64,000 nt of DNA from Martelella mediterranea (GTDB taxonomy: Bacteria; Pseudomonadota; Alphaproteobacteria; Rhizobiales; Rhizobiaceae): assembly GCF_004342225.1 (NCBI RefSeq), contig NZ_SMAR01000008.1, positions 62,001 to 126,000 of the forward strand. Reading direction: 5' to 3'. Under the pieces are notes generated by a model. It was not told the origin of the DNA. It worked only from the letters and a program-made list of their open reading frames with translations, and did no database searches. Positions 1 to 64,000 of this stretch are shown one piece after another. The translations under genes and the position numbers were made by a program. Positions within the stretch are counted from its first letter, which is position 1. The number at the start of each line of letters is the position of its first letter.

Positions 1-789
1 CGGTCCCTCTTCCTGAAAATGGAAGAGGTCCATCTCACGCCCAAGACGGCGATGATCACGCTTTTCAGCCTCTTCAAGAAAATTCAGGTAGGCATCAAGC
101 TGCTTCTTGTCGGCCCACGCGGTTCCGTAAATACGGGTCAGCATCGGATTATTGCTGTCACCGCGCCAATATGCACCGGCGACTTTCATCAGCTTGAACG
201 CTTCGCCGATTTGCCCGGTCGACGTCATATGCGGACCACGGCAAAGATCGAACCAGTCACCCTGGTGATAGATTTTCACATCCTGATCAGCGGGAATTGC
301 GTCGATGAGCTCGACCTTGTAGGCCTCCCCTTTCTCCGCGAAAACCTGCTTGGCTTTGTCACGCGACCAGACTTCCTTGGTGAAGGGAGCGTTGCGCTTG
401 ATGATTTCCTTCATTTTCTTTTCGATCTTGGGCAGATCGTCAGGCGTGAAAGGAACCTCACGGGCAAAGTCATAATAGAAGCCGTTTTCGATAACGGGGC
501 CAATGGTTACCTGTGTGCCAGGCCACAGCTCCTGCACAGCTTCAGCCATCACATGCGCTGCATCGTGGCGGATCAGTTCCAGAGCACGGTCATCCGTGCG
601 CGTTACGATCTCAATACGACCGTCGGCAACCGGATCGGCAAGGTCGCGCAGCTCGCCATCAAGCGCTATCGCGACGGCTTTCTTGGCCAGCGACTTGGAA
701 ATAGACTCAGCAACGTCGTGGCCGGTGGTGCCAGCTTCGTATTCGCGCTTTGAGCCATCAGGAAAAGTAAGGGAAATCTGGTCAGACAT
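1..789 (-). CDS. thrS: Threonyl-tRNA synthetase, N-terminal 263 residues (cut by window edge)
   Basis: Charges tRNA-Thr with threonine in the cytoplasm. The visible part holds the TGS domain (about residues 1-63, opening [12 protein letters not shown]) and the N2 editing domain, which hydrolyses Ser-tRNA-Thr. The editing motif HDAAH is at residues 75-79 and the partner motif LCRGPHM has C183 and H187, so editing looks intact. The catalytic and anticodon-binding domains lie beyond the left edge; the frame is open to base 1. The ATG is preceded by TAAGGAG at good spacing, which fixes the start. It is transcribed leftwards, downstream of the YrhK-like gene, with about 130 bp between. Identity is very secure; only completeness is unknown. 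Confidence 0.97.
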
Positions 790-921
790 ATGTCACTCCT
801 TAAGCCAGTCCCGCCAACGAATGCGGGTGGACGTCATTGCCTTTCATAAAGAAAGGCGAACTAAGCGAAGTCGCTGAATAGAGAAATTTTGGCAGTCCGT
901 AAACCCGCAACCTTGAAGGGT
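790..921 (-). promoter_or_regulatory. thrS leader with a 7-bp hairpin
   Basis: The 132-bp gap upstream of thrS holds a perfect 7-bp stem (GCCTTTC / GAAAGGC, 839-857, 5-nt loop). There is no T-tract after it on the minus strand, so it is not a standard terminator. I see no T-box features, which would be unexpected in this group. The promoter was not located. Confidence 0.3.
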
Positions 922-1785
922 TCATTCGGACATGGCCAGTCGCGCCTCTCGCATGGAAAGCACCGCTGCGACAAAGAAGCAAAAAGCACCAGCCCAAAGG
1001 TTGGCGTTGGAGAGCGGAACAATCCAGTCAGCTTCTTGACCGTGTGGAACGTAGGCCAGCGTGGAGGCGACCATAAAGAAGATACACCCAACGAAATTCA
1101 CCATTACGATCCACCACGCGATTTCTTTTGGCTTGAAGGCAAAATGCGCGTGGCATGTTTCCATCACCGCAAAATAAGCAGAAACCAGAAACAGCACCGA
1201 ACCAATCATGCCCGGAAGCCAGATCACAACATCCTGAGCCACCCAGCCAGCCGGTGCCTTGATCGCATCAAACGTATTGAAATTAAACGCAATCGTGCCA
1301 ACGAACTGGGTGATCGCACTCAGCCAGCCAAGACTGCCGGGCTGCCATCCCAGCAAAGCTGGCCGTATGCGAGCACCACTCGACGCGTCTTCCAATGAAA
1401 AGACTTTGGCATTGGCCGCCTGGAAGTTCTGCAGAAAGCCTGCCGTGGTAAACGGGATAGATCCGGCAAAAAAGGTGATGTTCGCCGTCAGCGCCGAGAT
1501 CTTCATTATATGCTCTGGCATCAGCGCCATAACGCTGCCCAGCATAAAAAGGAACGAGCCTGTGGCAAAGATCAGCCCCATAACCCAGTTGTAGCCATAG
1601 CTTTGCCAGATTGGTGTTTCATCGGCTGCAATCAGGCGGTCACGCGGCCTGAGGCCTTTCCTGTGATCGCGGGCACGCCAGATGATGTGATGGCCCTGAT
1701 GATGGTAACTGCGGAATGTGATGAAGCCCAGCGGACCCTTCTCATCGCCGTGCGCGGCACCTTCCCCCTGCACTTGCTGCTTCAT
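922..1785 (-). CDS. Six-helix inner membrane protein, YrhK-like
   Basis: A 287-residue protein of unknown function. About 60 hydrophilic, His/Arg-rich residues are followed by six predicted transmembrane segments (near residues 64-87, 95-115, 155-178, 190-212, 220-245 and 258-278). The first pair, with a repeated GS(F/I)-type pattern, resembles the YrhK membrane domain, but this is a by-eye match. I chose the ATG at 1785 because AAGG lies 9 bases upstream; an in-frame GTG at 1818 would add 11 residues. An Lrp/AsnC regulator lies just upstream on the same strand, so this may be its target, as is common for Lrp-type regulators beside transport genes. No substrate can be inferred. Confidence 0.7.
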   Translation of the reverse strand: MKQQVQGEGAAHGDEKGPLGFITFRSYHHQGHHIIWRARDHRKGLRPRDRLIAADETPIWQSYGYNWVMGLIFATGSFLFMLGSVMALMPEHIMKISALTANITFFAGSIPFTTAGFLQNFQAANAKVFSLEDASSGARIRPALLGWQPGSLGWLSAITQFVGTIAFNFNTFDAIKAPAGWVAQDVVIWLPGMIGSVLFLVSAYFAVMETCHAHFAFKPKEIAWWIVMVNFVGCIFFMVASTLAYVPHGQEADWIVPLSNANLWAGAFCFFVAAVLSMREARLAMSE

Positions 1786-1882
1786 TTCACGGAGCCTTTT
1801 ACTGAACCGGCCTGCCACACGACTTTCATGCGTCTGTTCCTAGCAATCAGAATTTCAGGCTTCAGGATTGAGTGCGAACCAA

Positions 1883-2368
1883 TCAGTCACCGTTTTTTCC
1901 GCTTTCCAGCTTCATATAGTCAAGCGGCAGTTCTGTCGAAAACTTGATCTGCTCCATCGCAAACGATGATGACACATCCCGGATCTCAATCTTCTCGATG
2001 AGCTTTTTGTAGAAAGCGTCATATGCCCCAATGTCAGGAACGACGACGCGGAGAAGGTAATCGACGTCACCGCTCATCCGGTAAAATTCAAGAACCTCCG
2101 GGAAACCGGCGATAACCTCTGAGAACCGGCGCAGCCATTCCACCGAGTGCGTATTGGTTCGGATGGCGACGAACACGGTGACGTTTGCATTCACCTTTTC
2201 AGGATCGAGGAGCGCCACGCGGCCTTTGATGACACCCTCTTCCTCCATCTTCTGGATCCGGCGCCAGCAAGGGGTCGTCGAAAGCCCAACCTTCTTTCCG
2301 ATATCGGCCACCGCAAGCGTTGTGTCGGACTGCAAAAGGCGCAAAATTTTTCTGTCCAGACGATCCAT
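1883..2368 (-). CDS. Lrp/AsnC family transcriptional regulator
   Basis: 161 residues, the usual length for this family. An N-terminal helix-turn-helix (about residues 1-55, MDRLDRKILRLLQSD then IGKKVGLSTTPCWRRIQKM) is followed by the RAM ligand-binding domain (about 65-150, with the typical SGDVDYLLRVVV strand). Members bind amino acids or related metabolites and often control a neighbouring transporter or degradation gene. Start: ATG preceded by GGAGAGG. The YrhK-like membrane gene follows 97 bp downstream on the same strand and is the obvious candidate target. The effector cannot be predicted from the sequence. Confidence 0.93.
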   Translation of the reverse strand: MDRLDRKILRLLQSDTTLAVADIGKKVGLSTTPCWRRIQKMEEEGVIKGRVALLDPEKVNANVTVFVAIRTNTHSVEWLRRFSEVIAGFPEVLEFYRMSGDVDYLLRVVVPDIGAYDAFYKKLIEKIEIRDVSSSFAMEQIKFSTELPLDYMKLESGKNGD

Positions 2369-2431
2369 TTAACCTCTCCATGAAAATTTATTCTTTTCAT
2401 AGCAGATTCTGAACGGATTGGAAGTCTGTCT

Positions 2432-3085
2432 TCAGTCAGCCAGTTCACGGACAGCCGTTTTCAAAACGGGTAGCACTTCATCTTCGAACCATGGATGCTT
2501 CTTCAGCCAGGCAGTGTTGCGCCAGCTCGGGTGCGGCAGAGGCAAAACCCGCCGTTCCTGATTGGTGAAATAGAATCTGCGCCATTGCCGAACAGTTTCC
2601 GTCAGGGTTTTCTCGCACCCGGCACCAAGGTGCCATTTTTGTGCATATTGTCCGATCGCAATCACCAGACGCAGCTGTGGCATGGCTGACATAGCTTCCA
2701 TGCGCCATGCTGGAGCGCATTCTTTGCGTGGCGGCAAATCATGCCCCTTGTCATTATACCCCGGAAAGCAGAACCCCATTGGCAGGATTGCAAAGCGGTC
2801 CGGATCATAAAACGCGTCACGGTCAACACCGAGCCAGTCACGAAGCCGATCGCCGGAACGGTCGTTAAAAGGCAAGCCACTTTCGTGCACACGCAGTCCG
2901 GGCGCCTGCCCTGCAATCAGGATTTTGGCGGAGGAAGAAAGCGTCGCAACCGGTCGGGGCTCATGCGGCAAGCGCTTTTCCGAACCACCGGAAGGGTTGT
3001 CGCGACATATCCGGCACGCTTTGATTCTGCAGGCCAGCTCTTCGGTGTTCATTTTGATGCGCAAATCGTCTCCTGCAGGAAGCAT
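2432..3085 (-). CDS. Uracil-DNA glycosylase family protein
   Basis: 217 residues of the UDG superfamily. Motif A is GQAPGLRVHESGLPF, followed by DRSGDRLRDWLG; motif B is PHPSWRN near residue 180. These are the uracil-pocket and leaving-group loops, so a base-excision role on deaminated cytosine is likely, though this subfamily is poorly studied. A CRIC pair near residue 23 could bind metal. Start is uncertain: the ATG at 3085 has no clear ribosome site, while an in-frame ATG at 3052 (MNTEELACRIKA) has CAGGAG about 15 bases upstream and gives the more typical N-terminus. It is divergent from the sensor kinase at 3209. A second, degenerate UDG gene lies at 40778. Confidence 0.85.
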   Translation of the reverse strand: MLPAGDDLRIKMNTEELACRIKACRICRDNPSGGSEKRLPHEPRPVATLSSSAKILIAGQAPGLRVHESGLPFNDRSGDRLRDWLGVDRDAFYDPDRFAILPMGFCFPGYNDKGHDLPPRKECAPAWRMEAMSAMPQLRLVIAIGQYAQKWHLGAGCEKTLTETVRQWRRFYFTNQERRVLPLPHPSWRNTAWLKKHPWFEDEVLPVLKTAVRELAD

Positions 3086-3208
3086 AAGGGCGATCCGGTT
3101 TTAAACCTGTTACCGCCAGCTTAAAAAACAAGGCTAACAAAGTGTTGACGGGAAGCATTTCTTAACAATTCGTTCTTAAGGTGGAAAGCATGGAAAGACG
3201 GGGAAGCC

Positions 3209-4954
3209 ATGCTGCAACGGTTCAAAGCAATGACGGGTCTTACACACGCGACACATCGGTTCTTAACACTGAAACCGGCGCATCTTCACGAGGCGGCCGG
3301 AGAGAGCGTTGCTACGAATGACCCGAACGCACTTAGAGATCAGCTTCTGAGCGTGGAAAACAATATCGTTGTGACTATGGCCCTGATCGCAATCGCGACC
3401 GGCGGGCTCTTCTATCTCGGGCACCCCGCCACCATGATCGTTGCCTGGGCAGTCATAGCACTTGCGCTGGCAGTTGCAGGTTACGGCATCTGCAGAAAAG
3501 CCAGAAATCTCGAAGGAAAAACAGTTTCGCTTGAAAAATGGTCCATCCAGATCACTGCAGCACTCTGGCTGGTATCAGGTGGCTGGGCACTTCTGGCATG
3601 GTTTCCGTGTGACAGTTGCTCGGCAGTTGCCTTCCCCTTTTTCAAAGGCGCGATGGTTCTGGTTTCCCTGACCTCGCTTACGCTCAGTGCAGCCCTGATA
3701 CGCCATGCGACATGGCATGTGTTTGCACCATCGATCCTGACGTTCAGCATCGCCGCATTTCTAGAAAAACGCCCGGCAGATGTCGCCTTTGCGACCATTC
3801 TGGCTCTGGTGGTGGTTTTCATTGCATTCATACAGTCAAAGCTGCATGAAAATGCCAGAGCGCTTCACGAAGCAGAACGCGAGAAAGACGCTGTCAATCA
3901 GGCACTGGCTTTCAGCATCAAGCAGACGGAAACGGCGGCAGGTGCCGCGCGTACCGCCAACCGCTCGAAGGCGGCATTTCTGGCGGCAATGTCGCATGAC
4001 CTTCGCACACCGCTCAACGCGATTATCGGCTTTTCCGAGGTCATGAAAGACGAAATGATGGGGCCGGTCGGCAATGCCCATTACGCCAGTTACGTTGATG
4101 ATATTCACAGATCCGGGCGCCATTTGCTCGATATGATAGATGGCGTTCTGGATCTGTCACGGCTGGAGGCTGGCGGCTATTCACTCCACGAACAGACGAT
4201 CTACCTCGCCGATATCGTGGAAGCCTCAATTGCCATGGTGCGCCCGGAAGCCGAGCGGCACTCGATCAGGATATTTCACGAGCACGATCACAACATGGCA
4301 CCGCTGCTTGCCGATGAGCGCGCCCTGAAACAAATCCTCGTCAATCTGCTTTCAAACGCCATCAAGTTCTCGCCGGACAATACTGAAATCGTCATTGGCT
4401 CAGGCTGGACGGAAAACGGCGGGCAGCTGCTTTGTGTTCGTGACTATGGCAGCGGCATGGATCATGACACGCTGGAAAATGCCACGATTGCATTTCAGCG
4501 CGGCACCGATGCGCATCAAACCGAAGGCGTTGGCCTCGGTCTTTCCATCGTTCACCAGCTTGCCCTGGCACATGAGGCCGAGCTGATGCTTGAATCTGAA
4601 CCCGGCAAAGGCACACTGGCTGTCGTCAGCTTTCCGATGAAGCGCGTTGCTCCCTGTCCGGCTGACATGCTTGAGGACAGTAAAACCGGCCTGAAAATGC
4701 CGGTACGCCCCGCAGAAACTTTGCCATTTGAAGCCGATAGTCTGGAAATTGAGGCGTCCGACCTTTCTCTGGAGGCCACACCCGATACCGCGACTGAAAG
4801 CCTTGTGAGCCAAGCCAGCCAATGGCACCATTCAGGTGCCAATGACGACAGCACTGATGCGCTCGCACTGGATGCACTGATTGAAGCGGAAATTGTCGCC
4901 GCACTCGACACTGAAGCTCGAGAACGCGCTCGTGAAGCGGCGAATGCGGCTTAA
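3209..4954 (+). CDS. Membrane sensor histidine kinase, DivJ/PleC-like
   Basis: 581 residues. Six predicted membrane helices (about residues 50-212) act as the sensor region, with no large periplasmic loop. A linker (212-250) leads to a DHp domain with SHDLRTPLNAIIGFSE, the phospho-acceptor being H263. The ATPase domain has an N box (LVNLLSNAIKFS), G1 (DYGSGM) and G2 (GVGLGLSIV). The H box is of the type in DivJ, PleC and PdhS, which act on DivK and PleD in alphaproteobacterial cell-cycle control. The last 100 or so residues form an acidic tail with no recognised domain. No response regulator gene is adjacent, so it is an orphan kinase, consistent with a DivK-type partner elsewhere. The exact orthology (DivJ, PleC or another paralogue) is not settled. 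Confidence 0.85.
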   Translation: MLQRFKAMTGLTHATHRFLTLKPAHLHEAAGESVATNDPNALRDQLLSVENNIVVTMALIAIATGGLFYLGHPATMIVAWAVIALALAVAGYGICRKARNLEGKTVSLEKWSIQITAALWLVSGGWALLAWFPCDSCSAVAFPFFKGAMVLVSLTSLTLSAALIRHATWHVFAPSILTFSIAAFLEKRPADVAFATILALVVVFIAFIQSKLHENARALHEAEREKDAVNQALAFSIKQTETAAGAARTANRSKAAFLAAMSHDLRTPLNAIIGFSEVMKDEMMGPVGNAHYASYVDDIHRSGRHLLDMIDGVLDLSRLEAGGYSLHEQTIYLADIVEASIAMVRPEAERHSIRIFHEHDHNMAPLLADERALKQILVNLLSNAIKFSPDNTEIVIGSGWTENGGQLLCVRDYGSGMDHDTLENATIAFQRGTDAHQTEGVGLGLSIVHQLALAHEAELMLESEPGKGTLAVVSFPMKRVAPCPADMLEDSKTGLKMPVRPAETLPFEADSLEIEASDLSLEATPDTATESLVSQASQWHHSGANDDSTDALALDALIEAEIVAALDTEARERAREAANAA

Positions 4955-5010
4955 AGCATCGGGCGATACTTACCAGTCGCCTCCAAGTTAGCAGAGATTG
5001 ACGAAAACGA

Positions 5011-5514
5011 ATGACGACTTACCCAGAAATCGAAACGGAAAGGCTCCACCTAAGACCGGTCGCGATGGCGGACTGGCCGGATTATTGCGCGCTCATGCAG
5101 TCTGAACGTGCCTGTTTCATGAACGGACCGCATTCTGTTTCCGGAGCCTGGGGGATGTTCTGCCACGATGTTGCACAATGGGAATTGTTCGGTCACGGCG
5201 CATTGATGTTCCATCTGAAAGACAAAAGCGATTGTCTTGGTCAGGTCGCCATTAATGCCGGACCTCTGTTTCCCGAACATGAGCTTGGCTGGCTCGTCTA
5301 TCCGCACGCTGAAGGCAAAGGCTATGCTGGTGAAGCCGCAGCGGCAATGCGCGACTGGGCATTCAACACGTTTGGACTGAAAACACTTGTAAGCTACATT
5401 GATCCTGACAATCAGCGCTCAATCCGGCTCGCAGAGCGCCTTGGCGCTATGCGCGATGATGCTGCAGATCGCCCGGCACCGGAAGATCTGGTTTACCGCC
5501 ACATACGGCCTTAA
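5011..5514 (+). CDS. GNAT family N-acetyltransferase (RimJ/RimL type)
   Basis: 167 residues covering one Gcn5-related acetyltransferase fold. It opens with ETERLHLRPVAMADWPDY, typical of the RimJ/RimL-like group. The acetyl-CoA pyrophosphate loop is AEGKGYAGEAAAAM (about residues 101-114), and the C-terminal strand with NQRSIRLAERLGA is the usual end of the fold. The acceptor could be a ribosomal protein, an antibiotic or a small metabolite; nothing here decides. It follows the sensor kinase after 56 bp on the same strand but is probably independent. The first palindromic repeat copy lies just past its stop. Confidence 0.9.
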   Translation: MTTYPEIETERLHLRPVAMADWPDYCALMQSERACFMNGPHSVSGAWGMFCHDVAQWELFGHGALMFHLKDKSDCLGQVAINAGPLFPEHELGWLVYPHAEGKGYAGEAAAAMRDWAFNTFGLKTLVSYIDPDNQRSIRLAERLGAMRDDAADRPAPEDLVYRHIRP

Positions 5515-5547
5515 TGCACAGGCATGGAAGGGCGAGCTGGCTGAACC

Positions 5548-5716
5548 CTGGTGGTTCGATTCCGGCATTTGGTTCCCTTTCCGCACGCGCTTATCCAAAT
5601 GCCGAAATCAAAAGAACCGCTAGCCAAGTTTATGTTTCTAGTGGAATTTTTGAATTTGACATTTGAAACGATCACTGACGGCAGGCGGGATTCAAATGTC
5701 AAATTCATTCCACTAG
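5548..5716. repeat. Composite palindromic repeat, copy A
   Basis: Two inverted repeats in tandem. The first (5548-5623) has arms sharing the core CCGGCATTTGG / CCAAATGCC-type sequence, with CTGGTGGTTC at one end and GAACCGCTAG at the other, and a 4-nt bulge in one arm. The second (5638-5716) has arms CTAGTGGAAT...GAATTTGACATTTGAA and TTCAAATGTCAAATTC...CACTAG, again with about 4 nt of asymmetry. The whole unit recurs in the same orientation at 21895-22065 with only scattered differences. It lies between the convergent acetyltransferase and dgkA genes, and its right end provides the dgkA stop codon. No ORF is inside. It looks like a MITE- or REP-like element; Brucella has palindromic Bru-RS repeats, but I cannot confirm it is the same family. 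Confidence 0.9.
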
Positions 5717-6081
5717 AAAAAAACGACGGCAATTGCATAAATAAAATTGCAGCAGATCAGGCAGAATGTCGCAAAAGACCCGAGATCCTTGGCGTGCTTG
5801 CCTTCGACCGAACGCTCCGGCGAGACACGGTCGACCAGTTCTTCGACCGCCGTGTTCAGCGCTTCAGCTGCAAAAAGTGCGAACATCAGAATGATGAAGA
5901 CCATGAACTGTGTCGCAGTCGCGCCAGCCAGAAAAAACACGATCACGCCAATCACGAACCCAAGCAATTCGTGTCGGAATGCCTCTTCTCTGAGCAAGCG
6001 CACAAATCCCTGAAAAGAATACCGGCTGGCAGCGATCAGATGACGAACGCCTTTTTCCTTTTTGACGGGACCGTTCGTCAT
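5713..6081 (-). CDS. dgkA: Diacylglycerol kinase (prokaryotic, membrane)
   Basis: 122 residues with three membrane helices. The family signature EALNTAVEELVDRVSPE, followed by HAKDLGS, matches the E. coli DgkA active-site region (Glu of the EALN motif and the conserved Asp-Arg). It phosphorylates diacylglycerol to phosphatidate in the inner membrane, recycling lipid released by periplasmic glucan or LPS modification. The C-terminus runs straight into the palindromic repeat at 5548-5716: the TAG stop (5713-5715) is formed by the CTAG at the end of the repeat, so the native C-terminus may have been altered. It lies 134 bp downstream of cobT on the same strand, separated by a GC-rich hairpin. 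Confidence 0.95.
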   Translation of the reverse strand: MTNGPVKKEKGVRHLIAASRYSFQGFVRLLREEAFRHELLGFVIGVIVFFLAGATATQFMVFIILMFALFAAEALNTAVEELVDRVSPERSVEGKHAKDLGSFATFCLICCNFIYAIAVVFF

Positions 6082-6129
6082 GGGTCTACCTCTTCGCTAT
6101 CCAGACAGGATTTGTCATTCCAGATACAG

Positions 6130-6152
6130 AAGCGCCGCCAGAGGCGGCGCAA
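6130..6152 (-). terminator. GC-rich hairpin between cobT and dgkA
   Basis: A perfect 8-bp stem GCGCCGCC / GGCGGCGC (6132-6150) with a 3-nt loop lies downstream of cobT on the minus strand. The following bases (TTCTGT) are only weakly T-rich, so it could be a leaky terminator or an mRNA-stabilising hairpin before dgkA. Confidence 0.45.
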
Positions 6153-6215
6153 ATCCGGTGCAATCTGCCATTTATGCGTGACACTTCTAAGACATGATAG
6201 CGTTCTGATTTTACT

Positions 6216-7235
6216 TTAGGAACTGCGGTTCGTAACCCCAGCCTCCTCAAACGTCGCCATGCCTGTGTGGCAGGCCGCTGCAGATTTAACGAGACTTGCG
6301 GCCAGTGCTGCTCCTGTCCCCTCACCCAGCCGCATACCAAGTGCCAGCAGTGGTGTCTTTCCAAGTTTCTGGATCAGTTTGAGATGTCCGGGTTCTGCCG
6401 AGACGTGTCCAATCAGGCAGTGATCGAGCGCTGAAGGGTTGGCCGCTTTCAAGACCGCAGCCGCCGCGGTCACGACGTATCCGTCGAGCAGCACCGGCAC
6501 CTTTTGCATGCGCGCGGCAATGATGGCTCCGGCAATGGCAGCGAATTCGCGCCCGCCAAGCCGGCGCAGCAACTCCAGCGGGTCTGAGAGATGGTCCTTG
6601 TGAAAGGCGACCGCCTCTTCGACAACAGCAATCTTGCGCTCCAGCATATCACCTTCGGCGCCGGTTCCCGGACCGACCCAGTCAGCCGCTGAACCACCAT
6701 AAAGGCCATAGCATATTGCGGCTGCAATCGTGGTGTTCCCAATGCCCATTTCGCCGAGACAAAGCAGATCGACACCACCAGCCACTGATTCCATGCCATA
6801 GGCCATGGTTGCCGCACAGTCCCGCTCAGAGAGCGCCGCCTCCGTCGTGATATCGCCTGTCGGATAATCAAGTGCGAGGTCAAAGATCTTCAGGCTGAGA
6901 TCGACATTCGCACAGATCTGGTTGATCGCCGCTCCGCCTGCCGCGAAATTCTCCACCATCTGTTGTGTGACCGTCGCCGGATAGGGCGAAACACCTTTGG
7001 CTGCGATACCATGATTGCCGGCAAAAACAGCAACCATTGGCCTGTTTACAGCCGGTGTGCGGCCACTCCACGCAGCCAGCCACATCGCGATCTCCTCAAG
7101 CCGGCCAAGTGAACCCTCCGGCTTGGTAAGCAGTCCATTTCGCTTCCGTGCAGCGGAGAGTGCCGATGTATCAGCCCCCGGAAGGGCCTCAAGCAAAGCG
7201 CGAAAATCGTCAAAAGGCTGGCCGTTTGCAGTCAT
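6216..7235 (-). CDS. cobT: Nicotinate-nucleotide--dimethylbenzimidazole phosphoribosyltransferase
   Basis: 339 residues, the normal CobT length. It makes alpha-ribazole phosphate from nicotinate mononucleotide and dimethylbenzimidazole, the lower ligand of cobalamin. Recognisable segments are GNHGIAAKGVSPYP, GEMGIGNTT, and the C-terminal GMRLGEGTGAALA, which carries the catalytic glutamate. The ATG at 7235 has GAGGA 9 bases upstream. It is divergent from cobS (7375), the enzyme that uses its product after dephosphorylation, so both halves of the nucleotide-loop step sit around one 139-bp control region. I see no cobalamin riboswitch in that gap. Confidence 0.96.
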   Translation of the reverse strand: MTANGQPFDDFRALLEALPGADTSALSAARKRNGLLTKPEGSLGRLEEIAMWLAAWSGRTPAVNRPMVAVFAGNHGIAAKGVSPYPATVTQQMVENFAAGGAAINQICANVDLSLKIFDLALDYPTGDITTEAALSERDCAATMAYGMESVAGGVDLLCLGEMGIGNTTIAAAICYGLYGGSAADWVGPGTGAEGDMLERKIAVVEEAVAFHKDHLSDPLELLRRLGGREFAAIAGAIIAARMQKVPVLLDGYVVTAAAAVLKAANPSALDHCLIGHVSAEPGHLKLIQKLGKTPLLALGMRLGEGTGAALAASLVKSAAACHTGMATFEEAGVTNRSS

Positions 7236-7374
7236 GGCTGGAAATCCTCAATGCGGGCATGGCGGACGACGCAGTCTTCCGCCGGAAATGAATTTGATAG
7301 GTTTCATAAATTGCAATAAGCCGGTTCTCAACATAAAGCCGGAAAAATCAATCCGACAAACGGGAAAGAACCAC

Positions 7375-8154
7375 TTGAAAAAAAGAGGCCTCATTTCAGA
7401 CCTTGCCGAGGCGACGGCGTTTCTGACGCGGCTTCCGGTTCCCGAACGCCTGTTTTATCAGGAACATTCTGGCTCTGATGCTTCATGGGCCTTCCCGCTG
7501 GCAGCAGTTCTCGCCGTTCTGCCTTCTGCCGCTCTTCTTCTGCTCATTTCAACGATTGGCGGCAGCACCGCACTCTCCGTATTTCTGGCACTTTGCCTCT
7601 ACGTTCTCGTCACGGGCGCTTTGCACGAGGACGGTCTGGCCGATTGCGCGGATGGTCTGTTTGGTGGCAAGTCCAAAGAAAATGTACTTGCGATCATGAA
7701 AGACAGTCGCATCGGCACTTATGGTGTGCTGGCACTCGTTTTCTCGGTCGGACTTCGCCTCATCGCTCTTAGCCATCTGGCGGGGTCGTCGGGCACAGGC
7801 TTTGCTGTCGGTGCGCTGATCTGTGGTGCTTCGGCCGGACGTGCGCTGATGCTCGCGCACTGGTCATTCATTCCGCCAGCAAAAAAAGACGGCGCGGCCG
7901 CAGCACTCGGCCAGCCCGTTCTTAGCACACTGCTTTCAGGCCTCTTCGCCCCTTTCTTGCTGCTCGCGCTTCTTGCTGTCCTGACCAATTCCATTCCGGC
8001 GGTCAGCCTTGCCGTTCTGGCTTCCGGCGTCGCAGCGTTTATGTTCTCGCGTTTCGCGAATCGGCGCATTGGCGGCCATACCGGAGACACGCTGGGCGCC
8101 ACAGCACAAATCGGCGAGTGCGTCTTTCTTGCAACCCTTGCCATTTTCCTCTGA
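7375..8154 (+). CDS. cobS: Adenosylcobinamide-GDP ribazoletransferase (cobalamin synthase)
   Basis: Inner-membrane enzyme joining adenosylcobinamide-GDP to alpha-ribazole, the last step of B12 assembly. The 259-residue product has 5-6 hydrophobic segments and the CobS signatures HEDGLADCADGLFGG and MKDSRIGTYG, with RRIGGHTGDTLGA near the end. The start is uncertain: the TTG at 7375 gives the family's usual N-terminus (KKRGLISDLAEATAFLTRLP) with GGGAAAG upstream, while an in-frame ATG at 7288 would add 29 poorly conserved residues. It is called CobV in some alphaproteobacterial nomenclature. Divergent partner: cobT. Confidence 0.93.
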   Translation: MKKRGLISDLAEATAFLTRLPVPERLFYQEHSGSDASWAFPLAAVLAVLPSAALLLLISTIGGSTALSVFLALCLYVLVTGALHEDGLADCADGLFGGKSKENVLAIMKDSRIGTYGVLALVFSVGLRLIALSHLAGSSGTGFAVGALICGASAGRALMLAHWSFIPPAKKDGAAAALGQPVLSTLLSGLFAPFLLLALLAVLTNSIPAVSLAVLASGVAAFMFSRFANRRIGGHTGDTLGATAQIGECVFLATLAIFL

Positions 8155-8204
8155 AGCCCGATATTCCAGCAAGGCTTTAGACGGGACACAAAGGAGATCC
8201 GCCT

Positions 8205-8906
8205 GTGCGCCTTTTCTGGATTCTGACGGCTGTTGTCGCGATTGGCACAATCATGCTGATGGTCACTGGCAATGACGGCACGACGCTTGGGATGAACAGC
8301 GACGATTTTGCTGAAGGGCTTTGGCTGGTGCCGATCCTGCTGCTCGTTTCAGCCGGTTTCCTGCAAAGCCGGCGGGATATGGGGGAAATGGTCAGAAACC
8401 TCCTGATCTGGATCGCTATCCTTCTGGTTGTGGCAATGGGCTATATCTTCCGACACGATTTTCAGGATATCGGCACACGGCTGATGGGTGGTCTTGTGCC
8501 TGGCATGGCCGTAACCACCACCGCGTCCGACGGTCGGCAGCAGGTGGTCATTGGCAAGCGTCGCGACGGACATTTTCAGGTTTCAGCCCGCGTCAACGGA
8601 ACGGAACTTCCCATGATGGTCGACACAGGCGCAAGCCGCATTACCCTCACTGAACGGGATGCGGAAAAAGCCGGAATAGCAGCCAGTTCGCTGAGCTATA
8701 CCGTGATGGTTCAAACTGCGAACGGCACAGCGATGGCCGCGCCGGTGAAACTGGATGAAGTGACAATCGGCGGCATTACCCGCCGCAACGTCCCGGCAAT
8801 GGTGGCAAGCCAGGGCCGGCTTTCCGAAAGCCTGCTGGGGATGAGTTTCCTGTCCACCCTTTCATCCGTCGATATGCGGGCGGATGAACTGCGCCTTACG
8901 GACTGA
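8205..8906 (+). CDS. Membrane-anchored retropepsin-like aspartic protease (PerP-like)
   Basis: 233 residues. Three hydrophobic segments (about 1-20, 38-55 and 64-85) precede a single retropepsin-type domain with active-site motif MVDTGASRITL near residue 145 and a later conserved LLGMSFL. The pattern fits the clan AA aspartic protease family (TIGR02281), whose best-known member is Caulobacter PerP, a periplasmic protease that trims the polarity protein PodJ. That function is inferred by family only. The GTG start is supported by AAAGGAG 8-9 bases upstream. It follows cobS after 50 bp and is convergent with the TauE-type gene, with only 7 bp between them. Confidence 0.88.
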   Translation: MRLFWILTAVVAIGTIMLMVTGNDGTTLGMNSDDFAEGLWLVPILLLVSAGFLQSRRDMGEMVRNLLIWIAILLVVAMGYIFRHDFQDIGTRLMGGLVPGMAVTTTASDGRQQVVIGKRRDGHFQVSARVNGTELPMMVDTGASRITLTERDAEKAGIAASSLSYTVMVQTANGTAMAAPVKLDEVTIGGITRRNVPAMVASQGRLSESLLGMSFLSTLSSVDMRADELRLTD

Positions 8907-8913
8907 CAATCGA

Positions 8914-9735
8914 TTACATCAGTGCATAGAAGAAGCGTGCAGAAATTGTCAGCAGGAACAACCCGAAAAGTACACTCAGCTGGCGGTTTGTGAGCGCGTG
9001 AGCTGCCTTTGCACCGAGGGGGGCGACAAGCATTGTGATCGGAATAATCAGAAGCACGGCGGCCCAGTTGATGAACCCGGTTGAAAGCGGAGGCAGGCCC
9101 GCACGCCCCCAGCCCCCCCAGATGTTGCCAACAATGGTCGGCAGTGCAATCAGGATTCCGACCCCCGATGAGGTCGCAACGGCCTGGTGCATCGGTCTGT
9201 TGTAAAGCGTCATGAATGTGTTGTTGAGCGTGCCGCCGCCAATACCGATCAGGCCAGACAAAAGCCCGATCAGTGTACCACAGCCGAACAGCGCCGGGTT
9301 CTTAGGAAGATCATTGCCAAGACGCCATTGCGAAGACTTGCGATAAAGCATCTTCAGCCCAATCAGCAGCGTGATGACTGCAAATGCGCCTTTCAGAACA
9401 TCTGCGGGCGCATAAGCGATAACAAAGGTCGACAACACGGCCCCCAAAGGCACAGCGACCACCCACCGGCGCAGCACACTCATATCCACAGCACCGCGCC
9501 TATAATGCGCCTGAAACGACCTCAGAGATGTTGGAACGATGATCGCAAGCGACGTACCAACACAAAGCTGCATGCGAACGGCTTCATCGACACCAGCCAG
9601 CGCGAAGGCCTGATAAAAGACGGGGACAAGAACAGCGCCGCCGCCAATACCAAAAAGTCCGGCCAGAAATCCAGCCACACCACCTGCCAGAATCAAAAGA
9701 ACAACAAGCTGCAGAACCTCGGTGATGGGCGGCAT
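8914..9735 (-). CDS. TauE/SafE family sulfite/organosulfonate exporter-like permease
   Basis: 273 residues with about eight hydrophobic helices arranged as two similar halves, each with a glycine-rich repeat: GFLAGLFGIGGGAVLVPV near residue 20 and GLLSGLIGIGGGTLNN near 155. These are hallmarks of the TauE/SafE (DUF81) family, proposed to export sulfite or sulfonates or move other small anions. No substrate is given by the context. It is convergent with the protease gene to the left; upstream lies a 390-bp non-coding region. Confidence 0.92.
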   Translation of the reverse strand: MPPITEVLQLVVLLILAGGVAGFLAGLFGIGGGAVLVPVFYQAFALAGVDEAVRMQLCVGTSLAIIVPTSLRSFQAHYRRGAVDMSVLRRWVVAVPLGAVLSTFVIAYAPADVLKGAFAVITLLIGLKMLYRKSSQWRLGNDLPKNPALFGCGTLIGLLSGLIGIGGGTLNNTFMTLYNRPMHQAVATSSGVGILIALPTIVGNIWGGWGRAGLPPLSTGFINWAAVLLIIPITMLVAPLGAKAAHALTNRQLSVLFGLFLLTISARFFYALM

Positions 9736-9995
9736 GGAGTGGACCTCTCAAATGAAGGATAGATGCGTGACGCTCATACAAAATGGGAATTCACGAGAAA
9801 CGCAAGCCCGGTTTGTCATCAAAGCGTGATCTTTTTAGCTTATCTGAATTCTTGGGCAAGCTCAGAAGCCGGCACCCTTCCGGGCATCGGTCTTCTGTTG
9901 AGATTTCAGATCAGCTTTTGCTATTGCCCACACTATTATCGAGGTTCTTGTTCAAAGACTTTTATTGACCTTTTGATATTTAAAGCCAAGTTTTT
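9736..9995 (+). other. Non-coding stretch ahead of an orphan terminator; possible small RNA
   Basis: No convincing ORF lies here on either strand. It must carry the promoter of the TauE-type gene (minus). On the plus strand it leads into a strong intrinsic terminator at 9996-10023 although no plus-strand gene precedes it. Short self-complementary parts (GCTT...AAGC near 9838-9862, CCGG...CCGG near 9881-9894) suggest a structured transcript. A small RNA gene is the simplest explanation, but neither a promoter nor a known family was recognised. Confidence 0.3.
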
Positions 9996-10023
9996 AGCCG
10001 ACCCTTTCCGGGTCGGCTTTTTT
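9996..10023 (+). terminator. Strong intrinsic terminator on the plus strand
   Basis: A perfect 9-bp stem AGCCGACCC / GGGTCGGCT with a TTTCC loop, followed by a run of six T. The T-tract is on the plus strand, so it ends a rightward transcript coming from the non-coding region 9736-9995. Confidence 0.85.
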
Positions 10024-10053
10024 CTTCCCCCAAAGCGCTCTGTCCCGCAAACG

Positions 10054-10087
10054 CAAAACGCCGGAAGACATATCTGTCCTCCGGCGC
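10054..10087 (-). terminator. Intrinsic terminator after the DUF3126 gene
   Basis: Stem of CGCCGGA(G)GACA / TGTC(T)TCCGGCG, read leftwards, with a GATA loop and TTTT after it, about 35 bp past the stop of the DUF3126 gene. It is back to back with the plus-strand terminator at 9996-10023. Confidence 0.75.
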
Positions 10088-10121
10088 TGTTCGGAATATT
10101 TTTCCGATCCCAAAGAAGGCT

Positions 10122-10331
10122 TCAACCGTCGAGATCGACATCCAGAATTGCCATCGAGAAGTTGAAGGAGCGATCGCCATCCTCGTCGTCGAGATAGACA
10201 ACGCCAACGAACTCATCTTCACGATAAACTTCGCAGGAATCATCTTTACGCGGGCGCGCCCTGACCGCAAATGCAGGACCGAACATGCGCTTGAAATAGG
10301 CGTCGAGCTTTTTGATTTCATCAGGCTTCAA
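10122..10331 (-). CDS. DUF3126 family small protein
   Basis: 69 residues, acidic (KPDEIKKLDAYFKRMFG at the start, DVDLDG at the end), matching the short alphaproteobacterial DUF3126 family of unknown function. I start it at the TTG at 10331, which has GGAG 8 bases upstream; the longer in-frame reading has no recognisable extra sequence. It lies downstream of cysE on the same strand, separated by about 119 bp, and is closed by a terminator at 10054-10087, so it may be co-transcribed with cysE. Confidence 0.85.
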   Translation of the reverse strand: MKPDEIKKLDAYFKRMFGPAFAVRARPRKDDSCEVYREDEFVGVVYLDDEDGDRSFNFSMAILDVDLDG

Positions 10332-10450
10332 GGTGGAAACTCCGTTTGGTCTGTCGGTTGGTGCGCTTGTGCCATGCAACAAACGGCGATGCAAACCCTG
10401 CGGACGATTTTCCTCCGCAGTCTTCCTTATGCGACACGTCGCTGCTTTGG

Positions 10451-11281
10451 TCAGTTTTCCGAAATGATCAGCTGATCCATCGAACGCGCAGGGTCGGAAC
10501 AACCGGCCGTCCCGATCACCTTGGCAGGCACGCCCGCCACTGTGCTGTTTTCCGGAACAGGTTTCAAAACGACTGACCCAGCAGCAATGCGAGAGCAGTG
10601 ACCAATTTCGATATTTCCAAGGACTTTCGCCCCTGCCCCGATCAACACACTATGGCCAATCTTCGGATGCCGGTCACCGGTTTCCTTGCCCGTGCCGCCA
10701 AGTGTTACCCCCTGCAGGATAGACACATCGTCACCGACTGTGGCCGTCATACCAATCACCACGCCGGTTGCATGATCGAGAAAAATGCCCTTGCCCATCC
10801 GCGCTGCGGGGTTGATATCAGTCTGAAAAACGCTTGATGAGCGGCTTTGCAGATAAAGCGCGAAATCCTCTCGCCCGGTATTCCACAACCAGTGCGCCAG
10901 GCGGTGCGTCTGGATAGCGTGAAAGCCTTTGAAGTAAAGCACCGGCTCCATGAAACGTGTGCAGGCGGGATCGCGGTCATAAACAGCCTGAATATCAACA
11001 CGCAGGATATCGCCCCACTCCGGCCAGTCCGCACACATCTCATCAAATGTCTGTCTGAGAAGAATCGCCTGAACATCTGGATGATCCAGACGTTCACAGA
11101 TCCGATAGATCACACAGTCTTCAAGCGACTTGTGATTGAGTATCGTCGAATACAGGAACGCCGCCAGAATCGGATCCTTTTCCAAAGCCTGTTCGGCTTC
11201 GGCCCTCAGACTGGCCCAAATCGGGTCAATGGATTTCAGATTCTGGTCGCGGCTGGTCTTTTCCGGTCGTGCGGCCATCAT
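10451..11281 (-). CDS. cysE: Serine O-acetyltransferase
   Basis: 276 residues. An N-terminal helical domain (about 1-140) is followed by a left-handed beta-helix of hexapeptide repeats (about 150-250), with the active-site region FLDHATGVVIGMTATVGD and the later VTLGGTGKETGDRHPKIG. It acetylates L-serine from acetyl-CoA to give O-acetylserine for cysteine synthesis and is normally feedback-inhibited by cysteine through its C-terminus. Strong AGGAGG ribosome site; two adjacent ATG codons at the start. DUF3126 follows on the same strand. Confidence 0.96.
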   Translation of the reverse strand: MMAARPEKTSRDQNLKSIDPIWASLRAEAEQALEKDPILAAFLYSTILNHKSLEDCVIYRICERLDHPDVQAILLRQTFDEMCADWPEWGDILRVDIQAVYDRDPACTRFMEPVLYFKGFHAIQTHRLAHWLWNTGREDFALYLQSRSSSVFQTDINPAARMGKGIFLDHATGVVIGMTATVGDDVSILQGVTLGGTGKETGDRHPKIGHSVLIGAGAKVLGNIEIGHCSRIAAGSVVLKPVPENSTVAGVPAKVIGTAGCSDPARSMDQLIISEN

Positions 11282-11391
11282 GGCCTCCTGTGTTTCCGGC
11301 AGATAACAATGTCCGGCGAATATAGATCATCAACGCAAGATTACAAATCCATCAGCACTGCACATTTTGCTTACAGCGCTGAGAATATCTT

Positions 11392-12171
11392 TCAGCTTTC
11401 GCGTTCCAGAAATTCCAGTGCAGCCTTTTTGAAAACCTTGTCGCCGACAGCAAGCATGTGGTCGCGGCCGGGAATATCCAGAGCAATCGCATTCTGCATC
11501 AGACCTGCAAGGGTCTGGGGTGAACCGGCCAGATCATCTTTCGTCCCCACTCCAATGAGCGCCGGAGCCGAGATTTTACCGATATCGTCTCGCGAAACAT
11601 TTTGCCGTGACGTCTCTATGCATGCAGCAAGTGCGATGCGGTCACTTTTCGTCTGATCGGCAAATGTCCTGAACATCCGCCCCTTCTCGTGGGTGACGAC
11701 ATCGAGAGAAGGCGCGCGCAACGCTTCGGCAATCGGGTCCCAGTCCCCAACTCCATCGCACATGCCGATGCCAAGGCCACCGAAAATCAGCGAACGTACC
11801 TGATCAGCATGCTCAAGAGCCAGAAACGCGGCGATCCGCGCCCCCATCGAGTAGCCCATAATGTGCGCATGTTCGAGTTCCAGATGATTGAGAAGCGCGG
11901 AGGCATCACCAGCCATAAGCGACGGATAATAAGCTTCAGGGTCATGCGGCTTGTCGCTATGCCCGTGACCGCGGTTATCAATGGCAATAACCCGATAACC
12001 GGCATCCGTCAGGGTTTTCAGCCACCCCGGATGCACCCAGTTGACACTTGCAGTTGATGCGAAGCCATGAATCAGAAGAATCGGCGGTGCATCACGGCCT
12101 CCCTCGTCGAAATAGGCGAGCCGCAGCTCGCTGTTTTCAAAAAAATGAAACTCGGGGAGGTTCAGGTTCAT
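11392..12171 (-). CDS. Alpha/beta hydrolase
   Basis: 259 residues of the alpha/beta-hydrolase fold. The oxyanion strand reads ILLIHGFAST, the nucleophile elbow is GYSMGARIA (Ser near residue 106), and the catalytic His is probably in GRDHMLAVG near residue 241. No signal peptide, so cytoplasmic. The substrate is unknown; the general shape suits a small ester or lactone. It is divergent from the zinc-finger gene at 12327, with 155 bp of shared upstream DNA. Confidence 0.9.
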   Translation of the reverse strand: MNLNLPEFHFFENSELRLAYFDEGGRDAPPILLIHGFASTASVNWVHPGWLKTLTDAGYRVIAIDNRGHGHSDKPHDPEAYYPSLMAGDASALLNHLELEHAHIMGYSMGARIAAFLALEHADQVRSLIFGGLGIGMCDGVGDWDPIAEALRAPSLDVVTHEKGRMFRTFADQTKSDRIALAACIETSRQNVSRDDIGKISAPALIGVGTKDDLAGSPQTLAGLMQNAIALDIPGRDHMLAVGDKVFKKAALEFLERES

Positions 12172-12326
12172 CAGTGGCGCTCCGCGTTCACGAGATAGGA
12201 AAGGCCCATTGTCACTGCGACTTTTGGCACCAATGCAAAAGTCTGATCAATGCTCCACAGGCACTACACATTTGCGCCGAAGAGTTATAGTGTCGCGACC
12301 AAAAGCTCAAGCAATCGGAGACCAAT

Positions 12327-12572
12327 ATGGCTGGCCATGCGATCCCCCATTTCAAAAATGATGAAGGACACCGCGTTATCGAAGTTGGTGTGAAGGAATT
12401 CATGTGCGTTGGCGCATCTGCGCCTTTCGATCATCCACATATCTTCATTGATATGGGAGACGAAAACGAGGCGGTCTGTTCCTACTGTTCCACGCTCTAC
12501 CGGTACAACCCGGCATTAAAGGGCGAAGAAACGAACCCGCCCGGCTGCGCTTATCGTGTCATTGCCGCCTGA
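12327..12572 (+). CDS. Zinc-finger domain protein, NDUFS6-like (zf-CHCC)
   Basis: 81 residues. The C-terminal half holds His and Cys spaced as in the zf-CHCC family: HPHIFIDMG, then CSYCSTLYRY, and a later Cys (PPGC). This is the bacterial relative of mitochondrial complex I subunit NDUFS6, an accessory subunit that binds zinc and is kept in many alphaproteobacteria away from the nuo operon. A role as a complex I accessory subunit is inferred from family only. It is divergent from the alpha/beta hydrolase; an FAD monooxygenase gene follows after 37 bp. Confidence 0.9.
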   Translation: MAGHAIPHFKNDEGHRVIEVGVKEFMCVGASAPFDHPHIFIDMGDENEAVCSYCSTLYRYNPALKGEETNPPGCAYRVIAA

Positions 12573-12609
12573 TCGGTAAAAGTCTGAAACTGCGGGGGAG
12601 GACAGGTCA

Positions 12610-13779
12610 ATGAAAGCCGGGCATGCAGCAATTATCGGGGCCGGTATTGCCGGCCTTACAGCTGCCTTATCGCTCGCACGTCATGGCATCTCGAGTGAAA
12701 TTTTCGAACAGGCCGACCATCTGGCAGAAGTCGGTGCTGGCCTGCAGATTTCGCCAAATGCGGCGCGTTGCCTGGACAAAATCGGCGCTCTGGAGCGGCT
12801 TGTGCCGCAGTGGCGTGAGCCTGAGCGCGTTGCGCTTGCTTCTGGTCGCAGTCTCAGGCAGATCGCTTACGTGCCGGTTGGCGATTCACGGTCGCGCTGG
12901 CATGCGCCTTACGGCGTATTGCATCGCTCCACCCTGCAGGCCGCTCTCAAGAATACGGTCTTGAATGAGCCGCGCTGCAAACTGAAACTCGGTGCGCGCA
13001 TTGACCGCGCGGACATGGAATCTGTGTCCGCAATTGCAGACAAAACCCCGGATGTCATCATCTGCGCGGATGGTGTGTGGTCTCACAGCCGCCGCCAGAT
13101 CTCAGATGCGCCGACAGCGCATTTCTCGGGCAATATTGCATGGCGCTTTGTGTTGTCATCGGAAGATGCACCCGGCATTCTCGACCGTGACACAGTCACG
13201 GCTTTTATGGGAAGAAAGGCGCACCTTGTCGCCTATCCTTTACGCGATGTCGGCGGGTTCAATCTGGTCGCCATTGCCGCTGGCGCCAGCGCTGGTGAAG
13301 CCTGGCACACCGAAGTGGACAGCAGCTGGAAATCTGCGCTGAATCAGCATTTCAGCGACTGGAATCCCGCACTGAAATCACTCTTCTCCCGCGCGACACC
13401 AACCTTCTGGCCACTTTATGAAGTCGGTGATGGAAACTGGCATAATGAACGCGACACGATCGTCATCGGCGATGCCGTTCACGCGATGATGCCATTTTCT
13501 GCCCAGGGCGCAGCCATGGCGATTGAAGACGCGTTTGAACTTTCTGCCTTCCTCAAAGAAAGAGAAGTGACCGAAGCGTTCCATGCCTTTGTTGCCCACC
13601 GCAAACCGAGGCTGGAAAAGCTGAAGAAGAGAACGAATTTCAACCGTTTCGCCTATCATGCTTCAGGGCCGACACGGCTTGCCCGTGATCTTGTTCTGGC
13701 TTTCCGTTCACCGGCGTCACTGGCCGCTGATTTCGACTGGCTTTATGGCTATCAGCCCTATGGAGTCGACAAAATCTGA
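12610..13779 (+). CDS. FAD-dependent monooxygenase (salicylate hydroxylase-like)
   Basis: 389 residues of the group A flavoprotein monooxygenase family. The N-terminal dinucleotide fold is IIGAGIAGLTAALSLARHG, the middle motif CADGVWSHSRRQ corresponds to the DG motif, and the GD motif is IGDAVHAMMPFSAQGAAMAIEDA near residue 298. It probably hydroxylates an aromatic or quinone-like substrate with NAD(P)H. Nothing nearby indicates a catabolic pathway, so the substrate is open. A GGGGGAGG site lies upstream of the ATG. It may be co-transcribed with the zinc-finger gene 37 bp upstream. Confidence 0.88.
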   Translation: MKAGHAAIIGAGIAGLTAALSLARHGISSEIFEQADHLAEVGAGLQISPNAARCLDKIGALERLVPQWREPERVALASGRSLRQIAYVPVGDSRSRWHAPYGVLHRSTLQAALKNTVLNEPRCKLKLGARIDRADMESVSAIADKTPDVIICADGVWSHSRRQISDAPTAHFSGNIAWRFVLSSEDAPGILDRDTVTAFMGRKAHLVAYPLRDVGGFNLVAIAAGASAGEAWHTEVDSSWKSALNQHFSDWNPALKSLFSRATPTFWPLYEVGDGNWHNERDTIVIGDAVHAMMPFSAQGAAMAIEDAFELSAFLKEREVTEAFHAFVAHRKPRLEKLKKRTNFNRFAYHASGPTRLARDLVLAFRSPASLAADFDWLYGYQPYGVDKI

Positions 13780-13900
13780 GAGTTAAGAACCTGTGCGTCC
13801 GCCTGGAGGCACCGCGAAACACTGGTTAAAAGCGCTGACAACCGAGCCGTTGAAAAGGCTCTGTTTTCAGCGCTTTGATGCAGGAAAGCGAAGCTGGTAT

Positions 13901-15088
13901 TCAGCTCTTGCGGACAGCGGCCAGCCCCTTTTCCAGATCACCGATCAGGTCTTCGACATTTTCAAGCCCGATGTGCAGCCGGATAACCGGGCCATCGTCA
14001 GGACCTTTGCAGACCGTTCGGCTTGCCAGACTGGACGGAACAGCCAGCGATTCATAACCACCCCATGAGTAACCAATACCAAATATCTCAAGTGCGTCGA
14101 TAAAGGCGTGTTGCTTGGCACGAAACTCCCCCTCTGCCGCTTTCAGAACGATGGAGAACAAACCGCTGGCACCGGCAAAATCCCGTTTCCAGATCGCATG
14201 ACCGGGGAAGCTTTCAAGTGCGGGATGGAGAACGCGTGAAACCTCCGGCTGCTGCTCCAGCCAGTGCGCCACTTCAAGAGCACTTTGATAATGATGCGCC
14301 AGCCGGACACCCATGGTTCTGAGGCCGCGCAAAATCTGATAGGCATCGTCCGGCGCGGCGCATAACCCCATCCAGGTATAGTTATCGTAGAGCTGCTCGA
14401 AATAACGCTCGTTGGCCGAGGCGGTACCCATCAGAATATCGGAGTGGCCGGACGGATACTTCGTTGCCGCATTCAGCGACAGGTCAACGCCAAAATCGAG
14501 AGGCCTGAAATAGAGCGGTGTGGCCCAGGTGTTATCCATCGAAACAATAGCGTTCTTCGAATGCGCGATATCGGCAAGCAGCGGAATATCCTGCATCTCA
14601 AATGTGTGAGAGCCAGGCGCTTCCGTGTGCAGCAAACGGGTGTTCGGACGAAAAAGCTTTTCGATCTCAGCGCCGGTATCAGGGTGATAATACTCAACCT
14701 CAATGCCCATGCGCTTCAGGTACTGATCGGCAAAACGGCGGGCCGGATCATAGGCCGAATCGGTAATCAGGATATGATCACCCGGTGACAGGACAGCAAG
14801 CCATGGCATCGTGATTGAGGCCAGACCAGAAGGATAGAGAAGCGTTCCAGCCGCGTTTTCAAGTTCATTGAAAGCTTGGCAAACCGCATCCGTCGTCGGC
14901 GTTCCGTGGGTGCCGTAGGTGTATTTCGCCTTACCGGAAACGGCTGTTTCCACGTCAGGGAACAGAACCGTGGAGGCATGAACAACAGGTGGATTTACAA
15001 AGCCGTGAAAGGATTGCGGGTCATGGCCGCCATGAGCGAGCCTGGTATTGTTTCCGGCCTTGGATGCCGCATCATTTTTCTGGGACAT
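13901..15088 (-). CDS. metC: Cystathionine beta-lyase
   Basis: 395-residue PLP enzyme of the Cys/Met metabolism family. The PLP lysine lies in NAATKYPSGHSDILMG (about residue 210); TYGTHGTPTT and LYPSGLASIT are further family motifs, and SWGGYESL near the C-terminus is the usual substrate-binding segment. The sequence is closest by eye to the cystathionine beta-lyase type (cystathionine to homocysteine, pyruvate and ammonia). It is divergent from the aapJQMP operon across a 380-bp intergenic region. Confidence 0.92.
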   Translation of the reverse strand: MSQKNDAASKAGNNTRLAHGGHDPQSFHGFVNPPVVHASTVLFPDVETAVSGKAKYTYGTHGTPTTDAVCQAFNELENAAGTLLYPSGLASITMPWLAVLSPGDHILITDSAYDPARRFADQYLKRMGIEVEYYHPDTGAEIEKLFRPNTRLLHTEAPGSHTFEMQDIPLLADIAHSKNAIVSMDNTWATPLYFRPLDFGVDLSLNAATKYPSGHSDILMGTASANERYFEQLYDNYTWMGLCAAPDDAYQILRGLRTMGVRLAHHYQSALEVAHWLEQQPEVSRVLHPALESFPGHAIWKRDFAGASGLFSIVLKAAEGEFRAKQHAFIDALEIFGIGYSWGGYESLAVPSSLASRTVCKGPDDGPVIRLHIGLENVEDLIGDLEKGLAAVRKS

Positions 15089-15325
15089 GAGATCAATTCA
15101 CACTGTTGAAGAAGACGTCAGAGAACAGTGTTTTGAATCGTCATGACGGATCGGTCAAGTCAAGCGAGCGTACGAAGCGGTACACCGATGAAAAGATATT
15201 ACTTTTCGTCAGAAATTCGTGCCAGATTCGCAGTCATTTTTATGATTAACTTTTAAAACACTGCCTAAAAATTATACGAAAGTAGACGTTTTCAAACAAT
15301 TCGGTTCGATTTTTGAAACCAAGTC

Positions 15326-15354
15326 TTGACCATCTGGAAAATTACGCATGAGAT
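15326..15354 (+). promoter_or_regulatory. Candidate sigma-70 promoter of aapJ
   Basis: TTGACC (15326-15331), a 17-bp spacer and TGAGAT (15349-15354) lie about 115 bp ahead of the aapJ ATG. The intervening leader has a GGGGT / ACCCC stem near 15375-15404. The rest of the 380-bp gap between metC and aapJ is AT-rich and otherwise featureless. Confidence 0.4.
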
Positions 15355-15468
15355 ACCGGAGCTCGCACCGAGGGGTTTGCCGGGCAGCAGCCGACACCCC
15401 TTCCAGATTGCGACTAGTCTTGGGGAATGGCTGCTTTACTTTTCAATGATAAAACAAAGGTTGGGAAA

Positions 15469-16497
15469 ATGAAAAAGACGCTTCTGTCAGCCGCTATCGG
15501 CGCAGCAGTCTTCGGCTTTGGGGCACACGCCGCATCGGCCGCGACGCTCGACGACGTCAAGGAGAAGGGATTCGTCACATGCGGCGTGAGCACGGGCCTT
15601 CAGGGCTTTTCCGCGCCCGACAGTGAGGGGAACTGGTCCGGACTGGACGTTGATTACTGCCGTGCTATCGCTGCGGCCATCTTCGGCGATCCATCCAAAG
15701 CCAAATTCGTTGCTCTGACCGCGACCGACCGGTTTCCGGCGTTGCAGTCCGGCGAAGTCGACGTTCTGACGCGTAATACGACATGGACGCTTTCGCGCGA
15801 CACTTCACTCGGCCTCGATTTCCGTACCGTCAACTATTATGACGGTCAGGGCTTCATGGTTCCGAAGGATCTCGGCGTATCATCGGCGAAAGAACTTTCC
15901 GGGGCGGCCGTCTGCGTTCAGTCCGGCACAACAACGGAACTAAACCTCGCGGACTACTTCAAGTCCAACGGCATGGAATATAATCCGGTCGTTTTTGAAG
16001 CGCTGGAAGACGTTAACAACGCCTTCAATCAGGGCCGTTGCGATGTTTATACAACGGACCAGTCGGGGCTTTATGCCATCCGTCTGACGCTTACCGACCC
16101 GGACAACTATATGATTCTGCCGGAAATCATCTCGAAAGAACCGCTTGGTCCGGCCTGGCGCCAGGGTGATGACCAGTGGGGTGACGTTGTCACCTGGACG
16201 CACTTTGCCATGCTCAACGCTGAAGAGTTCGGCATCACGTCAGAAAACGTCGATGAAATCGCAGAAACCTCCGACAATCCGGGCATCATGCGCCTTCTCG
16301 GCACCGAGCCGGATGGCAAGATGGGTGCCGACCTCGGTCTCGACGAAAAATGGGCCTATAATATCATCAAGACTGTCGGCAATTACGGCGAAGTCTTTGA
16401 CAAGGATGTCGGCCAGGGTAGCCCGCTCAAGATTGAACGTGGTCTGAACGCGCTTTGGACCAATGGTGGTCTGCAGTACGGCCCGCCGATCCGCTAA
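15469..16497 (+). CDS. aapJ: General L-amino acid ABC transporter, periplasmic binding protein
   Basis: 342 residues. The signal peptide is MKKTLLSAAIGAAVFGFGA followed by HAASA, with cleavage near residue 24. The mature part is a family 3 solute-binding protein that starts ATLDDVKEKGFVTCGVSTGL. It is larger than a typical 260-residue amino-acid binder, as is usual for AapJ and BztA. It captures a broad range of L-amino acids for the AapQMP complex. I chose the ATG at 15469 over an in-frame one at 15427 because it begins directly with the signal peptide. It is the first gene of the operon; a stable hairpin separates it from aapQ. Confidence 0.96.
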   Translation: MKKTLLSAAIGAAVFGFGAHAASAATLDDVKEKGFVTCGVSTGLQGFSAPDSEGNWSGLDVDYCRAIAAAIFGDPSKAKFVALTATDRFPALQSGEVDVLTRNTTWTLSRDTSLGLDFRTVNYYDGQGFMVPKDLGVSSAKELSGAAVCVQSGTTTELNLADYFKSNGMEYNPVVFEALEDVNNAFNQGRCDVYTTDQSGLYAIRLTLTDPDNYMILPEIISKEPLGPAWRQGDDQWGDVVTWTHFAMLNAEEFGITSENVDEIAETSDNPGIMRLLGTEPDGKMGADLGLDEKWAYNIIKTVGNYGEVFDKDVGQGSPLKIERGLNALWTNGGLQYGPPIR

Positions 16498-16527
16498 GCT
16501 TCATAGCTTCATATTATCTCGGAATTT

Positions 16528-16553
16528 GCACGGGGCAGTTTTCTGCCCTGTGC
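16528..16553 (+). promoter_or_regulatory. Intercistronic hairpin between aapJ and aapQ
   Basis: An 11-bp stem GCACGGGGCAG / CTGCCCTGTGC (one G-U pair) with a TTTT loop, followed by a short T-rich stretch. Such hairpins after binding-protein genes protect the upstream mRNA and partly terminate, giving more binding protein than permease. The effect is inferred from position. Confidence 0.6.
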
Positions 16554-16593
16554 TTTCAATAAAAATAGCCCAACACGGGCAACCGGGGAAAAA

Positions 16594-17787
16594 ATGGCTG
16601 AATCGTCAAGCAACGCTCCCTTTCGGGAAACGCGGGCCACCGCCCTACTGTACAATCCTGCTGTCAGAGGTTTCGTCTACCAGCTCGTAACGGTCATTTT
16701 GGTCGTTGGCTTTGTCTGGTGGGTCACCGACAACACGATCAGAAACCTGCACAATGCCGGCATTGCCTCCGGTTTTGGTTTTCTCGACAATCGCGCCGGT
16801 TTCGATATTGCGCAGACACCCGTCTCATACAACAATGATATGAGCTATGGCCGGGCACTGTGGATTGGCATCGTCAACACCATCATTGTTTCGCTGGCCG
16901 GTATCATCACGGCGACAATTGTCGGCTTCATCATCGGCGTCGGGCGTCTTTCCTCCAACTGGCTGATTGCAAAACTCAGCCAGGTTTATGTCGAAGTTTT
17001 TCGCAACATTCCACCGCTTCTCGTTATCTTCTTCTTCTATACCGGCGTTCTGGCCCTTTTGCCTTCGGCGCGCGACTCTCTGACATTGCCGGTGGATATG
17101 TTTCTGAATAATCGCGGTCTGGCTTTCCCGGCTCCGGTTTTCGGTCCGGGCTCATGGATCATCGGCATTGCCGTTTTGATCGCGATTGGCCTTATCGTCG
17201 CGTTGAATATCTGGGCCAAACGGCGGCAGATGGAAACGGGGCAGCAATTCCCGACTTTCTCGGCCAGCCTTGCACTCTTTATCGTCCTTCCGGTGATCGC
17301 CTACTTTATTGCAGGTGGCCCGGTTACCTTCGACATCCCGGTGAAAGGACGTTTCAACCTGCAGGGCGGCGCGGTTCTCGGCCCTGAGTTCATGTCGCTT
17401 TATCTGGCACTTTCACTTTATACCGCTGCGTTCATGGCAGAAATCATCCGCGGCGGCATCCTCGGCGTCGCCAAGGGACAGACAGAGGCTGCAAATGCGC
17501 TTGGCTTACACCCGCGCAAGGTCACACGTCTGGTGGTCGTGCCGCAGGCTATGCGCATCATCATTCCGCCGATGACGAGTGAATATCTCAGTTTGACAAA
17601 GAACTCATCACTGGCGGTTGCCATCGGCTATGCGGATATCGTCGCAGTCGGAAAAACGGTTCTAAACCAGACAGGACAGGCCGTGGAAGTGGTGACAATC
17701 TGGATGATCATCTATCTCACACTCAGCATTCTGACCTCAATCTTCATGAACTGGTTCAATGCCAAAATGGCCTTGGTGGAGAGATAA
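16594..17787 (+). CDS. aapQ: General L-amino acid ABC transporter permease AapQ
   Basis: 397 residues with about eight membrane helices. The binding-protein-dependent transport signature is near residue 285 ([20 protein letters not shown]), where the ATPase couples. The long form with a large inserted region around residues 150-240 is typical of AapQ/BztB rather than short HisQ-type permeases. It forms a heteromeric channel with AapM. Start: ATG after GGGGAAAAA. The stop is one base before the aapM ATG, so the two are translationally coupled. Confidence 0.96.
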
Positions 17788-17788
17788 G

Positions 17789-18943
17789 ATGGTGCATGAT
17801 CTCGCATATGTCCGCAAGGAAATGCAGGCACAACAGCCTGCGCCTCAGAAAGATGGCGGTGTTGCCCGCTGGCTTCGGGCCAACCTGTTTGCAACCCCGA
17901 AGGATGCGCTTCTTTCAATCATTGCCATCATTTTTCTGGTCTGGGCGGTCCCGCCTGTCGTCGAATGGCTGTTCATCAATGCATCCTGGTCCGGTCCGGA
18001 CCGTTCCGTCTGTGCCACTGTTGCGCAAGGTGGCATCCAGCCCGATGGCTGGAGTGGTGCTTGCTGGGCCTTCGTCAATGCCAAATTCGATCAGATCATT
18101 TTCGGCCGGTATCCGGACGCAGAGTTCTGGCGTCCGTTACTCGTGGGCGCCCTGTTCACCATTCTGCTCATCCCCATGCTGATGCCGAAAATGCCTTATA
18201 AGGGATGGAACGCCTTCCTGCTTTTTCTGGCATTGCCGGTTGTTTCATTCTTCCTGCTTTATGGCGGTGTTTTCGGCCTGCCGATTGTCGACACCTCGGA
18301 CTGGGGCGGCCTGATGGTCACTCTGATCCTGTCTTACTTTGCCATTGCTGTATCACTGCCACTGGGGATCATTCTGGCTCTGGGCCGCCGGTCAAAAATG
18401 CCGGTCATCAGAACACTCAGCATCATCTTCATCGAAGTTGTGCGTGGTGTGCCGCTGATCACGATCCTTTTCATGGCCAGTGTGATGCTGCCGCTCTTCC
18501 TGCCGGAAGGCATGACCATCAATAAATTCCTGCGTGCCATCGTTGGTGTGTCGCTGTTTATCTCCGCCTACATGGCCGAGGTTATTCGCGGCGGGCTTCA
18601 GGCGATGCCGAAAGGACAGTTTGAGGGTGCGGCGTCTCTGGGGCTCAAATACTGGCCGACCATGCGGCTGATCATTCTTCCGCAGGCGATCAAGCTTGTG
18701 ATTCCGGCGATCGTGAATCTGTTCATCTCGATCTTCAAGGATACGTCGCTGGTATCGATCATCGGCATGTTCGATCTGCTCGGCATCATCAAATTCAACT
18801 TCACCGACTCAACCTGGGCTTCACCGGTCACGCCGATCACCGGCCTGATCTTCGCCGGTTTCGTCTTCTTCATCTTTTGCTTTGCGATGTCGCGCTATTC
18901 CAGCTTCATGGAACGCCACCTCGACACCGGGCACCGGAACTAG
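17789..18943 (+). CDS. aapM: General L-amino acid ABC transporter permease AapM
   Basis: 384 residues, the second permease of the complex. A hydrophilic N-terminus ([16 protein letters not shown]) precedes several helices, and the EAA-type coupling loop is [20 protein letters not shown] near residue 265. The ATG at 17789 immediately after the aapQ stop, with GGAGAG just upstream, is preferred over an in-frame upstream start inside aapQ. aapP follows after 19 bp. Confidence 0.96.
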
Positions 18944-18962
18944 ATTCTGAAGGTTAATCTCA

Positions 18963-19739
18963 ATGGCTCACACTGTAGACACTTCACACATGGTCGTCTC
19001 GGATACCGAAGTCGCGGTCGAGATGATCCACGTCAACAAATGGTATGGCGACTTTCACGTTCTGCGCGATATCAACCTCAAGGTCATGAAGGGCGAGCGC
19101 ATTGTTATTGCCGGACCTTCGGGATCGGGCAAGTCGACGATGATCCGCTGTATCAACCGTCTGGAGGAACACCAGAAGGGCAACATCATCGTCGACAATA
19201 TCGAACTGACCGACGACCTTAAAAAGATCGATGAAATCCGGCGTGAAGTCGGCATGGTGTTTCAGCACTTCAACCTGTTCCCGCACCTGACCATTCTGGA
19301 GAACTGCACGCTGGCTCCGATCTGGGTGCGCAAAATGCCGAAGAAGCAGGCGGAAGAAATCGCCATGCATTATCTGGAGCGGGTTAAAATTCCCGAACAG
19401 GCTGACAAATATCCGGGACAACTTTCCGGCGGACAACAACAGCGTGTGGCAATTGCCCGCTCGCTGTGCATGAACCCGAAGATCATGCTGTTCGATGAGC
19501 CGACATCGGCCCTCGATCCGGAAATGATCAAGGAAGTGCTCGACACAATGGTCGGGTTGGCCGAAGAAGGCATGACCATGCTTTGCGTGACCCACGAAAT
19601 GGGCTTCGCCCGTCAGGTGGCAAACCGCGTGATCTTCATGGACCAGGGGCAGATTGTTGAGCAGAATTCACCGGCTGAATTCTTCGACAATCCGCAGCAC
19701 GAACGAACCAAGCTGTTCCTCAGTCAGATCCTCCATTAA
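18963..19739 (+). CDS. aapP: General L-amino acid ABC transporter ATP-binding protein
   Basis: 258 residues. Walker A is GPSGSGKST (about residues 54-62), the signature is [15 protein letters not shown], and Walker B is [13 protein letters not shown], with the switch His in CVTHEMGFA. It powers the AapQM channel. It is the last gene of the operon, closed by the terminator at 19770-19793. All catalytic motifs are intact. Confidence 0.97.
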
Positions 19740-19769
19740 AGCAGAACAGCAGACGTTTCAGACAATAAG

Positions 19770-19793
19770 GCGGGCCGTTCGGTCCGCTTTTTT
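19770..19793 (+). terminator. aapJQMP operon terminator
   Basis: Stem GCGGGCC / GGTCCGC (G-U pairs allowed) with a GTTC loop, followed by TTTTTT, 31 bp after the aapP stop. Confidence 0.85.
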
Positions 19794-19812
19794 CATATTA
19801 AAGGAAAAAAGC

Positions 19813-20247
19813 TTAAAGCAGCCCGAGTGCAGCCAGCTCCGCACGCAGCTCGTCAGGCATTTCTTCACCGCCCTCACCGACATCGAGGTCGCGCGGTGCA
19901 TCTTCGGCTTTGAGATACCGCCACCCCTGAAATGGCTTTCGCGGCACCGGGACAGTATCAATGACCTGTGGGGCAAGAACCAGGTCGCAGCGCTCAATCC
20001 CCTGCCCGTCTGTGTGATTACCGATTTCCAGCAATTCCTGACGCGCACGGATTTGCCCGCCAATGACCCAGTAGAGAGAACCGCCTTCCAGCAACTCTTC
20101 CCTGCGTTTTGGCGTCATGCGTGTCGTGTGAACGGTATGCGGTTCAAGACCGGCTGCAATTGCTGCCATGGAGCGTTCTGAGACCCACCCACGCAGATCA
20201 TCAACGGCAGTCGCTCCAACACATAATTTTAAAAGGTGAAGGCTCAT
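19813..20247 (-). CDS. DUF1489 family protein
   Basis: 144 residues, soluble, matching the conserved alphaproteobacterial DUF1489 family of unknown function (MSLHLLKLCVGATAVDDLRG at the start, then TTRMTPKRREELLEGGSLYW and the QVIDTVPVPRKPFQGWRYL segment). No catalytic motif can be named. It is transcribed leftwards and ends just beyond the aap terminator. The nearest same-strand neighbour is sdaA, 116 bp upstream; nothing suggests a functional link. Confidence 0.85.
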   Translation of the reverse strand: MSLHLLKLCVGATAVDDLRGWVSERSMAAIAAGLEPHTVHTTRMTPKRREELLEGGSLYWVIGGQIRARQELLEIGNHTDGQGIERCDLVLAPQVIDTVPVPRKPFQGWRYLKAEDAPRDLDVGEGGEEMPDELRAELAALGLL

Positions 20248-20363
20248 GAGGCCTTATGAAGCGCGCAGGCCCGGATTCGTCAAGGCATTTTGAACGTTTT
20301 ACGCAAGCAATAACCCACAAACTTTGTTCAGCTGCCAAAGACTGCAACTATGCGCTCAGTGCC

Positions 20364-21773
20364 CTAACAATCAACCACGTTCACTGCGAGGCCGCCAGTC
20401 GATGTCTCCTTGTATTTTTCATGCATATCATTGCCGGTCTGACGCATCGTCTCTATGCAGTTGTCCAGCGGCACAAAATGCGTGCCATCCCCTTTCAGCG
20501 CCAGCGAGGCAGCAGTCACCGCTTTGACCGCACCCAAAGCGTTGCGCTCAATACAGGGCACCTGAACGAGCCCCGCAACGGGATCGCAGGTCATGCCAAG
20601 GTGATGCTCCAGCGCAATTTCAGCCGCATTTTCCACCTGCTCCGGTGTGCCCCCCATAGCGGCGGCCAGTCCGCCCGCAGCCATGGCAGAAGCCGATCCC
20701 ACCTCCCCCTGACAGCCGACTTCAGCACCTGAGATCGACGCATTCGATTTGATGATCCCGCCAATTGCAGCAGCCGTGAGCAAAAAATCTCTTTCGGCAC
20801 TCTCCCCCATCGGAGACTGAAATTCAGTAAGGTACCGCAGCACCGCGGGAACAACGCCCGCAGCACCATTGGTGGGCGCTGTGACAACCCGCCCGCCTGC
20901 AGCATTTTCTTCGTTAACGGCCATGGCAAAGACAGACAGCCAGTCATTCGCCATCATCGGGTCAAACTGGTTGGAAAGCCGCGCTCCGGAGAGTTTGTCA
21001 TAGAGGCTGCCGGCCCGCCGCCTGATATTCAGACCACCTGGGAGCACGCCCTCACCACGCAAGCCTCGATCGATACAGTCGTTCATGGCACCTGAAAGTT
21101 GATCCAGCCCCCGGTTCAGATCCGCGCGCGACATCCGGACCTCTTCATTGGCGCGCTTCATTCCGGCGATCGTCATGCCTGAACGCTTTGCCATATCAAG
21201 CATTTCTGCAGCTGTTTCAAACGGAAACGGGATGTCCTCTGTCTTATCGCCCGCGGGAAAATCTTTCATTGCCTTCCATTCAGCCAGTTCCGTATCGCTC
21301 AGAACAAAACCACCGCCAATGGAATAGTAGACCTGCCGCAGAAGAATCTGATCATCTGAATCATAGGCATAAAAGGCCATACCATTTGCATGGCCCGCAA
21401 GTTTCTCCGTGCGATTGAAGGTGAGATCATTTTCAAAATCAAAAGCATAAGGTGGATGCCCCGGAGGTTCGATCTGCCCGCTGTTGCGAATTTTTGAGAT
21501 GATATCTTCCATGGCATCCGGATCGACGGTATCCGGCTTTTCACCTGCCAGCCCAAGAATGACCGCCCGATCACTGGCATGGCCAGCGCCTGTAAACGCC
21601 AGCGACCCATGAAGACTGACACCAATACGTTTGACGATGGCACCTGCCGGACGAGGCCAATCATTCGAGGCAAGAAGATCAAGAAACCGTGCGGCTGCCG
21701 ACATCGGACCCATTGTGTGAGAGCTTGACGGGCCGACACCGATTTTAAAAACTTCAAATACCGAAAGAAACAC
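20364..21773 (-). CDS. sdaA: L-serine ammonia-lyase (iron-sulfur)
   Basis: 469 residues, the single-chain type. The beta domain starts with [16 protein letters not shown] and the catalytic domain carries the Cys ligands of the oxygen-sensitive 4Fe-4S cluster in [20 protein letters not shown] and [19 protein letters not shown]. It converts L-serine to pyruvate and ammonia. The start is a GTG at 21773 behind a very strong AAGGAGG. The second palindromic repeat copy lies about 120 bp upstream and could affect its transcription. Confidence 0.96.
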
Positions 21774-21894
21774 CGGCGCACCTCCTTTTCAGGCTTAATC
21801 TTCTTGTGATTACAGGCTTCATGAAAACAGACCGCGTTCCCATAACCGACATTGCAAAAACGATCAGCGACACAAGCCTTCGCATGCCCCTCAC

Positions 21895-22065
21895 CTAGTG
21901 GTTCGATTCCGGCATTTGGTGCCCTTTTCCGCACGCGCTTATCCAAATGCCGGAATCAAAAGAACCACTAGCTAAGCTTATGTTCCTAGTGGAAATTTTC
22001 GAATTTGACATTTGAAACTATCACTGGCGGCAGGCGGGATTCAAATGTCAAATTCATTCCACTGG
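21895..22065. repeat. Composite palindromic repeat, copy B
   Basis: Same architecture and orientation as copy A (5548-5716). Palindrome 1 (21895-21971) runs from CTAGTGGTTCGATTCCGG to its complement ending GAACCACTAG. Palindrome 2 (21985-22065) runs from CTAGTGGAAA to CATTCCACTGG, with the arms GAATTTGACATTTGAA and TTCAAATGTCAAATTC. Here the terminal CTAGTGG/CCACTAG arms are better preserved in palindrome 1 than in copy A. It lies in the gap upstream of sdaA, with no ORF inside. Confidence 0.9.
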
Positions 22066-22120
22066 ATTTGAAAGTCAGCCTGCACCAGCAAGTCTATTTC
22101 AGATAACACCCAACAGCAAA

Positions 22121-22147
22121 AGACCGTGCGGTTAAACCGCACGGTCT
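22121..22147 (-). terminator. 13-bp-arm palindrome, terminator of the miniprotein gene
   Basis: A perfect inverted repeat AGACCGTGCGGTT - A - AACCGCACGGTCT. Read leftwards it is followed by TTTT, so it can end the transcript of the 33-residue membrane protein gene about 80 bp upstream. On the plus strand the following bases are not T-rich. Confidence 0.7.
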
Positions 22148-22227
22148 CAACTGTGAACTTGTTCTTTTAAGGCAATGCCGTTTGAAATGACCACCTCCTG
22201 GCAATCAGAATGTCATTTTTCAGATTG

Positions 22228-22329
22228 TCAAACGGCAACAAAGAGATAGGCAAGTCCGAGAATAGCACTGACGCCTACAACGGCACGCAGGGTTACCCCC
22301 CAGCAGGATTTACGTGCGGTGTCTTCCAT
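22228..22329 (-). CDS. 33-residue single-helix membrane miniprotein
   Basis: A short ORF reading MEDTARKSCWG followed by VTLRAVVGVSAILGLAYLF and VAV, then stop. The last 21 residues form one transmembrane helix; the short N-terminus has one Cys, one Trp and positive charges, predicting a cytoplasmic N-terminus. The ATG has GGAG 5-6 bases upstream and the gene is followed by a terminator hairpin (22121-22147), so it has the marks of an independent small gene. I do not recognise a family; it does not resemble CydX or KdpF. Between its stop and the terminator is another AGGAGG with no ATG at proper spacing. Confidence 0.6.
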   Translation of the reverse strand: MEDTARKSCWGVTLRAVVGVSAILGLAYLFVAV

Positions 22330-22590
22330 ATCAACTCCGATTGTCTTAATCCAGCAAGCAGGCAATGGGAGGAGTGCTCGCTGAGAGTTACCGCTTTATT
22401 AAAATGTGAAATGCGTTGCAATGGGCTAGCCAAGAAAAATATGCATACCGGCCGTCGACCGCTTGCAATGACCCATGGCAATTGTCAAAGCTGACACCTG
22501 AAAGAGATGGTATCGGCTTCTGCGGCTGCTTTTTAGGCAACACTTTCTGCAATTTGGCCTGTTTGGCCGATTATTTTCGAGGCATTTGCC
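22330..22590. other. Divergent control region, 261 bp, no gene seen
   Basis: Upstream DNA shared by the miniprotein gene (minus) and the DUF599 gene (plus). No confident promoter, operator or RNA was recognised; TTGACA occurs on the minus strand near 22485-22490 but lacks a good -10. Confidence 0.4.
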
Positions 22591-23304
22591 ATGACCACGA
22601 TTGATACAATTGCACTGGCCTTTTTTCTGCTGACCTGGTTCGTTTTTGACAAATTGGTTACCGGGCATTTCAACCTTGTTCGCAGAACAAGCCTCACTGA
22701 AGCCATGTATGCCCACCGGAAAGCATGGATGAAGAATTCGCTGACCCGCGACTGGAAGATGATCGACACACAGATTCTCTCCGGTCTCCAGAACGGGACC
22801 GCCTTCTTCGCCTCCACCTCGATTTTCGCCATTGGCGGCTGCTTTGCGTTGATAGGCGAAGCGGACAGAGCGCAGAGCCTGTTTCAGGATCTGCCGGTGC
22901 TTTTTCAAAACTCGCGTGCCGCCTTTGAGCTTAAGGCTGGTGGTTTAGCCACAATCTTTGGCTATTCATTTTTCAAATTCGGATGGTCCTACCGGCTCTT
23001 CAATTACAATACGATCCTGTTTGGTACTCTGCCAATGGTGCAGGAAACAGAAAGCGACCAGGCAGAAGCGGAGCGAAAAGCAGAAATGGTGGCGGAGGTA
23101 AACATCATTGCAGCCCGCCACTTTAACGCCGGTCTTAGAGCCATCTTTCTCTCCATTGGCTATCTCGGCTGGTTTCTCGGCCCTTACTTCTTTATCGGGA
23201 CGACGGCGTTCGTTTTCCTGATTCTCACTCGGCGGCAGTATTTTTCCGAAGCACGCCGCGCTATCCTCAACGGGATCGACAGCGGAAAGCGCAAGGCTAT
23301 ATGA
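22591..23304 (+). CDS. DUF599 family membrane protein
   Basis: 237 residues with about four membrane helices (near 5-25, 70-90, 115-135 and 185-220). The conserved stretch MKNSLTRDWKMIDTQILSGL followed by NGTAFFAS is typical of DUF599 proteins, of unknown function. The last codon overlaps the start of the next gene by four bases (ATGA), indicating translational coupling with the DUF1624 protein and thus a two-gene membrane module. Confidence 0.88.
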   Translation: MTTIDTIALAFFLLTWFVFDKLVTGHFNLVRRTSLTEAMYAHRKAWMKNSLTRDWKMIDTQILSGLQNGTAFFASTSIFAIGGCFALIGEADRAQSLFQDLPVLFQNSRAAFELKAGGLATIFGYSFFKFGWSYRLFNYNTILFGTLPMVQETESDQAEAERKAEMVAEVNIIAARHFNAGLRAIFLSIGYLGWFLGPYFFIGTTAFVFLILTRRQYFSEARRAILNGIDSGKRKAI

Positions 23305-24254
23305 CCAGCACAGAACAGACCACCACCATTCCGACGCCCGCGAAACGAATTCATCTGCTTGATGCTGCACGCGGCGTCGCATTGATCGCCATGGCGATCT
23401 ACCATTTCACATGGGATCTTGATTATTTCGGCTATGTGCCTTCCGGTCTGTCAACAACGGGCGGATGGGCAATATTTGCGCATATGATCACCGGAAGCTT
23501 TCTGTTCATTGCCGGTTACAGCCTTTACATGGCCCATGGCAAAAGCCTGCGGCTGACCTCATTTTCAAAGCGGCTTATCATTCTTGTTGCCGCCAGCGCG
23601 GCCATATCCGCAACCTCGTACTTCACGACACCCGGCGCCGTGATCTATTTTGGCATACTGCATAATATCGCAGCCGCCAGTGTTATTGGCCTGCTCTTTG
23701 TAAGAGCGCCGGTTCTCCTGACATTCGCCGCCGCAATCGTCGTGTATGCGCTGCCGCATTATGTTCGTTTTGAATTTCTTGATCCGAGCTGGCTGGCATG
23801 GATCGGCATGGCACAACAGCCGCCACCGTCCAATGATTATGTACCACTCATCCCATGGCTTGCACCGTTTCTGGCGGGTATTGCAGTTTCAAAACTCAGT
23901 CTCGCCTGGCTGAAACGCCAGCGCCAGTTTCCAAAAAAGGAAGGCATACTCAGCTTTTTTGGACGCCACAGCCTGATTTTTTACCTTTTGCACCAGCCAG
24001 TTCTGTTCGGCCTTGTCTGGAGCGTCAGTATGTTCGCCCCACCGGATGTAACACAGGCCTACCTTTCGAGCTGCCAGACAAGCTGTGAGCTTTCAGACGA
24101 CCAGGCGTTCTGCAAATCCTATTGCGCCTGCACATTAAACGCATTGGAAGACGAAAAACTCCTCACCCCGCTGATGCGTGGTGCCACGGATGACGATGAC
24201 CGCGTGGCACTCGGGCGCATTGCAATGAGTTGCAGCATTCAGCAACCGGAATAA
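23301..24254 (+). CDS. DUF1624 / HGSNAT-like acyltransferase membrane protein with Cys-rich tail
   Basis: 317 residues. The N-terminus RIHLLDAARGVALIAMAIYH and the later FLFIAGYSLYMAHGKS match the DUF1624 family, relatives of heparan-alpha-glucosaminide N-acetyltransferase, which pass acetyl groups across a membrane. About seven helices end near residue 245 (FYLLHQPVLFGLVW). After that comes a soluble tail with six Cys (C-x3-C, then C-x3-C-x-C, and one more). Overlapping start with the DUF599 gene. Any substrate, for example a periplasmic sugar, is a guess. Confidence 0.85.
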   Translation: MTSTEQTTTIPTPAKRIHLLDAARGVALIAMAIYHFTWDLDYFGYVPSGLSTTGGWAIFAHMITGSFLFIAGYSLYMAHGKSLRLTSFSKRLIILVAASAAISATSYFTTPGAVIYFGILHNIAAASVIGLLFVRAPVLLTFAAAIVVYALPHYVRFEFLDPSWLAWIGMAQQPPPSNDYVPLIPWLAPFLAGIAVSKLSLAWLKRQRQFPKKEGILSFFGRHSLIFYLLHQPVLFGLVWSVSMFAPPDVTQAYLSSCQTSCELSDDQAFCKSYCACTLNALEDEKLLTPLMRGATDDDDRVALGRIAMSCSIQQPE

Positions 24255-24275
24255 AATGAAAGTCTCCTGAAAGGC

Positions 24276-24665
24276 TCAGGTACCGACGCCGATTTCCGCC
24301 AATCGCGCAAGGCAGGTTTCTTCGGCGTTGTCGAGTTCACTCATGAGTTCCTCAATGTCACGCCGCTTGCGACGCAGATCCTCGCGCCGGGCCTTGATCT
24401 TCTCCATCAAATCCTTCAGTTGCTCAGCCTCACGCGGAGGATTGCGGAAAAGCTGAATCACTTCCTTGATTTCAGCCAGCGTCAGGCCAATACGCCGATG
24501 CAGCAGAATCTCTTTCACCAAACGGCGCTCACTTTCACTATAGAGGCGTGTGCGCCCGCGACGTTCGGGCTGAAGCAGCCCCTCATCTTCGTAAAAGCGT
24601 AAGGTTCGCGTTGACACATCAAATTCGCGCGTCAGCTCCGTGATGGAGTAAAATTTATTCTGCAT
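24276..24665 (-). CDS. MerR family transcriptional regulator
   Basis: 129 residues. The N-terminal winged helix is FYSITELTREFDVSTRTLRF with YEDEGLLQPERRG, followed by a coiled-coil dimerisation helix rich in Arg/Lys/Glu (about 75-118). One Cys near residue 121 is not enough for a classic metal site. By size it resembles MerR regulators of fatty-acid or branched-chain degradation genes, but there is no such gene nearby. It stands between the DUF1624 gene (convergent) and mgtE (same strand). The effector is unknown. Confidence 0.9.
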   Translation of the reverse strand: MQNKFYSITELTREFDVSTRTLRFYEDEGLLQPERRGRTRLYSESERRLVKEILLHRRIGLTLAEIKEVIQLFRNPPREAEQLKDLMEKIKARREDLRRKRRDIEELMSELDNAEETCLARLAEIGVGT

Positions 24666-24720
24666 TCGGCATTCCTGAAAAATTAACTTCTAAAAATAAG
24701 CAGATGATTTCTTATCGAAA

Positions 24721-26136
24721 TTAGATATTAAACCACCAGGTGGCAATTCCCAAAAACGAGAAAAAGCCGATCACATCGGTGGTCGTGGTGACAAAGACAG
24801 ACGAGGAGATCGCGGGGTCGGCTCCGGCACGATCAAGCAGAAGTGGTATCAGAATTCCGGCCATCGCAGCAGCAAACATATTGATGATCATGGCCGTTGC
24901 GACCACGCCGCCCAGCTCGGGGTTCTGGAACCAAAAGCCGGCGACAAGCGCGATCAGAATTGCAAAAGCCACACCATTGAAGATACCGACCCCGGCCTCT
25001 CTTCGAATAATCCGCGCCGCATTGTAAATATCGAGATCTTTGGTTGCCAGTGCGCGCACTGTCACTGTCATCGTCTGGGTTCCGGCGTTACCGCCCATTG
25101 AAGCCACAACCGGCATCAACACCGCAAGAGCAATCATCTTCTCGATCGACTCATCGAAAAGCCCGATCACGCTGGCAGACATGAACGCCGTTCCCAGGTT
25201 GATCAGCAGCCATCCAAAGCGCGAGCGAACCGCTGTTTTGATATTGTCCGAAAGTTCTTCGTCACCAACACCACCCAAGCGCATGATGTCTTCTTCGGCT
25301 TCCTCGTGGATGACATCAACGACGTCATCAATCGTGAGAACACCGACAAGACGCTCATTGCTGTCAACCACTGCAGCGGACAGAAGGTCATACTGTTCGA
25401 AAAGCTGCGCAGCCTCTTCCTGATCCGTTTCGGCCGGGATCGGATGATTGGTCTCGCGCATGATCGCTTCAATTTTGGTCTTGCGCTTTGTGCGCAGGAT
25501 TTTGTCGAGATCGACGGCGCCAAGAAGACGGAAAGTCGGATCAACGACAAATATCTGCGAGAAGCTGTTGGGCAGGTCATCTTCCTTACGCATATAGTCA
25601 ATCGTCTGACCAACGGTCCAGAACGGTGGCACAGCAACAAACTCTGTCTGCATACGGCGCCCGGCCGAGCTTTCCGGATAGTCCAGCGAGCGCGTCAGGC
25701 GAATGCGTTCGATAAACGACAGCTTCGACAGGATTTTATCCCTGTCTTCATCGTCCATATCCTCGAGAATGTAGACCGCGTCATCAGATTCAAGGCTGCT
25801 GATGGCAGAAGCGAGCTGCTCAGCAGGCAGTCCCGCGATGATATCAAGACGGACAGCTTCATCCACCTCAGTAAGGGCGGTCAGATCGAACTCATCGCCG
25901 AGAAGCCGTACCAGTTCAGGCCGGGCTTCCTGCGGCAGAGCTTCAATAACATCACCGATCTCTGATTCATGAAGCCCTGCGATATTTTCACGCAGAAATT
26001 CTGTATCGGCTCCGGCTATGGCCGCTTCGACGGCTTCCAGAAACTCGGTACGCACAGAGCCTTCTTCATTATAGATTTCAGGCGTCGGCTCGCGGCGATC
26101 GACAGGTTCCTGCAACTCTTCGTCCAGATGGCTCAT
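24721..26136 (-). CDS. mgtE: Magnesium transporter MgtE
   Basis: 471 residues with the MgtE plan: an acidic N domain of helical repeats (about 25-150), two CBS domains (about 155-280) that sense cytoplasmic magnesium, and five membrane helices (about 300-470) forming the channel. MPVVASMGGNAGTQTMTVTVRA is split over the pore-lining helices and ISSSVFVTTTTDVIGFFSFL is at the end. I chose the ATG at 26136 (MSHLDEELQEP) with GAGGTC upstream rather than a longer upstream reading. No magnesium riboswitch is visible in the 250-bp upstream gap. Confidence 0.95.
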   Translation of the reverse strand: MSHLDEELQEPVDRREPTPEIYNEEGSVRTEFLEAVEAAIAGADTEFLRENIAGLHESEIGDVIEALPQEARPELVRLLGDEFDLTALTEVDEAVRLDIIAGLPAEQLASAISSLESDDAVYILEDMDDEDRDKILSKLSFIERIRLTRSLDYPESSAGRRMQTEFVAVPPFWTVGQTIDYMRKEDDLPNSFSQIFVVDPTFRLLGAVDLDKILRTKRKTKIEAIMRETNHPIPAETDQEEAAQLFEQYDLLSAAVVDSNERLVGVLTIDDVVDVIHEEAEEDIMRLGGVGDEELSDNIKTAVRSRFGWLLINLGTAFMSASVIGLFDESIEKMIALAVLMPVVASMGGNAGTQTMTVTVRALATKDLDIYNAARIIRREAGVGIFNGVAFAILIALVAGFWFQNPELGGVVATAMIINMFAAAMAGILIPLLLDRAGADPAISSSVFVTTTTDVIGFFSFLGIATWWFNI

Positions 26137-26388
26137 CGTGAGAGACCTCGTTCTGTCAGCAATGCTGTTTTGGCTCCGGCGGCCTCCCTCCAACCGCTGA
26201 GCAGGATCTGAAGATGCGATAGCGAGCTTTCTCGCCCGCGTCTACAAGCTCCGCTTCATTCTTGCACTTAAGCATGTAGAAACACGACCGCGAAAAACCA
26301 TGCCCGCCCCACACTGAAGGCGTTTTTTTATTGAAATCGACTGTTTGGAAGCGCATCTACGATCTTGACGAAACTCAAGGAGCGCATC

Positions 26389-28695
26389 ATGGAACGGGAT
26401 CCAAACTCCGGACATAAGTCAAAGGCGGCGGGCGGCTGGCCAGCGCTGATCGCCTCGGGAAAGTTCCTGTTGTCCAGTGGCGCTCCGCTGAGCGGTGTGA
26501 ACGCGCTGAAAAAGGCCAATCAGCCGGATGGTTTCGACTGCCCGGGATGTGCATGGGGCGATCCGGAGCATGGCTCATCTTTCGAGTTCTGCGAAAACGG
26601 CGTCAAAGCGGTTTCCTGGGAAGCCACAGAACGTCATGCAGACCCGGTTTTTTTCGCCCGGCACAGCGTCAGCACGCTGAAAACCTGGAGCGATCATGAT
26701 CTTGAGAACTCAGGGCGGCTGACCGAGCCGATGCGCTACAACGCCTCAACCGACCACTATGAGCCTGTTTCCTGGGAGACAGCCTTCCATGAGATCGGAG
26801 AGCTTCTGAACAGTTTGGACACACCTGACGAAGCACTCTTTTACACCTCTGGCCGTGCCAGCAATGAGGCGGCTTATGTCTATCAGCTTTTTGCCCGGAT
26901 TTACGGCACAAACAATATGCCGGACTGCTCCAATATGTGCCACGAGGCTTCTGGCGTTGCGTTGAAGCAGGCGATCGGCATTGGCAAAGGCACCGTCAGA
27001 CTGGAGGACTTCGAAAAGGCAGATGCCATTTTCGTGGTCGGTCAAAACCCAGGAACGAATCATCCCCGGATGCTCGGAGACCTTCGGCGTGCGGCTGAAC
27101 GCGGTGCGCGGATCGCCGTATTCAATACGTTGCGGGAACGCGGCCTGGAACGTTTCGCCGATCCGCAGCGAAAGATGGAAATGGTCATAAACGGCAGCAA
27201 GAAGATTGCCAGTGACTATTTCCAGCCAGCCCTCGGCGGCGATATGGCGGTTTTCCGGGGCATGGCAAAGGCCGTCATCACTGCCGACAGGAAAAGCCGC
27301 TCCGATGGAAACGGTCCGCTGATTGATGAAGCCTTTATCGCAAAGCACACCCAGGGATTTGAGTCCTATATTGCCGAGGTCGACCAGACGCGGTGGGAAG
27401 ATATCGAAGCGCAATCCGGACTCTCCCGCGCCGAAATTGAGAAAGCCGCTCGCATTTATCTTTCCGCGGACAATGTCATCTGCACATGGGCGATGGGTAT
27501 CACCCAGCATAAACATTCGGTCATCACGATCCGTGAAATCGCAAGCTTCATGATGTTGCGCGGGCAGATTGGTCGCCCCGGCGCTGGCCTTTGCCCGGTG
27601 CGGGGCCATTCGAATGTCCAGGGGGATCGGACCATGGGCATTAACGAAAAACCGCCGGCAGCCTTTCTGGATGCTCTTTCTAAAACCTTTGGTTTCGAAG
27701 CACCGCGCGAGCATGGGTACAGCACGATCGGAGCCATTGGCGCGATGTTGGCTGGCAAGGCACGTGCCTTCGTTGGGCTTGGTGGAAATTTCGGTCGTGC
27801 GGTTCCAGACAGCAGTTTGATCGAAAACGCATTGCGTGAACAACTGCTGACGGTTCAGATCGCCACGAAACTCAATGCAAGCCATACGATGCCGGGCAGG
27901 AATGCCTATCTCCTGCCATGCCTTGGCCGCACCGAAATCGATCTTGGGCCTGACGGAAAGCCGCAGTTGATCACAGTCGAAGACTCGATGAGCATGATCC
28001 ACGGCTCTGCAGGCATCAACACACCTGCCGGACCTCAGTTGCGATCGGAAATCGCGATTGTGACTGGAATAGCCGCCGCGACTGTTGGCACGGATGTGGT
28101 CAACTGGCCGGCGCTCAGCGCCAACTATGATCGTATTCGCGATTACATTGCCAAAACGATTCCTGGATTTTCAGACTTCAATAAGCGCGTCCGCCAGCCA
28201 CGCGGCTTTTATCTGGGCAACAGCGCAGCAGAACGAAAATGGGATACCGACACCGGGCTTGCGAATTTCTGCGATTGCGCATTGCCGGAATCCACTGTGT
28301 TTCAGAAGCGCGGCGAAAAGAAAGACTATTTTACGCTGCAGACGGTTCGCAGCCATGACCAGTACAATACGACAGTTTATGGCATGGATGACCGTTATCG
28401 TGGCGTTTATGGCGAAAGACGCATTATCTTCATCAATCCGGCTGATATCACAGATATGGGGGCCCGCGCGCATCAGTTCGTTGATATTGAAGGGCCGGAT
28501 GATGATGGCGTCGAACGCATCGCGCGTAGCTTCAAGCTGATCCCCTATGATATCCCGCGTGGCTGTCTGGCTGGCTATTTTCCAGAACTCAACGTGCTTG
28601 TGCCACTCTCCAGCTTTGGTGATCTGAGCGAAACTCCGACGTCAAAATCGATACCGGTACGATTGAAAATCGCGCAGACAGAAGCCGTTGCCTGA
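26389..28695 (+). CDS. FdhF/YdeP family molybdopterin oxidoreductase
   Basis: 768 residues of the molybdopterin-binding formate-dehydrogenase-like superfamily, YdeP type. Early motif FDCPGCAWGDPEH (about residues 45-57) and PDCSNMCHEASGVAL (about 178-192) hold the Cys that may bind an iron-sulfur cluster or molybdenum. There is no in-frame TGA, so no selenocysteine. The middle VGQNPGTNHPRML and RGHSNVQGDRTMGINEKP motifs bind the cofactor. E. coli YdeP is linked to acid resistance; the real substrate is unknown. AGGAG precedes the ATG by 7 bases. A 105-residue gene follows 3 bp later. It is divergent from mgtE. Confidence 0.9.
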   Translation: MERDPNSGHKSKAAGGWPALIASGKFLLSSGAPLSGVNALKKANQPDGFDCPGCAWGDPEHGSSFEFCENGVKAVSWEATERHADPVFFARHSVSTLKTWSDHDLENSGRLTEPMRYNASTDHYEPVSWETAFHEIGELLNSLDTPDEALFYTSGRASNEAAYVYQLFARIYGTNNMPDCSNMCHEASGVALKQAIGIGKGTVRLEDFEKADAIFVVGQNPGTNHPRMLGDLRRAAERGARIAVFNTLRERGLERFADPQRKMEMVINGSKKIASDYFQPALGGDMAVFRGMAKAVITADRKSRSDGNGPLIDEAFIAKHTQGFESYIAEVDQTRWEDIEAQSGLSRAEIEKAARIYLSADNVICTWAMGITQHKHSVITIREIASFMMLRGQIGRPGAGLCPVRGHSNVQGDRTMGINEKPPAAFLDALSKTFGFEAPREHGYSTIGAIGAMLAGKARAFVGLGGNFGRAVPDSSLIENALREQLLTVQIATKLNASHTMPGRNAYLLPCLGRTEIDLGPDGKPQLITVEDSMSMIHGSAGINTPAGPQLRSEIAIVTGIAAATVGTDVVNWPALSANYDRIRDYIAKTIPGFSDFNKRVRQPRGFYLGNSAAERKWDTDTGLANFCDCALPESTVFQKRGEKKDYFTLQTVRSHDQYNTTVYGMDDRYRGVYGERRIIFINPADITDMGARAHQFVDIEGPDDDGVERIARSFKLIPYDIPRGCLAGYFPELNVLVPLSSFGDLSETPTSKSIPVRLKIAQTEAVA

Positions 28696-28698
28696 ACC

Positions 28699-29016
28699 AT
28701 GCAGGATTTCAAGACCGAACTAGGGATTGCCCGTCAGCTTCGCGACGCTGTTCCGCGTTTGAAAGATGACCCGCTGGCATCAGCCATTGTCGCTATGGCG
28801 ATAACCGGAAACGCATGCGACAGCCGGAGCGCGGCGACGCGACTTGAGCTGGAACACGCGATTGTACTGAGAGCTGTGAACATGCTCTGCACGGCCCCAG
28901 CGATTTTAAAGATTACCCGGCGCAACAGCAAAACTGCACGGCTTTACTATGAGGTCATGCCAGAACACCTGGCGTGTTTAAACGACAGCCTGAAAGCAAG
29001 GTTCAAATCTTCATAA
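28699..29016 (+). CDS. Small hypothetical protein coupled to the YdeP-type oxidoreductase
   Basis: 105 residues, soluble and mostly helical. The stretch SRSAATRLELEHAIVLRAVN, then RRNSKTARLYYEVM, suggests a compact winged-helix-like domain, which is only a by-eye impression. It starts 3 bp after the oxidoreductase stop, so the two are almost certainly translated from one mRNA. It could be an accessory or regulatory partner of the molybdoenzyme, but I do not recognise the family. Its stop codon lies inside a small palindrome (AAATCTTC / GAAGATTT, 29005-29024). Confidence 0.7.
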   Translation: MQDFKTELGIARQLRDAVPRLKDDPLASAIVAMAITGNACDSRSAATRLELEHAIVLRAVNMLCTAPAILKITRRNSKTARLYYEVMPEHLACLNDSLKARFKSS

Positions 29017-29278
29017 GAAGATTTATCTTCCCGGATGCCCCAATATTTCGCGCACACGGTGTTTGACGGCTTCAACCGGTCAGACTATTCCATAGGCGAG
29101 AATAAAAACTCGGTCGCTTCGCGGCCTGGCAAGACAGCTCACAAAGAAAGCTGCGACCAGCCTGATATTGAAGCCACCGCAATAAAACATTTGCGTGCGC
29201 CATAACGGATAGTCAGAAGAACCGGCCAGAGGTAAACTTCGTCCGCACGGCATCGAACATCGGAACCGGGGACAGCGC

Positions 29279-31885
29279 ATGGCTGGCGCAACGAATACAC
29301 GCCGACAGACAAGAAGAGCAGTCATCAAGGTTTTCGCCATCCTGATGGCACTTTTCATGATAACGCTTGCTGCCGGTACTGTGATTGGCGGGCTGGCTGT
29401 GCGGGACGCGTTGCGTGCCGAGCGGCGGGCACAGGCTGAAACCCAGCTAGCCGGGTTCGAGAAAGCCCTGCGTACCGTTTTGGGGCAGATCGAAAATCTC
29501 GGCTCGTCAATGGCAGCAAGCCTTGAAGTTGCCGCTCGCAATCAACCGGAACAATTCGGCAGCGATATCAATAAGCTGTTGTCAACGACGCCCTGGATAA
29601 GTGCCGTCATCATTCAGCACGCCGGACAGACGATGACATTTCCGTCAGGTTTCGCGGGTGTTCCCATCGATTTGGAGGCGCAGTCATCTGGTGGATCGTC
29701 AGGCCCTGTCTTTCTCGGTCCTTACACGCTCCAAAATGGCAATGAAGTTCTCGTCTACCGTTTCGCCAACAATGAAAATGTCCTGAATCTTGTCATCGGC
29801 GTTCATCCAATTCTCGAGGCTGTTGGTTTTCTTGAACTCGAACAATGGGCGCAGTTCACGGTAGCAACCGGCTCGGGGCAAAATGCCACCGTCACAGCCT
29901 CAACCGGCTCCGCGGTCTCGCCGGATGCAGAACCGGTTTCGCGACAGTTGACCTCTGCCAATGCAACATGGACGATTCGTCTTTCGCCAAGAGCGCTGGC
30001 CAATGGACCCAATAACTGGCCACTGACACTCAAAACGATCATTATTCTACTGCTGATCGGCTACACGACACCGTTTGTCGGACTTATTATTATGGCGCGC
30101 GCTCACCTTCGCAACAGCCGCCATCTTGAAGACTCCAGAGGCGAGGTCGAAACGCTGTCCAGACAACTGGACGTCGCACTGAAGGCGTCAGAGATCGGGA
30201 TGTGGCAGCACGACGTCGAATCCAACTCCCAGACATGGGATGACCAGATCCTGAAGATTTACGGCCGTGAACGCACAAGAGATCATCAAACATTCGAAGA
30301 ATGGCTGGCCTACCTTCACCCGGATGATCAGCCGCGGTTCCGGCAGTTCAGTTGGAAGGACACGGCCCGCAACAACGGTTTTACCAGCGAATACCGGATT
30401 ATCACGCCAGACGGCACGGAGAAATATATCAGGTCTGCTGGCAATGCTTTTCGCGATGCCAGTGGGCGCCAGCAATTTGTCGGCATCAACTGGGATGTGA
30501 CCGCCGATGTCGCGCTCCAAAAGGAGTTGACCGAAGCCAAGGCCACGGCCGAAGCCAGAAACGCAGATCTGGAAGATGCCTGGCACCAACTGGAAGAAAT
30601 TGCTTATCACGACTCTCTGACAGGTCTACCAAACCGTCGCCAGTTTGAAGAACGTCTGGAAGCCATGCGCGCAACTGGCGCCCTGCTCAACGACACGAAA
30701 ATCATGATCATTGATCTTGATGGCTTTAAATCCATCAATGATACGATGGGGCATTTCTTCGGCGATGATGTGCTTAAATTTGCCGCTCAGACCTTCTCGA
30801 ACCACCTCGCTCCTGAAGACTTTCTCGCCCGTACGGGTGGCGACGAGTTCATAATGATCCTTCCATCGACGACGAATGCTGACCAACTCGCCAGGAGCAT
30901 CATCGACGCTTTCGCCAAACCGGTCGAGATCAACAACCGCCCCTGTCGCATCGGCGCAAGCATCGGGATTGCAAGTGTGCAGGATGCGACAGAGACACCG
31001 GGAAACCTGCTGATCAAGGCCGATATCGCGTTATACGAGGCCAAGAAGCTGGGGCGCGGGCGAACTGTCTTCTTTACCGAAGATCTCAAGATTAAAACGC
31101 TGGCTGGCAAAAAACTGGGAGATGAGCTTCTGGAGGCCATCGACAGGGGGCAGATCACTGCCTTTTTCCAGCCCATCTTTGATATGAATACGATGCATGT
31201 CATCGGCGTTGAGGCTCTGGCGCGCTGGCGGCACCCAGTACGCGGAATTTTGTCCCCAGACAGTTTCATGGAAGCTGCCCAAAGTATTGGCATCATTCGA
31301 AAGATCGATGAGATCATCTTCAATCAGGCTACGGATCTGCTTCGCGACTGCCTGGAGACCGGCGTGAATATTCCAGGCCTGTCGGTCAACGTGTCAGCAG
31401 AACGTTTGCAAATGCCTGAACTCATGGCTCAGGTATCACGTTGTGACCTTCCAAGAGAAAAGCTGCATTTCGAACTTCTGGAATCGATATCATTCGAACA
31501 TGCCGATGACAGCCTTTTGCAGACAATTCAGGAGATCAGAAACAAGGGGATCAGTATCGATCTTGATGATTTCGGGTCCGGCAATGCTTCGCTTGTCGGC
31601 CTGATGAATGTGCGCCCTGACCGCCTCAAGATCGCGCGACAGCTCATTGAACCAATCACAACACAGCCGGAAAGCTCACTCGTCATTCAGACCATTGTGA
31701 ACATAGCGAATTCTCTTGAGATAGAAGTGATTTGCGAAGGGGTCACCAGCGAGGCACATGCAGAAATTCTGAAAAACCTTGGCTGTCATATTGGCCAGGG
31801 CTATTTATTCTCCCGCCCGATGAGCGCAGAGCATTTTATCAACTTCATGAGAAATCAACCGGATTCCCGGCAGAAAGACCACTAA
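29279..31885 (+). CDS. Membrane PAS-GGDEF-EAL protein (cyclic-di-GMP turnover)
   Basis: 868 residues. Helix 1 (about 16-37) and helix 2 (about 247-272) flank a 210-residue periplasmic sensor of unknown type. Then follow a PAS domain (about 296-410), a coiled segment, a GGDEF domain (motif RTGGDEF near residue 520) and an EAL domain (VEALARWRHP near 644, later LDDFGSGNAS, CEGVTSEAH and QGYLFSRP). Both catalytic motifs look complete, so it could make and degrade cyclic-di-GMP, switched by a periplasmic signal. A 262-bp gap separates it from the preceding gene, with no clear ORF. Start: ATG with GGGGAC upstream. Confidence 0.93.
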   Translation: MAGATNTRRQTRRAVIKVFAILMALFMITLAAGTVIGGLAVRDALRAERRAQAETQLAGFEKALRTVLGQIENLGSSMAASLEVAARNQPEQFGSDINKLLSTTPWISAVIIQHAGQTMTFPSGFAGVPIDLEAQSSGGSSGPVFLGPYTLQNGNEVLVYRFANNENVLNLVIGVHPILEAVGFLELEQWAQFTVATGSGQNATVTASTGSAVSPDAEPVSRQLTSANATWTIRLSPRALANGPNNWPLTLKTIIILLLIGYTTPFVGLIIMARAHLRNSRHLEDSRGEVETLSRQLDVALKASEIGMWQHDVESNSQTWDDQILKIYGRERTRDHQTFEEWLAYLHPDDQPRFRQFSWKDTARNNGFTSEYRIITPDGTEKYIRSAGNAFRDASGRQQFVGINWDVTADVALQKELTEAKATAEARNADLEDAWHQLEEIAYHDSLTGLPNRRQFEERLEAMRATGALLNDTKIMIIDLDGFKSINDTMGHFFGDDVLKFAAQTFSNHLAPEDFLARTGGDEFIMILPSTTNADQLARSIIDAFAKPVEINNRPCRIGASIGIASVQDATETPGNLLIKADIALYEAKKLGRGRTVFFTEDLKIKTLAGKKLGDELLEAIDRGQITAFFQPIFDMNTMHVIGVEALARWRHPVRGILSPDSFMEAAQSIGIIRKIDEIIFNQATDLLRDCLETGVNIPGLSVNVSAERLQMPELMAQVSRCDLPREKLHFELLESISFEHADDSLLQTIQEIRNKGISIDLDDFGSGNASLVGLMNVRPDRLKIARQLIEPITTQPESSLVIQTIVNIANSLEIEVICEGVTSEAHAEILKNLGCHIGQGYLFSRPMSAEHFINFMRNQPDSRQKDH

Positions 31886-32036
31886 AGACGCTTATATATA
31901 TGGGTCTTCAGGATGATATGCACAAAATGCATGTCTTATATGACGAGATGACACTCCATTTTTTCGCATTCTGCGTTTATAAAAAAATCAACGAAGCGGC
32001 GAGGCCGCTGAAGCCCGGACTACCGGGTACGAAATT

Positions 32037-32157
32037 CGAAGATGCGTACTCCTCCTCCCAACGCACTTCGATCGGTTGACGACGCTCCTCCTCCCAGTCG
32101 TCGACCAAAGCAAATGACGCTCACCGGATCCTCCTCCCCCGGTGAGCGTTATTTTTT
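32037..32157 (+). ncRNA. Cuckoo-type (CcsR-like) small RNA: three CTCCTCC-loop hairpins
   Basis: Three consecutive hairpins, each holding an anti-Shine-Dalgarno-like run in its loop. SL1, 32037-32070: stem CGAAG(A)TGCGT / ACGCACTTCG, loop ACTCCTCCTCCCA. SL2, 32074-32106: stem GGTTGACGAC / GTCGTCGACC, loop GCTCCTCCTCCCA. SL3, 32117-32149: stem ACGCTCACC / GGTGAGCGT with CCTCCTCCCCC in the loop, followed by a T-run, i.e. an intrinsic terminator. Repeated CCUCCUCCC loops beside DUF1127 genes are the definition of the cuckoo RNAs (CcsR1-4 in Rhodobacter sphaeroides, stress-induced). Two DUF1127 genes lie just downstream. Two more short stems (AGCGGC/GCCGCT, CCCGG/CCGGG) precede SL1 at 31995-32027 and may belong to the same transcript. 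Confidence 0.85.
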
Positions 32158-32378
32158 GTCTTTTCTTCCGGCCAAAACCTCAAATCTTGATCTTAAGCCG
32201 AAGCTGTTTCTCGCCAGCGACAGGCACAACAAAGCTGCCAGTTGCATGCCATGCGCTTAACGCATAGCCGCTTTACCAAGACCCCACTGCCTGCCTCAAA
32301 CAGAATTGCCTATATCAGGTTCAACAGATGATGAAGCGCCGGAACAGTCCGGCAAATCAGTAAACAGGAGAAATAATT
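32150..32378. promoter_or_regulatory. Leader region of the first DUF1127 gene
   Basis: Between the small-RNA terminator and the DUF1127 start. It contains two hairpins, ATGCG-CTTAA-CGCAT (32251-32265) and GCCGGA-ACAG-TCCGGC (32338-32353), the second just ahead of the ribosome site (CAGGAG). No ORF was found and no promoter could be assigned firmly. Confidence 0.35.
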
Positions 32379-32522
32379 ATGGGCGTTGCACGTTCTTTCA
32401 ACAACTGGATCAAGTACCGTCAGACCGTTTCTGAGCTCGACCGTATGTCCGGCCGTGAGCTTGCCGACCTCGGCATCAACCGTGAAGATATCCGCCGCGT
32501 CGCTCGCAAGGCTGCATTCTGA
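32379..32522 (+). CDS. DUF1127 small protein (first copy)
   Basis: 47 residues, Arg-rich, reading MGVARSFNNWIKYRQTVSEL, then DRMSGRELADLGINREDIRR and VARKAAF. This is the full DUF1127 (YjiS-like) pattern of W..YR....L..L...EL.D.GI.R.DI...A. Rhodobacter CcaF1, a relative, binds RNA and affects maturation of the CcsR small RNAs; others affect phosphate and carbon metabolism. AGGAG precedes the ATG. It ends with the terminator at 32566-32596, and the cuckoo-type RNA lies about 220 bp upstream on the same strand. Confidence 0.92.
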   Translation: MGVARSFNNWIKYRQTVSELDRMSGRELADLGINREDIRRVARKAAF

Positions 32523-32565
32523 ACCAGCCTTTCAAGTGACGGCAGGCGCCAGACCTGCATTCAAA

Positions 32566-32596
32566 AGCCCTACGCGCTCTGCGCCGGGCTTTTTTT
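32566..32596 (+). terminator. Terminator of the first DUF1127 gene
   Basis: AGCCC / GGGCT stem with an inner GCGC / GCGC pairing, followed by TTTTTT, about 45 bp after the stop. Confidence 0.8.
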
Positions 32597-32632
32597 GTGC
32601 TCCCTTAAAACAGGACACAAAACAGGCAGAAT

Positions 32633-32680
32633 TGATATGCAGCTCATATTTTATGCATCACCCTGTATAAATGCATATCA
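32633..32680. promoter_or_regulatory. Inverted repeat TGATATGCA - TGCATATCA before the second DUF1127 gene
   Basis: Two perfect 9-bp half sites (32633-32641 and 32672-32680) separated by 30 bp of AT-rich sequence, about 100 bp ahead of the ATG. The arrangement suggests an operator or a looping site; no regulator is assigned. Confidence 0.35.
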
Positions 32681-32775
32681 GTTGCTTAAACTTTGCACTC
32701 CACCTTCATGGCGTTTCTCGATATATGCTTTCGCAAAAGAAAAGTATGAACTTCTAAAAAATCGAGGAAACACCC

Positions 32776-32919
32776 ATGTCCCCCATCCGCCTGACACGGC
32801 AGTGGTTGAGCTACCGTCGCACACGCGCGCAGCTGCGCGACCTGACTGATTACGAACTTAAGGATATCGGCCTGGTCCCTGGCGATATCGAGCGCATCGC
32901 ATCACGCGCTTTTCGTTGA
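32776..32919 (+). CDS. DUF1127 small protein (second copy)
   Basis: 47 residues, MSPIRLTRQWLSYRRTRAQL then RDLTDYELKDIGLVPGDIER and IASRAFR. Same family and length as the first copy, but the sequences differ at most positions outside the core pattern, so this is not a recent duplication. GAGG precedes the ATG. It has its own upstream region (with an inverted repeat) and its own terminator, so the two genes are separately controlled. Confidence 0.92.
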   Translation: MSPIRLTRQWLSYRRTRAQLRDLTDYELKDIGLVPGDIERIASRAFR

Positions 32920-32947
32920 TCACCAAATAAAAGGTTGAATGACTGTC

Positions 32948-32973
32948 AACGGCGCCGAAAGGCGCCGTTTGCA
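32948..32973 (+). terminator. Terminator of the second DUF1127 gene
   Basis: A perfect 9-bp stem AACGGCGCC / GGCGCCGTT capped by GAAA, followed by TGCATTT. The T-tract is imperfect but the hairpin is very stable. Confidence 0.65.
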
Positions 32974-33032
32974 TTTGGGCGTTCGATGATTATGTTGGGC
33001 GCTTTTAAACCAACCGCACAGCAGAATGTTTC

Positions 33033-34145
33033 ATGGACGCTTTCAGCCGCATTACCGACCTTATCAACTCCCTGCCAGCGACCGTCCCTTTTGTCGGACC
33101 GGAAGCGCTCGAACGTCAGACAGGCACTGAAATTCGTGCGCGGATCGGAGCGAATGAAAGCGCTTTCGGACCCGCTCCTTCTGTTGTTGAGGCAACCCGG
33201 CAGGCTGCGGGAGATGTCTGGAAGTACAGTGATTCGGAACATTTCAGCTTCCGCCATAAACTTGCCGAGCATCTGGCCTGCAAGCCTGAGAACATTATGG
33301 TTGGCGAAGGTGTTGATGGTCTGCTTGGCATGACAGCCCGATTGACGATCACTCAGGGCACCCCGGTTGTGATGCCGCTGGGCGGTTATCCCACTTTTGC
33401 ATATCATGTTGACGGTTTTGGCGGTCGTATTGTCACGGTTCCCTATGAAGGAGATCGTGAGAGCATTGATGGCCTGCTCGACTCAGTTCGTAAAAACGAT
33501 GCAACGGTCGTCTACTTCGCCAATCCTGATAATCCGATGGGCAGCTGGTGGAACGAAGACGATGTTGTGCGCTTCGCACAAGCCCTGCCGGAAACCTGTC
33601 TTCTGATCTTGGATGAAGCATATTGTGAATGTGGTCCAGCAGAAGCGTTTCCATCCATTGACCGACTGATCAATATGCCAAATGTGCTGCGTTTCCGTAC
33701 TTTCTCAAAAGCTTACGGCCTTGCAGGCGCGCGCGTGGGCTATGCCATCGGCACCGAAGGTACAATTGCCGCATTCAACAAGATTCGCAATCATTTTGGT
33801 ATGACGCGCCTGAGCATGGTCGCGGCTGAAGCCGCACTTGCCGATCAGGCCTATCTTCAGACAGTGATTGCGCGCATACACGAATCGCGAGCCCAGATTG
33901 GCCGCATTGCTGAAGCAAATGGTTTCAAGGCTTTGCCATCAGCAACCAATTTTGTGGCTGTCGACTGTGGGCGCGACGGCGACTATGCACGTGCCATTGT
34001 GAATAGGCTCGGCGCGCGCGGTGTGTTTATTCGTATGCCGGGCGTTGCACCGCTAAACCGCTGCATTCGCATCAGTGCGGCTCCGAACCGGGAGATGGAA
34101 ATTCTCGCCGAAACCCTGCCGCAGGTCGTTTCTGAGATCGGCTAG
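33033..34145 (+). CDS. PLP-dependent aminotransferase, histidinol-phosphate aminotransferase-like
   Basis: 370 residues, fold type I, class I/II. The PLP lysine lies in RFRTFSKAYGLAGARVGY (about residue 229), ANPDNPMGSWW carries the Asn that contacts the cofactor, and ILDEAYCEC the Asp that pairs with the pyridine nitrogen. The overall pattern is closest by eye to HisC-type enzymes, but second HisC-like copies often act on aromatic or other amino acids, and no histidine gene is nearby. It follows the terminator of the DUF1127 gene and is probably a single-gene unit. Confidence 0.88.
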   Translation: MDAFSRITDLINSLPATVPFVGPEALERQTGTEIRARIGANESAFGPAPSVVEATRQAAGDVWKYSDSEHFSFRHKLAEHLACKPENIMVGEGVDGLLGMTARLTITQGTPVVMPLGGYPTFAYHVDGFGGRIVTVPYEGDRESIDGLLDSVRKNDATVVYFANPDNPMGSWWNEDDVVRFAQALPETCLLILDEAYCECGPAEAFPSIDRLINMPNVLRFRTFSKAYGLAGARVGYAIGTEGTIAAFNKIRNHFGMTRLSMVAAEAALADQAYLQTVIARIHESRAQIGRIAEANGFKALPSATNFVAVDCGRDGDYARAIVNRLGARGVFIRMPGVAPLNRCIRISAAPNREMEILAETLPQVVSEIG

Positions 34146-34150
34146 AGATT

Positions 34151-34495
34151 TCAGCCCTCTGTCAAATCCACATAGCAGATATATTTTCCGTAAACCCAAC
34201 CCATCGGTCCGGTCGGGTTATCCATTTCTGCAAGCGAACGCATAACCATGACCTCACGCCAGCCCTTGGTTGCTGCCGGCTCCAGCGTCAGGACAAAAGT
34301 GCCGGGACCAAGCCGGGTGATTTCATTGCATTTTGAAGAGCCACAGCTGCGAAGAGAAAGATAATTGTCGCCATGTGGATCGAGATGGCAGACCGTATAA
34401 ACTTCACCGGAATAAGCGCCTGTGCTTGCTGGCGCTGCAAGCGTCAACAACGCGGCCGCAGAAAGCATTGTACATTTTCGCAAGATGCCAGACAT
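34151..34495 (-). CDS. Secreted SH3-like domain protein
   Basis: 114 residues with a signal peptide (about 1-27, hydrophobic core MLSAAALLTLAAPAS). The mature part has the bacterial SH3 pattern: LSLRSCGSSKCNEITRLGPG, then MGWVYGKYICYV. Four Cys could form two disulphides in the periplasm. SH3b domains usually bind cell-wall peptides, but no target is shown here. It ends 5 bp from the convergent aminotransferase. The last residues DLTEG are unremarkable. Confidence 0.78.
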   Translation of the reverse strand: MSGILRKCTMLSAAALLTLAAPASTGAYSGEVYTVCHLDPHGDNYLSLRSCGSSKCNEITRLGPGTFVLTLEPAATKGWREVMVMRSLAEMDNPTGPMGWVYGKYICYVDLTEG

Positions 34496-34635
34496 GGTTT
34501 CCTCCCGAACCGGCCGTCAGCCAGAGGCAGGATTTAAGCCGCGCTACCTTATCGCAACGGTCCCTTAAGCTGCCCCTTCTGTTAAAGACGTCATAACAGA
34601 ACACGCTGACCATCTTTAAAGTCTAGCACCATCTG

Positions 34636-34658
34636 GATGGCGGTCCTTGACCGCCATC
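34636..34658. other. Stable hairpin in the SH3-GST intergenic gap
   Basis: A perfect 10-bp stem GATGGCGGTC / GACCGCCATC with a 3-nt loop, in the 229-bp gap downstream of the GST gene. TTTT follows only on the plus strand, where no gene precedes it, so its role as a terminator for the minus-strand GST gene is doubtful. Confidence 0.4.
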
Positions 34659-34724
34659 AGTTTTCATACGCCAGCACAATAATCTGATATAAGGTCAATC
34701 GAGCTGGCGGCGATATAGGCGAAC

Positions 34725-35423
34725 TCAGCGTGCCTTTTGTCCAAAAAGAACACTTTGGGCATCCTTGTCATCAGCCAGGTTCATCTTCGCGCTTTCATCC
34801 TTGCCAACGGCAAGACCGGCCTGCACCGCAGGACGGGCCATCAGAGCCTCGAACCAACGCTTCAGATGCGGGAAATCATTCAGATTCTGCCCCTGCGCTT
34901 CATGCGATTTTATCCAGCCGACACAGGCCATATCTGCGATGGAGTAATCACCCCCGAGATACTCAACCTCAGACAGGCGTTTGTCCATGACACCATAAAG
35001 ACGGTTTACTTCGTTGGTATAGCGATTAATGCCGTACTCGATCTTTTCCGGTGCATAATTGCGGAAGTGATGCGCCTGCCCGGCCATTGGGCCAAGCCCA
35101 CCCATTTGCCAGAACAGCCATTCTTCAACCGCGACACGTTCACGCTCGTTCTCCGGATAGAATTTCCTGAACTTGCGGCCAAGATACTGAAGGATCGCAC
35201 CGGATTCAAAGACAGAGATCGGCTTGCCGCCGGGCCCTTCCGAATCGACGATCGCCGGCATCCGGTTATTTGGCGATATTTCCAGGAACTCCGGCTTGAA
35301 CTGGTCGCCCTTGCCGATGTTGACATAATGCACTTTGTAAGGTGCCCCGACTTCCTCCAGATAGATGCTGATTTTGAAGCCGTTTGGCGTAGGCCAGTAA
35401 TAAAGATCAATCGGTGTGGTCAT
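34725..35423 (-). CDS. Glutathione S-transferase family protein (YfcG/YghU-like)
   Basis: 232 residues. An N-terminal thioredoxin fold (about 1-85, opening LYYWPTPNGFKISIYLEEVG) with PNNRMPAIVD giving the cis-Pro, and the glutathione-binding ESGAILQYLGRKF. A helical C-terminal domain follows with the conserved YSIADMACVGW. This matches the Nu-class disulphide-bond oxidoreductase type (YfcG, YghU), which have a Thr/Asn-rich rather than Cys active site. It is divergent from amn, with 111 bp between. Its physiological substrate is unknown. Confidence 0.9.
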   Translation of the reverse strand: MTTPIDLYYWPTPNGFKISIYLEEVGAPYKVHYVNIGKGDQFKPEFLEISPNNRMPAIVDSEGPGGKPISVFESGAILQYLGRKFRKFYPENERERVAVEEWLFWQMGGLGPMAGQAHHFRNYAPEKIEYGINRYTNEVNRLYGVMDKRLSEVEYLGGDYSIADMACVGWIKSHEAQGQNLNDFPHLKRWFEALMARPAVQAGLAVGKDESAKMNLADDKDAQSVLFGQKAR

Positions 35424-35534
35424 GGAAAAACTCCTTCTCTATATCTCTCCCATATAGAGTGACATAATCAGGATAAAAGGTGTGAGACGGATGACAGTCC
35501 GGTTTCGCCGACAAACGATTGCAGGGTGGAAGCT

Positions 35535-37031
35535 ATGCGCAGAAACGAACCGATCACCGCCAGGATCATTACGCCAGAGCCGGCAGAGCCGAAGAGCTTT
35601 ACGAATGCTCACGATGCGGTCAAAGCACTGCAGGTGCTTTACCTGCGGAACACGCGTTTTGTTATTGATGCTTTTCTGGCACTGGCAGGCGGTGCGCCCA
35701 TTGAAGGCCGATATCGTGCTTTTTACCCTCAGGTCATGATTGAAACAGGAAGCTATGGCCTGACCGACTCCCGGCTTTCCTTTGGCCATGTCGCATCACC
35801 CGGTCATTACGCCACCACGATCAGCCACCCGGTTCTTTTTGAGAAATACCTCACCGAACAGCTTGACCTTCTGATTAAAAATCACGGCGGGCCGGTGATC
35901 GTCTCAGAATCAGAAACGCCAATCCCGCTGCATTTTGCATTTGGCGAAAACACGCATATCGAGGCGGATCTGGCCGCACTTGCCGATGTGCCACTGCGCG
36001 ATATTTTCGATACGCCCGATCTCAACACCACAGACGATCTGATTGCGAACGGCGAATATGAGCCGGAGGCCGGCGAGCCAAGGCCGCTCGCACCGTTTAC
36101 CGCTCAGCGGATCGACTATTCGCTGGCGCGGCTCAGCCATTATACCGCGACCAGCGCTGCACATTTTCAGAACTTTGTTCTGTTCACCAATTACCAGTTC
36201 TACATGGACGAATTCTGCGCCTATGCTCGCGAAGTGATGGCTAATGGCGGTGAAGGCTACTCAGAGTTTGTCGAACCCGGCAATGTGATCACGCTTCCGG
36301 GACAAGACGAACCTGAAGGCGGAAGAGAAGGCGTGCGCATGCCGCAGATGCCAGCCTATCACCTCAAGCGCCCGGACAATAGTGGCATCACGATGGTCAA
36401 TATCGGCGTTGGCCCCTCAAACGCCAAAACCATCACCGACCATATCGCTGTCTTACGACCCCACGCCTGGCTTATGCTGGGCCATTGCGCGGGCCTTCGC
36501 AACAGCCAGAAGCTTGGCGACTACGTGCTCGCCCACGCTTATGTGCGCGAAGACCATGTGCTTGATGATGATCTGCCGGTGTGGGTGCCGATCCCAGCGC
36601 TCGCTGAAATTCAGCAGGCGCTCGAATCTGCCGTTGGGGAAGTGACCGGCTATGAAGGCTATGAGCTGAAACGCATCATGCGCACCGGTACAGTCGCAAC
36701 GATCGATAACCGCAACTGGGAACTTTCAGATCAGCGTGGCCCGGTCAAGCGCCTGTCTCAGTCACGCGCTATCGCGCTGGATATGGAATCGGCGACAATC
36801 GCGGCGAATGGTTTTCGCTTCCGTGTGCCCTATGGCACGCTTCTTTGTGTTTCCGACCGGCCGCTACATGGTGAGCTCAAACTGCCGGGTATGGCGACGG
36901 CTTTTTATACAACGCAGGTGCGCCAGCACCTGAAAATCGGGATCAAGGCCGTACAAAAGCTTTCGGAAATGCCCTCCGAGCGGCTTCATTCACGCAAACT
37001 CAGAAGCTTCTATGAAACCGCTTTCCAGTAA
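35535..37031 (+). CDS. amn: AMP nucleosidase
   Basis: 498 residues, close to the E. coli length of 484. An N-terminal AMP-binding domain is followed by a nucleoside-phosphorylase-like catalytic domain (about 290-480), with MVNIGVGPSNAKTITDHIA and the purine-binding ALDMESATIAANGFRFRVPY. It splits AMP into adenine and ribose 5-phosphate and so regulates the AMP pool. I use the ATG at 35535, preceded by AGGGTGGA; a GTG three codons upstream is also possible. It is convergent with the lipid kinase gene after 17 bp; a hairpin (GGGCAG...CTGCCC, 37044-37068) lies between them. Confidence 0.95.
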   Translation: MRRNEPITARIITPEPAEPKSFTNAHDAVKALQVLYLRNTRFVIDAFLALAGGAPIEGRYRAFYPQVMIETGSYGLTDSRLSFGHVASPGHYATTISHPVLFEKYLTEQLDLLIKNHGGPVIVSESETPIPLHFAFGENTHIEADLAALADVPLRDIFDTPDLNTTDDLIANGEYEPEAGEPRPLAPFTAQRIDYSLARLSHYTATSAAHFQNFVLFTNYQFYMDEFCAYAREVMANGGEGYSEFVEPGNVITLPGQDEPEGGREGVRMPQMPAYHLKRPDNSGITMVNIGVGPSNAKTITDHIAVLRPHAWLMLGHCAGLRNSQKLGDYVLAHAYVREDHVLDDDLPVWVPIPALAEIQQALESAVGEVTGYEGYELKRIMRTGTVATIDNRNWELSDQRGPVKRLSQSRAIALDMESATIAANGFRFRVPYGTLLCVSDRPLHGELKLPGMATAFYTTQVRQHLKIGIKAVQKLSEMPSERLHSRKLRSFYETAFQ

Positions 37032-37048
37032 GCCACCCGAAAGGGCAG

Positions 37049-37954
37049 TCAGTTCAACTGGCTGCCCGCAGGAACGATAACGCTCAAGACACCCGGATTC
37101 TGTTTGATCACGACGTTCATTTCAGGATCTATCATATCGCCATCAAGCGCCTGATCCGAGGCCTTGTTGCCAAATTTCAGGGTTATTTCCGGCGCCTCAA
37201 GCCGGATCACTGCCTCGCTTTCCTGAAGCTGCCCCGACAGAATATCCAACGCGATCCCCGTGACAGTTTCACCGGCAAGTGCCTTCACCAGATAAACGCC
37301 TAGGACCCCGCCGCTGGGGCGATTGGTAAACGGCAGCATGTTCGCATCAATGCGGTTATTGGCGATCAGCGCCATGGAAAACGCCCCGTCGCCAGAAACC
37401 TCCAGCGTTTGATAAGAGAGTTCAAATTCCGGAACCATGCGCAGCACATCGAACCAAGCGCGCGTGCTCGCCGAAATTTTGCCAAGGCGCGACTGATAGT
37501 CGAGGCGATCGCGGTTCTTGATCATCGCGGCATGAAGACCGGCAGAAAACTGATGAATAAACGGGCGACCATTCATGGTCGGCACATCCACCTTCGCAAG
37601 CTTGCCGGCGGCAAGCTCTCTTAGCGCCTGCTCGACATTTTGCGAAAGCCCGAGACTTCGCGAAAACAGATTCATGGTTCCGGCTGGAAGCACGCCCAGA
37701 ACTTTGTTCGTTCCTTTCAGACTGCCGGTTGCCAGCGAAATCGTACCGTCACCGCCACCGACGATAACGCCATCAAAATCGTCATCACCGGCGACCTGTT
37801 GCAGCGCGTCAGAAACATCACTGCCATTTACGATCGTGCATTCAAATGTGTGATTATTGTGCTCAAACACATCGGTAGCGAGACTGCAGAAAGCCTCCAT
37901 ATCCGTTGTCTTGAATGTGCCGCCATCGCGATTGAGAATACCTTTAAGACGCAT
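37049..37954 (-). CDS. Diacylglycerol/sphingosine kinase-like lipid kinase (YegS/DagK family)
   Basis: 301 residues. The N-terminal nucleotide-binding domain has the family motif IVGGGDGTISLA near residue 80, followed by LGVLPAGTMNLFSRSLGL. The C-terminal beta-sandwich ends with the conserved LDGDMIDP. These soluble kinases phosphorylate diacylglycerol or similar lipids at the membrane surface; the bacterial substrate varies. I start at the ATG at 37954, with GAAGG ahead, rather than the in-frame ATG at 37999. It ends 17 bp from amn (convergent). Confidence 0.9.
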   Translation of the reverse strand: MRLKGILNRDGGTFKTTDMEAFCSLATDVFEHNNHTFECTIVNGSDVSDALQQVAGDDDFDGVIVGGGDGTISLATGSLKGTNKVLGVLPAGTMNLFSRSLGLSQNVEQALRELAAGKLAKVDVPTMNGRPFIHQFSAGLHAAMIKNRDRLDYQSRLGKISASTRAWFDVLRMVPEFELSYQTLEVSGDGAFSMALIANNRIDANMLPFTNRPSGGVLGVYLVKALAGETVTGIALDILSGQLQESEAVIRLEAPEITLKFGNKASDQALDGDMIDPEMNVVIKQNPGVLSVIVPAGSQLN

Positions 37955-38054
37955 GATCTGCCTTCGGGTTGGTTTCCGCGATGGAACGCTTAATCGCATT
38001 CAATGGTTCCGGAAAGCACTTTCATGCCTCCCGGAATACCAAAAGATGAAGACA

Positions 38055-39713
38055 TCACATATTGGGATAAACCGGCCCCTCACCGCCCTGAGGCGGCACC
38101 CAGTTAATATTCTGGTTCGGGTCCTTGATGTCGCAGGTTTTGCAGTGAACACAGTTCTGCGCGTTGATGACGAACTTCTTCTCGCCACCTTCATCAACCC
38201 ATTCATAAACTCCGGCGGGACAGTAGCGACTGGAAGGCCCGGCAAAGACAGCCCATTCAGAATCCTTCTGAAGATCCATATCGGCAACCTTCAGATGGAC
38301 CGGCTGATCCTCTTCGTGATTGGTGTTAGACAGGAAAACCGAAGACAGGCGATCAAAGGTCAGGACGCCATCCGGTTTGGGATAGTCAATCGGCTGATAC
38401 TTGTCTGCCGGTTCCAGGCTGGCTGCATCCGTTTTACCATGCTTCATCGTGCCGAATACTGAAAACCCGAAAAGCGTATTGGTCCACATATCCAGACCGC
38501 CAAGCGCAATTCCTGCAAGTGTTCCAAGTCTCGACCACAAGGGTTTGACATTGCGAACCTTTTTAAGATCCCGACCAATCGCACTATCACGCCAGTCACT
38601 TTCGATTTCTGCGATTTCATCATTCGCACGTTCGGCCGCGATGGCTTCGGCAACACGATCCGCAGCCATCATGCCCGAAAGCACAGCATTGTGAGACCCC
38701 TTGATCCGCGGCACATTCACAAAGCCAGCGGAGCAACCGATCAGCGCGCCACCGGGGAATGAGAGTTTGGGTACGGACTGCAACCCGCCTTCCGAAATGG
38801 CGCGGGCACCATAGGAAATGCGTTTAGCCCCCTCAAACGTTGGTGCAATTGCCGGATGGGTCTTGAAACGCTGAAACTCCTCAAATGGAGACAAGTAGGG
38901 ATTTTTGTAATTCAGATGGACCACAAAACCGACAGCCACCTGATTGTCCTCAAGGTGATAGAGGAAAGATCCACCACCCGTCTTGCCATCCAGCGGCCAG
39001 CCGAAACTGTGCTGAACCAGACCCGGCTGATGATGCTCCGGCTTCACCTGCCAGAGCTCCTTCAGGCCAATGCCATATTTCTGCGGTTCGCGTCCCTCAT
39101 CAAGGCCGAATTTCCTGATCAACTGCTTGGCAAGCGACCCGCGAACGCCCTCGCCGATCAGCACATATTTCCCGAGCAGCGCCATGCCGCGCGTGAAGTT
39201 CGGCCCCGGCGTGCCATCGCGCTCAACGCCCATATCGCCGGTCGCAATCCCGATAACGGCACCATTATCATCGTAAAGGATTTCGCTGGCTGCAAAACCG
39301 GGATAGATTTCGACCCCCAGCGCCTCAGCCTTTTCGGCAAGCCAGCGACAGACATTACCAAGAGAAACGATATAGTTTCCGTGATTGTTCATCAGCGGCG
39401 GCATAAGAAAATTGGGAAGTGACAAAGCACCGGCCGGGCCAAGAAACTGAAACTTGTCTTTTGTGACCGGCGTCTTGAAGGGGTGCCCCCCCTCCTCGCG
39501 CCAGCCGGGCAGAAGTTTGTCTATGCCAACAGGGTCAACCACCGCACCGGAGAGAATGTGCGCCCCGACTTCTGCGCCCTTTTCCAGAACGACGACCACC
39601 AGATTTTCATTGATCTGCTTTAGTCGAATAGCGGCTGACAGACCAGCAGGGCCTGCACCGACAATCACAACATCCACTTCCATGCTTTCGCGTTCCGGCA
39701 AAGCTTCTGCCAT
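38055..39713 (-). CDS. Electron transfer flavoprotein-ubiquinone oxidoreductase
   Basis: 552 residues. The N-terminal FAD fold is VVIVGAGPAGLSAAIRLKQI, the middle part is the ubiquinone domain, and the C-terminus binds a 4Fe-4S cluster (NAQNCVHCKTCDIKDP). The last residues GGEGPVYPNM are the conserved family ending. It is a peripheral membrane enzyme passing electrons from acyl-CoA dehydrogenases via ETF to ubiquinone. Start: ATG 39713 with GAGG six bases upstream. A TGCAC-TATT-GTGCA inverted repeat lies 34-47 bp upstream. An SDR and a UDG-like gene follow divergently; a neighbouring UDG gene is common near this gene in related genomes, as far as I recall. Confidence 0.96.
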   Translation of the reverse strand: MAEALPERESMEVDVVIVGAGPAGLSAAIRLKQINENLVVVVLEKGAEVGAHILSGAVVDPVGIDKLLPGWREEGGHPFKTPVTKDKFQFLGPAGALSLPNFLMPPLMNNHGNYIVSLGNVCRWLAEKAEALGVEIYPGFAASEILYDDNGAVIGIATGDMGVERDGTPGPNFTRGMALLGKYVLIGEGVRGSLAKQLIRKFGLDEGREPQKYGIGLKELWQVKPEHHQPGLVQHSFGWPLDGKTGGGSFLYHLEDNQVAVGFVVHLNYKNPYLSPFEEFQRFKTHPAIAPTFEGAKRISYGARAISEGGLQSVPKLSFPGGALIGCSAGFVNVPRIKGSHNAVLSGMMAADRVAEAIAAERANDEIAEIESDWRDSAIGRDLKKVRNVKPLWSRLGTLAGIALGGLDMWTNTLFGFSVFGTMKHGKTDAASLEPADKYQPIDYPKPDGVLTFDRLSSVFLSNTNHEEDQPVHLKVADMDLQKDSEWAVFAGPSSRYCPAGVYEWVDEGGEKKFVINAQNCVHCKTCDIKDPNQNINWVPPQGGEGPVYPNM

Positions 39714-39746
39714 GCTTTTCCTCACCTTCCCTATAGGTTATGTTTC

Positions 39747-39760
39747 TGCACTATTGTGCA
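39747..39760. promoter_or_regulatory. Palindromic operator candidate TGCAC-N4-GTGCA
   Basis: A perfect TGCAC-TATT-GTGCA inverted repeat 34-47 bp upstream of the ETF-ubiquinone oxidoreductase start, overlapping the expected promoter. It is the right size for a dimeric regulator; the regulator is unknown. Confidence 0.45.
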
Positions 39761-39956
39761 AAAAACGAACGTCTGTAAATAGTCGTAACGCCGCCAGCCT
39801 TATATCTCAACTTTTCACAGGCGCATTTGATCAGGCACATGCCGACGCGCCGGTTATTGATTGAAACGCGACGCCTTGCGCGTTTAATGTAGCATCAAAT
39901 CATAAAGCGCCGCCTTTTCACCTCTCATGCGGCATTTTCAACGAAGGATTTTTCTG

Positions 39957-40745
39957 ATGGATTTTGGCATTGCAGACAAAAAAGCCGTCGTTCTGGCGTC
40001 GTCGCGGGGTCTGGGTGCAGGCGTCGCCGAAGCTCTGGCAAAAGAGGGCGCTCATGTCCTCCTGTGTGGCCGCACAGAAGATCGCCTTTCGGCCAACTGC
40101 AAAAGCATCAATGAAACGACAAAGGGCAAGGCCGATTTTGTGGTCGCCGACATTGCAGCTCCGGATTGTACAGAAAAACTGCTGAAGGCCGCGGAGGAGA
40201 AGCTCGGCGGGATCGATATTCTGGTCAATAATACAGGTGGTCCGACACCGGGCACTGTTGCAGAGATGACGCCTGAAAAGCTCACAAACTTCTTTAACAG
40301 CATGGTTCTTTCGCTGATCACCCTGACCAATTCGGTGATTCCGCAAATGAAGCAGAAAGGATGGGGCCGTGTTCTGACAATTGCCTCCGGTGGTGTTGTC
40401 GAACCAATTCCGAATCTGGCGCTCTCCAACACACTGCGCTCCGCTCTTGTCGGATGGAACAAGACACTTTCGAGTGAAGTGGCAGCCTCCGGTATTACGA
40501 CAAATCTCCTCCTTCCCGGCCGCATCCATACTGACCGGATTGATGAGCTGGATCACGCCAACGCAGAACGCAGTGGCAAAAGCCTGCAAGATGTGCGGAA
40601 GACTTCGCTTGCGTCGATCCCTGCACAAAGGCTCGGCCGCGTGGAGGAGTTCGCCAACGTTGCAGCCTTTCTCTGCTCAAAGCCGGCAAGCTATGTCACC
40701 GGCAGCCTGATCCGCTGCGATGGTGGCGCAACCCACGCAATCTGA
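39957..40745 (+). CDS. SDR family oxidoreductase lacking the usual YxxxK
   Basis: 262 residues of the short-chain dehydrogenase/reductase fold. The cofactor loop is ASSRGLGAGVAEALAKEG and the middle motif is LVNNTGGPTPG. The region of the catalytic Tyr-x3-Lys reads NLALSNTLRSALVGWNKTL, with neither Tyr nor Lys in place. This pattern occurs in a known FabG-like SDR subgroup, so it is probably an ancestral variant and not damage. The reaction is unknown. ATG at 39957 with GAAGGA upstream is preferred over an in-frame ATG at 39927. The UDG-like gene follows after 32 bp on the same strand. Confidence 0.88.
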   Translation: MDFGIADKKAVVLASSRGLGAGVAEALAKEGAHVLLCGRTEDRLSANCKSINETTKGKADFVVADIAAPDCTEKLLKAAEEKLGGIDILVNNTGGPTPGTVAEMTPEKLTNFFNSMVLSLITLTNSVIPQMKQKGWGRVLTIASGGVVEPIPNLALSNTLRSALVGWNKTLSSEVAASGITTNLLLPGRIHTDRIDELDHANAERSGKSLQDVRKTSLASIPAQRLGRVEEFANVAAFLCSKPASYVTGSLIRCDGGATHAI

Positions 40746-40777
40746 TTGCAGCATTTGCGCTGGTCACTGCGCATGCT

Positions 40778-41641
40778 ATGAAACCGGCCATGATCAAGGC
40801 GAACGAACTGACACCACGCGAAGCTGCTGCGCTTCTGCACTTCTATGCAGAAGCGGGTGTTGATTCGCTTGTCGAAGACATGCCTGTTAACCGGCTCGTT
40901 GAAGTGGAGCCACAGAGCGACGTAAAGTCAGCGCGCCAGCAAACAACCCAACCTTCGATATCGCAAAATCGTGCGAGCGCTCCGGCAAAAACGCCAGCGC
41001 AGCCTGCCGCACCGGCGACGGCTTCATCCGCGACCATACCGGATGAAAAAGCCGTTTCCGACGCCCGTTTCGCTGCCGAAAGCGCACGGTCACTCGGCGA
41101 ACTGAAAGAGGTTCTTTCGTCATTTTCCGGATGCAATCTCAAGCACAATGCCCGATCAACCATTTGTCTGGAAACAATGCCGGAAAGCGGAATTCTGGCG
41201 ATTTGCGGCTTTCCATCAGGCGATGATGATCGCGTAGGGCAGGCCCTTTCGGGACGCGCAGGGGTTCTCTTTGAACGCATGCTCGCAGCGATTGGCCTTT
41301 CGCGTGAAGCCATCGGCGTGACAACAGCAATTCCATGGCGGACCCCCGGCGACCGCAGCCCAACAATTTCAGAGGCGGATATCTGCGTTCCCTTTCTAAG
41401 CCGGCAAATCACACTGGCCAGTCCGCGTGTCCTGCTTCTGATGGGAAATTTTGCATGTCGCTTGCTGATTGACCGGCAGAAAACCGTCTTCGATCTCCGC
41501 GGACAATGGCACAGCCTTCCTGTTTCGGGCCAGACCATACCGACATTGGTTTCATTCGCACCTTCCGAGCTGCTGGCGGCTCCAGCGAACAAAAAACGCG
41601 CCTGGCAAGATTTGCAGTCTTTTCGCAAAAGCCTGGAATGA
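40778..41641 (+). CDS. Uracil-DNA glycosylase family 4-like protein, degenerate
   Basis: 287 residues. An N-terminal Ala/Pro/Gln-rich linker (about 50-90) precedes a family-4-like UDG domain (about 110-285) with recognisable ALSGRAGVLFERMLAAIG, ICVPFLSRQITLASP and the final AWQDLQSFRKSL. Key features are changed: the first Cys pair is reduced to one (SGCNLKHN), the KC of the next ligand is absent, and the motif B His is Ala (SFAPSELL where HPSYLL is usual). It therefore may have lost its iron-sulfur cluster and activity. It follows the SDR gene, possibly in the same operon. Confidence 0.8.
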   Translation: MKPAMIKANELTPREAAALLHFYAEAGVDSLVEDMPVNRLVEVEPQSDVKSARQQTTQPSISQNRASAPAKTPAQPAAPATASSATIPDEKAVSDARFAAESARSLGELKEVLSSFSGCNLKHNARSTICLETMPESGILAICGFPSGDDDRVGQALSGRAGVLFERMLAAIGLSREAIGVTTAIPWRTPGDRSPTISEADICVPFLSRQITLASPRVLLLMGNFACRLLIDRQKTVFDLRGQWHSLPVSGQTIPTLVSFAPSELLAAPANKKRAWQDLQSFRKSLE

Positions 41642-41778
41642 CAGAGTTTTTCTCCTGAAACCCAGTGCCATGCACGCCGCGCATGGCTGCCTCACGCCAA
41701 ACCCGATTGCTCAAAACGTTTGCATGAACGATATTTGGTCATGTCTTGGGAGGATGTTTAAAACAGGATCCAAGGCAA

Positions 41779-41970
41779 ATGAAACCCTATGAAGACATGG
41801 ACGCTTCTCTGATGCAGAACAATCGCTTTTCTCTCGAACTTGGACGGTCGACCAATGGCTATCATGGCCAGCGCGGCATCGATCGCGCGATTGCGAAGGG
41901 CTTTTTCCGCTCTGACCGTCATCATGATGCCGGCGCTATCCGCCCGACGCTGCGTGCCGTCGGTGCCTAA
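41779..41970 (+). CDS. Small hypothetical protein
   Basis: 63 residues, MKPYEDMDASLMQNNRFSLE at the start and RSDRHHDAGAIRPTLRAVGA at the end; hydrophilic, with His and Arg. The ATG is preceded by AAGG at 6 bases. No family is recognised and no membrane segment is present. It stands alone, 137 bp after the UDG-like gene, and is followed by a CAGGCGC / GCGCCTG stem (41988-42012) without a T-tract. Coding looks likely but is not proven. Confidence 0.55.
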   Translation: MKPYEDMDASLMQNNRFSLELGRSTNGYHGQRGIDRAIAKGFFRSDRHHDAGAIRPTLRAVGA

Positions 41971-42331
41971 ACATTAAAGTCTTCTTTCAGGCGCCTCATC
42001 ATTGTGCGCCTGATTGGTCGTGGTTGTCCCGGACACTCGCGTTTGTCGCAACAGGTTTCTGCCTGATAAATCGGGAAAGAACGTATCGTCTTGTCGCGTG
42101 TCGACCGCGCATGAGCTTCCAGCAATATGCCTGCCTCTCGCGCTTCTTCTGGAAGGTTTTCCACATTATTCATCGGTAACAATAGTCTCATCAGACGCCA
42201 CAACCGCTCCCTGGCTCTTGTTATCAAGGCAGAGGAACCCTTGGTAGAGCGTGACGCGATACGCCTGTTCAATGCCGCGCGGCAACCGCGCATTGATGAA
42301 GACACGCTTTCTTTTGAAATGTGGTTCGCTC
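41971..42331. other. Gap of 361 bp with only doubtful ORFs
   Basis: A 112-codon minus-strand ORF (41967-42305) and a 73-codon plus-strand ORF (42127-42348) overlap here. Neither has a family match or a clear ribosome site. The plus-strand ORF's last 45 codons (ending EDTLSFEMWFALSPAK) look somewhat coding-like and could be the remnant of a lost gene. I annotate neither. Confidence 0.3.
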
Positions 42332-43438
42332 TTAGTCCTGCAAAATGATCTCTACCGATGTGCCGGCCTCAACGGACGTGCTGTAACGCATATCCAGCCC
42401 CAGGTCGCCAGACAATTGCTGGGCCTTTAAAAGCAGACTGTGGGAAGCGGATAGAACAAGGTCTGGCTGCTCTGCGAGCATGCGCATTTCATCCTCTGTC
42501 AAACCTCGCCCAATATCGGAAAAACGAGCCCTGAAACCGTTCCCGCCGACCCGGGAAACCTCGACCACCGCATCACAATAAGGAGGGCTGACGACAATCA
42601 GCCGTTCCACGAGCGTATCGAACAGCTGGCTGAGATATTCCTCATCCAGAGCGACGTCAGAAATCTCTTCCTCGACCATCGTCATGATCTGCACTGCTTC
42701 AGATATCGCATCCTTACGGCGCTTCGAAACCACCTGACGCAGACAGGCAGATGGCGAGACAGTTGGCACGCCTTCAGGGCGTTGCCTGCGCTCACGCTCA
42801 CTTTCAAAGACAGCGAACAGATCTCGTTCAGAACTTGAATATGCTTTCTGTGGTTCGTGCGGGTGAACCCTGTCACTGTCACCATCTTCAGGCATCGCAG
42901 AAAATGAAACCCAGCTTTCATCCGTTTCGGTGATCCTGGGCATGCGCAAGCGAGAAGGCTCTTTCGCTTCCTCAACCTGTGTCGGTAACGTTACCTCTGA
43001 CATTCCGTTCTGAGCAACACCCTCGTCTGCCACCCCTTGTGGTTTCCCCTCTTCAGAATGGGAGAACATACGGTGGGCGACAACACAGAGGCCTTTTCTG
43101 TGACGCATCCGCGCAACCGAGAGTTTGACGCGATTCATCGTAGGGCGGTTGATGAATGCGGAGATCTCTTCAAGATTCTGCCCGGGCTCACCGGAGCGCA
43201 CATTCACCATCGCCGCCTCAAAAGCCACAGCATCGTCTTCAGAAAGCCAAGAGGTGAATGGCTGCCCGACGAGATCCTTTGCCTCAGCACCCAGAAGATG
43301 CAGAGCGGCCTCGTTTGAGAGTTCGATCAAGCCAGCGCTATCAGTCAAAATGACAGCTTCGGGCAGACCATCGATCGCCTTTCTGACCACAGGTGTCTGT
43401 TCTCGCATATGTGGCTTCTCAAACGTCATCATCATCAT
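42332..43438 (-). CDS. PAS protein with an ATPase-like C-terminus (atypical kinase)
   Basis: 368 residues, soluble. An N-terminal PAS domain (about 15-125, AIDGLPEAVILTDSAGLIEL) is followed by a low-complexity acidic linker (about 130-240) and a C-terminal part that resembles a histidine-kinase ATPase domain: LFDTLVERLIVVSPPYC for the N-box area, then FSDIGRGLTEDEM like a G1 box, and a final VEAGTSVEIILQD. There is no H box and no clear N-box Asn or G2 box. It is probably a signalling protein that no longer phosphorylates, though a split or partner kinase is possible. The start has four consecutive Met codons; the true one is uncertain. Confidence 0.65.
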   Translation of the reverse strand: MMMMTFEKPHMREQTPVVRKAIDGLPEAVILTDSAGLIELSNEAALHLLGAEAKDLVGQPFTSWLSEDDAVAFEAAMVNVRSGEPGQNLEEISAFINRPTMNRVKLSVARMRHRKGLCVVAHRMFSHSEEGKPQGVADEGVAQNGMSEVTLPTQVEEAKEPSRLRMPRITETDESWVSFSAMPEDGDSDRVHPHEPQKAYSSSERDLFAVFESERERRQRPEGVPTVSPSACLRQVVSKRRKDAISEAVQIMTMVEEEISDVALDEEYLSQLFDTLVERLIVVSPPYCDAVVEVSRVGGNGFRARFSDIGRGLTEDEMRMLAEQPDLVLSASHSLLLKAQQLSGDLGLDMRYSTSVEAGTSVEIILQD

Positions 43439-43641
43439 CCGTTTATGCCCCTGTGCGCATCAGAAAACTTGAGGAATCCGCTGATCTGCAAAAATCAGGT
43501 GATACAGCAGCGGCTCCATCAGGCTTTATTAGCGCAATCAGGTAAATGCACTTTAAACCACATCCGAACAGAATCCGAGATGCGACGAAACGCATTACGG
43601 ATTTGCGCTTTGAAAAGTTTCAGCGATGAAGCGATATTCAG

Positions 43642-44481
43642 CTAATTCTGGCTGAGCACGGCAAAGGCAACCGAAAGGTGATGCGATTTGACAGCCTGCC
43701 AGCCGCAATATTCGTCAATGAAAGCACCGTCGACCCACATATCACTTTCAAAAGCCTTTCCCTGCCAGCCCAAACCGCCCGCTTCTATAACCTTTTTCAG
43801 TGTGCGCTGCAGATGCGTGCGGGATATCTGAACTTCGGACGCAATGGCGTGAGCATCTATGGCCGTAACCATAAACCGGTCGTCCTCGCGCTTCGCGCAG
43901 ACAGTAAGAAGAGCGATATGGTCCATAACCAGTCCACCGGCAATCGATCTCTGCAGAAAGGCGACGCGTTCAGGTGGCTCAAGCCACCGTCGGTCCGCAA
44001 TGCAACTGCGGGCAAAGCGAGGCTGAAGACAGGCAATCTGGTCTGGCGCGCTGATGAAGCAACGGACGCGATCCTGGCCGTCCAACCGATCAAGTATCGC
44101 GAGATTGGCGGCAAACCATTCAACCAGGACCTCGATTACGACAGGTAACGGCCTCCAATATCGTGGTCGACGGCTTTCGAATGCAGGATCCTGCTCGATA
44201 AAATGATAGGCCTCCAGCTCAGTCATGAAATCACGGATCGTGTTCGGGCTCGCCACACCGAGGTCTTTCAACACTTCAACGAGACGTGAAACGGTCAATG
44301 TATCAGCAGGATCTAGGTAAAGCGCCAAAGCTGCCTGGCTCATAAGCCATCTCCGGTGAAACCCGAAATTTCCCGCAAGCCTCTGATTTCGGACATAAAC
44401 ATCCTTCATCTGCATACCGAATGAAGCAAGAGCTGGCAGAAATGCCGGATTGCTTGCAATTTGCTGGACAGTTAGCGACAT
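43642..44481 (-). CDS. Protein with two helix-turn-helix-like segments, possible regulator
   Basis: 279 residues, soluble. It holds two separate HTH-like parts: LVEVLKDLGVASPNTIRDFM (about residues 64-83) and IASEVQISRTHLQRTLKKVI (about 210-229). The middle is Arg/Leu rich with no recognised ligand domain. The sequence before MSLTVQQIASN has no support, so I start at the ATG at 44481 (weak AAGAAGA ahead) and not at the longer 306-residue reading. It is divergent from the MFS transporter, which could be its target. Family unknown. Confidence 0.65.
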   Translation of the reverse strand: MSLTVQQIASNPAFLPALASFGMQMKDVYVRNQRLAGNFGFHRRWLMSQAALALYLDPADTLTVSRLVEVLKDLGVASPNTIRDFMTELEAYHFIEQDPAFESRRPRYWRPLPVVIEVLVEWFAANLAILDRLDGQDRVRCFISAPDQIACLQPRFARSCIADRRWLEPPERVAFLQRSIAGGLVMDHIALLTVCAKREDDRFMVTAIDAHAIASEVQISRTHLQRTLKKVIEAGGLGWQGKAFESDMWVDGAFIDEYCGWQAVKSHHLSVAFAVLSQN

Positions 44482-44737
44482 TTTTCTTCTTTTGGTACTT
44501 TGCGCATAGGCCGAATATTCAGCGGGATCACGAAATTGGCATGTAGGCAAGCCCTTTGCCAAATTCCCGAAACAAACTTATGACAATTCCACGCTTGAAC
44601 CCAAACACCGGAAAAGCTAGGGCTTCAAAAGAACGATTGATACAGATCGAAGCACCCTGTCAGACCTTCTTTGCGGTTCGGTCTACCGAGAATACCGAAG
44701 CGGCAGACACCGAATCTGCGTTTGAATTGGAGGCACG

Positions 44738-46030
44738 ATGTTCGCCAGCCTGATCCCCGTCACAAGCCTGATGGTTTCAACTCTGCTGATGATGATCGGC
44801 TACGGGCTTATGAACTATCTGCTTCCAGTCAGAGCCGTTGCGGAAGACTGGTCTCCCTTCCTGATCTCGATGACCGCGACGGGCTACACGGTCGGCTTTA
44901 CTTTATCCTGTATTATCACGCCGAAACTCGTCCTCAGAGTGGGTCATGTGCGTGTTTTCGGCGCTCTGATCACGCTCCTGACCGTTTCAATCCTGATCAG
45001 TTCGCTGGTCGTCGTGTGGCAGGCATGGATCATTTTTCGCGCTGTTTCAGGTTTTGCTGTTGCCGGATGCTATCTTGTCATCGAAAGCTGGCTCAATGAG
45101 CGCGTAACCAATGAAACGCGGGGAACCGCCTTTGCGCTCTATATGGTGGTTTCGCTCGGCGGCTCGATTGGCGGGCAATATCTTGTGCCGCTGGGAGACC
45201 CGCTCAACACGTCACTTTTCATCGTCTGCGGCATGGTGTTTGCCATCGCGATCCTGCCCACAGCACTGTCAACGGCCCAGTCTCCAGCCCCGATTGCCCA
45301 GGCACAGTTTGGTGTTGGCAGACTTTACAGACGGTCGCCCGCTGCATTTGCCGGGGCCATTCTGGCAGGTGTTCTTGCCGGTGCATGGGGCAGCTTGGGC
45401 GGCGTTTACACCACCGAAAGCGGCTTTACGACAGCACAGGGCGCAACACTCCTTGCCTTTGTCCTTGCCGGTGGTGCTTTAGGTCAGGTTCCGATCGGAC
45501 GCATTTCCGACCGAACCGACCGCCGTTATGTCATGATCGCCTGCGGCATCATTGGCATGCTAGCCTCGACGTTTATGTTCTTTTTGTCGGCCGAGACGCT
45601 TTACCTTCTCTATGGGACGGCGTTTCTGGTCGGCTCCATGCTGTACCCGATCTATGCTCTGAACGTCGCTCACGCCAATGACCGCGCAGACCCAAGCGAA
45701 TTCGTAACAATTTCCAGCTCACTCATGATTCTATACGGTCTTGGAACAATTGCCGGTCCGCTGGTTGGTGGTGCAGCCATGGAAATCGGCGGCCCGCGCG
45801 GCCTCATGCTCTATCTGGCGCTGGGTTTCTTCGGCTATGGAGCCTTCGCCGCGTGGCGTGTCTGGCACGGCAACCCGATGGTGACACCGGAAGAGCGGTC
45901 TGACTTTCAGGCCGTCGCGGTTCCCATGCGCGGCACAGACCCGGCAGGCAGTTTTGCTGTCGACTATGAAGAAGAGTACGAGCCGAACGTCTATGCCGAA
46001 ACGGAAGACGAACCGGAAAAGCAGGCCTGA
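44738..46030 (+). CDS. MFS transporter (YcaD-type)
   Basis: 430 residues with 12 predicted helices in two halves and the loop motif RISDRTDRRYV between helices 8 and 9; the segment VIESWLNERVTNETRG after helix 4 is typical of the YcaD-like group. A soluble acidic C-terminal tail (about 385-430) is not common in the family. Substrate unknown. Strong site: TTGGAGG seven bases before the ATG. The divergent double-HTH gene to the left could be its regulator. It is convergent with the EamA gene to the right after 15 bp. Confidence 0.9.
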   Translation: MFASLIPVTSLMVSTLLMMIGYGLMNYLLPVRAVAEDWSPFLISMTATGYTVGFTLSCIITPKLVLRVGHVRVFGALITLLTVSILISSLVVVWQAWIIFRAVSGFAVAGCYLVIESWLNERVTNETRGTAFALYMVVSLGGSIGGQYLVPLGDPLNTSLFIVCGMVFAIAILPTALSTAQSPAPIAQAQFGVGRLYRRSPAAFAGAILAGVLAGAWGSLGGVYTTESGFTTAQGATLLAFVLAGGALGQVPIGRISDRTDRRYVMIACGIIGMLASTFMFFLSAETLYLLYGTAFLVGSMLYPIYALNVAHANDRADPSEFVTISSSLMILYGLGTIAGPLVGGAAMEIGGPRGLMLYLALGFFGYGAFAAWRVWHGNPMVTPEERSDFQAVAVPMRGTDPAGSFAVDYEEEYEPNVYAETEDEPEKQA

Positions 46031-46045
46031 GTTCCAAGCTTCGTC

Positions 46046-46993
46046 TCAGTTCGGCGTCTGCGATGGCGTGACGCGCCGCAGCTTGCGCCGTTCAAGGCCA
46101 AGCCTGTGTTCGCGGAAGATAATGAAAATCCCCGCACCAACAACAAAAACAGAGCCGGTCAGCGTATTCAGCGTCGGAATCTCGCCGAAGATAAAAAACG
46201 CGATCACGATCCCGAAGATGATAGAGCTGTAATCGAATGGTGCGATCGTCGAGGCATCGGCAAAACGATAGGACTCCGTCATGAGAATCTGGCCGGCACC
46301 GCCAAACAGCCCCGCAGCTACCAGCCAGAAAATCGCCTGAGCAGACAGCGGCTGCCACCCAAAAGGCCATGACAGCAGAGAAAGTACCGCGGCAAAGGTC
46401 GAAAAATACAAAACGATCGTCGGGCCTTTTTCTGTAACAAGCAAGCGTCGGACCTGGATCATGGCCATCGCCCCGAGCGCGGCACCCACCAATACCATGA
46501 CGACTGCAAAGGCTTCCTCGGCCCCCATACCACCTTGTCTGAACAAGGTGAGCTTCGGCCAGGAAATGATCATCACCCCAAAAAGCCCGACCCCGACGGC
46601 AGACCAGCGGTATACCCGGACAACCTCTCCCAGAATAAGAGCGGCGAAAACGACAGAGAGCAATGGAGTCGTGTATCCAAGCGCAATGACTTCCGGCAAT
46701 GGCAAGTGCATCAGACCATAAAAGCCCATACCCATGGACGTGATCCCGATCAGACTGCGCAGAAAATGCCCGAATGGCCGTTTCGTGCGATATGCACCTT
46801 TAAGCTCGTGGCGCCACCCGAGATAGATGATGATTGGAACGATCCCGAAAAGTGACCGGAAAAAAGTGACCTGACCCGGCGCAATGCCGCTGCCTGCAAG
46901 CTTGATGAAGGTCTGCATGCAGAGAAAAGCGACGATTGAAATCAGCTTGAGAGTGATTCCACGCAATGGGCTTGGATTGGGATCTGTTGGCAT
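46046..46993 (-). CDS. DMT superfamily transporter (EamA)
   Basis: 315 residues with ten helices in two EamA repeats, opening RGITLKLISIVAFLCMQTFI and ending in the second repeat with VVGAGIFIIFREHRLGLERR. These proteins export small metabolites such as amino acids or purines. The start is not certain: I use the ATG at 46993; an ATG at 47011 would add six residues. The much longer upstream reading overlaps pepN and is rejected. It is convergent with the MFS gene and divergent from pepN. Confidence 0.9.
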   Translation of the reverse strand: MPTDPNPSPLRGITLKLISIVAFLCMQTFIKLAGSGIAPGQVTFFRSLFGIVPIIIYLGWRHELKGAYRTKRPFGHFLRSLIGITSMGMGFYGLMHLPLPEVIALGYTTPLLSVVFAALILGEVVRVYRWSAVGVGLFGVMIISWPKLTLFRQGGMGAEEAFAVVMVLVGAALGAMAMIQVRRLLVTEKGPTIVLYFSTFAAVLSLLSWPFGWQPLSAQAIFWLVAAGLFGGAGQILMTESYRFADASTIAPFDYSSIIFGIVIAFFIFGEIPTLNTLTGSVFVVGAGIFIIFREHRLGLERRKLRRVTPSQTPN

Positions 46994-47199
46994 CGGGGAA
47001 ACTTCATTCATCAGAGAAACAGCCGGAACACGCTCTGGCTCTCTTACGCCTATTTTGGCGGATTTGGCAGGGTTACGCCGAAAAACCGCTAAGAATTTGC
47101 TTTCCGCATCAATCGGCGTTTTGTTATGCGCCGATGAATGCCTACCTGAAGGGCATAATTGATTGGGCAGCCCGCCCAGAAAAGAGAATGAGGAATACC

Positions 47200-49848
47200 A
47201 TGCGTGCTGACGATGACCGGACGGTTTATCTGGAAGACTACCGCCCCACTGATTTCGTCCTTGAAACGGTCGAGTTGATTTTTGAGCTTGGTGAAAACCT
47301 GACCACAGTTGGGAGTGAAATGAGGTTTTATCGCCGGGGTGGCGCCGATCAGTCAGCGCCATTGGTGTTGGATGGCGATAGTCTGGCGCTTTCAGGGCTG
47401 GCCCTTGATGGTAAACCTCTTTTGCCCGAACGGTATGAACAAAAGCATGACAAGCTGATTATCCACGATTTGCCGACCGATGAGCCTTTCACTCTCACGG
47501 TCAAGACGCGCATTAAACCGGCAGAGAACACACAACTGCTGGGTCTTTATCGCACCAATGGCATTTACTCCACGCAGTGCGAGGCAGAAGGCTTTCGCCG
47601 GATTTCCTATTTCTACGACCGTCCGGATGTTCTCGCCGTTTACACCGTCACCATCATTGCCGACAAAGCGACCAGTCCGCTCCTGCTTTCAAACGGGAAT
47701 CTTGTTGAGCAAAAAGAGCTGGAAGACGGTCGCCATATGGCCAAGTGGCACGACCCCTTCCCCAAGCCCGCTTATCTCTTTGCACTCGTCGCGGGCGACC
47801 TGGGGATGATCGAAGACAAGTTCACGACCATGTCGAGGCGTGATGTCACACTCAGGCTTTTCGTCGAGCACGGCAAAGAAGGCCGCGCGGGCTATGCGAT
47901 GAACTCATTGAAGCGCGCGATGAAGTGGGATGAAGAGCGTTTCGGTCGCGAGTACGACCTCGATATCTTCATGATCGTTGCCGTTTCTGACTTCAATATG
48001 GGTGCGATGGAAAACAAAGGGCTGAACATTTTTAATGACCGGCTGATCCTTGCAGACCCTGAAACAGCGACAGACGACGACTACGGCAGGATCGAAGCCG
48101 TTGTCGCTCACGAATACTTCCACAACTGGACGGGAAACCGGATTACCTGCCGAGACTGGTTCCAGCTCAGCCTGAAGGAAGGGCTTACAGTTTACCGTGA
48201 GCATGAGTTTTCGGCCGATCAGCGTTCGCGTTCCGTTATTCGCGTAGAGGAGGTCAAGTTTCTAAGGGCCCATCAGTTTCCCGAAGACTCCGGCCCGCTG
48301 GCGCATCCTGTCCGCCCGACGCAATATCTGGAGATCGACAACTTTTACACAACCACCGTCTACGAGAAAGGCTCCGAAGTTTCTCGGATGATTGCCACGA
48401 TTCTTGGCCAGGATAATTTCCGCAAGGGGCTCGACCTCTACTTCGAGCGTCACGATGGCGGCGCTGTGACCATCGAGGATTATCTGAAATGCTTTGAGGA
48501 CGCCACCGGACGCGACCTGTCGCATTTTGCACTCTGGTATCATCAGGCCGGGACGCCGGAAATCACCGCATCCAGTGAATATGATGAGAAGGTGGGACGG
48601 CTGTCCCTGACACTCAGCCAGTCAACACCATCAACACCAGGGCAAAAGGAGAAGAAGCCGCTCCATATTCCGCTCAGAACTGGTTTCATCGGCCCGAACG
48701 GTGATGACATGGAACCCAGCTCTGTGAGCGGTGGTGAACGCAGAGATGATGTTCTTCATCTGACCAAAGAGCATCAGACTTTCGTTTTCGAGGGCCTTGG
48801 CGCAAGACCGGCAGTGTCGTTGAACCGCGATTTCTCAGCACCTGTGAAGATCGAATATGATCTTCCGAAAGAAGATCTCGTTCGGATCGCACAACATGAA
48901 AGTGATCTTGTTGCGCGCTGGGATGCAGTTAACACACTTGCGCTCAACACGCTGGCCGCAGCGACGCGCGCCTGCCAGTCGGGCGAGACAATCCCGGTCG
49001 ATCCGGCGCTGACTGACACGTTGACTGGATTTGCAGAAGATGATGCTCTTGAGCCAGCATTCAAGGCGCTGGCACTGACGCTACCTTCCGAGCTGGATAT
49101 CGGCCGAAGGATCGGGCAGGATATCGATCCTGACGCGATCCACCTCGCTCGGAACACGGTGCGCGATGCGGTTGCCAAAGCCGGACATAAAGCCTTTTCA
49201 GCCTTGTCTGTAAGCCCGGCGGAAGATGCACCGTTCAGCGCAGATGCTGAAAGCGCTGGAAAACGCGCCCTTCGCAATATCGCTCTGTCTTATCTGGCGG
49301 CTGCAAATGGCGACGCAACTCCGGCCAAAGAAGCTTACGACCGTGCGACGAATATGACAGATCGCATCGCGGCTCTGCGTATTCTGGCACACCAGTTCAC
49401 CGGAGCGGCAGAAACGAAGGCCGCGCTAGAGGACTATCGCGAACGTTTTGCGCGTGAACCGCTGGTTCTCGACAAGTGGTTTACCACGCAGGCAACAATC
49501 GCTGGACCGGATGCGCTGGAACGTGTGCAGAACCTTATGTCGGACACCGCATTCGATATCGGGAACCCGAACAGGGTCCGCGCATTGGTAGGCGCCTTTG
49601 CCTCTTCCAATCCGAGCGGGTTCAATCGCCCTGATGGCGCTGCCTACAGCTTCTTTGCGAATTTCATTCTGACCTCCGACAAGCGCAACCCCACCCTGAC
49701 GGCGCGTCTGATGACTGCCATGCGCTCCTTCTCTGCCCTCGAAAAGACACGCCGGGAAAAAGCCCTGATCGAGCTTGAACGTATAGCGAGCCACGATGAC
49801 CTTTCACGCAACTTACGCGATATTATCGACCGCATGTTGAAAAAGTGA
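47200..49848 (+). CDS. pepN: Aminopeptidase N (M1 zinc peptidase)
   Basis: 882 residues, matching bacterial PepN. The exopeptidase motif is MGAMENKGLN near residue 268 and the zinc site is HEYFHNWTGNR near 304 with the third ligand Glu in SLKEGLTV. An N-terminal beta-saddle, catalytic domain and large alpha-helical C-terminal domain are all present. It removes N-terminal residues from peptides in the cytoplasm. I choose the ATG at 47200 with GAGG six bases upstream; the in-frame ORF that begins before 47000 overlaps the EamA gene. Confidence 0.96.
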   Translation: MRADDDRTVYLEDYRPTDFVLETVELIFELGENLTTVGSEMRFYRRGGADQSAPLVLDGDSLALSGLALDGKPLLPERYEQKHDKLIIHDLPTDEPFTLTVKTRIKPAENTQLLGLYRTNGIYSTQCEAEGFRRISYFYDRPDVLAVYTVTIIADKATSPLLLSNGNLVEQKELEDGRHMAKWHDPFPKPAYLFALVAGDLGMIEDKFTTMSRRDVTLRLFVEHGKEGRAGYAMNSLKRAMKWDEERFGREYDLDIFMIVAVSDFNMGAMENKGLNIFNDRLILADPETATDDDYGRIEAVVAHEYFHNWTGNRITCRDWFQLSLKEGLTVYREHEFSADQRSRSVIRVEEVKFLRAHQFPEDSGPLAHPVRPTQYLEIDNFYTTTVYEKGSEVSRMIATILGQDNFRKGLDLYFERHDGGAVTIEDYLKCFEDATGRDLSHFALWYHQAGTPEITASSEYDEKVGRLSLTLSQSTPSTPGQKEKKPLHIPLRTGFIGPNGDDMEPSSVSGGERRDDVLHLTKEHQTFVFEGLGARPAVSLNRDFSAPVKIEYDLPKEDLVRIAQHESDLVARWDAVNTLALNTLAAATRACQSGETIPVDPALTDTLTGFAEDDALEPAFKALALTLPSELDIGRRIGQDIDPDAIHLARNTVRDAVAKAGHKAFSALSVSPAEDAPFSADAESAGKRALRNIALSYLAAANGDATPAKEAYDRATNMTDRIAALRILAHQFTGAAETKAALEDYRERFAREPLVLDKWFTTQATIAGPDALERVQNLMSDTAFDIGNPNRVRALVGAFASSNPSGFNRPDGAAYSFFANFILTSDKRNPTLTARLMTAMRSFSALEKTRREKALIELERIASHDDLSRNLRDIIDRMLKK

Positions 49849-50075
49849 ATCGGCACTTGCAAATACAACCGTTCTGAGTCCGCATAAAATGTCCCTTCGT
49901 GCCCAAAATGGCGCGAAGGGGCTAAAACAGAGAATGCTCAGATCACAAAAAATCCTTTTTTGATATATGGTTAACAAAAGCTTTCCGTCCGGCACTGGAC
50001 AAGGCGAATCACGTTTGATTCACTAGGGTAGATTCGCAAGAGCGGCTTCGCGAATCACACGAGGGAATCAAACAA
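49849..50075 (+). promoter_or_regulatory. Promoter region with five GANTC (CcrM) sites in 64 bp
   Basis: The 227-bp gap before the sensor gene. GAATC/GATTC occurs at 50006-50010, 50017-50021, 50031-50035, 50052-50056 and 50065-50069, five sites in 64 bp where about 0.25 would be expected by chance. The sites also form inverted pairs (GCGAATCA/TGATTC and GATTCGC/GCGAATC). GANTC is the target of CcrM, the cell-cycle methyltransferase of alphaproteobacteria. A CCCTTCG / CGAAGGG stem lies at 49887-49919 behind pepN. Confidence 0.6.
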
Positions 50076-51944
50076 ATGAAGAGATCGGACATGTGGGGCA
50101 CGCCCACAGTCAACGGGAAGTTGCGCTCTCAATTCAGTGGAGAGCAGATTTTTGCGGGAGATGATCGCCACGTTTCCACCTGGCGGTTGCCTGTGGCAAT
50201 GGAGAAGAGTCGCATTGAAGCGATACTCCGAAGAGCGATCCCTGTTCTCATCATCATGTTTTTGATTTGCGTCGCGCTGACGAGAGGCTTCTCGCTTCTC
50301 TCAAGTCACGTTCGCATGGAAGCGGCGGTGCTTCACTCCACTGAAGCGGTGGCGGCACTGGCCGCATTGGCGCTCGATGAACAGACAGCGCTGACTTCCA
50401 AACCCGACCAGCAGGCGGCAACAATCATCCTTGAAGATACGCTCACAGAGATTGGGATGGGCGGCGAAACGGATTTGGTTCTGGTTAATAGTTCCGGTGT
50501 TGTCTTTGCTGCCACCGGCCAGGCACGCTCGTTTATCGGCCGCACACTTTCCGGCGCTTTTCCCGGATTGATGGTGCCCCATGCATCTGGTGAGGAAAAA
50601 GATGCCAGTGAAATCAGTTTTCAGGGCACGTCCTATCAGGTAGTTCCAAGACTAGTGGGCGATGACGGCAGCCTCATTATCGCGATGCATTCATTGCAGA
50701 ACATGCATTCCCTCTGGCGTGCAGAAATCAATCTTAATGTCACATTATTCGCAGCCACGGCCGTTCTGCTGCTCGTCGTCCTCTACGCCTATTACGCGCA
50801 GCTGGCTAAGAATGGCTCCATTGTGGATGAAGTCAGCGCAGAAGCGGAAAAGCGCGGATTGATGCTTGCCAACGGCGAAACGGGGCTATGGGCCTTTTCG
50901 CCGGAAAACAGGAGCGCCTGGCTGGACAGTTCTGCAGCCGCTGTACTTGGTGAAGGTATCAAAGCCGGATACTATTCCTATCGTTTTCTTCTAAAGCGTA
51001 TTCATCCGCAAGACCGCATCGGTCTTGCCCATCACCTGCATCCGTCAGCGGAAGGCCTGGTGCAACACAGTCTGCGTCTCAGGCAGCATGATGGTCGATA
51101 TGCACGGTTTGAGCTGCGTGCCCATGCATCAATGAAGAATGGTGTCATGACGCTGGCTGGTGCAGCGATCAGGGCCTGCGAGGTTCACCACCGCGAACGC
51201 AACGCACTGCATGAAGCAGCGCAGCTGAAGTCCGTCTTCGACGCTCTTCCTCATGCTCTGGCGCTCTGGAAGCCTGATGGCAAACTTCTGACTGCGAACA
51301 AAAGCTTCTGCGATATTCATGACCTTCAGCCAGCCAGAATCGACACGCTTTGCCGCAGTGATGTCGAGAAATCAGACTCGACTGAGCAGCAACTCGTCCG
51401 GCGCTCGGTTTGTGAAGGTTCCGCGGATTGTGAAATCAAAACCGCCGATGGCCGATGGCTCAGGGTTTCTGAGGTCTGCATTGCTTCCGGTGAAACACTT
51501 GCTATCGGCATGGATATTACAGAGTTCAAAGCCTGCCAGATCCGGCTTCAGGCAGAACAGGTTCGTCTGCGCGACAAGGTCAATACACTGGCAGCATCGC
51601 GCCGTGCGCTGGAACAGGAAACCGCAGCGCTGACCCTTTCGCTCAAGCATAGCCATGCACGGGGCAAGGAAGGATTGGCGGAAAACGCCCTTACACGACA
51701 TTCAGCAGATCTGCGGACCAGCCTGACAGCCATTCTCGGCTTTTCGGAGCTGCTCTTGGTGGAAACAGAAAGCGCGAAAGTATCGTCTGGCAAGGTTACC
51801 GAATACGCAAAGTGCATTCGTGATGGCGGCAACAGGCTGAAGGCTCTGGCTGAAACACTCGAGGCAGAAGCAGACCTCAAGTGCGACCACACTCCCGGTG
51901 TCATCATCCGCCGTCAGGCCGCAGCGGGTCAGTCTTCGGTCTGA
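50076..51944 (+). CDS. Membrane PAS sensor with a degenerate histidine-kinase core (DivL-like)
   Basis: 622 residues. Helix 1 near residues 50-70 and helix 2 near 225-245 bound a periplasmic domain (about 75-220); then follow PAS domains (about 260-380 and 385-490) and a DHp-like segment near 545-565 reading RHSADLRTSLTAILGFSEL. In true kinases this is SHELRTPLNAIIGFSE; here the phospho-acceptor His is Ala and the Pro is Ser, and the protein stops before any ATPase domain. It cannot autophosphorylate. Membrane PAS proteins with a non-His H box recall DivL, which controls CckA. It is convergent with glnE after 10 bp. The GANTC cluster upstream fits a cell-cycle gene. Confidence 0.72.
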   Translation: MKRSDMWGTPTVNGKLRSQFSGEQIFAGDDRHVSTWRLPVAMEKSRIEAILRRAIPVLIIMFLICVALTRGFSLLSSHVRMEAAVLHSTEAVAALAALALDEQTALTSKPDQQAATIILEDTLTEIGMGGETDLVLVNSSGVVFAATGQARSFIGRTLSGAFPGLMVPHASGEEKDASEISFQGTSYQVVPRLVGDDGSLIIAMHSLQNMHSLWRAEINLNVTLFAATAVLLLVVLYAYYAQLAKNGSIVDEVSAEAEKRGLMLANGETGLWAFSPENRSAWLDSSAAAVLGEGIKAGYYSYRFLLKRIHPQDRIGLAHHLHPSAEGLVQHSLRLRQHDGRYARFELRAHASMKNGVMTLAGAAIRACEVHHRERNALHEAAQLKSVFDALPHALALWKPDGKLLTANKSFCDIHDLQPARIDTLCRSDVEKSDSTEQQLVRRSVCEGSADCEIKTADGRWLRVSEVCIASGETLAIGMDITEFKACQIRLQAEQVRLRDKVNTLAASRRALEQETAALTLSLKHSHARGKEGLAENALTRHSADLRTSLTAILGFSELLLVETESAKVSSGKVTEYAKCIRDGGNRLKALAETLEAEADLKCDHTPGVIIRRQAAAGQSSV

Positions 51945-51954
51945 GCGGTTCGCA

Positions 51955-54930
51955 TCAGTGTTCAGAAGAACTGGAAGCCAGTGGCGAAATCCGCTTGAAA
52001 ACCGCCCGAACCCCGCCGGAGGTGTCGCGGATCAGCGCCTCCAGAGCTTTCACATCAGGGCAATCGCCCAGCCTGCACACCCGCTCCAGCAAGCCTGCCG
52101 GGGCGTTTTCCGGATCGAACCTTTCTGTCAGACATGCACGCGTCAACTGGGCTATATCTGTATAGAGTGACAACGCCTTTCGGCATGTTTCGATATCGCC
52201 CGCACTCATGACCTGCGCGCCATAGGTTGCAAGCACATCATCGGTGGAGAGTGGTTCAGCCTGTCCTGCCTTGACTGCATCCGGAGCCGCCAGATGACAA
52301 TACTGTGCAAGGAACTCGATATCGATCAATCCACCGGGAATAAGCTTCAGATCCCATATACTTTTTGCCGGTTTATCGCGTTCGATCCTGGCCCGCATGG
52401 ATGAAATGTCATCAATTAACTTCGGGCGCTCTCGCGGCAACGCCATGATTTCCTTGATCACAGCAGATGTATCGGCCATCAACGCTTCATCGCCACATAT
52501 CGGATGTGCACGGGACAAGGCCATGTGTTCCCACGTCCAGGCATCATTCCTTTGATATTTTTCAAAGGCGGATATCCGGGTCGCCAGTGGACCGGCATTC
52601 CCGGAAGGTCGCAAACGCATGTCGACTTCATAAAGCACACCTTCGGCTGTTGGTGCAGAAAGGGCAGCCACCAGCCTCTGGGTTAAACGCGCAAAATAGC
52701 GCGGCACTTCCAGCTGTTTGGGTCCTGAAGTCTGCCCCAGCGGATCGTCACAATCATAAAGAACAATGACATCAACATCCGAACCGGCAGTCAGTTCTCC
52801 GCTCCCGAGTTTGCCCATGGCAAGCACGGCAACACGCTGTCCATCTGCCTCGCCGTGGGCTGACTTCATTTCCCCCAAGACGCCATCGAGTGCTTCACCG
52901 ATCACCAGCGAGGCCAGTGTTGTAAAAGCCTTACCGGCAGCAAAACCATTAATCGCGCCCGTCATCAGCCGGATGCCAATCAAAAAGCGCTGTTCAGCTG
53001 CGAAAATGCGTAACCGATCTAACCGCTCTTCATAAAGCACAACCCCGCTCATAAAGGCATCAAGGCGGCGCGAAAGATATTCGCGCGTCGGCAACTCTGT
53101 CATCAAAGCCGGGTCAAGCATACCGTCGACAATATGGGCTCTGTCGGCAATGATCTCGGCCAGCCTTGGAGCCGCCGACATGATTTCGACGACGAGACGC
53201 AGCATTCCGATATTGTTTTTCAGGAGTGAGAACAACTGAACGCCTGCGGGCAGACCAGCAAGAAACCGGTCAAAGCGCGAAAAAGCTTCTTCAGCACGGC
53301 GGCTTTCACCAAAAGCTTTCAAGAGATCCGGCATGATTTCGGTTAACCGCTGGCGCGCCTTTGTTGATTGCGTGGAGCGATAGCGGCCGTAGTGCCAACT
53401 GCGCACGATCCGGGCGATATCGGCTGGCCGTTCAAACCCAAGGCCTTTGAGAGTTTCCAGCGTTCCCGGATCATCATCCTCACCAGTGAACACGAGATTT
53501 CCGGATTCACCGGAAAGTGTCGTCTCCCGTTCAAACAGACGGGCGTAGCGCCTCTCAACGGTGTGCAGAGCATGCAGCAAGGCGTTCGAGAAGGCTTCAT
53601 AGCTCTCATACCTGCTCATATGTGCAATGCGCAGGAGCTCGGCATCATCGTCGGGAAGAATGTGGCTTTGCTCATCGCGAACCATCTGAATACGATGTTC
53701 AATACTCCGAAGGAACCAGTAAGCGTCGGTCAGCTCTTCACAGGTTTTGGCATCGATCCAGCGCGCTTCGCGCAAGGCGTTGAGCGCATCGACGGTCCGC
53801 CGGCAGCGCAGCTGCGGCATGCGGCCACCGGCTATAAGTTGCTGGGTCTGCGCAAAAAACTCAATTTCCCGGATGCCACCCCGGCCGAGCTTCACATTGT
53901 GACCATTGACAGCAACAAGCCCAAATCCTTTGTGGGCGTGGATCTGCCGTTTGATGGAATGAATGTCGGAAATTGCCGCATAATCGAGGTACTTGCGGAA
54001 GATAAACGGCACCATTTCGCGCATGAAGGTTTCACCGGCTTTGAGATCGCCGGCGATGGGTCGCGCCTTGATAAAGGCTGCGCGTTCCCAGTTCTGACCG
54101 CGGCTTTCGTAATAAAGCAACGCCGCCTCAACCGGGATCGCCAGCGCTGTTGAACCCGGATCAGGCCTTAAGCGAAGGTCAGTACGAAAAACATAGCCGT
54201 CGCCTGTTCGCTCCTGAAGGATATGGACAAGACGACGCATCAGGCGCGGAAACAAGGATCGAACTCGATCACTGTCTTTGACGACTGGCGCTTCCGGCTC
54301 AAAGAACACGACGATATCGATGTCGGAAGAGTAATTCAGTTCGCACGCACCCAGCTTGCCCATACCAAGCACAACGACACCCGAAGCGTGAGATGGGTTC
54401 TTCATGTCCTGAAGCGCCAGATGACCTTCGGCCCCGGCTGAAAACAGAAGATGATCGACGGTCGCAGCGACTGAGGCTTCTGCAAAATCGCTCAGGAGTG
54501 CGGTCGTCTGCTCCGGCGAGCTCAATCCGGCGAGGTCAGCAAGGGCGGTCAGAAAAGCCACACGCCGCTTCGCCAGACGCAGCGTTTGCATGATCGCGCT
54601 GTCTGACCTTGGCGCCGTTTCATTGTCCTGTTTCCAGGAATTGCGCGCGATATCGATCTGCTGTTCCACTTGCGGGAGAAGAGGCTTGTCGACTTCATCG
54701 AGAAGCGCAGGAGACGCGCGAAAGCAGTCTGCAAGATAAGGCGATAATGAAAAGGCGGCAGCCAGAAACTGCGGCAACACTTCGGATGGCTTTTCCAACG
54801 CTTCGGGAAGCGCATGAGTTGATGCTGCGGCTACGATCTCGGCGAGGAAACGTTCAAAAACATCCTGATTTAAGGGATGCACAGGCACGTCACTGAGCGC
54901 CGAAAGATCAAGTTGCGCGAATTCTTTCAT
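51955..54930 (-). CDS. glnE: Bifunctional glutamine synthetase adenylyltransferase/deadenylase
   Basis: 991 residues. Two nucleotidyltransferase domains with GS-x-D type motifs: GACELNYSSDIDIVVFF (about residue 215; the de-adenylylating half) and GSGELTAGSDVDVIVLYD (about 720; adenylylating), separated by a helical regulatory region. It adds or removes AMP on glutamine synthetase in response to PII and glutamine. Start: ATG 54930 (MKEFAQLDLSAL) with a GGAGGAG 12 bases upstream; a longer reading to 54966 has no better site. It follows the two-component genes on the same strand. Confidence 0.95.
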   Translation of the reverse strand: MKEFAQLDLSALSDVPVHPLNQDVFERFLAEIVAAASTHALPEALEKPSEVLPQFLAAAFSLSPYLADCFRASPALLDEVDKPLLPQVEQQIDIARNSWKQDNETAPRSDSAIMQTLRLAKRRVAFLTALADLAGLSSPEQTTALLSDFAEASVAATVDHLLFSAGAEGHLALQDMKNPSHASGVVVLGMGKLGACELNYSSDIDIVVFFEPEAPVVKDSDRVRSLFPRLMRRLVHILQERTGDGYVFRTDLRLRPDPGSTALAIPVEAALLYYESRGQNWERAAFIKARPIAGDLKAGETFMREMVPFIFRKYLDYAAISDIHSIKRQIHAHKGFGLVAVNGHNVKLGRGGIREIEFFAQTQQLIAGGRMPQLRCRRTVDALNALREARWIDAKTCEELTDAYWFLRSIEHRIQMVRDEQSHILPDDDAELLRIAHMSRYESYEAFSNALLHALHTVERRYARLFERETTLSGESGNLVFTGEDDDPGTLETLKGLGFERPADIARIVRSWHYGRYRSTQSTKARQRLTEIMPDLLKAFGESRRAEEAFSRFDRFLAGLPAGVQLFSLLKNNIGMLRLVVEIMSAAPRLAEIIADRAHIVDGMLDPALMTELPTREYLSRRLDAFMSGVVLYEERLDRLRIFAAEQRFLIGIRLMTGAINGFAAGKAFTTLASLVIGEALDGVLGEMKSAHGEADGQRVAVLAMGKLGSGELTAGSDVDVIVLYDCDDPLGQTSGPKQLEVPRYFARLTQRLVAALSAPTAEGVLYEVDMRLRPSGNAGPLATRISAFEKYQRNDAWTWEHMALSRAHPICGDEALMADTSAVIKEIMALPRERPKLIDDISSMRARIERDKPAKSIWDLKLIPGGLIDIEFLAQYCHLAAPDAVKAGQAEPLSTDDVLATYGAQVMSAGDIETCRKALSLYTDIAQLTRACLTERFDPENAPAGLLERVCRLGDCPDVKALEALIRDTSGGVRAVFKRISPLASSSSEH

Positions 54931-55027
54931 GACCGGTCTCGCTCCTCCGTCCGTACCAAGCGTCATCGATCTGCATAAAGCGTTTCAAAGCCAATGCAAG
55001 CCGTCAACCGAGGAAGACAAATCAGCA

Positions 55028-56452
55028 TCAGGACTGTTTTGCCTCAGCGAGAGGAAAAGACAGAATCGCGGCGAGTCCATTCATATCCGGACAGTAATGC
55101 GCAGCCTCGGCCAACTCAAAATGACCTTGATGCATGCTCGCTACGGCCTCGACCAGAGAAAGTCCGAGACCGGTTCCTGGTTTTGAGCGGCTTTCATCAA
55201 GGCGAACGAAGCGCTTCTTGACATCATCCATCTGATCGGCCGGTATTCCGGGGCCATTGTCGGCGACAATGCAAAACGCCTGACCATTCTCACGTTTCAG
55301 CTGTAGGCAAATAACGCGTGTTTCTTCACCATCCGCCGCATATTTTATGGCATTGTCGAGAAGGTTGAACAATGCCTGACCGATGAGTTCACGGTTGCCG
55401 TTCACAACGATATCGGTGGCAAAGTCACACGAAAGCGTCAACCCTGCTTCCTCCGCAACGGGACCGTAAAGCTCGACGCTGTCTTCCACGATGGCAGAAA
55501 GACTAACCGGCGACATTTCGGCAGCGAGTGAGCCGGCCTCAACGCGCGAAATCATCAAAAGTGCGTTGAATGTGCGGATAAGCTGATCGGACTCAGCGAT
55601 GATGCCCTCCAGCGCTACCCGGCGCTCAGCCTCATCATCCATAATCGCCGCATCTGCAGCCTTGTTTCGCAGGCGGGTCAGCGGCGTTTTGAGGTCATGC
55701 GCAATATTATCAGAAACCTGCCTCAGTCCCTCATTGAGCTTCACAATCCGGTCAAGCATCTGATTGAGAGAATCCGAAAGCCGGTCGAATTCATCGCCTG
55801 ATCCGGTCACTGGCAGTCTTTGGCCAAGGTCACCGGCCATGATCCGAGCGCTGGCACGCGACATTCTATCCATGCGCTTGAGCGCGTTTCGACCGATCGC
55901 AAACCAGATGATCAGTGCGCCGACGCCCATAATCGAAAGCGCCAGCAACAAAGCCTGCCGCACCACAATATGAAGCCGCTCAGGATCACCAAGATCCCGG
56001 CCGATTAGAAGGCGCATGCCATTGTCGAGAACCATGACATAGCCGGTTGCGACATTCTGTCTGGATGGACGGTCTTCTTCGGCAAAACGCTCATAGCGAA
56101 AAGAACTGGGAACCCAGCCGGTATTGCCAATCACGCCGGGCTGAAGCGAGGCAACATTGCTGGCTAGGATTTCGCCCTGCGGACTTGCAAGAACATACAG
56201 GTTTGCCCCGGGCTGCCGTGCGCGTCGCTCGACGATATTGAACAGCTTGCGCACACCACCGGTGCTGAAAGCCAGATCGAGTTGCGCAATCTCCCGGTCG
56301 AGAGAATGGCGCATCTGACGCATAACAAGGCCCTCAGACACGGCTGTGACATAAAACACCATCACCACAGCGCAGAGGCCAAACAGCAGGATATAGACCG
56401 CCGAAAGCCGAACGGCCGTTGATTTGAACATAAGCCGCAAGCGGGCAATCAT
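55028..56452 (-). CDS. Two-component sensor histidine kinase (HAMP type)
   Basis: 474 residues. Two membrane helices (about 12-34 and 165-187) flank a periplasmic sensor; then HAMP (about 188-240), DHp (NIAHDLKTPLTRLRNKA, about 250) and an ATPase domain (N box LFNLLDNAIKYA, G1 DNGPGIP, G2 GTGLGLSLV). It starts 9 bp after the regulator gene, so the two form a pair. Its position next to degP, as in related genomes, suggests an envelope or metal stress signal, but the ligand is unknown. All catalytic residues are present. Confidence 0.93.
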   Translation of the reverse strand: MIARLRLMFKSTAVRLSAVYILLFGLCAVVMVFYVTAVSEGLVMRQMRHSLDREIAQLDLAFSTGGVRKLFNIVERRARQPGANLYVLASPQGEILASNVASLQPGVIGNTGWVPSSFRYERFAEEDRPSRQNVATGYVMVLDNGMRLLIGRDLGDPERLHIVVRQALLLALSIMGVGALIIWFAIGRNALKRMDRMSRASARIMAGDLGQRLPVTGSGDEFDRLSDSLNQMLDRIVKLNEGLRQVSDNIAHDLKTPLTRLRNKAADAAIMDDEAERRVALEGIIAESDQLIRTFNALLMISRVEAGSLAAEMSPVSLSAIVEDSVELYGPVAEEAGLTLSCDFATDIVVNGNRELIGQALFNLLDNAIKYAADGEETRVICLQLKRENGQAFCIVADNGPGIPADQMDDVKKRFVRLDESRSKPGTGLGLSLVEAVASMHQGHFELAEAAHYCPDMNGLAAILSFPLAEAKQS

Positions 56453-56461
56453 CAGATTCTG

Positions 56462-57205
56462 CTATCCATCATCTTTGATCATATAGCCGGAGCCACGGAT
56501 TGTTTTTAGCAATGGCTTATCGAAATCCTTCTCGATCTTCGAGCGCAGCCGGGATACATGAACGTCAATCACATTCGTCTGAGGATCAAAATGATAGTCC
56601 CAGACATTTTCCAGCAGCATGGTACGGGTAACGACTTGCCCGGCATTTTTCATAAGATATTCGAGAAGACGATATTCGCGGGGCTGAAGCGTAATTTCAC
56701 GACCAGCGCGGCGAACTTCATGCGACAGGCGGTCGAGCTCAAGATCGCCAACACGATAGACCATATCCTGATCAGGCGTGCCCTTGCGGCGGCCAAGCAC
56801 TTCAACCCGGGCCAGGAGTTCACTGAACGCGTATGGTTTCGGCAGATAATCGTCACCGCCTGCGCGCAAACCTGCAACACGATCATCAACCTGGCCAAGT
56901 GCGGACAGTATCAGGACAGGCGTATGGACACCGCGCGCCCTTAGAGCAGATATGACGGAGATACCGTCCCGTCGCGGCAACATCCTGTCGACAACGAGAA
57001 CGTCATACTCATATTCCGACGCCATAAACAGACCACTCTCGCCATCACCGGCATGCTCACAGGCAATACCAGCTTCGCGAAAAGCCTTGGTCAGATAGGC
57101 CGCAGCCTCCAGATCATCTTCAATCACAAGAATACGCATACTGGCGACACTATCGCCTTTGGGATCATACGCACAAGCTGGAGTATTGGTTTGTTCCACG
57201 GGCAT
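56462..57205 (-). CDS. OmpR family response regulator
   Basis: Receiver domain MRILVIEDDLEAAAYLTKAF with the phospho-acceptor in DVLVVDRMLPRRDG, the switch Thr replaced by Ser (VLILSALG) and Lys in LPKPY; then a winged-helix domain ending LKTIRGSGYMIK. Two starts compete. The ATG at 57205 has GGAG seven bases upstream but adds 22 residues of unconserved sequence (MPVEQTNTPACAYDPKG), and its ribosome site is only a few bases past the degP terminator. The ATG at 57139 gives the normal 225-residue protein but has no clear site. I keep the longer reading as the outer limit. Confidence 0.92.
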   Translation of the reverse strand: MPVEQTNTPACAYDPKGDSVASMRILVIEDDLEAAAYLTKAFREAGIACEHAGDGESGLFMASEYEYDVLVVDRMLPRRDGISVISALRARGVHTPVLILSALGQVDDRVAGLRAGGDDYLPKPYAFSELLARVEVLGRRKGTPDQDMVYRVGDLELDRLSHEVRRAGREITLQPREYRLLEYLMKNAGQVVTRTMLLENVWDYHFDPQTNVIDVHVSRLRSKIEKDFDKPLLKTIRGSGYMIKDDG

Positions 57206-57220
57206 TTTGACACTCCGGTC

Positions 57221-57249
57221 AAAAAAAGGCGCGCCAATTGCGCGCCTTT
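57221..57249 (-). terminator. Strong terminator after degP, just before the regulator gene
   Basis: Read leftwards: stem AAAGGCGCGC / GCGCGCCTTT with a 5-nt loop, then seven T (57227-57221). It separates degP from the response-regulator gene, whose ribosome site begins only about 5 bases beyond the T-tract. Confidence 0.85.
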
Positions 57250-57267
57250 GTCTGTCTTCTCAAATTA

Positions 57268-58806
57268 TCACTCTTCGCTTCCCGAACCGTTCGACGTCGG
57301 CAAAGCGGTGAACATATTGCCATTTTCGGTTTCCACTTGGAAAAGGGCCTGTGAGCGACCATTTTCAGCGGCAGCCTTCACCTGATTAAGAACATCATCG
57401 GCCGAAGAAACATCTTTATTATTGACACTCAGGATCTTCTGCCCCTGGCTCAAGCCCTTGGCGGCAGCATCCGAATTTGGATCAACAGCTGTGATGACAA
57501 CACCTCTGCCATCGTCTGCAGGCTGCACCTCAAAGCCCAGCTGCTCCATCAGCGCGCTTTGGGCGGCAGCACCACCATTGCCTTCAGCAGCCGCAAGTTC
57601 ATCCTCGCTGGGGAAGTCACCCAACTTCACGTTGATCGTCTGTGATTTCCCGTCACGCCAGACTGAAAGCTCGACTTCCTGTCCCGGGTCCATCATGCCA
57701 ATCTTGCGGGAAAGTGCGCGGGCATCTTCAACCACTTCACCGTTCACAGCCGTGATCACATCGCCTTGCTGCAGTCCGGCTTTGGCACCGGGGCTGTCAG
57801 CGGTCGGCTCCGAAATCAAGGCGCCTTCAGCCTTGGCCAGGCCTATTGATTCGGCGATATCCTTCGTCACTGGCTGGATCCGAACACCAAGCCAGCCGCG
57901 CTGAACCTGCCCATCATCAATGAGGTCAGCGACAATATCCTGTGCCAGATGCGACGGGATCGCAAACGCAATACCGACATTGCCACCGGACGGTGAGAAA
58001 ATCGCAGTGTTAATACCCACAACCTCACCATTCAGGTTAAAGTCAGGGCCACCGGAGTTCCCGTGGTTAACAGCCGCATCGATCTGGATGTAGTCATCAT
58101 AAGGACCAGAAGCGATATCCCGCCCCATAGCCGAGACGATACCCGCCGTAACGGTTCCCCCCAGCCCAAAAGGGTTACCGACAGCAACGACCCAGTCACC
58201 GACACGAAGATTGGTGTCATCAGCAAACTTTACATAGGTAAAGTCTTCGTCGGCATCGACCTTGAGAACCGCAAGGTCAGTGCGCGGATCTGTTCCGATC
58301 AGCTTGGCATCGTGCTCGGAGCCATCATCCATGACGACGGAGAATTTGTCTCCTTCGCTCACCACGTGGTTATTGGTAACAAGGTAGCCATCTTTGGACA
58401 CGAAAAAGCCTGAGCCCTGTGCAATCGGACGAGGACGGCCCTTTCTTTCCGGCGGTTTTGCAGGCGGATTAGGCGCACCAAAATCCTTGAAGAAACGTTT
58501 CAGCGGATGATCATCAGGAAGATTGTCAAAACCTCGTCCGCCGAAACCAAATCCGAAGTTCTGATCATTCTGCGCGACTGGCTGCATGTCACTTTCGACC
58601 ACAACAGAGACAACAGCAGGCGAGACGGCATCTACGACATCGGCAAAACCGGGAACTTCAGGCGCCTGAACATGAACCGGGTCGGCGAACGCAGGCGCCA
58701 CTGCGAGCGGGGCCCCAGCGGAAAACAGTACGGCGGCCATGCCGACAGCTGCAGAGGCTTTCAAAACGGGCTTGAGCTTATTCTGTCCAACGGACTGATC
58801 AAACAT
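57268..58806 (-). CDS. degP: Periplasmic serine protease/chaperone DegP (HtrA)
   Basis: 512 residues. Signal peptide about 1-41 (cleavage after APAFA). The trypsin-like domain has H147 (TNNHVVS), D177 (RTDLAVL) and S251 (HGNSGGP), and is followed by two PDZ domains (about 275-370 and 410-505). It degrades misfolded periplasmic proteins and acts as a chaperone at low temperature; in Brucella and other intracellular bacteria it protects against oxidative stress. I use the ATG at 58806 with AAAAGGT upstream rather than the in-frame ATG at 58833. Two-component genes follow on the same strand, ccmH precedes. Confidence 0.96.
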   Translation of the reverse strand: MFDQSVGQNKLKPVLKASAAVGMAAVLFSAGAPLAVAPAFADPVHVQAPEVPGFADVVDAVSPAVVSVVVESDMQPVAQNDQNFGFGFGGRGFDNLPDDHPLKRFFKDFGAPNPPAKPPERKGRPRPIAQGSGFFVSKDGYLVTNNHVVSEGDKFSVVMDDGSEHDAKLIGTDPRTDLAVLKVDADEDFTYVKFADDTNLRVGDWVVAVGNPFGLGGTVTAGIVSAMGRDIASGPYDDYIQIDAAVNHGNSGGPDFNLNGEVVGINTAIFSPSGGNVGIAFAIPSHLAQDIVADLIDDGQVQRGWLGVRIQPVTKDIAESIGLAKAEGALISEPTADSPGAKAGLQQGDVITAVNGEVVEDARALSRKIGMMDPGQEVELSVWRDGKSQTINVKLGDFPSEDELAAAEGNGGAAAQSALMEQLGFEVQPADDGRGVVITAVDPNSDAAAKGLSQGQKILSVNNKDVSSADDVLNQVKAAAENGRSQALFQVETENGNMFTALPTSNGSGSEE

Positions 58807-58914
58807 CAGGTTTACCTTTTCCTTTAAGACCATTTCAGATCGTCGCTTTCAATCGGATAAAGGCAATATAGTTTGACTGACCTTACAGAAGACTGTCCGC
58901 AAGATGACGGATTG

Positions 58915-59379
58915 TTAATCCGCGTCGTTTTTTGATAACAAATGCTTGAGTTTTTCCTCTTCCTGTCGGCTGAGCGGCCTGTCCGGTGCATGCGCGGAAC
59001 GTAAAAACCGCCAGACGACGAGAGCCGCCAGTAAGAATAAAAGGATTGGTGCCCCCCATAGGAGAAGCGTTTTCGAACCAAACCTCGGCTTCAGAAGAAC
59101 GAACTCGCCGTATCGGGAAACAACATAATCGAGCACTTCACGATCAGTATCACCGGCCTTGATCCGCGCACGGACCAGCAGCCGCAGATCGCGTGCAAGT
59201 TCCGCATTCGATGCGTCAATTGACTGGTTCTGGCAGACCATACAACGCAGTTCTGCTGAAAGCGCACGGGCACGCGCTTCCTGTTCGGGGTTATCCAGAA
59301 CCTCGTCCGGATTCACTGCGAAGGCTGAAAATGCGGTCAGAAAAACCAATAGTCCGGCAGCGACAAAACGCCTTATCAT
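58915..59379 (-). CDS. ccmH: Cytochrome c maturation protein CcmH (CycL)
   Basis: 154 residues: signal/anchor helix (about 5-22), a thioredoxin-like reducing domain with the [11 protein letters not shown] motif (Cys pair) and a C-terminal helix (about 103-125). It holds apocytochrome c CXXCH sites in reduced form for heme ligation in the periplasm. The gene overlaps ccmF by 4 bases (ATGA), so ccmIEFH are translationally coupled. It is the last ccm gene before degP. Confidence 0.96.
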
Positions 59380-61370
59380 CCAGCTGCCTCCGCGGCCCGC
59401 TGAACACGAGAGGTCTTGTTATTCCGCGCAGGCGCGCCAATTCGCAAGCGACGATCGGTCAGAGAGACGAAGCCGCCAACCGCCATAAAAACGCCGCCAA
59501 GCCATATGCAGAGAATAAAAGGCTTCCACCAGATACGTACGATCTGAGCACCGGACTGACTTTCATCGCCAAGCGAAACATAGAGCTGGCTGAGACCGAA
59601 GGTCATGATGCCCGCTTCTGTTGTCGGCGTATTATCGGCCAGATAAACACGTTTTGCAGAAGCAACTTCACCCACGGACGCACCATCTCGGGCGACTGAG
59701 AAAGTGCCGAGATCGTCGACATAATTGGCGCCACGAACCGATGTCTGCCCCTCATAGGTCAGTTGATACCCACCAGCCTCCACCTGCATTCCCGGTGTCA
59801 TTTCAAGCACAGTTTCGGTTTCGTAGAGTGAAACGGCCACAACGCCCAGCACACATACGCCCATTCCAAAATGCGCCAGTGCTGTGCCAAAGGCGGATCG
59901 AGGAAGACCTTTCAGGCGCGGCCAGGCTTTGGAAAATGGAACTCGCCCGAAACCAGAGCGAAAGCGAAGGTCCGTGAGCGCACCAAAAATAAGGTAAAAT
60001 CCCAGCGCGATACCAAAGACAGCAAGAACCGGTCCGCCAGAGTGCAGGTAGACGAAAACACCACCACAAACGAGCGCGAGAAAAGCCGCAATCATTAACC
60101 GCTCAGAAGCCGCTTTCAGGTCTCCGCGCTTCCAGGAAAGCATTGGCCCGAATGGAACAGCAAGCAGAAGTGGGATCATCAAAACGCCGAAGGTGAGATT
60201 AAAAAACGGCGCTCCGACGGAAATCTTGTCTCCGGTGAGTGTTTCCAGAAGCAGCGGGTAGAGCGTGCCAACCAGGACTGTCCCGGTCGCAACTGTTAAA
60301 ACCAGATTATTAAAGACAAGCGCGCCTTCACGTGAAATCGGAGAGAACAATCCACCGGCCTTCAGGAGAGGAGCACGCCAGGCAAAAAGCGCAAGCGAAC
60401 CACCGATAAACAAGGCGAGAATGGCGAGAATGAATACGCCACGGGTTGGGTCGGTGGCGAATGCGTGAACAGATGTCAGAACGCCAGACCGTACGAGGAA
60501 CGTTCCAAGCAATGACAGTGAGAAGGTGAGGATCGACAACAAAATGGTCCAGATCTTCAAAGCTTCGCGCTTTTCCATAACCAGTGCTGAATGCAGCAAG
60601 GCGGTTCCTGCCAACCACGGCATGAAGGAAGCATTCTCAACAGGATCCCAGAACCACCAGCCGCCCCAGCCGAGCTCGTAATAGGCCCAGTACGACCCCA
60701 TCGTAATCCCGGCGGTTAAAAAAGCCCATGCAAGCAGGGTCCACGGGCGAACCCAACGCGCCCAAGCCGCATCGATTTTACCGCTTATCAGCGCGGCAAC
60801 CGCAAATGAGAAACAGACAGAAAATCCGACATAGCCGAGATAAAGCAGGGGCGGATGAACTGCCAGTCCGACATCCTGTAAAATCGGATTGAGGTCACGC
60901 CCTTCCCCCGGAGCAGGAAAAAGCCGCTCAAACGGGTTGGAAGTCAACAGAATGAAAAGCAGAAACGCCGTCGCTATGAGAGCCTGAACCGACAACACAT
61001 TAGCCCTCAGTTCGGCAGGAAGGTTCTTGCCAAACGCTGCAACAAGCGCACTGAACAGGGTCAGGATCAGCAGCCAGAGCATCATCGATCCCTCATGATT
61101 GCCCCAGACACCTGAAAACTTGTAGATCAACGGCATCAGTGAGTGAGAATTGGCCCAGACGTTGCGCACTGAAAAGTCTGAAACAATGTAACTTCTGGTC
61201 AAGGCAGCAAAAGAAAATGCAACGAGGCCGAACAAAACCAGTGTTCCGCTGACGCCGACAGCCATCAGCGGTCTGCTTTCACGTTTTGCTCCGATGAACG
61301 GGACTATGGCCGTTACCGCAGCAGTCGCCAAAGCCAGTAAAAGCGCTAAAAGCCCCAGCTCAACAATCAC
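59376..61370 (-). CDS. ccmF: Cytochrome c heme lyase subunit CcmF (CycK)
   Basis: 664 residues with about 15 membrane helices. The tryptophan-rich heme-handling motif is [19 protein letters not shown] near residue 236, and four conserved His lie in the surrounding helices. Together with CcmH and CcmI it attaches heme to apocytochrome c at the outer face of the inner membrane. It overlaps ccmE by 4 bases and ccmH by 4 bases. Confidence 0.97.
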
Positions 61371-61819
61371 GGCTGCTTACCCCCCGTGTCTTCCCAGACG
61401 CCTTCTTCCTTGAGCCGGTCAGCAACCTCTTTCGGCATATAATTCTCATCGTGTTTCGCCAGAACGCTGTCGGCAATAAAAGGTCCGCCATCTGTTTCAA
61501 ATCGTCCTTCGGTTACCACACCCTGCCCCTCGCGAAACAGATCCGGCAATATTCCAGCGTACCGCACTTCAACGCTTCCATTGCCATCTGTCACAGCAAA
61601 TTGCACTTCCGTACCATTTCCACGAATGACCGAACCGTTTTCCACGAGACCACCGAGCCGGATACGGGTTTGCGGTTCAACAGGCTTTGTCACCAGATCG
61701 GATGGCATATAGAAATAGGAAACCGTCCTGCTCAACGCGAACATCACAAGCAGCACAGCAACTGCAATAAATCCCACACCGCCAGCAATTACGGTCAGTC
61801 GTTTTTGTTTACGGCTCAT
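61367..61819 (-). CDS. ccmE: Cytochrome c-type biogenesis heme chaperone CcmE (CycJ)
   Basis: 150 residues: a single N-terminal membrane helix (about 9-30) and a periplasmic OB-fold. The heme-binding His lies in AKHDENYMP near residue 122. It carries heme from CcmC to CcmF. Overlaps of 4 bases with ccmI upstream and ccmF downstream show the genes are one coupled unit. Confidence 0.97.
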
Positions 61820-62997
61820 GGCTGCTCCCCGGAGATACCGAGCTGACCGGCGAAGCCGGACAGGCGTGAAATCGCTTCACTATCGTTTTGGAACACCTGC
61901 ATGGCCTCCTCCAGAGCATCGTTCGCTTTCTGCTCTTGCCCAAGCACGGCATAAGAGCGGATAAGCTGCATCCAGCCTTCCAGGTCATTGGGGTTTTCTG
62001 CGAGTCGGGCTGCTAAGCCGTCAACCATACCCCTGATCATATCGTCGCGTTCTGACTGTGAAAGGGACTGAGCATTTTCAACTGCCTCGGCATCCGGGCC
62101 TGTGGCAGGCCGCCCGTCTTCAACGAGACGGGCCTGATTTCGTTCGATATGCAGATTGACCGTCTCAATCCAGGGCGCATCAACGGGAGCCTGCGCACGC
62201 AGCGCTTTGAAACGCTCCAGCGCTTCTGCATATTGACCGGACTGCTCGGCTGCCAATGCGATATAGTACGCGGCTCGCGGATCAGGTGGATCCAATGCAT
62301 CAGCACGCCGGAAAACCTCAAGCGCTTCGTCGGTGACAATACCCGATGATTCGGTGACAATCACCTCTCCCAGACCAACAAGCAGGTCCGCATCCGGACC
62401 GAGGATTCTGAGTGCGTTTACATAGGCATTCCGTGCTGCTTCAAGACGCATCTGACGTGCATAGATCGGTGCCAGCAGCTGCCATCCACGTCCATCGTCC
62501 GGATTTTCCGCAAGATGACGTTCGACACGCGAAATAAGAACCGGCAGATCAGGATTGTCGGAATCAATACGCTGAGAAAGCGGTTGATCGCGCGCTAAAG
62601 GTGATCCGATGAGCGGATAGGCGATTCCGGCGACAATAAAAACCAGAACGATCGTTCCCGCAGTCAGCCATCGTGCCCGGACAGTGTTCAAATGCTGATC
62701 TGCAGGATCTCGCAAAAGACCTCCGGCCGATTGCGGACGGTCCTTTTCTGAAGCAATCAGACGACGCGCGATCTCTGCACGGGCAGCCTGAAAAGATGCA
62801 TCATCAATTCGTCCATCAGACCTGTCACGCTCAAGCTCCCTTAGCTGATCGCGATAAACGTCGCCACCGCGTGCTTCCGGCTGTTCAGAAACATCTCGTG
62901 TGCGCAGAACAAGCGGAAGAATCACGGCAAAAGATACCGCGAACGTGACAATGATGGCTAAAACAACAAAACCCATTTTGCTGTCGTAAGCGACCAT
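61816..62997 (-). CDS. ccmI: Cytochrome c biogenesis protein CcmI (CycH)
   Basis: About 393 residues. Two N-terminal membrane helices (near 8-30 and 98-118) enclose a cytoplasmic leucine-rich segment, and the C-terminal half has tetratricopeptide repeats that bind the apocytochrome tail in the periplasm. I start at the ATG at 62997 ([14 protein letters not shown]), with GGAAAAA ahead; the ATG at 62976 (MGFVVLAII) is nearly as good, and the in-frame reading to 63057 is unlikely. It is the first gene of ccmIEFH, following the lipoprotein. Confidence 0.93.
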
Positions 62998-63071
62998 GTC
63001 GATTTTTCCAACACACAAACGGTTCATTGATCTGTTTCTGCGCAAAATTCCGCACAATCAAATCAACGCCA

Positions 63072-63506
63072 TCAGGTAAGCAATGCCCAACGACCGCTTG
63101 CGTCCCTGCACGCAGCGCCACGTGCTACGCTTTCAACACCATTGACAATTATACGTTGCGTATACTGCCGACAATTTTGTTCGCCGACCTGATATGGACT
63201 GGCAGCCGTCACGCTGCCGCGTGCGTCGCGCCCTTGCCAATTTACAACTTCACCGGCTGGAGCGGTGGAAAGCGCATACTGCTCAGCCTGAAGAGCTTTA
63301 GCCACATCATTGGGAGAAAGCGGTACACCCGTTCTTTGAATGAGACCTGCTGGCGCATCCGTCACGACTTGCGAAGTATTCTCGACAGGGGCATTCACAG
63401 TCGTCACTACTGTGGATGCACATCCAGCGAGCAAAATCACACACGTGATCGATAATAGACTAAGTCTCACTTTCAAACCTGCTTTCTCACCAGAAAAACA
63501 TCTCAT
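63072..63506 (-). CDS. Outer-membrane lipoprotein, 17-kDa surface antigen type
   Basis: 144 residues from the ATG at 63506. A lipoprotein signal (SLLSITCVILLAGC, lipobox LAGC) leads to a mature protein ending CRQYTQRIIVNGVESVARGA and ACRDASGRWALL, which is the C-terminal pattern of the rickettsial 17-kDa antigen family. It may instead start at the GTG at 63470 (VRLSLLSITC), which has AGG eight bases upstream. The role is unknown, perhaps a structural link between outer membrane and cell wall. It lies between feuQ and ccmI on the same strand. Confidence 0.82.
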   Translation of the reverse strand: MRCFSGEKAGLKVRLSLLSITCVILLAGCASTVVTTVNAPVENTSQVVTDAPAGLIQRTGVPLSPNDVAKALQAEQYALSTAPAGEVVNWQGRDARGSVTAASPYQVGEQNCRQYTQRIIVNGVESVARGAACRDASGRWALLT

Positions 63507-63636
63507 GGACTTACACACCGCACCTGAACACCGGTCCACGTAAACATCCGCACTACAAGACCAACTCGGCTTCACTGCTGCTACCCGCTCCGAATTGTTT
63601 CGGCCTAAAACCAGTTTATGGCAAGATTGGGCACTT

Positions 63637-64000
63637 TTACATAGTTGGGCCTTTTTTAGCCTTGCCTTTCGCGGGCAGTTGAAGACGCGCAAGAAGGCCC
63701 TCGCCTTTCATACCCTTGAGCGAAAATGTACCGCCGTAAGCCTGCACAATATCATCAACAATGGACAATCCCAAACCCGAGCCGGATGCACTTTCGTCCA
63801 GACGCTGACCACGCTTCATCGCGCGGTTGATTTCGTCGGGGGAAAGGCCCGGACCATCGTCTTCCACCGTGATCTCAATCCAGTCACCATCCAGATCGTC
63901 AGCATCAACCCTGCAGGCGGTGAGCCTGACTTTGGAGCGCGCAAAACGTGCAGCATTTTCGAGCAGGTTGCCGACGACTTCTTCGAGGTCCTGCTGCTCC
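63637..64000 (-). CDS. feuQ: Sensor histidine kinase FeuQ, C-terminal part (cut by window edge)
   Basis: The last 120 residues of an open frame that leaves the right edge. It holds the ATPase domain: N box VVGNLLENAARFA, G1 VEDDGPGLSP, an F-box-like GQRLDE, G2 GSGLGLSIV, ending LPAKGKAKKGPTM. The pattern is that of the PhoQ-like kinase FeuQ, which with FeuP controls iron uptake in Rhizobium and ndvA in Sinorhizobium. The gene lies directly upstream of the ccm genes, the position I recall for feuPQ in rhizobia. The rest of the kinase is outside. Confidence 0.72.
   Translation of the reverse strand, partial: EQQDLEEVVGNLLENAARFARSKVRLTACRVDADDLDGDWIEITVEDDGPGLSPDEINRAMKRGQRLDESASGSGLGLSIVDDIVQAYGGTFSLKGMKGEGLLARLQLPAKGKAKKGPTM

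Follow-up and report, generated by a model that had tools for sequence, protein, structure and literature searches.

An ar14-family small RNA with a predicted structured leader and a promoter-like block shared with DUF1127 genes in Martelella mediterranea

The window analysed here, a 64-kb stretch of Martelella mediterranea DNA, contains on its forward strand a three-hairpin small RNA of the ar14 family (32031-32154), in which each hairpin bears an anti-Shine-Dalgarno loop and the third resembles a terminator. It is followed on the same strand, as the original prediction had it, by two genes for DUF1127 proteins of 47 aa each (32379-32522 and 32776-32919), which match PF06568 with 55.8 and 53.3 bits, respectively, against a cut-off of 23.3. 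A PAS-GGDEF-EAL gene (29279-31885), for which four Martelella relatives of 43-50% identity were found, lies directly upstream of the RNA.

By structure and comparison, the RNA is clearly a member of the ar14 (NfeR1-like) family. The covariance model RF02344 gave 101.6 bits in a scan of the window (cut-off 58.8, E 1.4e-17), and the match is of full length, covering model positions 1-123 of 123. The loop strings begin at 32048, 32084 and 32128, one in each hairpin, and CCTCCTCCC occurs only three times on both strands of the 64-kb window, always inside these loops. All three hairpins carry a CUCCUCC-type loop, and the combination that marks ar14, three CCUCCUCCC loops on variable stems, is present. 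Two other families were tried and rejected: CcsR1 (RF02791) reached 34.5 bits against a cut-off of 65.3, and 6C RNA likewise scored under its cut-off. The cuckoo or CcsR type that had been proposed was apt in so far as a CCUCCUCCC-loop RNA is linked to DUF1127 genes, but the family itself is ar14, of which three-hairpin RNAs are already in Rfam.

Folding of positions 31990-32160 gave -77.8 kcal/mol (z = -7.39), and none of 200 dinucleotide shuffles was as stable. Taken singly, each of the three hairpins, as well as the pair of short stems in front of them (31995-32009 and 32013-32028), was more stable than 200 of 200 shuffles. The three CTCCTCC-type hairpins and the two shorter stems described in the original prediction are thus borne out, and the last hairpin, which it took for the terminator, has the shape of an intrinsic terminator and leads into TTATTTTTT. 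A simple terminator scan listed two sites, both on the reverse strand; the third hairpin is absent from its output because the scan takes loops of 3-8 nt and the loop here has 11. Stem conservation, the absence of which had been set beforehand as the outcome that would speak against the prediction, was found in an RNAalifold consensus of 31 ar14 copies (three from the M. mediterranea genome and 28 others, with L037 dropped): 20 of the 21 consensus pairs, located in stems 2 and 3, vary at both positions in ways that preserve pairing. Stem 1 falls outside this consensus and is paired in the Rfam alignment, with one non-standard pair. The loop cores CTCCTCCC, CCTCCTCCC and TCCTCCC, belonging to loops 1, 2 and 3, are invariant throughout the 31 copies from this genome and other genera; in the copy on contig C1 of M. 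mediterranea (L003), the third motif is shortened to TCCTCCC.

Upstream of the RNA, a LysR-type box, TGCACAAAATGCAT (TGCR-N6-GCAT; 31919-31932), and a -10 element, TATAAA (31978-31983), form a promoter-like block. The 13 aligned Martelella orthologues all contain TGC(A/G)-N6-GCAT, CACT, TATA and then TCAAC upstream of the RNA, and the distance from the start of the box to TATA is exactly 59 nt in every one of them. It is on this conservation that the promoter claim rests, since a simple sigma-70 scan of 31880-33040 returned no promoter on the forward strand and one site on the reverse strand (1.3 expected). Transcription would begin at about 31990, which would place the box at -71 to -58 and make the two short stems a 5′ leader (31990-32030); the predicted transcript, leader included, would span about 171 nt (31990-32160). 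Measured from CAAC to the TTCGAAG of hairpin 1, the leader varies among the 13 orthologues in length (46 to 81 nt) and also in sequence, and each leader is more stable than 95-100% of 200 shuffles of its own (z -1.8 to -6.3, mean -3.3). The leader hairpin adjoining ar14 forms in all 13, its stem being CCCGG/CCGGG, CCCG/CGGG or CCCGC/GCGGG. A role in stability or processing would be our guess. The same order of elements, namely box, CACTGCA, a -10-like TACTAT, leader, ar14, box and DUF1127, is seen at two loci of another genus (L137 and L138), where inverted G/C blocks are abundant in the leader.

DUF1127 gene 1 is preceded by a block with the geometry of the sRNA promoter (32252-32314), made up of the box TGCGCTTAACGCAT (32252-32265) and TATA (32311-32314). 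The spacing from box to TATA is 45 nt in both blocks, and these are the only two sites with box-N45-TATA geometry on either strand of the window. A degenerate block can be read from the sequence before DUF1127 gene 2 (32663-32725); the full pattern is unmatched there, and only a GCAT half-site (32673-32676), CACTCCA (32696-32702) and TATA (32722-32725) are in register. At least DUF1127 gene 1 seems to share its on-switch with the ar14 RNA.

The association of this geometry with both kinds of gene extends to the genus. A pattern of box, N44-46 and TATA was found at 88 sites in 13 Martelella genomes, with a spacing of exactly 45 in 82, against 11 sites for the reversed pattern used as a control. 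Of the 88, 52 lie no more than 300 nt upstream of a DUF1127 match and 13 equally close upstream of an ar14 match, 65 in total. The M. mediterranea genome alone, at a looser spacing of 43-48, gave nine sites and the control five, so that the contrast between sites and control comes from the exact spacing and the 13 genomes. The remaining 23 sites have no DUF1127 or ar14 match behind them; 13 of these, one in each genome, have a sequence block in common. A small frame behind the common-block site, looked for in three genomes, is present in M. mediterranea and in G402 and was not found in G397 with the filter used. In M. mediterranea this frame, on contig C14 (L085:1704-1868, about 79003-79167), encodes a 55-aa Arg-rich protein behind the same promoter block; the protein has no Pfam or NCBIfam match, and its middle part looks DUF1127-like by eye. 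One of the other ten unlinked sites was read, that on contig C22 of the same genome, where the box stands upstream of another small Arg-rich frame, likewise lacking a Pfam match. The box is near-identical, over the 64 nt that end with TATA, in C22 (L086:1605-1757) and at G406:C2:308646. Near the starts of contigs C48 and C54 of G397, box and DUF1127 recur as repeated units with a partial ar14 match of 65 nt, which gives the impression of an amplified locus.

As for the regulator, the box points to the LsrB/VtlR type of the LysR family. For NfeR1, LsrB is reported to bind TGCA-N6-GCAT between -72 and about -57 and to act as an activator (PMC10746234), and the sRNA box matches this motif and its distance (about -72 to -57) when counted from the inferred start. 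For abcR1, the LsrB/VtlR box is given as GCAT-N3-TG-N3-T at -61 to -49 (PMC8844928); the five sites checked in the M. mediterranea genome agree with it in position but have only six of its seven fixed bases each. The sRNA and DUF1127 boxes resemble published LsrB/VtlR sites, albeit imperfectly, and the distinct regulatory circuit envisaged originally looks less foreign than proposed, its promoter block being similar to the NfeR1 and abcR1 sites. The genome also contains tandem ar15 (AbcR) genes (L077/L078, C1:148704-149013, reverse strand), with a LysR gene about 480 nt upstream on the same strand. The protein encoded by this gene scores 610.8 bits against PDB 9hh1, the entry deposited with a paper on Agrobacterium tumefaciens LsrB (PMC11975290), and is, judged by sequence, a close relative of Agrobacterium LsrB. 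This LsrB-like protein would be the candidate for binding the sRNA and DUF1127 boxes. What counts against naming LsrB/VtlR as the binder is the agreement in only six of seven bases, together with the 15-base Brucella VtlR motif, for which the window shows agreement only at chance level (10, 10 and 9 of 15, with 103 of 1065 window stretches reaching 10 or more).

An order-wide search of 397 genomes under strict filters found an ar14 match in 159 and a match over the cut-off in 89. M. mediterranea itself has three ar14 copies in three arrangements: the window copy is followed by two DUF1127 genes, the copy on contig C2 has one in front and that on C1 has one on each side. Together, these three loci account for five of the six DUF1127 matches that exceed the cut-off in this genome. 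No DUF1127 gene was found within 1.5 kb upstream of the window copy, and all 13 Martelella orthologues of this copy place the RNA first, with DUF1127 downstream on the same strand. The claim of a gene order unlike that of Rhodobacter therefore stands for the window copy and its orthologues, but a Rhodobacter-like order also exists in the same genome, because the C2 copy follows a DUF1127 gene and the C1 copy lies between two.

In every one of the 13 Martelella genomes, the ar14 stretch has three or more DNA matches. After removal of two upstream pieces from 45 such matches, 43 were left, of which three are partial (65 nt, G397) and two had the ar14 start entered by hand instead of a longer match; a same-strand DUF1127 match lies within 1 kb of all 43 (16 in front, 14 behind and 13 on both sides). 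Outside the genus, the sample consists of 69 copies among the matches listed, namely the best of 29 genomes (L011-L039) and 40 picked by hand, and up to 1.5 kb was examined on each side, less where contig ends cut the locus (L037, L144, L151 and L158). DUF1127 is near 50 of these copies and always on the same strand: 38 have it upstream, no more than 300 nt from the ar14 centre, six downstream within 900 nt, two on both sides and four farther upstream; the other 19 have none within about 1.5 kb. Three ar14 copies in tandem occur at five loci of other genera (L011 of G323, L019, L020, L021 and L023), and two at several further loci.

Since multiple ar14 copies per genome are common, and one of six copies in Sinorhizobium meliloti is reported as reliably detected on northern blots (PMC7143759), we considered whether the window RNA might be a silent copy among paralogues. 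This would sit badly with the loops, third hairpin and promoter block, all of which the 13 Martelella orthologues have retained despite drifted flanks, and we regard it as very improbable. A different alternative is an RNA of the CcsR type whose hairpins are cut apart with the help of the DUF1127 protein and act as three single units. Such maturation is described for Rhodobacter, with the participation of CcaF1 (PMC10253847), several processed forms are described for SmelA075 (PMC3927594), and the other two ar14 copies of M. mediterranea do sit behind DUF1127 genes. The window copy, however, has no such gene within 1.5 kb upstream, has a promoter block of its own and falls well short of the CcsR1 cut-off, and NfeR1 is presented in the literature (PMC8844928 among the sources) as 115 nt long, with three motifs that are redundant; we regard processing of this kind as rather unlikely.

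Candidate targets of the loops were sought in the M. mediterranea genome, where GGGAGGAG-N3-9-ATG has 18 matches (17 sites) and the reversed pattern four. Fourteen of the GGGAGGAG sites open frames of 100 aa or more, some of them cut by the end of the locus, and seven of the 14, as a raw count, encode transporter parts according to Pfam. These are a TctC receptor, three periplasmic binding proteins, two ABC ATPases and one permease; a distance of 2.6 kb on the same strand separates two of them. Predicted pairing of the loops, accessibility being ignored, amounts to -17.1 to -22.5 kcal/mol for seven candidate targets and to a weak -7.4 and -7.7 kcal/mol for the start regions of the two DUF1127 genes, so that control of the neighbouring DUF1127 genes by the loops is not favoured. 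The candidates would agree with the picture of NfeR1, for which the S. meliloti literature gives transporter mRNAs as predicted and partly tested targets.

These pairing energies also bear on the idea that the RNA acts mainly in cis, as a leader or attenuator of the DUF1127 genes downstream, much like the C-rich upstream frame of one such gene in S. meliloti. There, a C-rich leader is reported to control one DUF1127 gene via premature termination (PMC12218461). The constant RNA-first order on the same strand among the 13 orthologues speaks for this idea. A leader of this sort is nevertheless difficult to reconcile with the terminator-like third hairpin, with the separate DUF1127 promoter-like block behind it and with the weak pairing at the DUF1127 starts compared with the candidate targets, and we think it distinctly unlikely.

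The explanation that we favour, with a probability of roughly 0.8, is that an LsrB/VtlR-type regulator turns on the ar14 RNA along with DUF1127 and that the RNA silences transporter mRNAs. In this mechanism, the LysR regulator would activate both the trans-acting ar14 RNA and the neighbouring DUF1127 gene, the latter through a promoter of its own with the same geometry. The transcript, about 171 nt long, would comprise a two-hairpin 5′ leader and three CUCCUCC-loop hairpins. By pairing with purine-rich ribosome sites, the loops would block the translation of mRNAs, many of which would encode transporter components. More tentatively, and with the odds somewhat against it, ar14 may have been uncoupled in Martelella and some relatives from a protein-first operon, a non-coding structured leader replacing the upstream DUF1127 frame. 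Twin LsrB/VtlR-type promoters would then give one coordinated output, a silencing RNA combined with a small protein that binds RNA or PhoR, and the leader would tune the stability or processing of this RNA alone.

What this analysis adds is the layout, in which the RNA comes first and has a predicted structured leader, and in which RNA and DUF1127 have twin promoter-like blocks, although the cuckoo-family literature may already list such orders; no paper listed in the library searched names both NfeR1 and DUF1127. The co-regulation that we favour joins two threads of work that have been reported separately, the activation of an ar14 RNA by LsrB in S. meliloti and that of DUF1127-type genes by VtlR/LsrB in Brucella and Agrobacterium. 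If the shared promoter is real, the association of DUF1127 with CCUCCUCCC RNAs becomes testable as co-regulation and not only as co-transcription.

Among known systems, ar14/NfeR1 of S. meliloti (SmelC397, RF02344) has the same three CCUCCUCCC-loop hairpins with a terminator-like third, and a LysR-type box equally far from the start. NfeR1 is given as 115-122 nt long, about the length of the ar14 model, and would therefore lack the structured 5′ leader of about 40 nt that the Martelella RNA would have in addition. The Martelella copy also differs in the two DUF1127 genes behind it; five stand-alone ar14 copies from other genera (L012-L014, L016 and L018) have none within 1.5 kb. CcsR1-4/ccaF1 of Rhodobacter sphaeroides (RF02791) and CIN1 have in common with it the CCUCCUCCC loops and a linked short DUF1127 gene. 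The linkage of such a gene with a CcsR-like RNA is already published as the CIN1 locus (PMC10253847), and a DUF1127 gene likewise adjoins a CCUCCUCCC RNA in the window. In Rhodobacter, however, the protein gene is described as heading a single operon driven by an RpoHI/RpoHII promoter (PMC10253847), whereas in Martelella the RNA comes first and RNA and DUF1127 gene 1 each have a promoter-like block; the position behind DUF1127 in the same operon that typifies CcsR1 is absent from the window copy, while the C1 and C2 copies do sit behind DUF1127. SmelA075, SmelA099 and the cuckoo RNAs are described as successions of two, three or four hairpins with the same loop motif and variable stems (PMC3927594). 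The Martelella RNA is one of the three-hairpin forms in this wider group, from which no tested feature separates it. In the VtlR/LsrB regulon of Brucella and Agrobacterium, a LysR regulator is likewise reported to activate small DUF1127-type genes and an anti-Shine-Dalgarno RNA. The RNA named there is AbcR, whereas in Martelella ar14 itself adjoins DUF1127 and has a promoter-like block of the same type.
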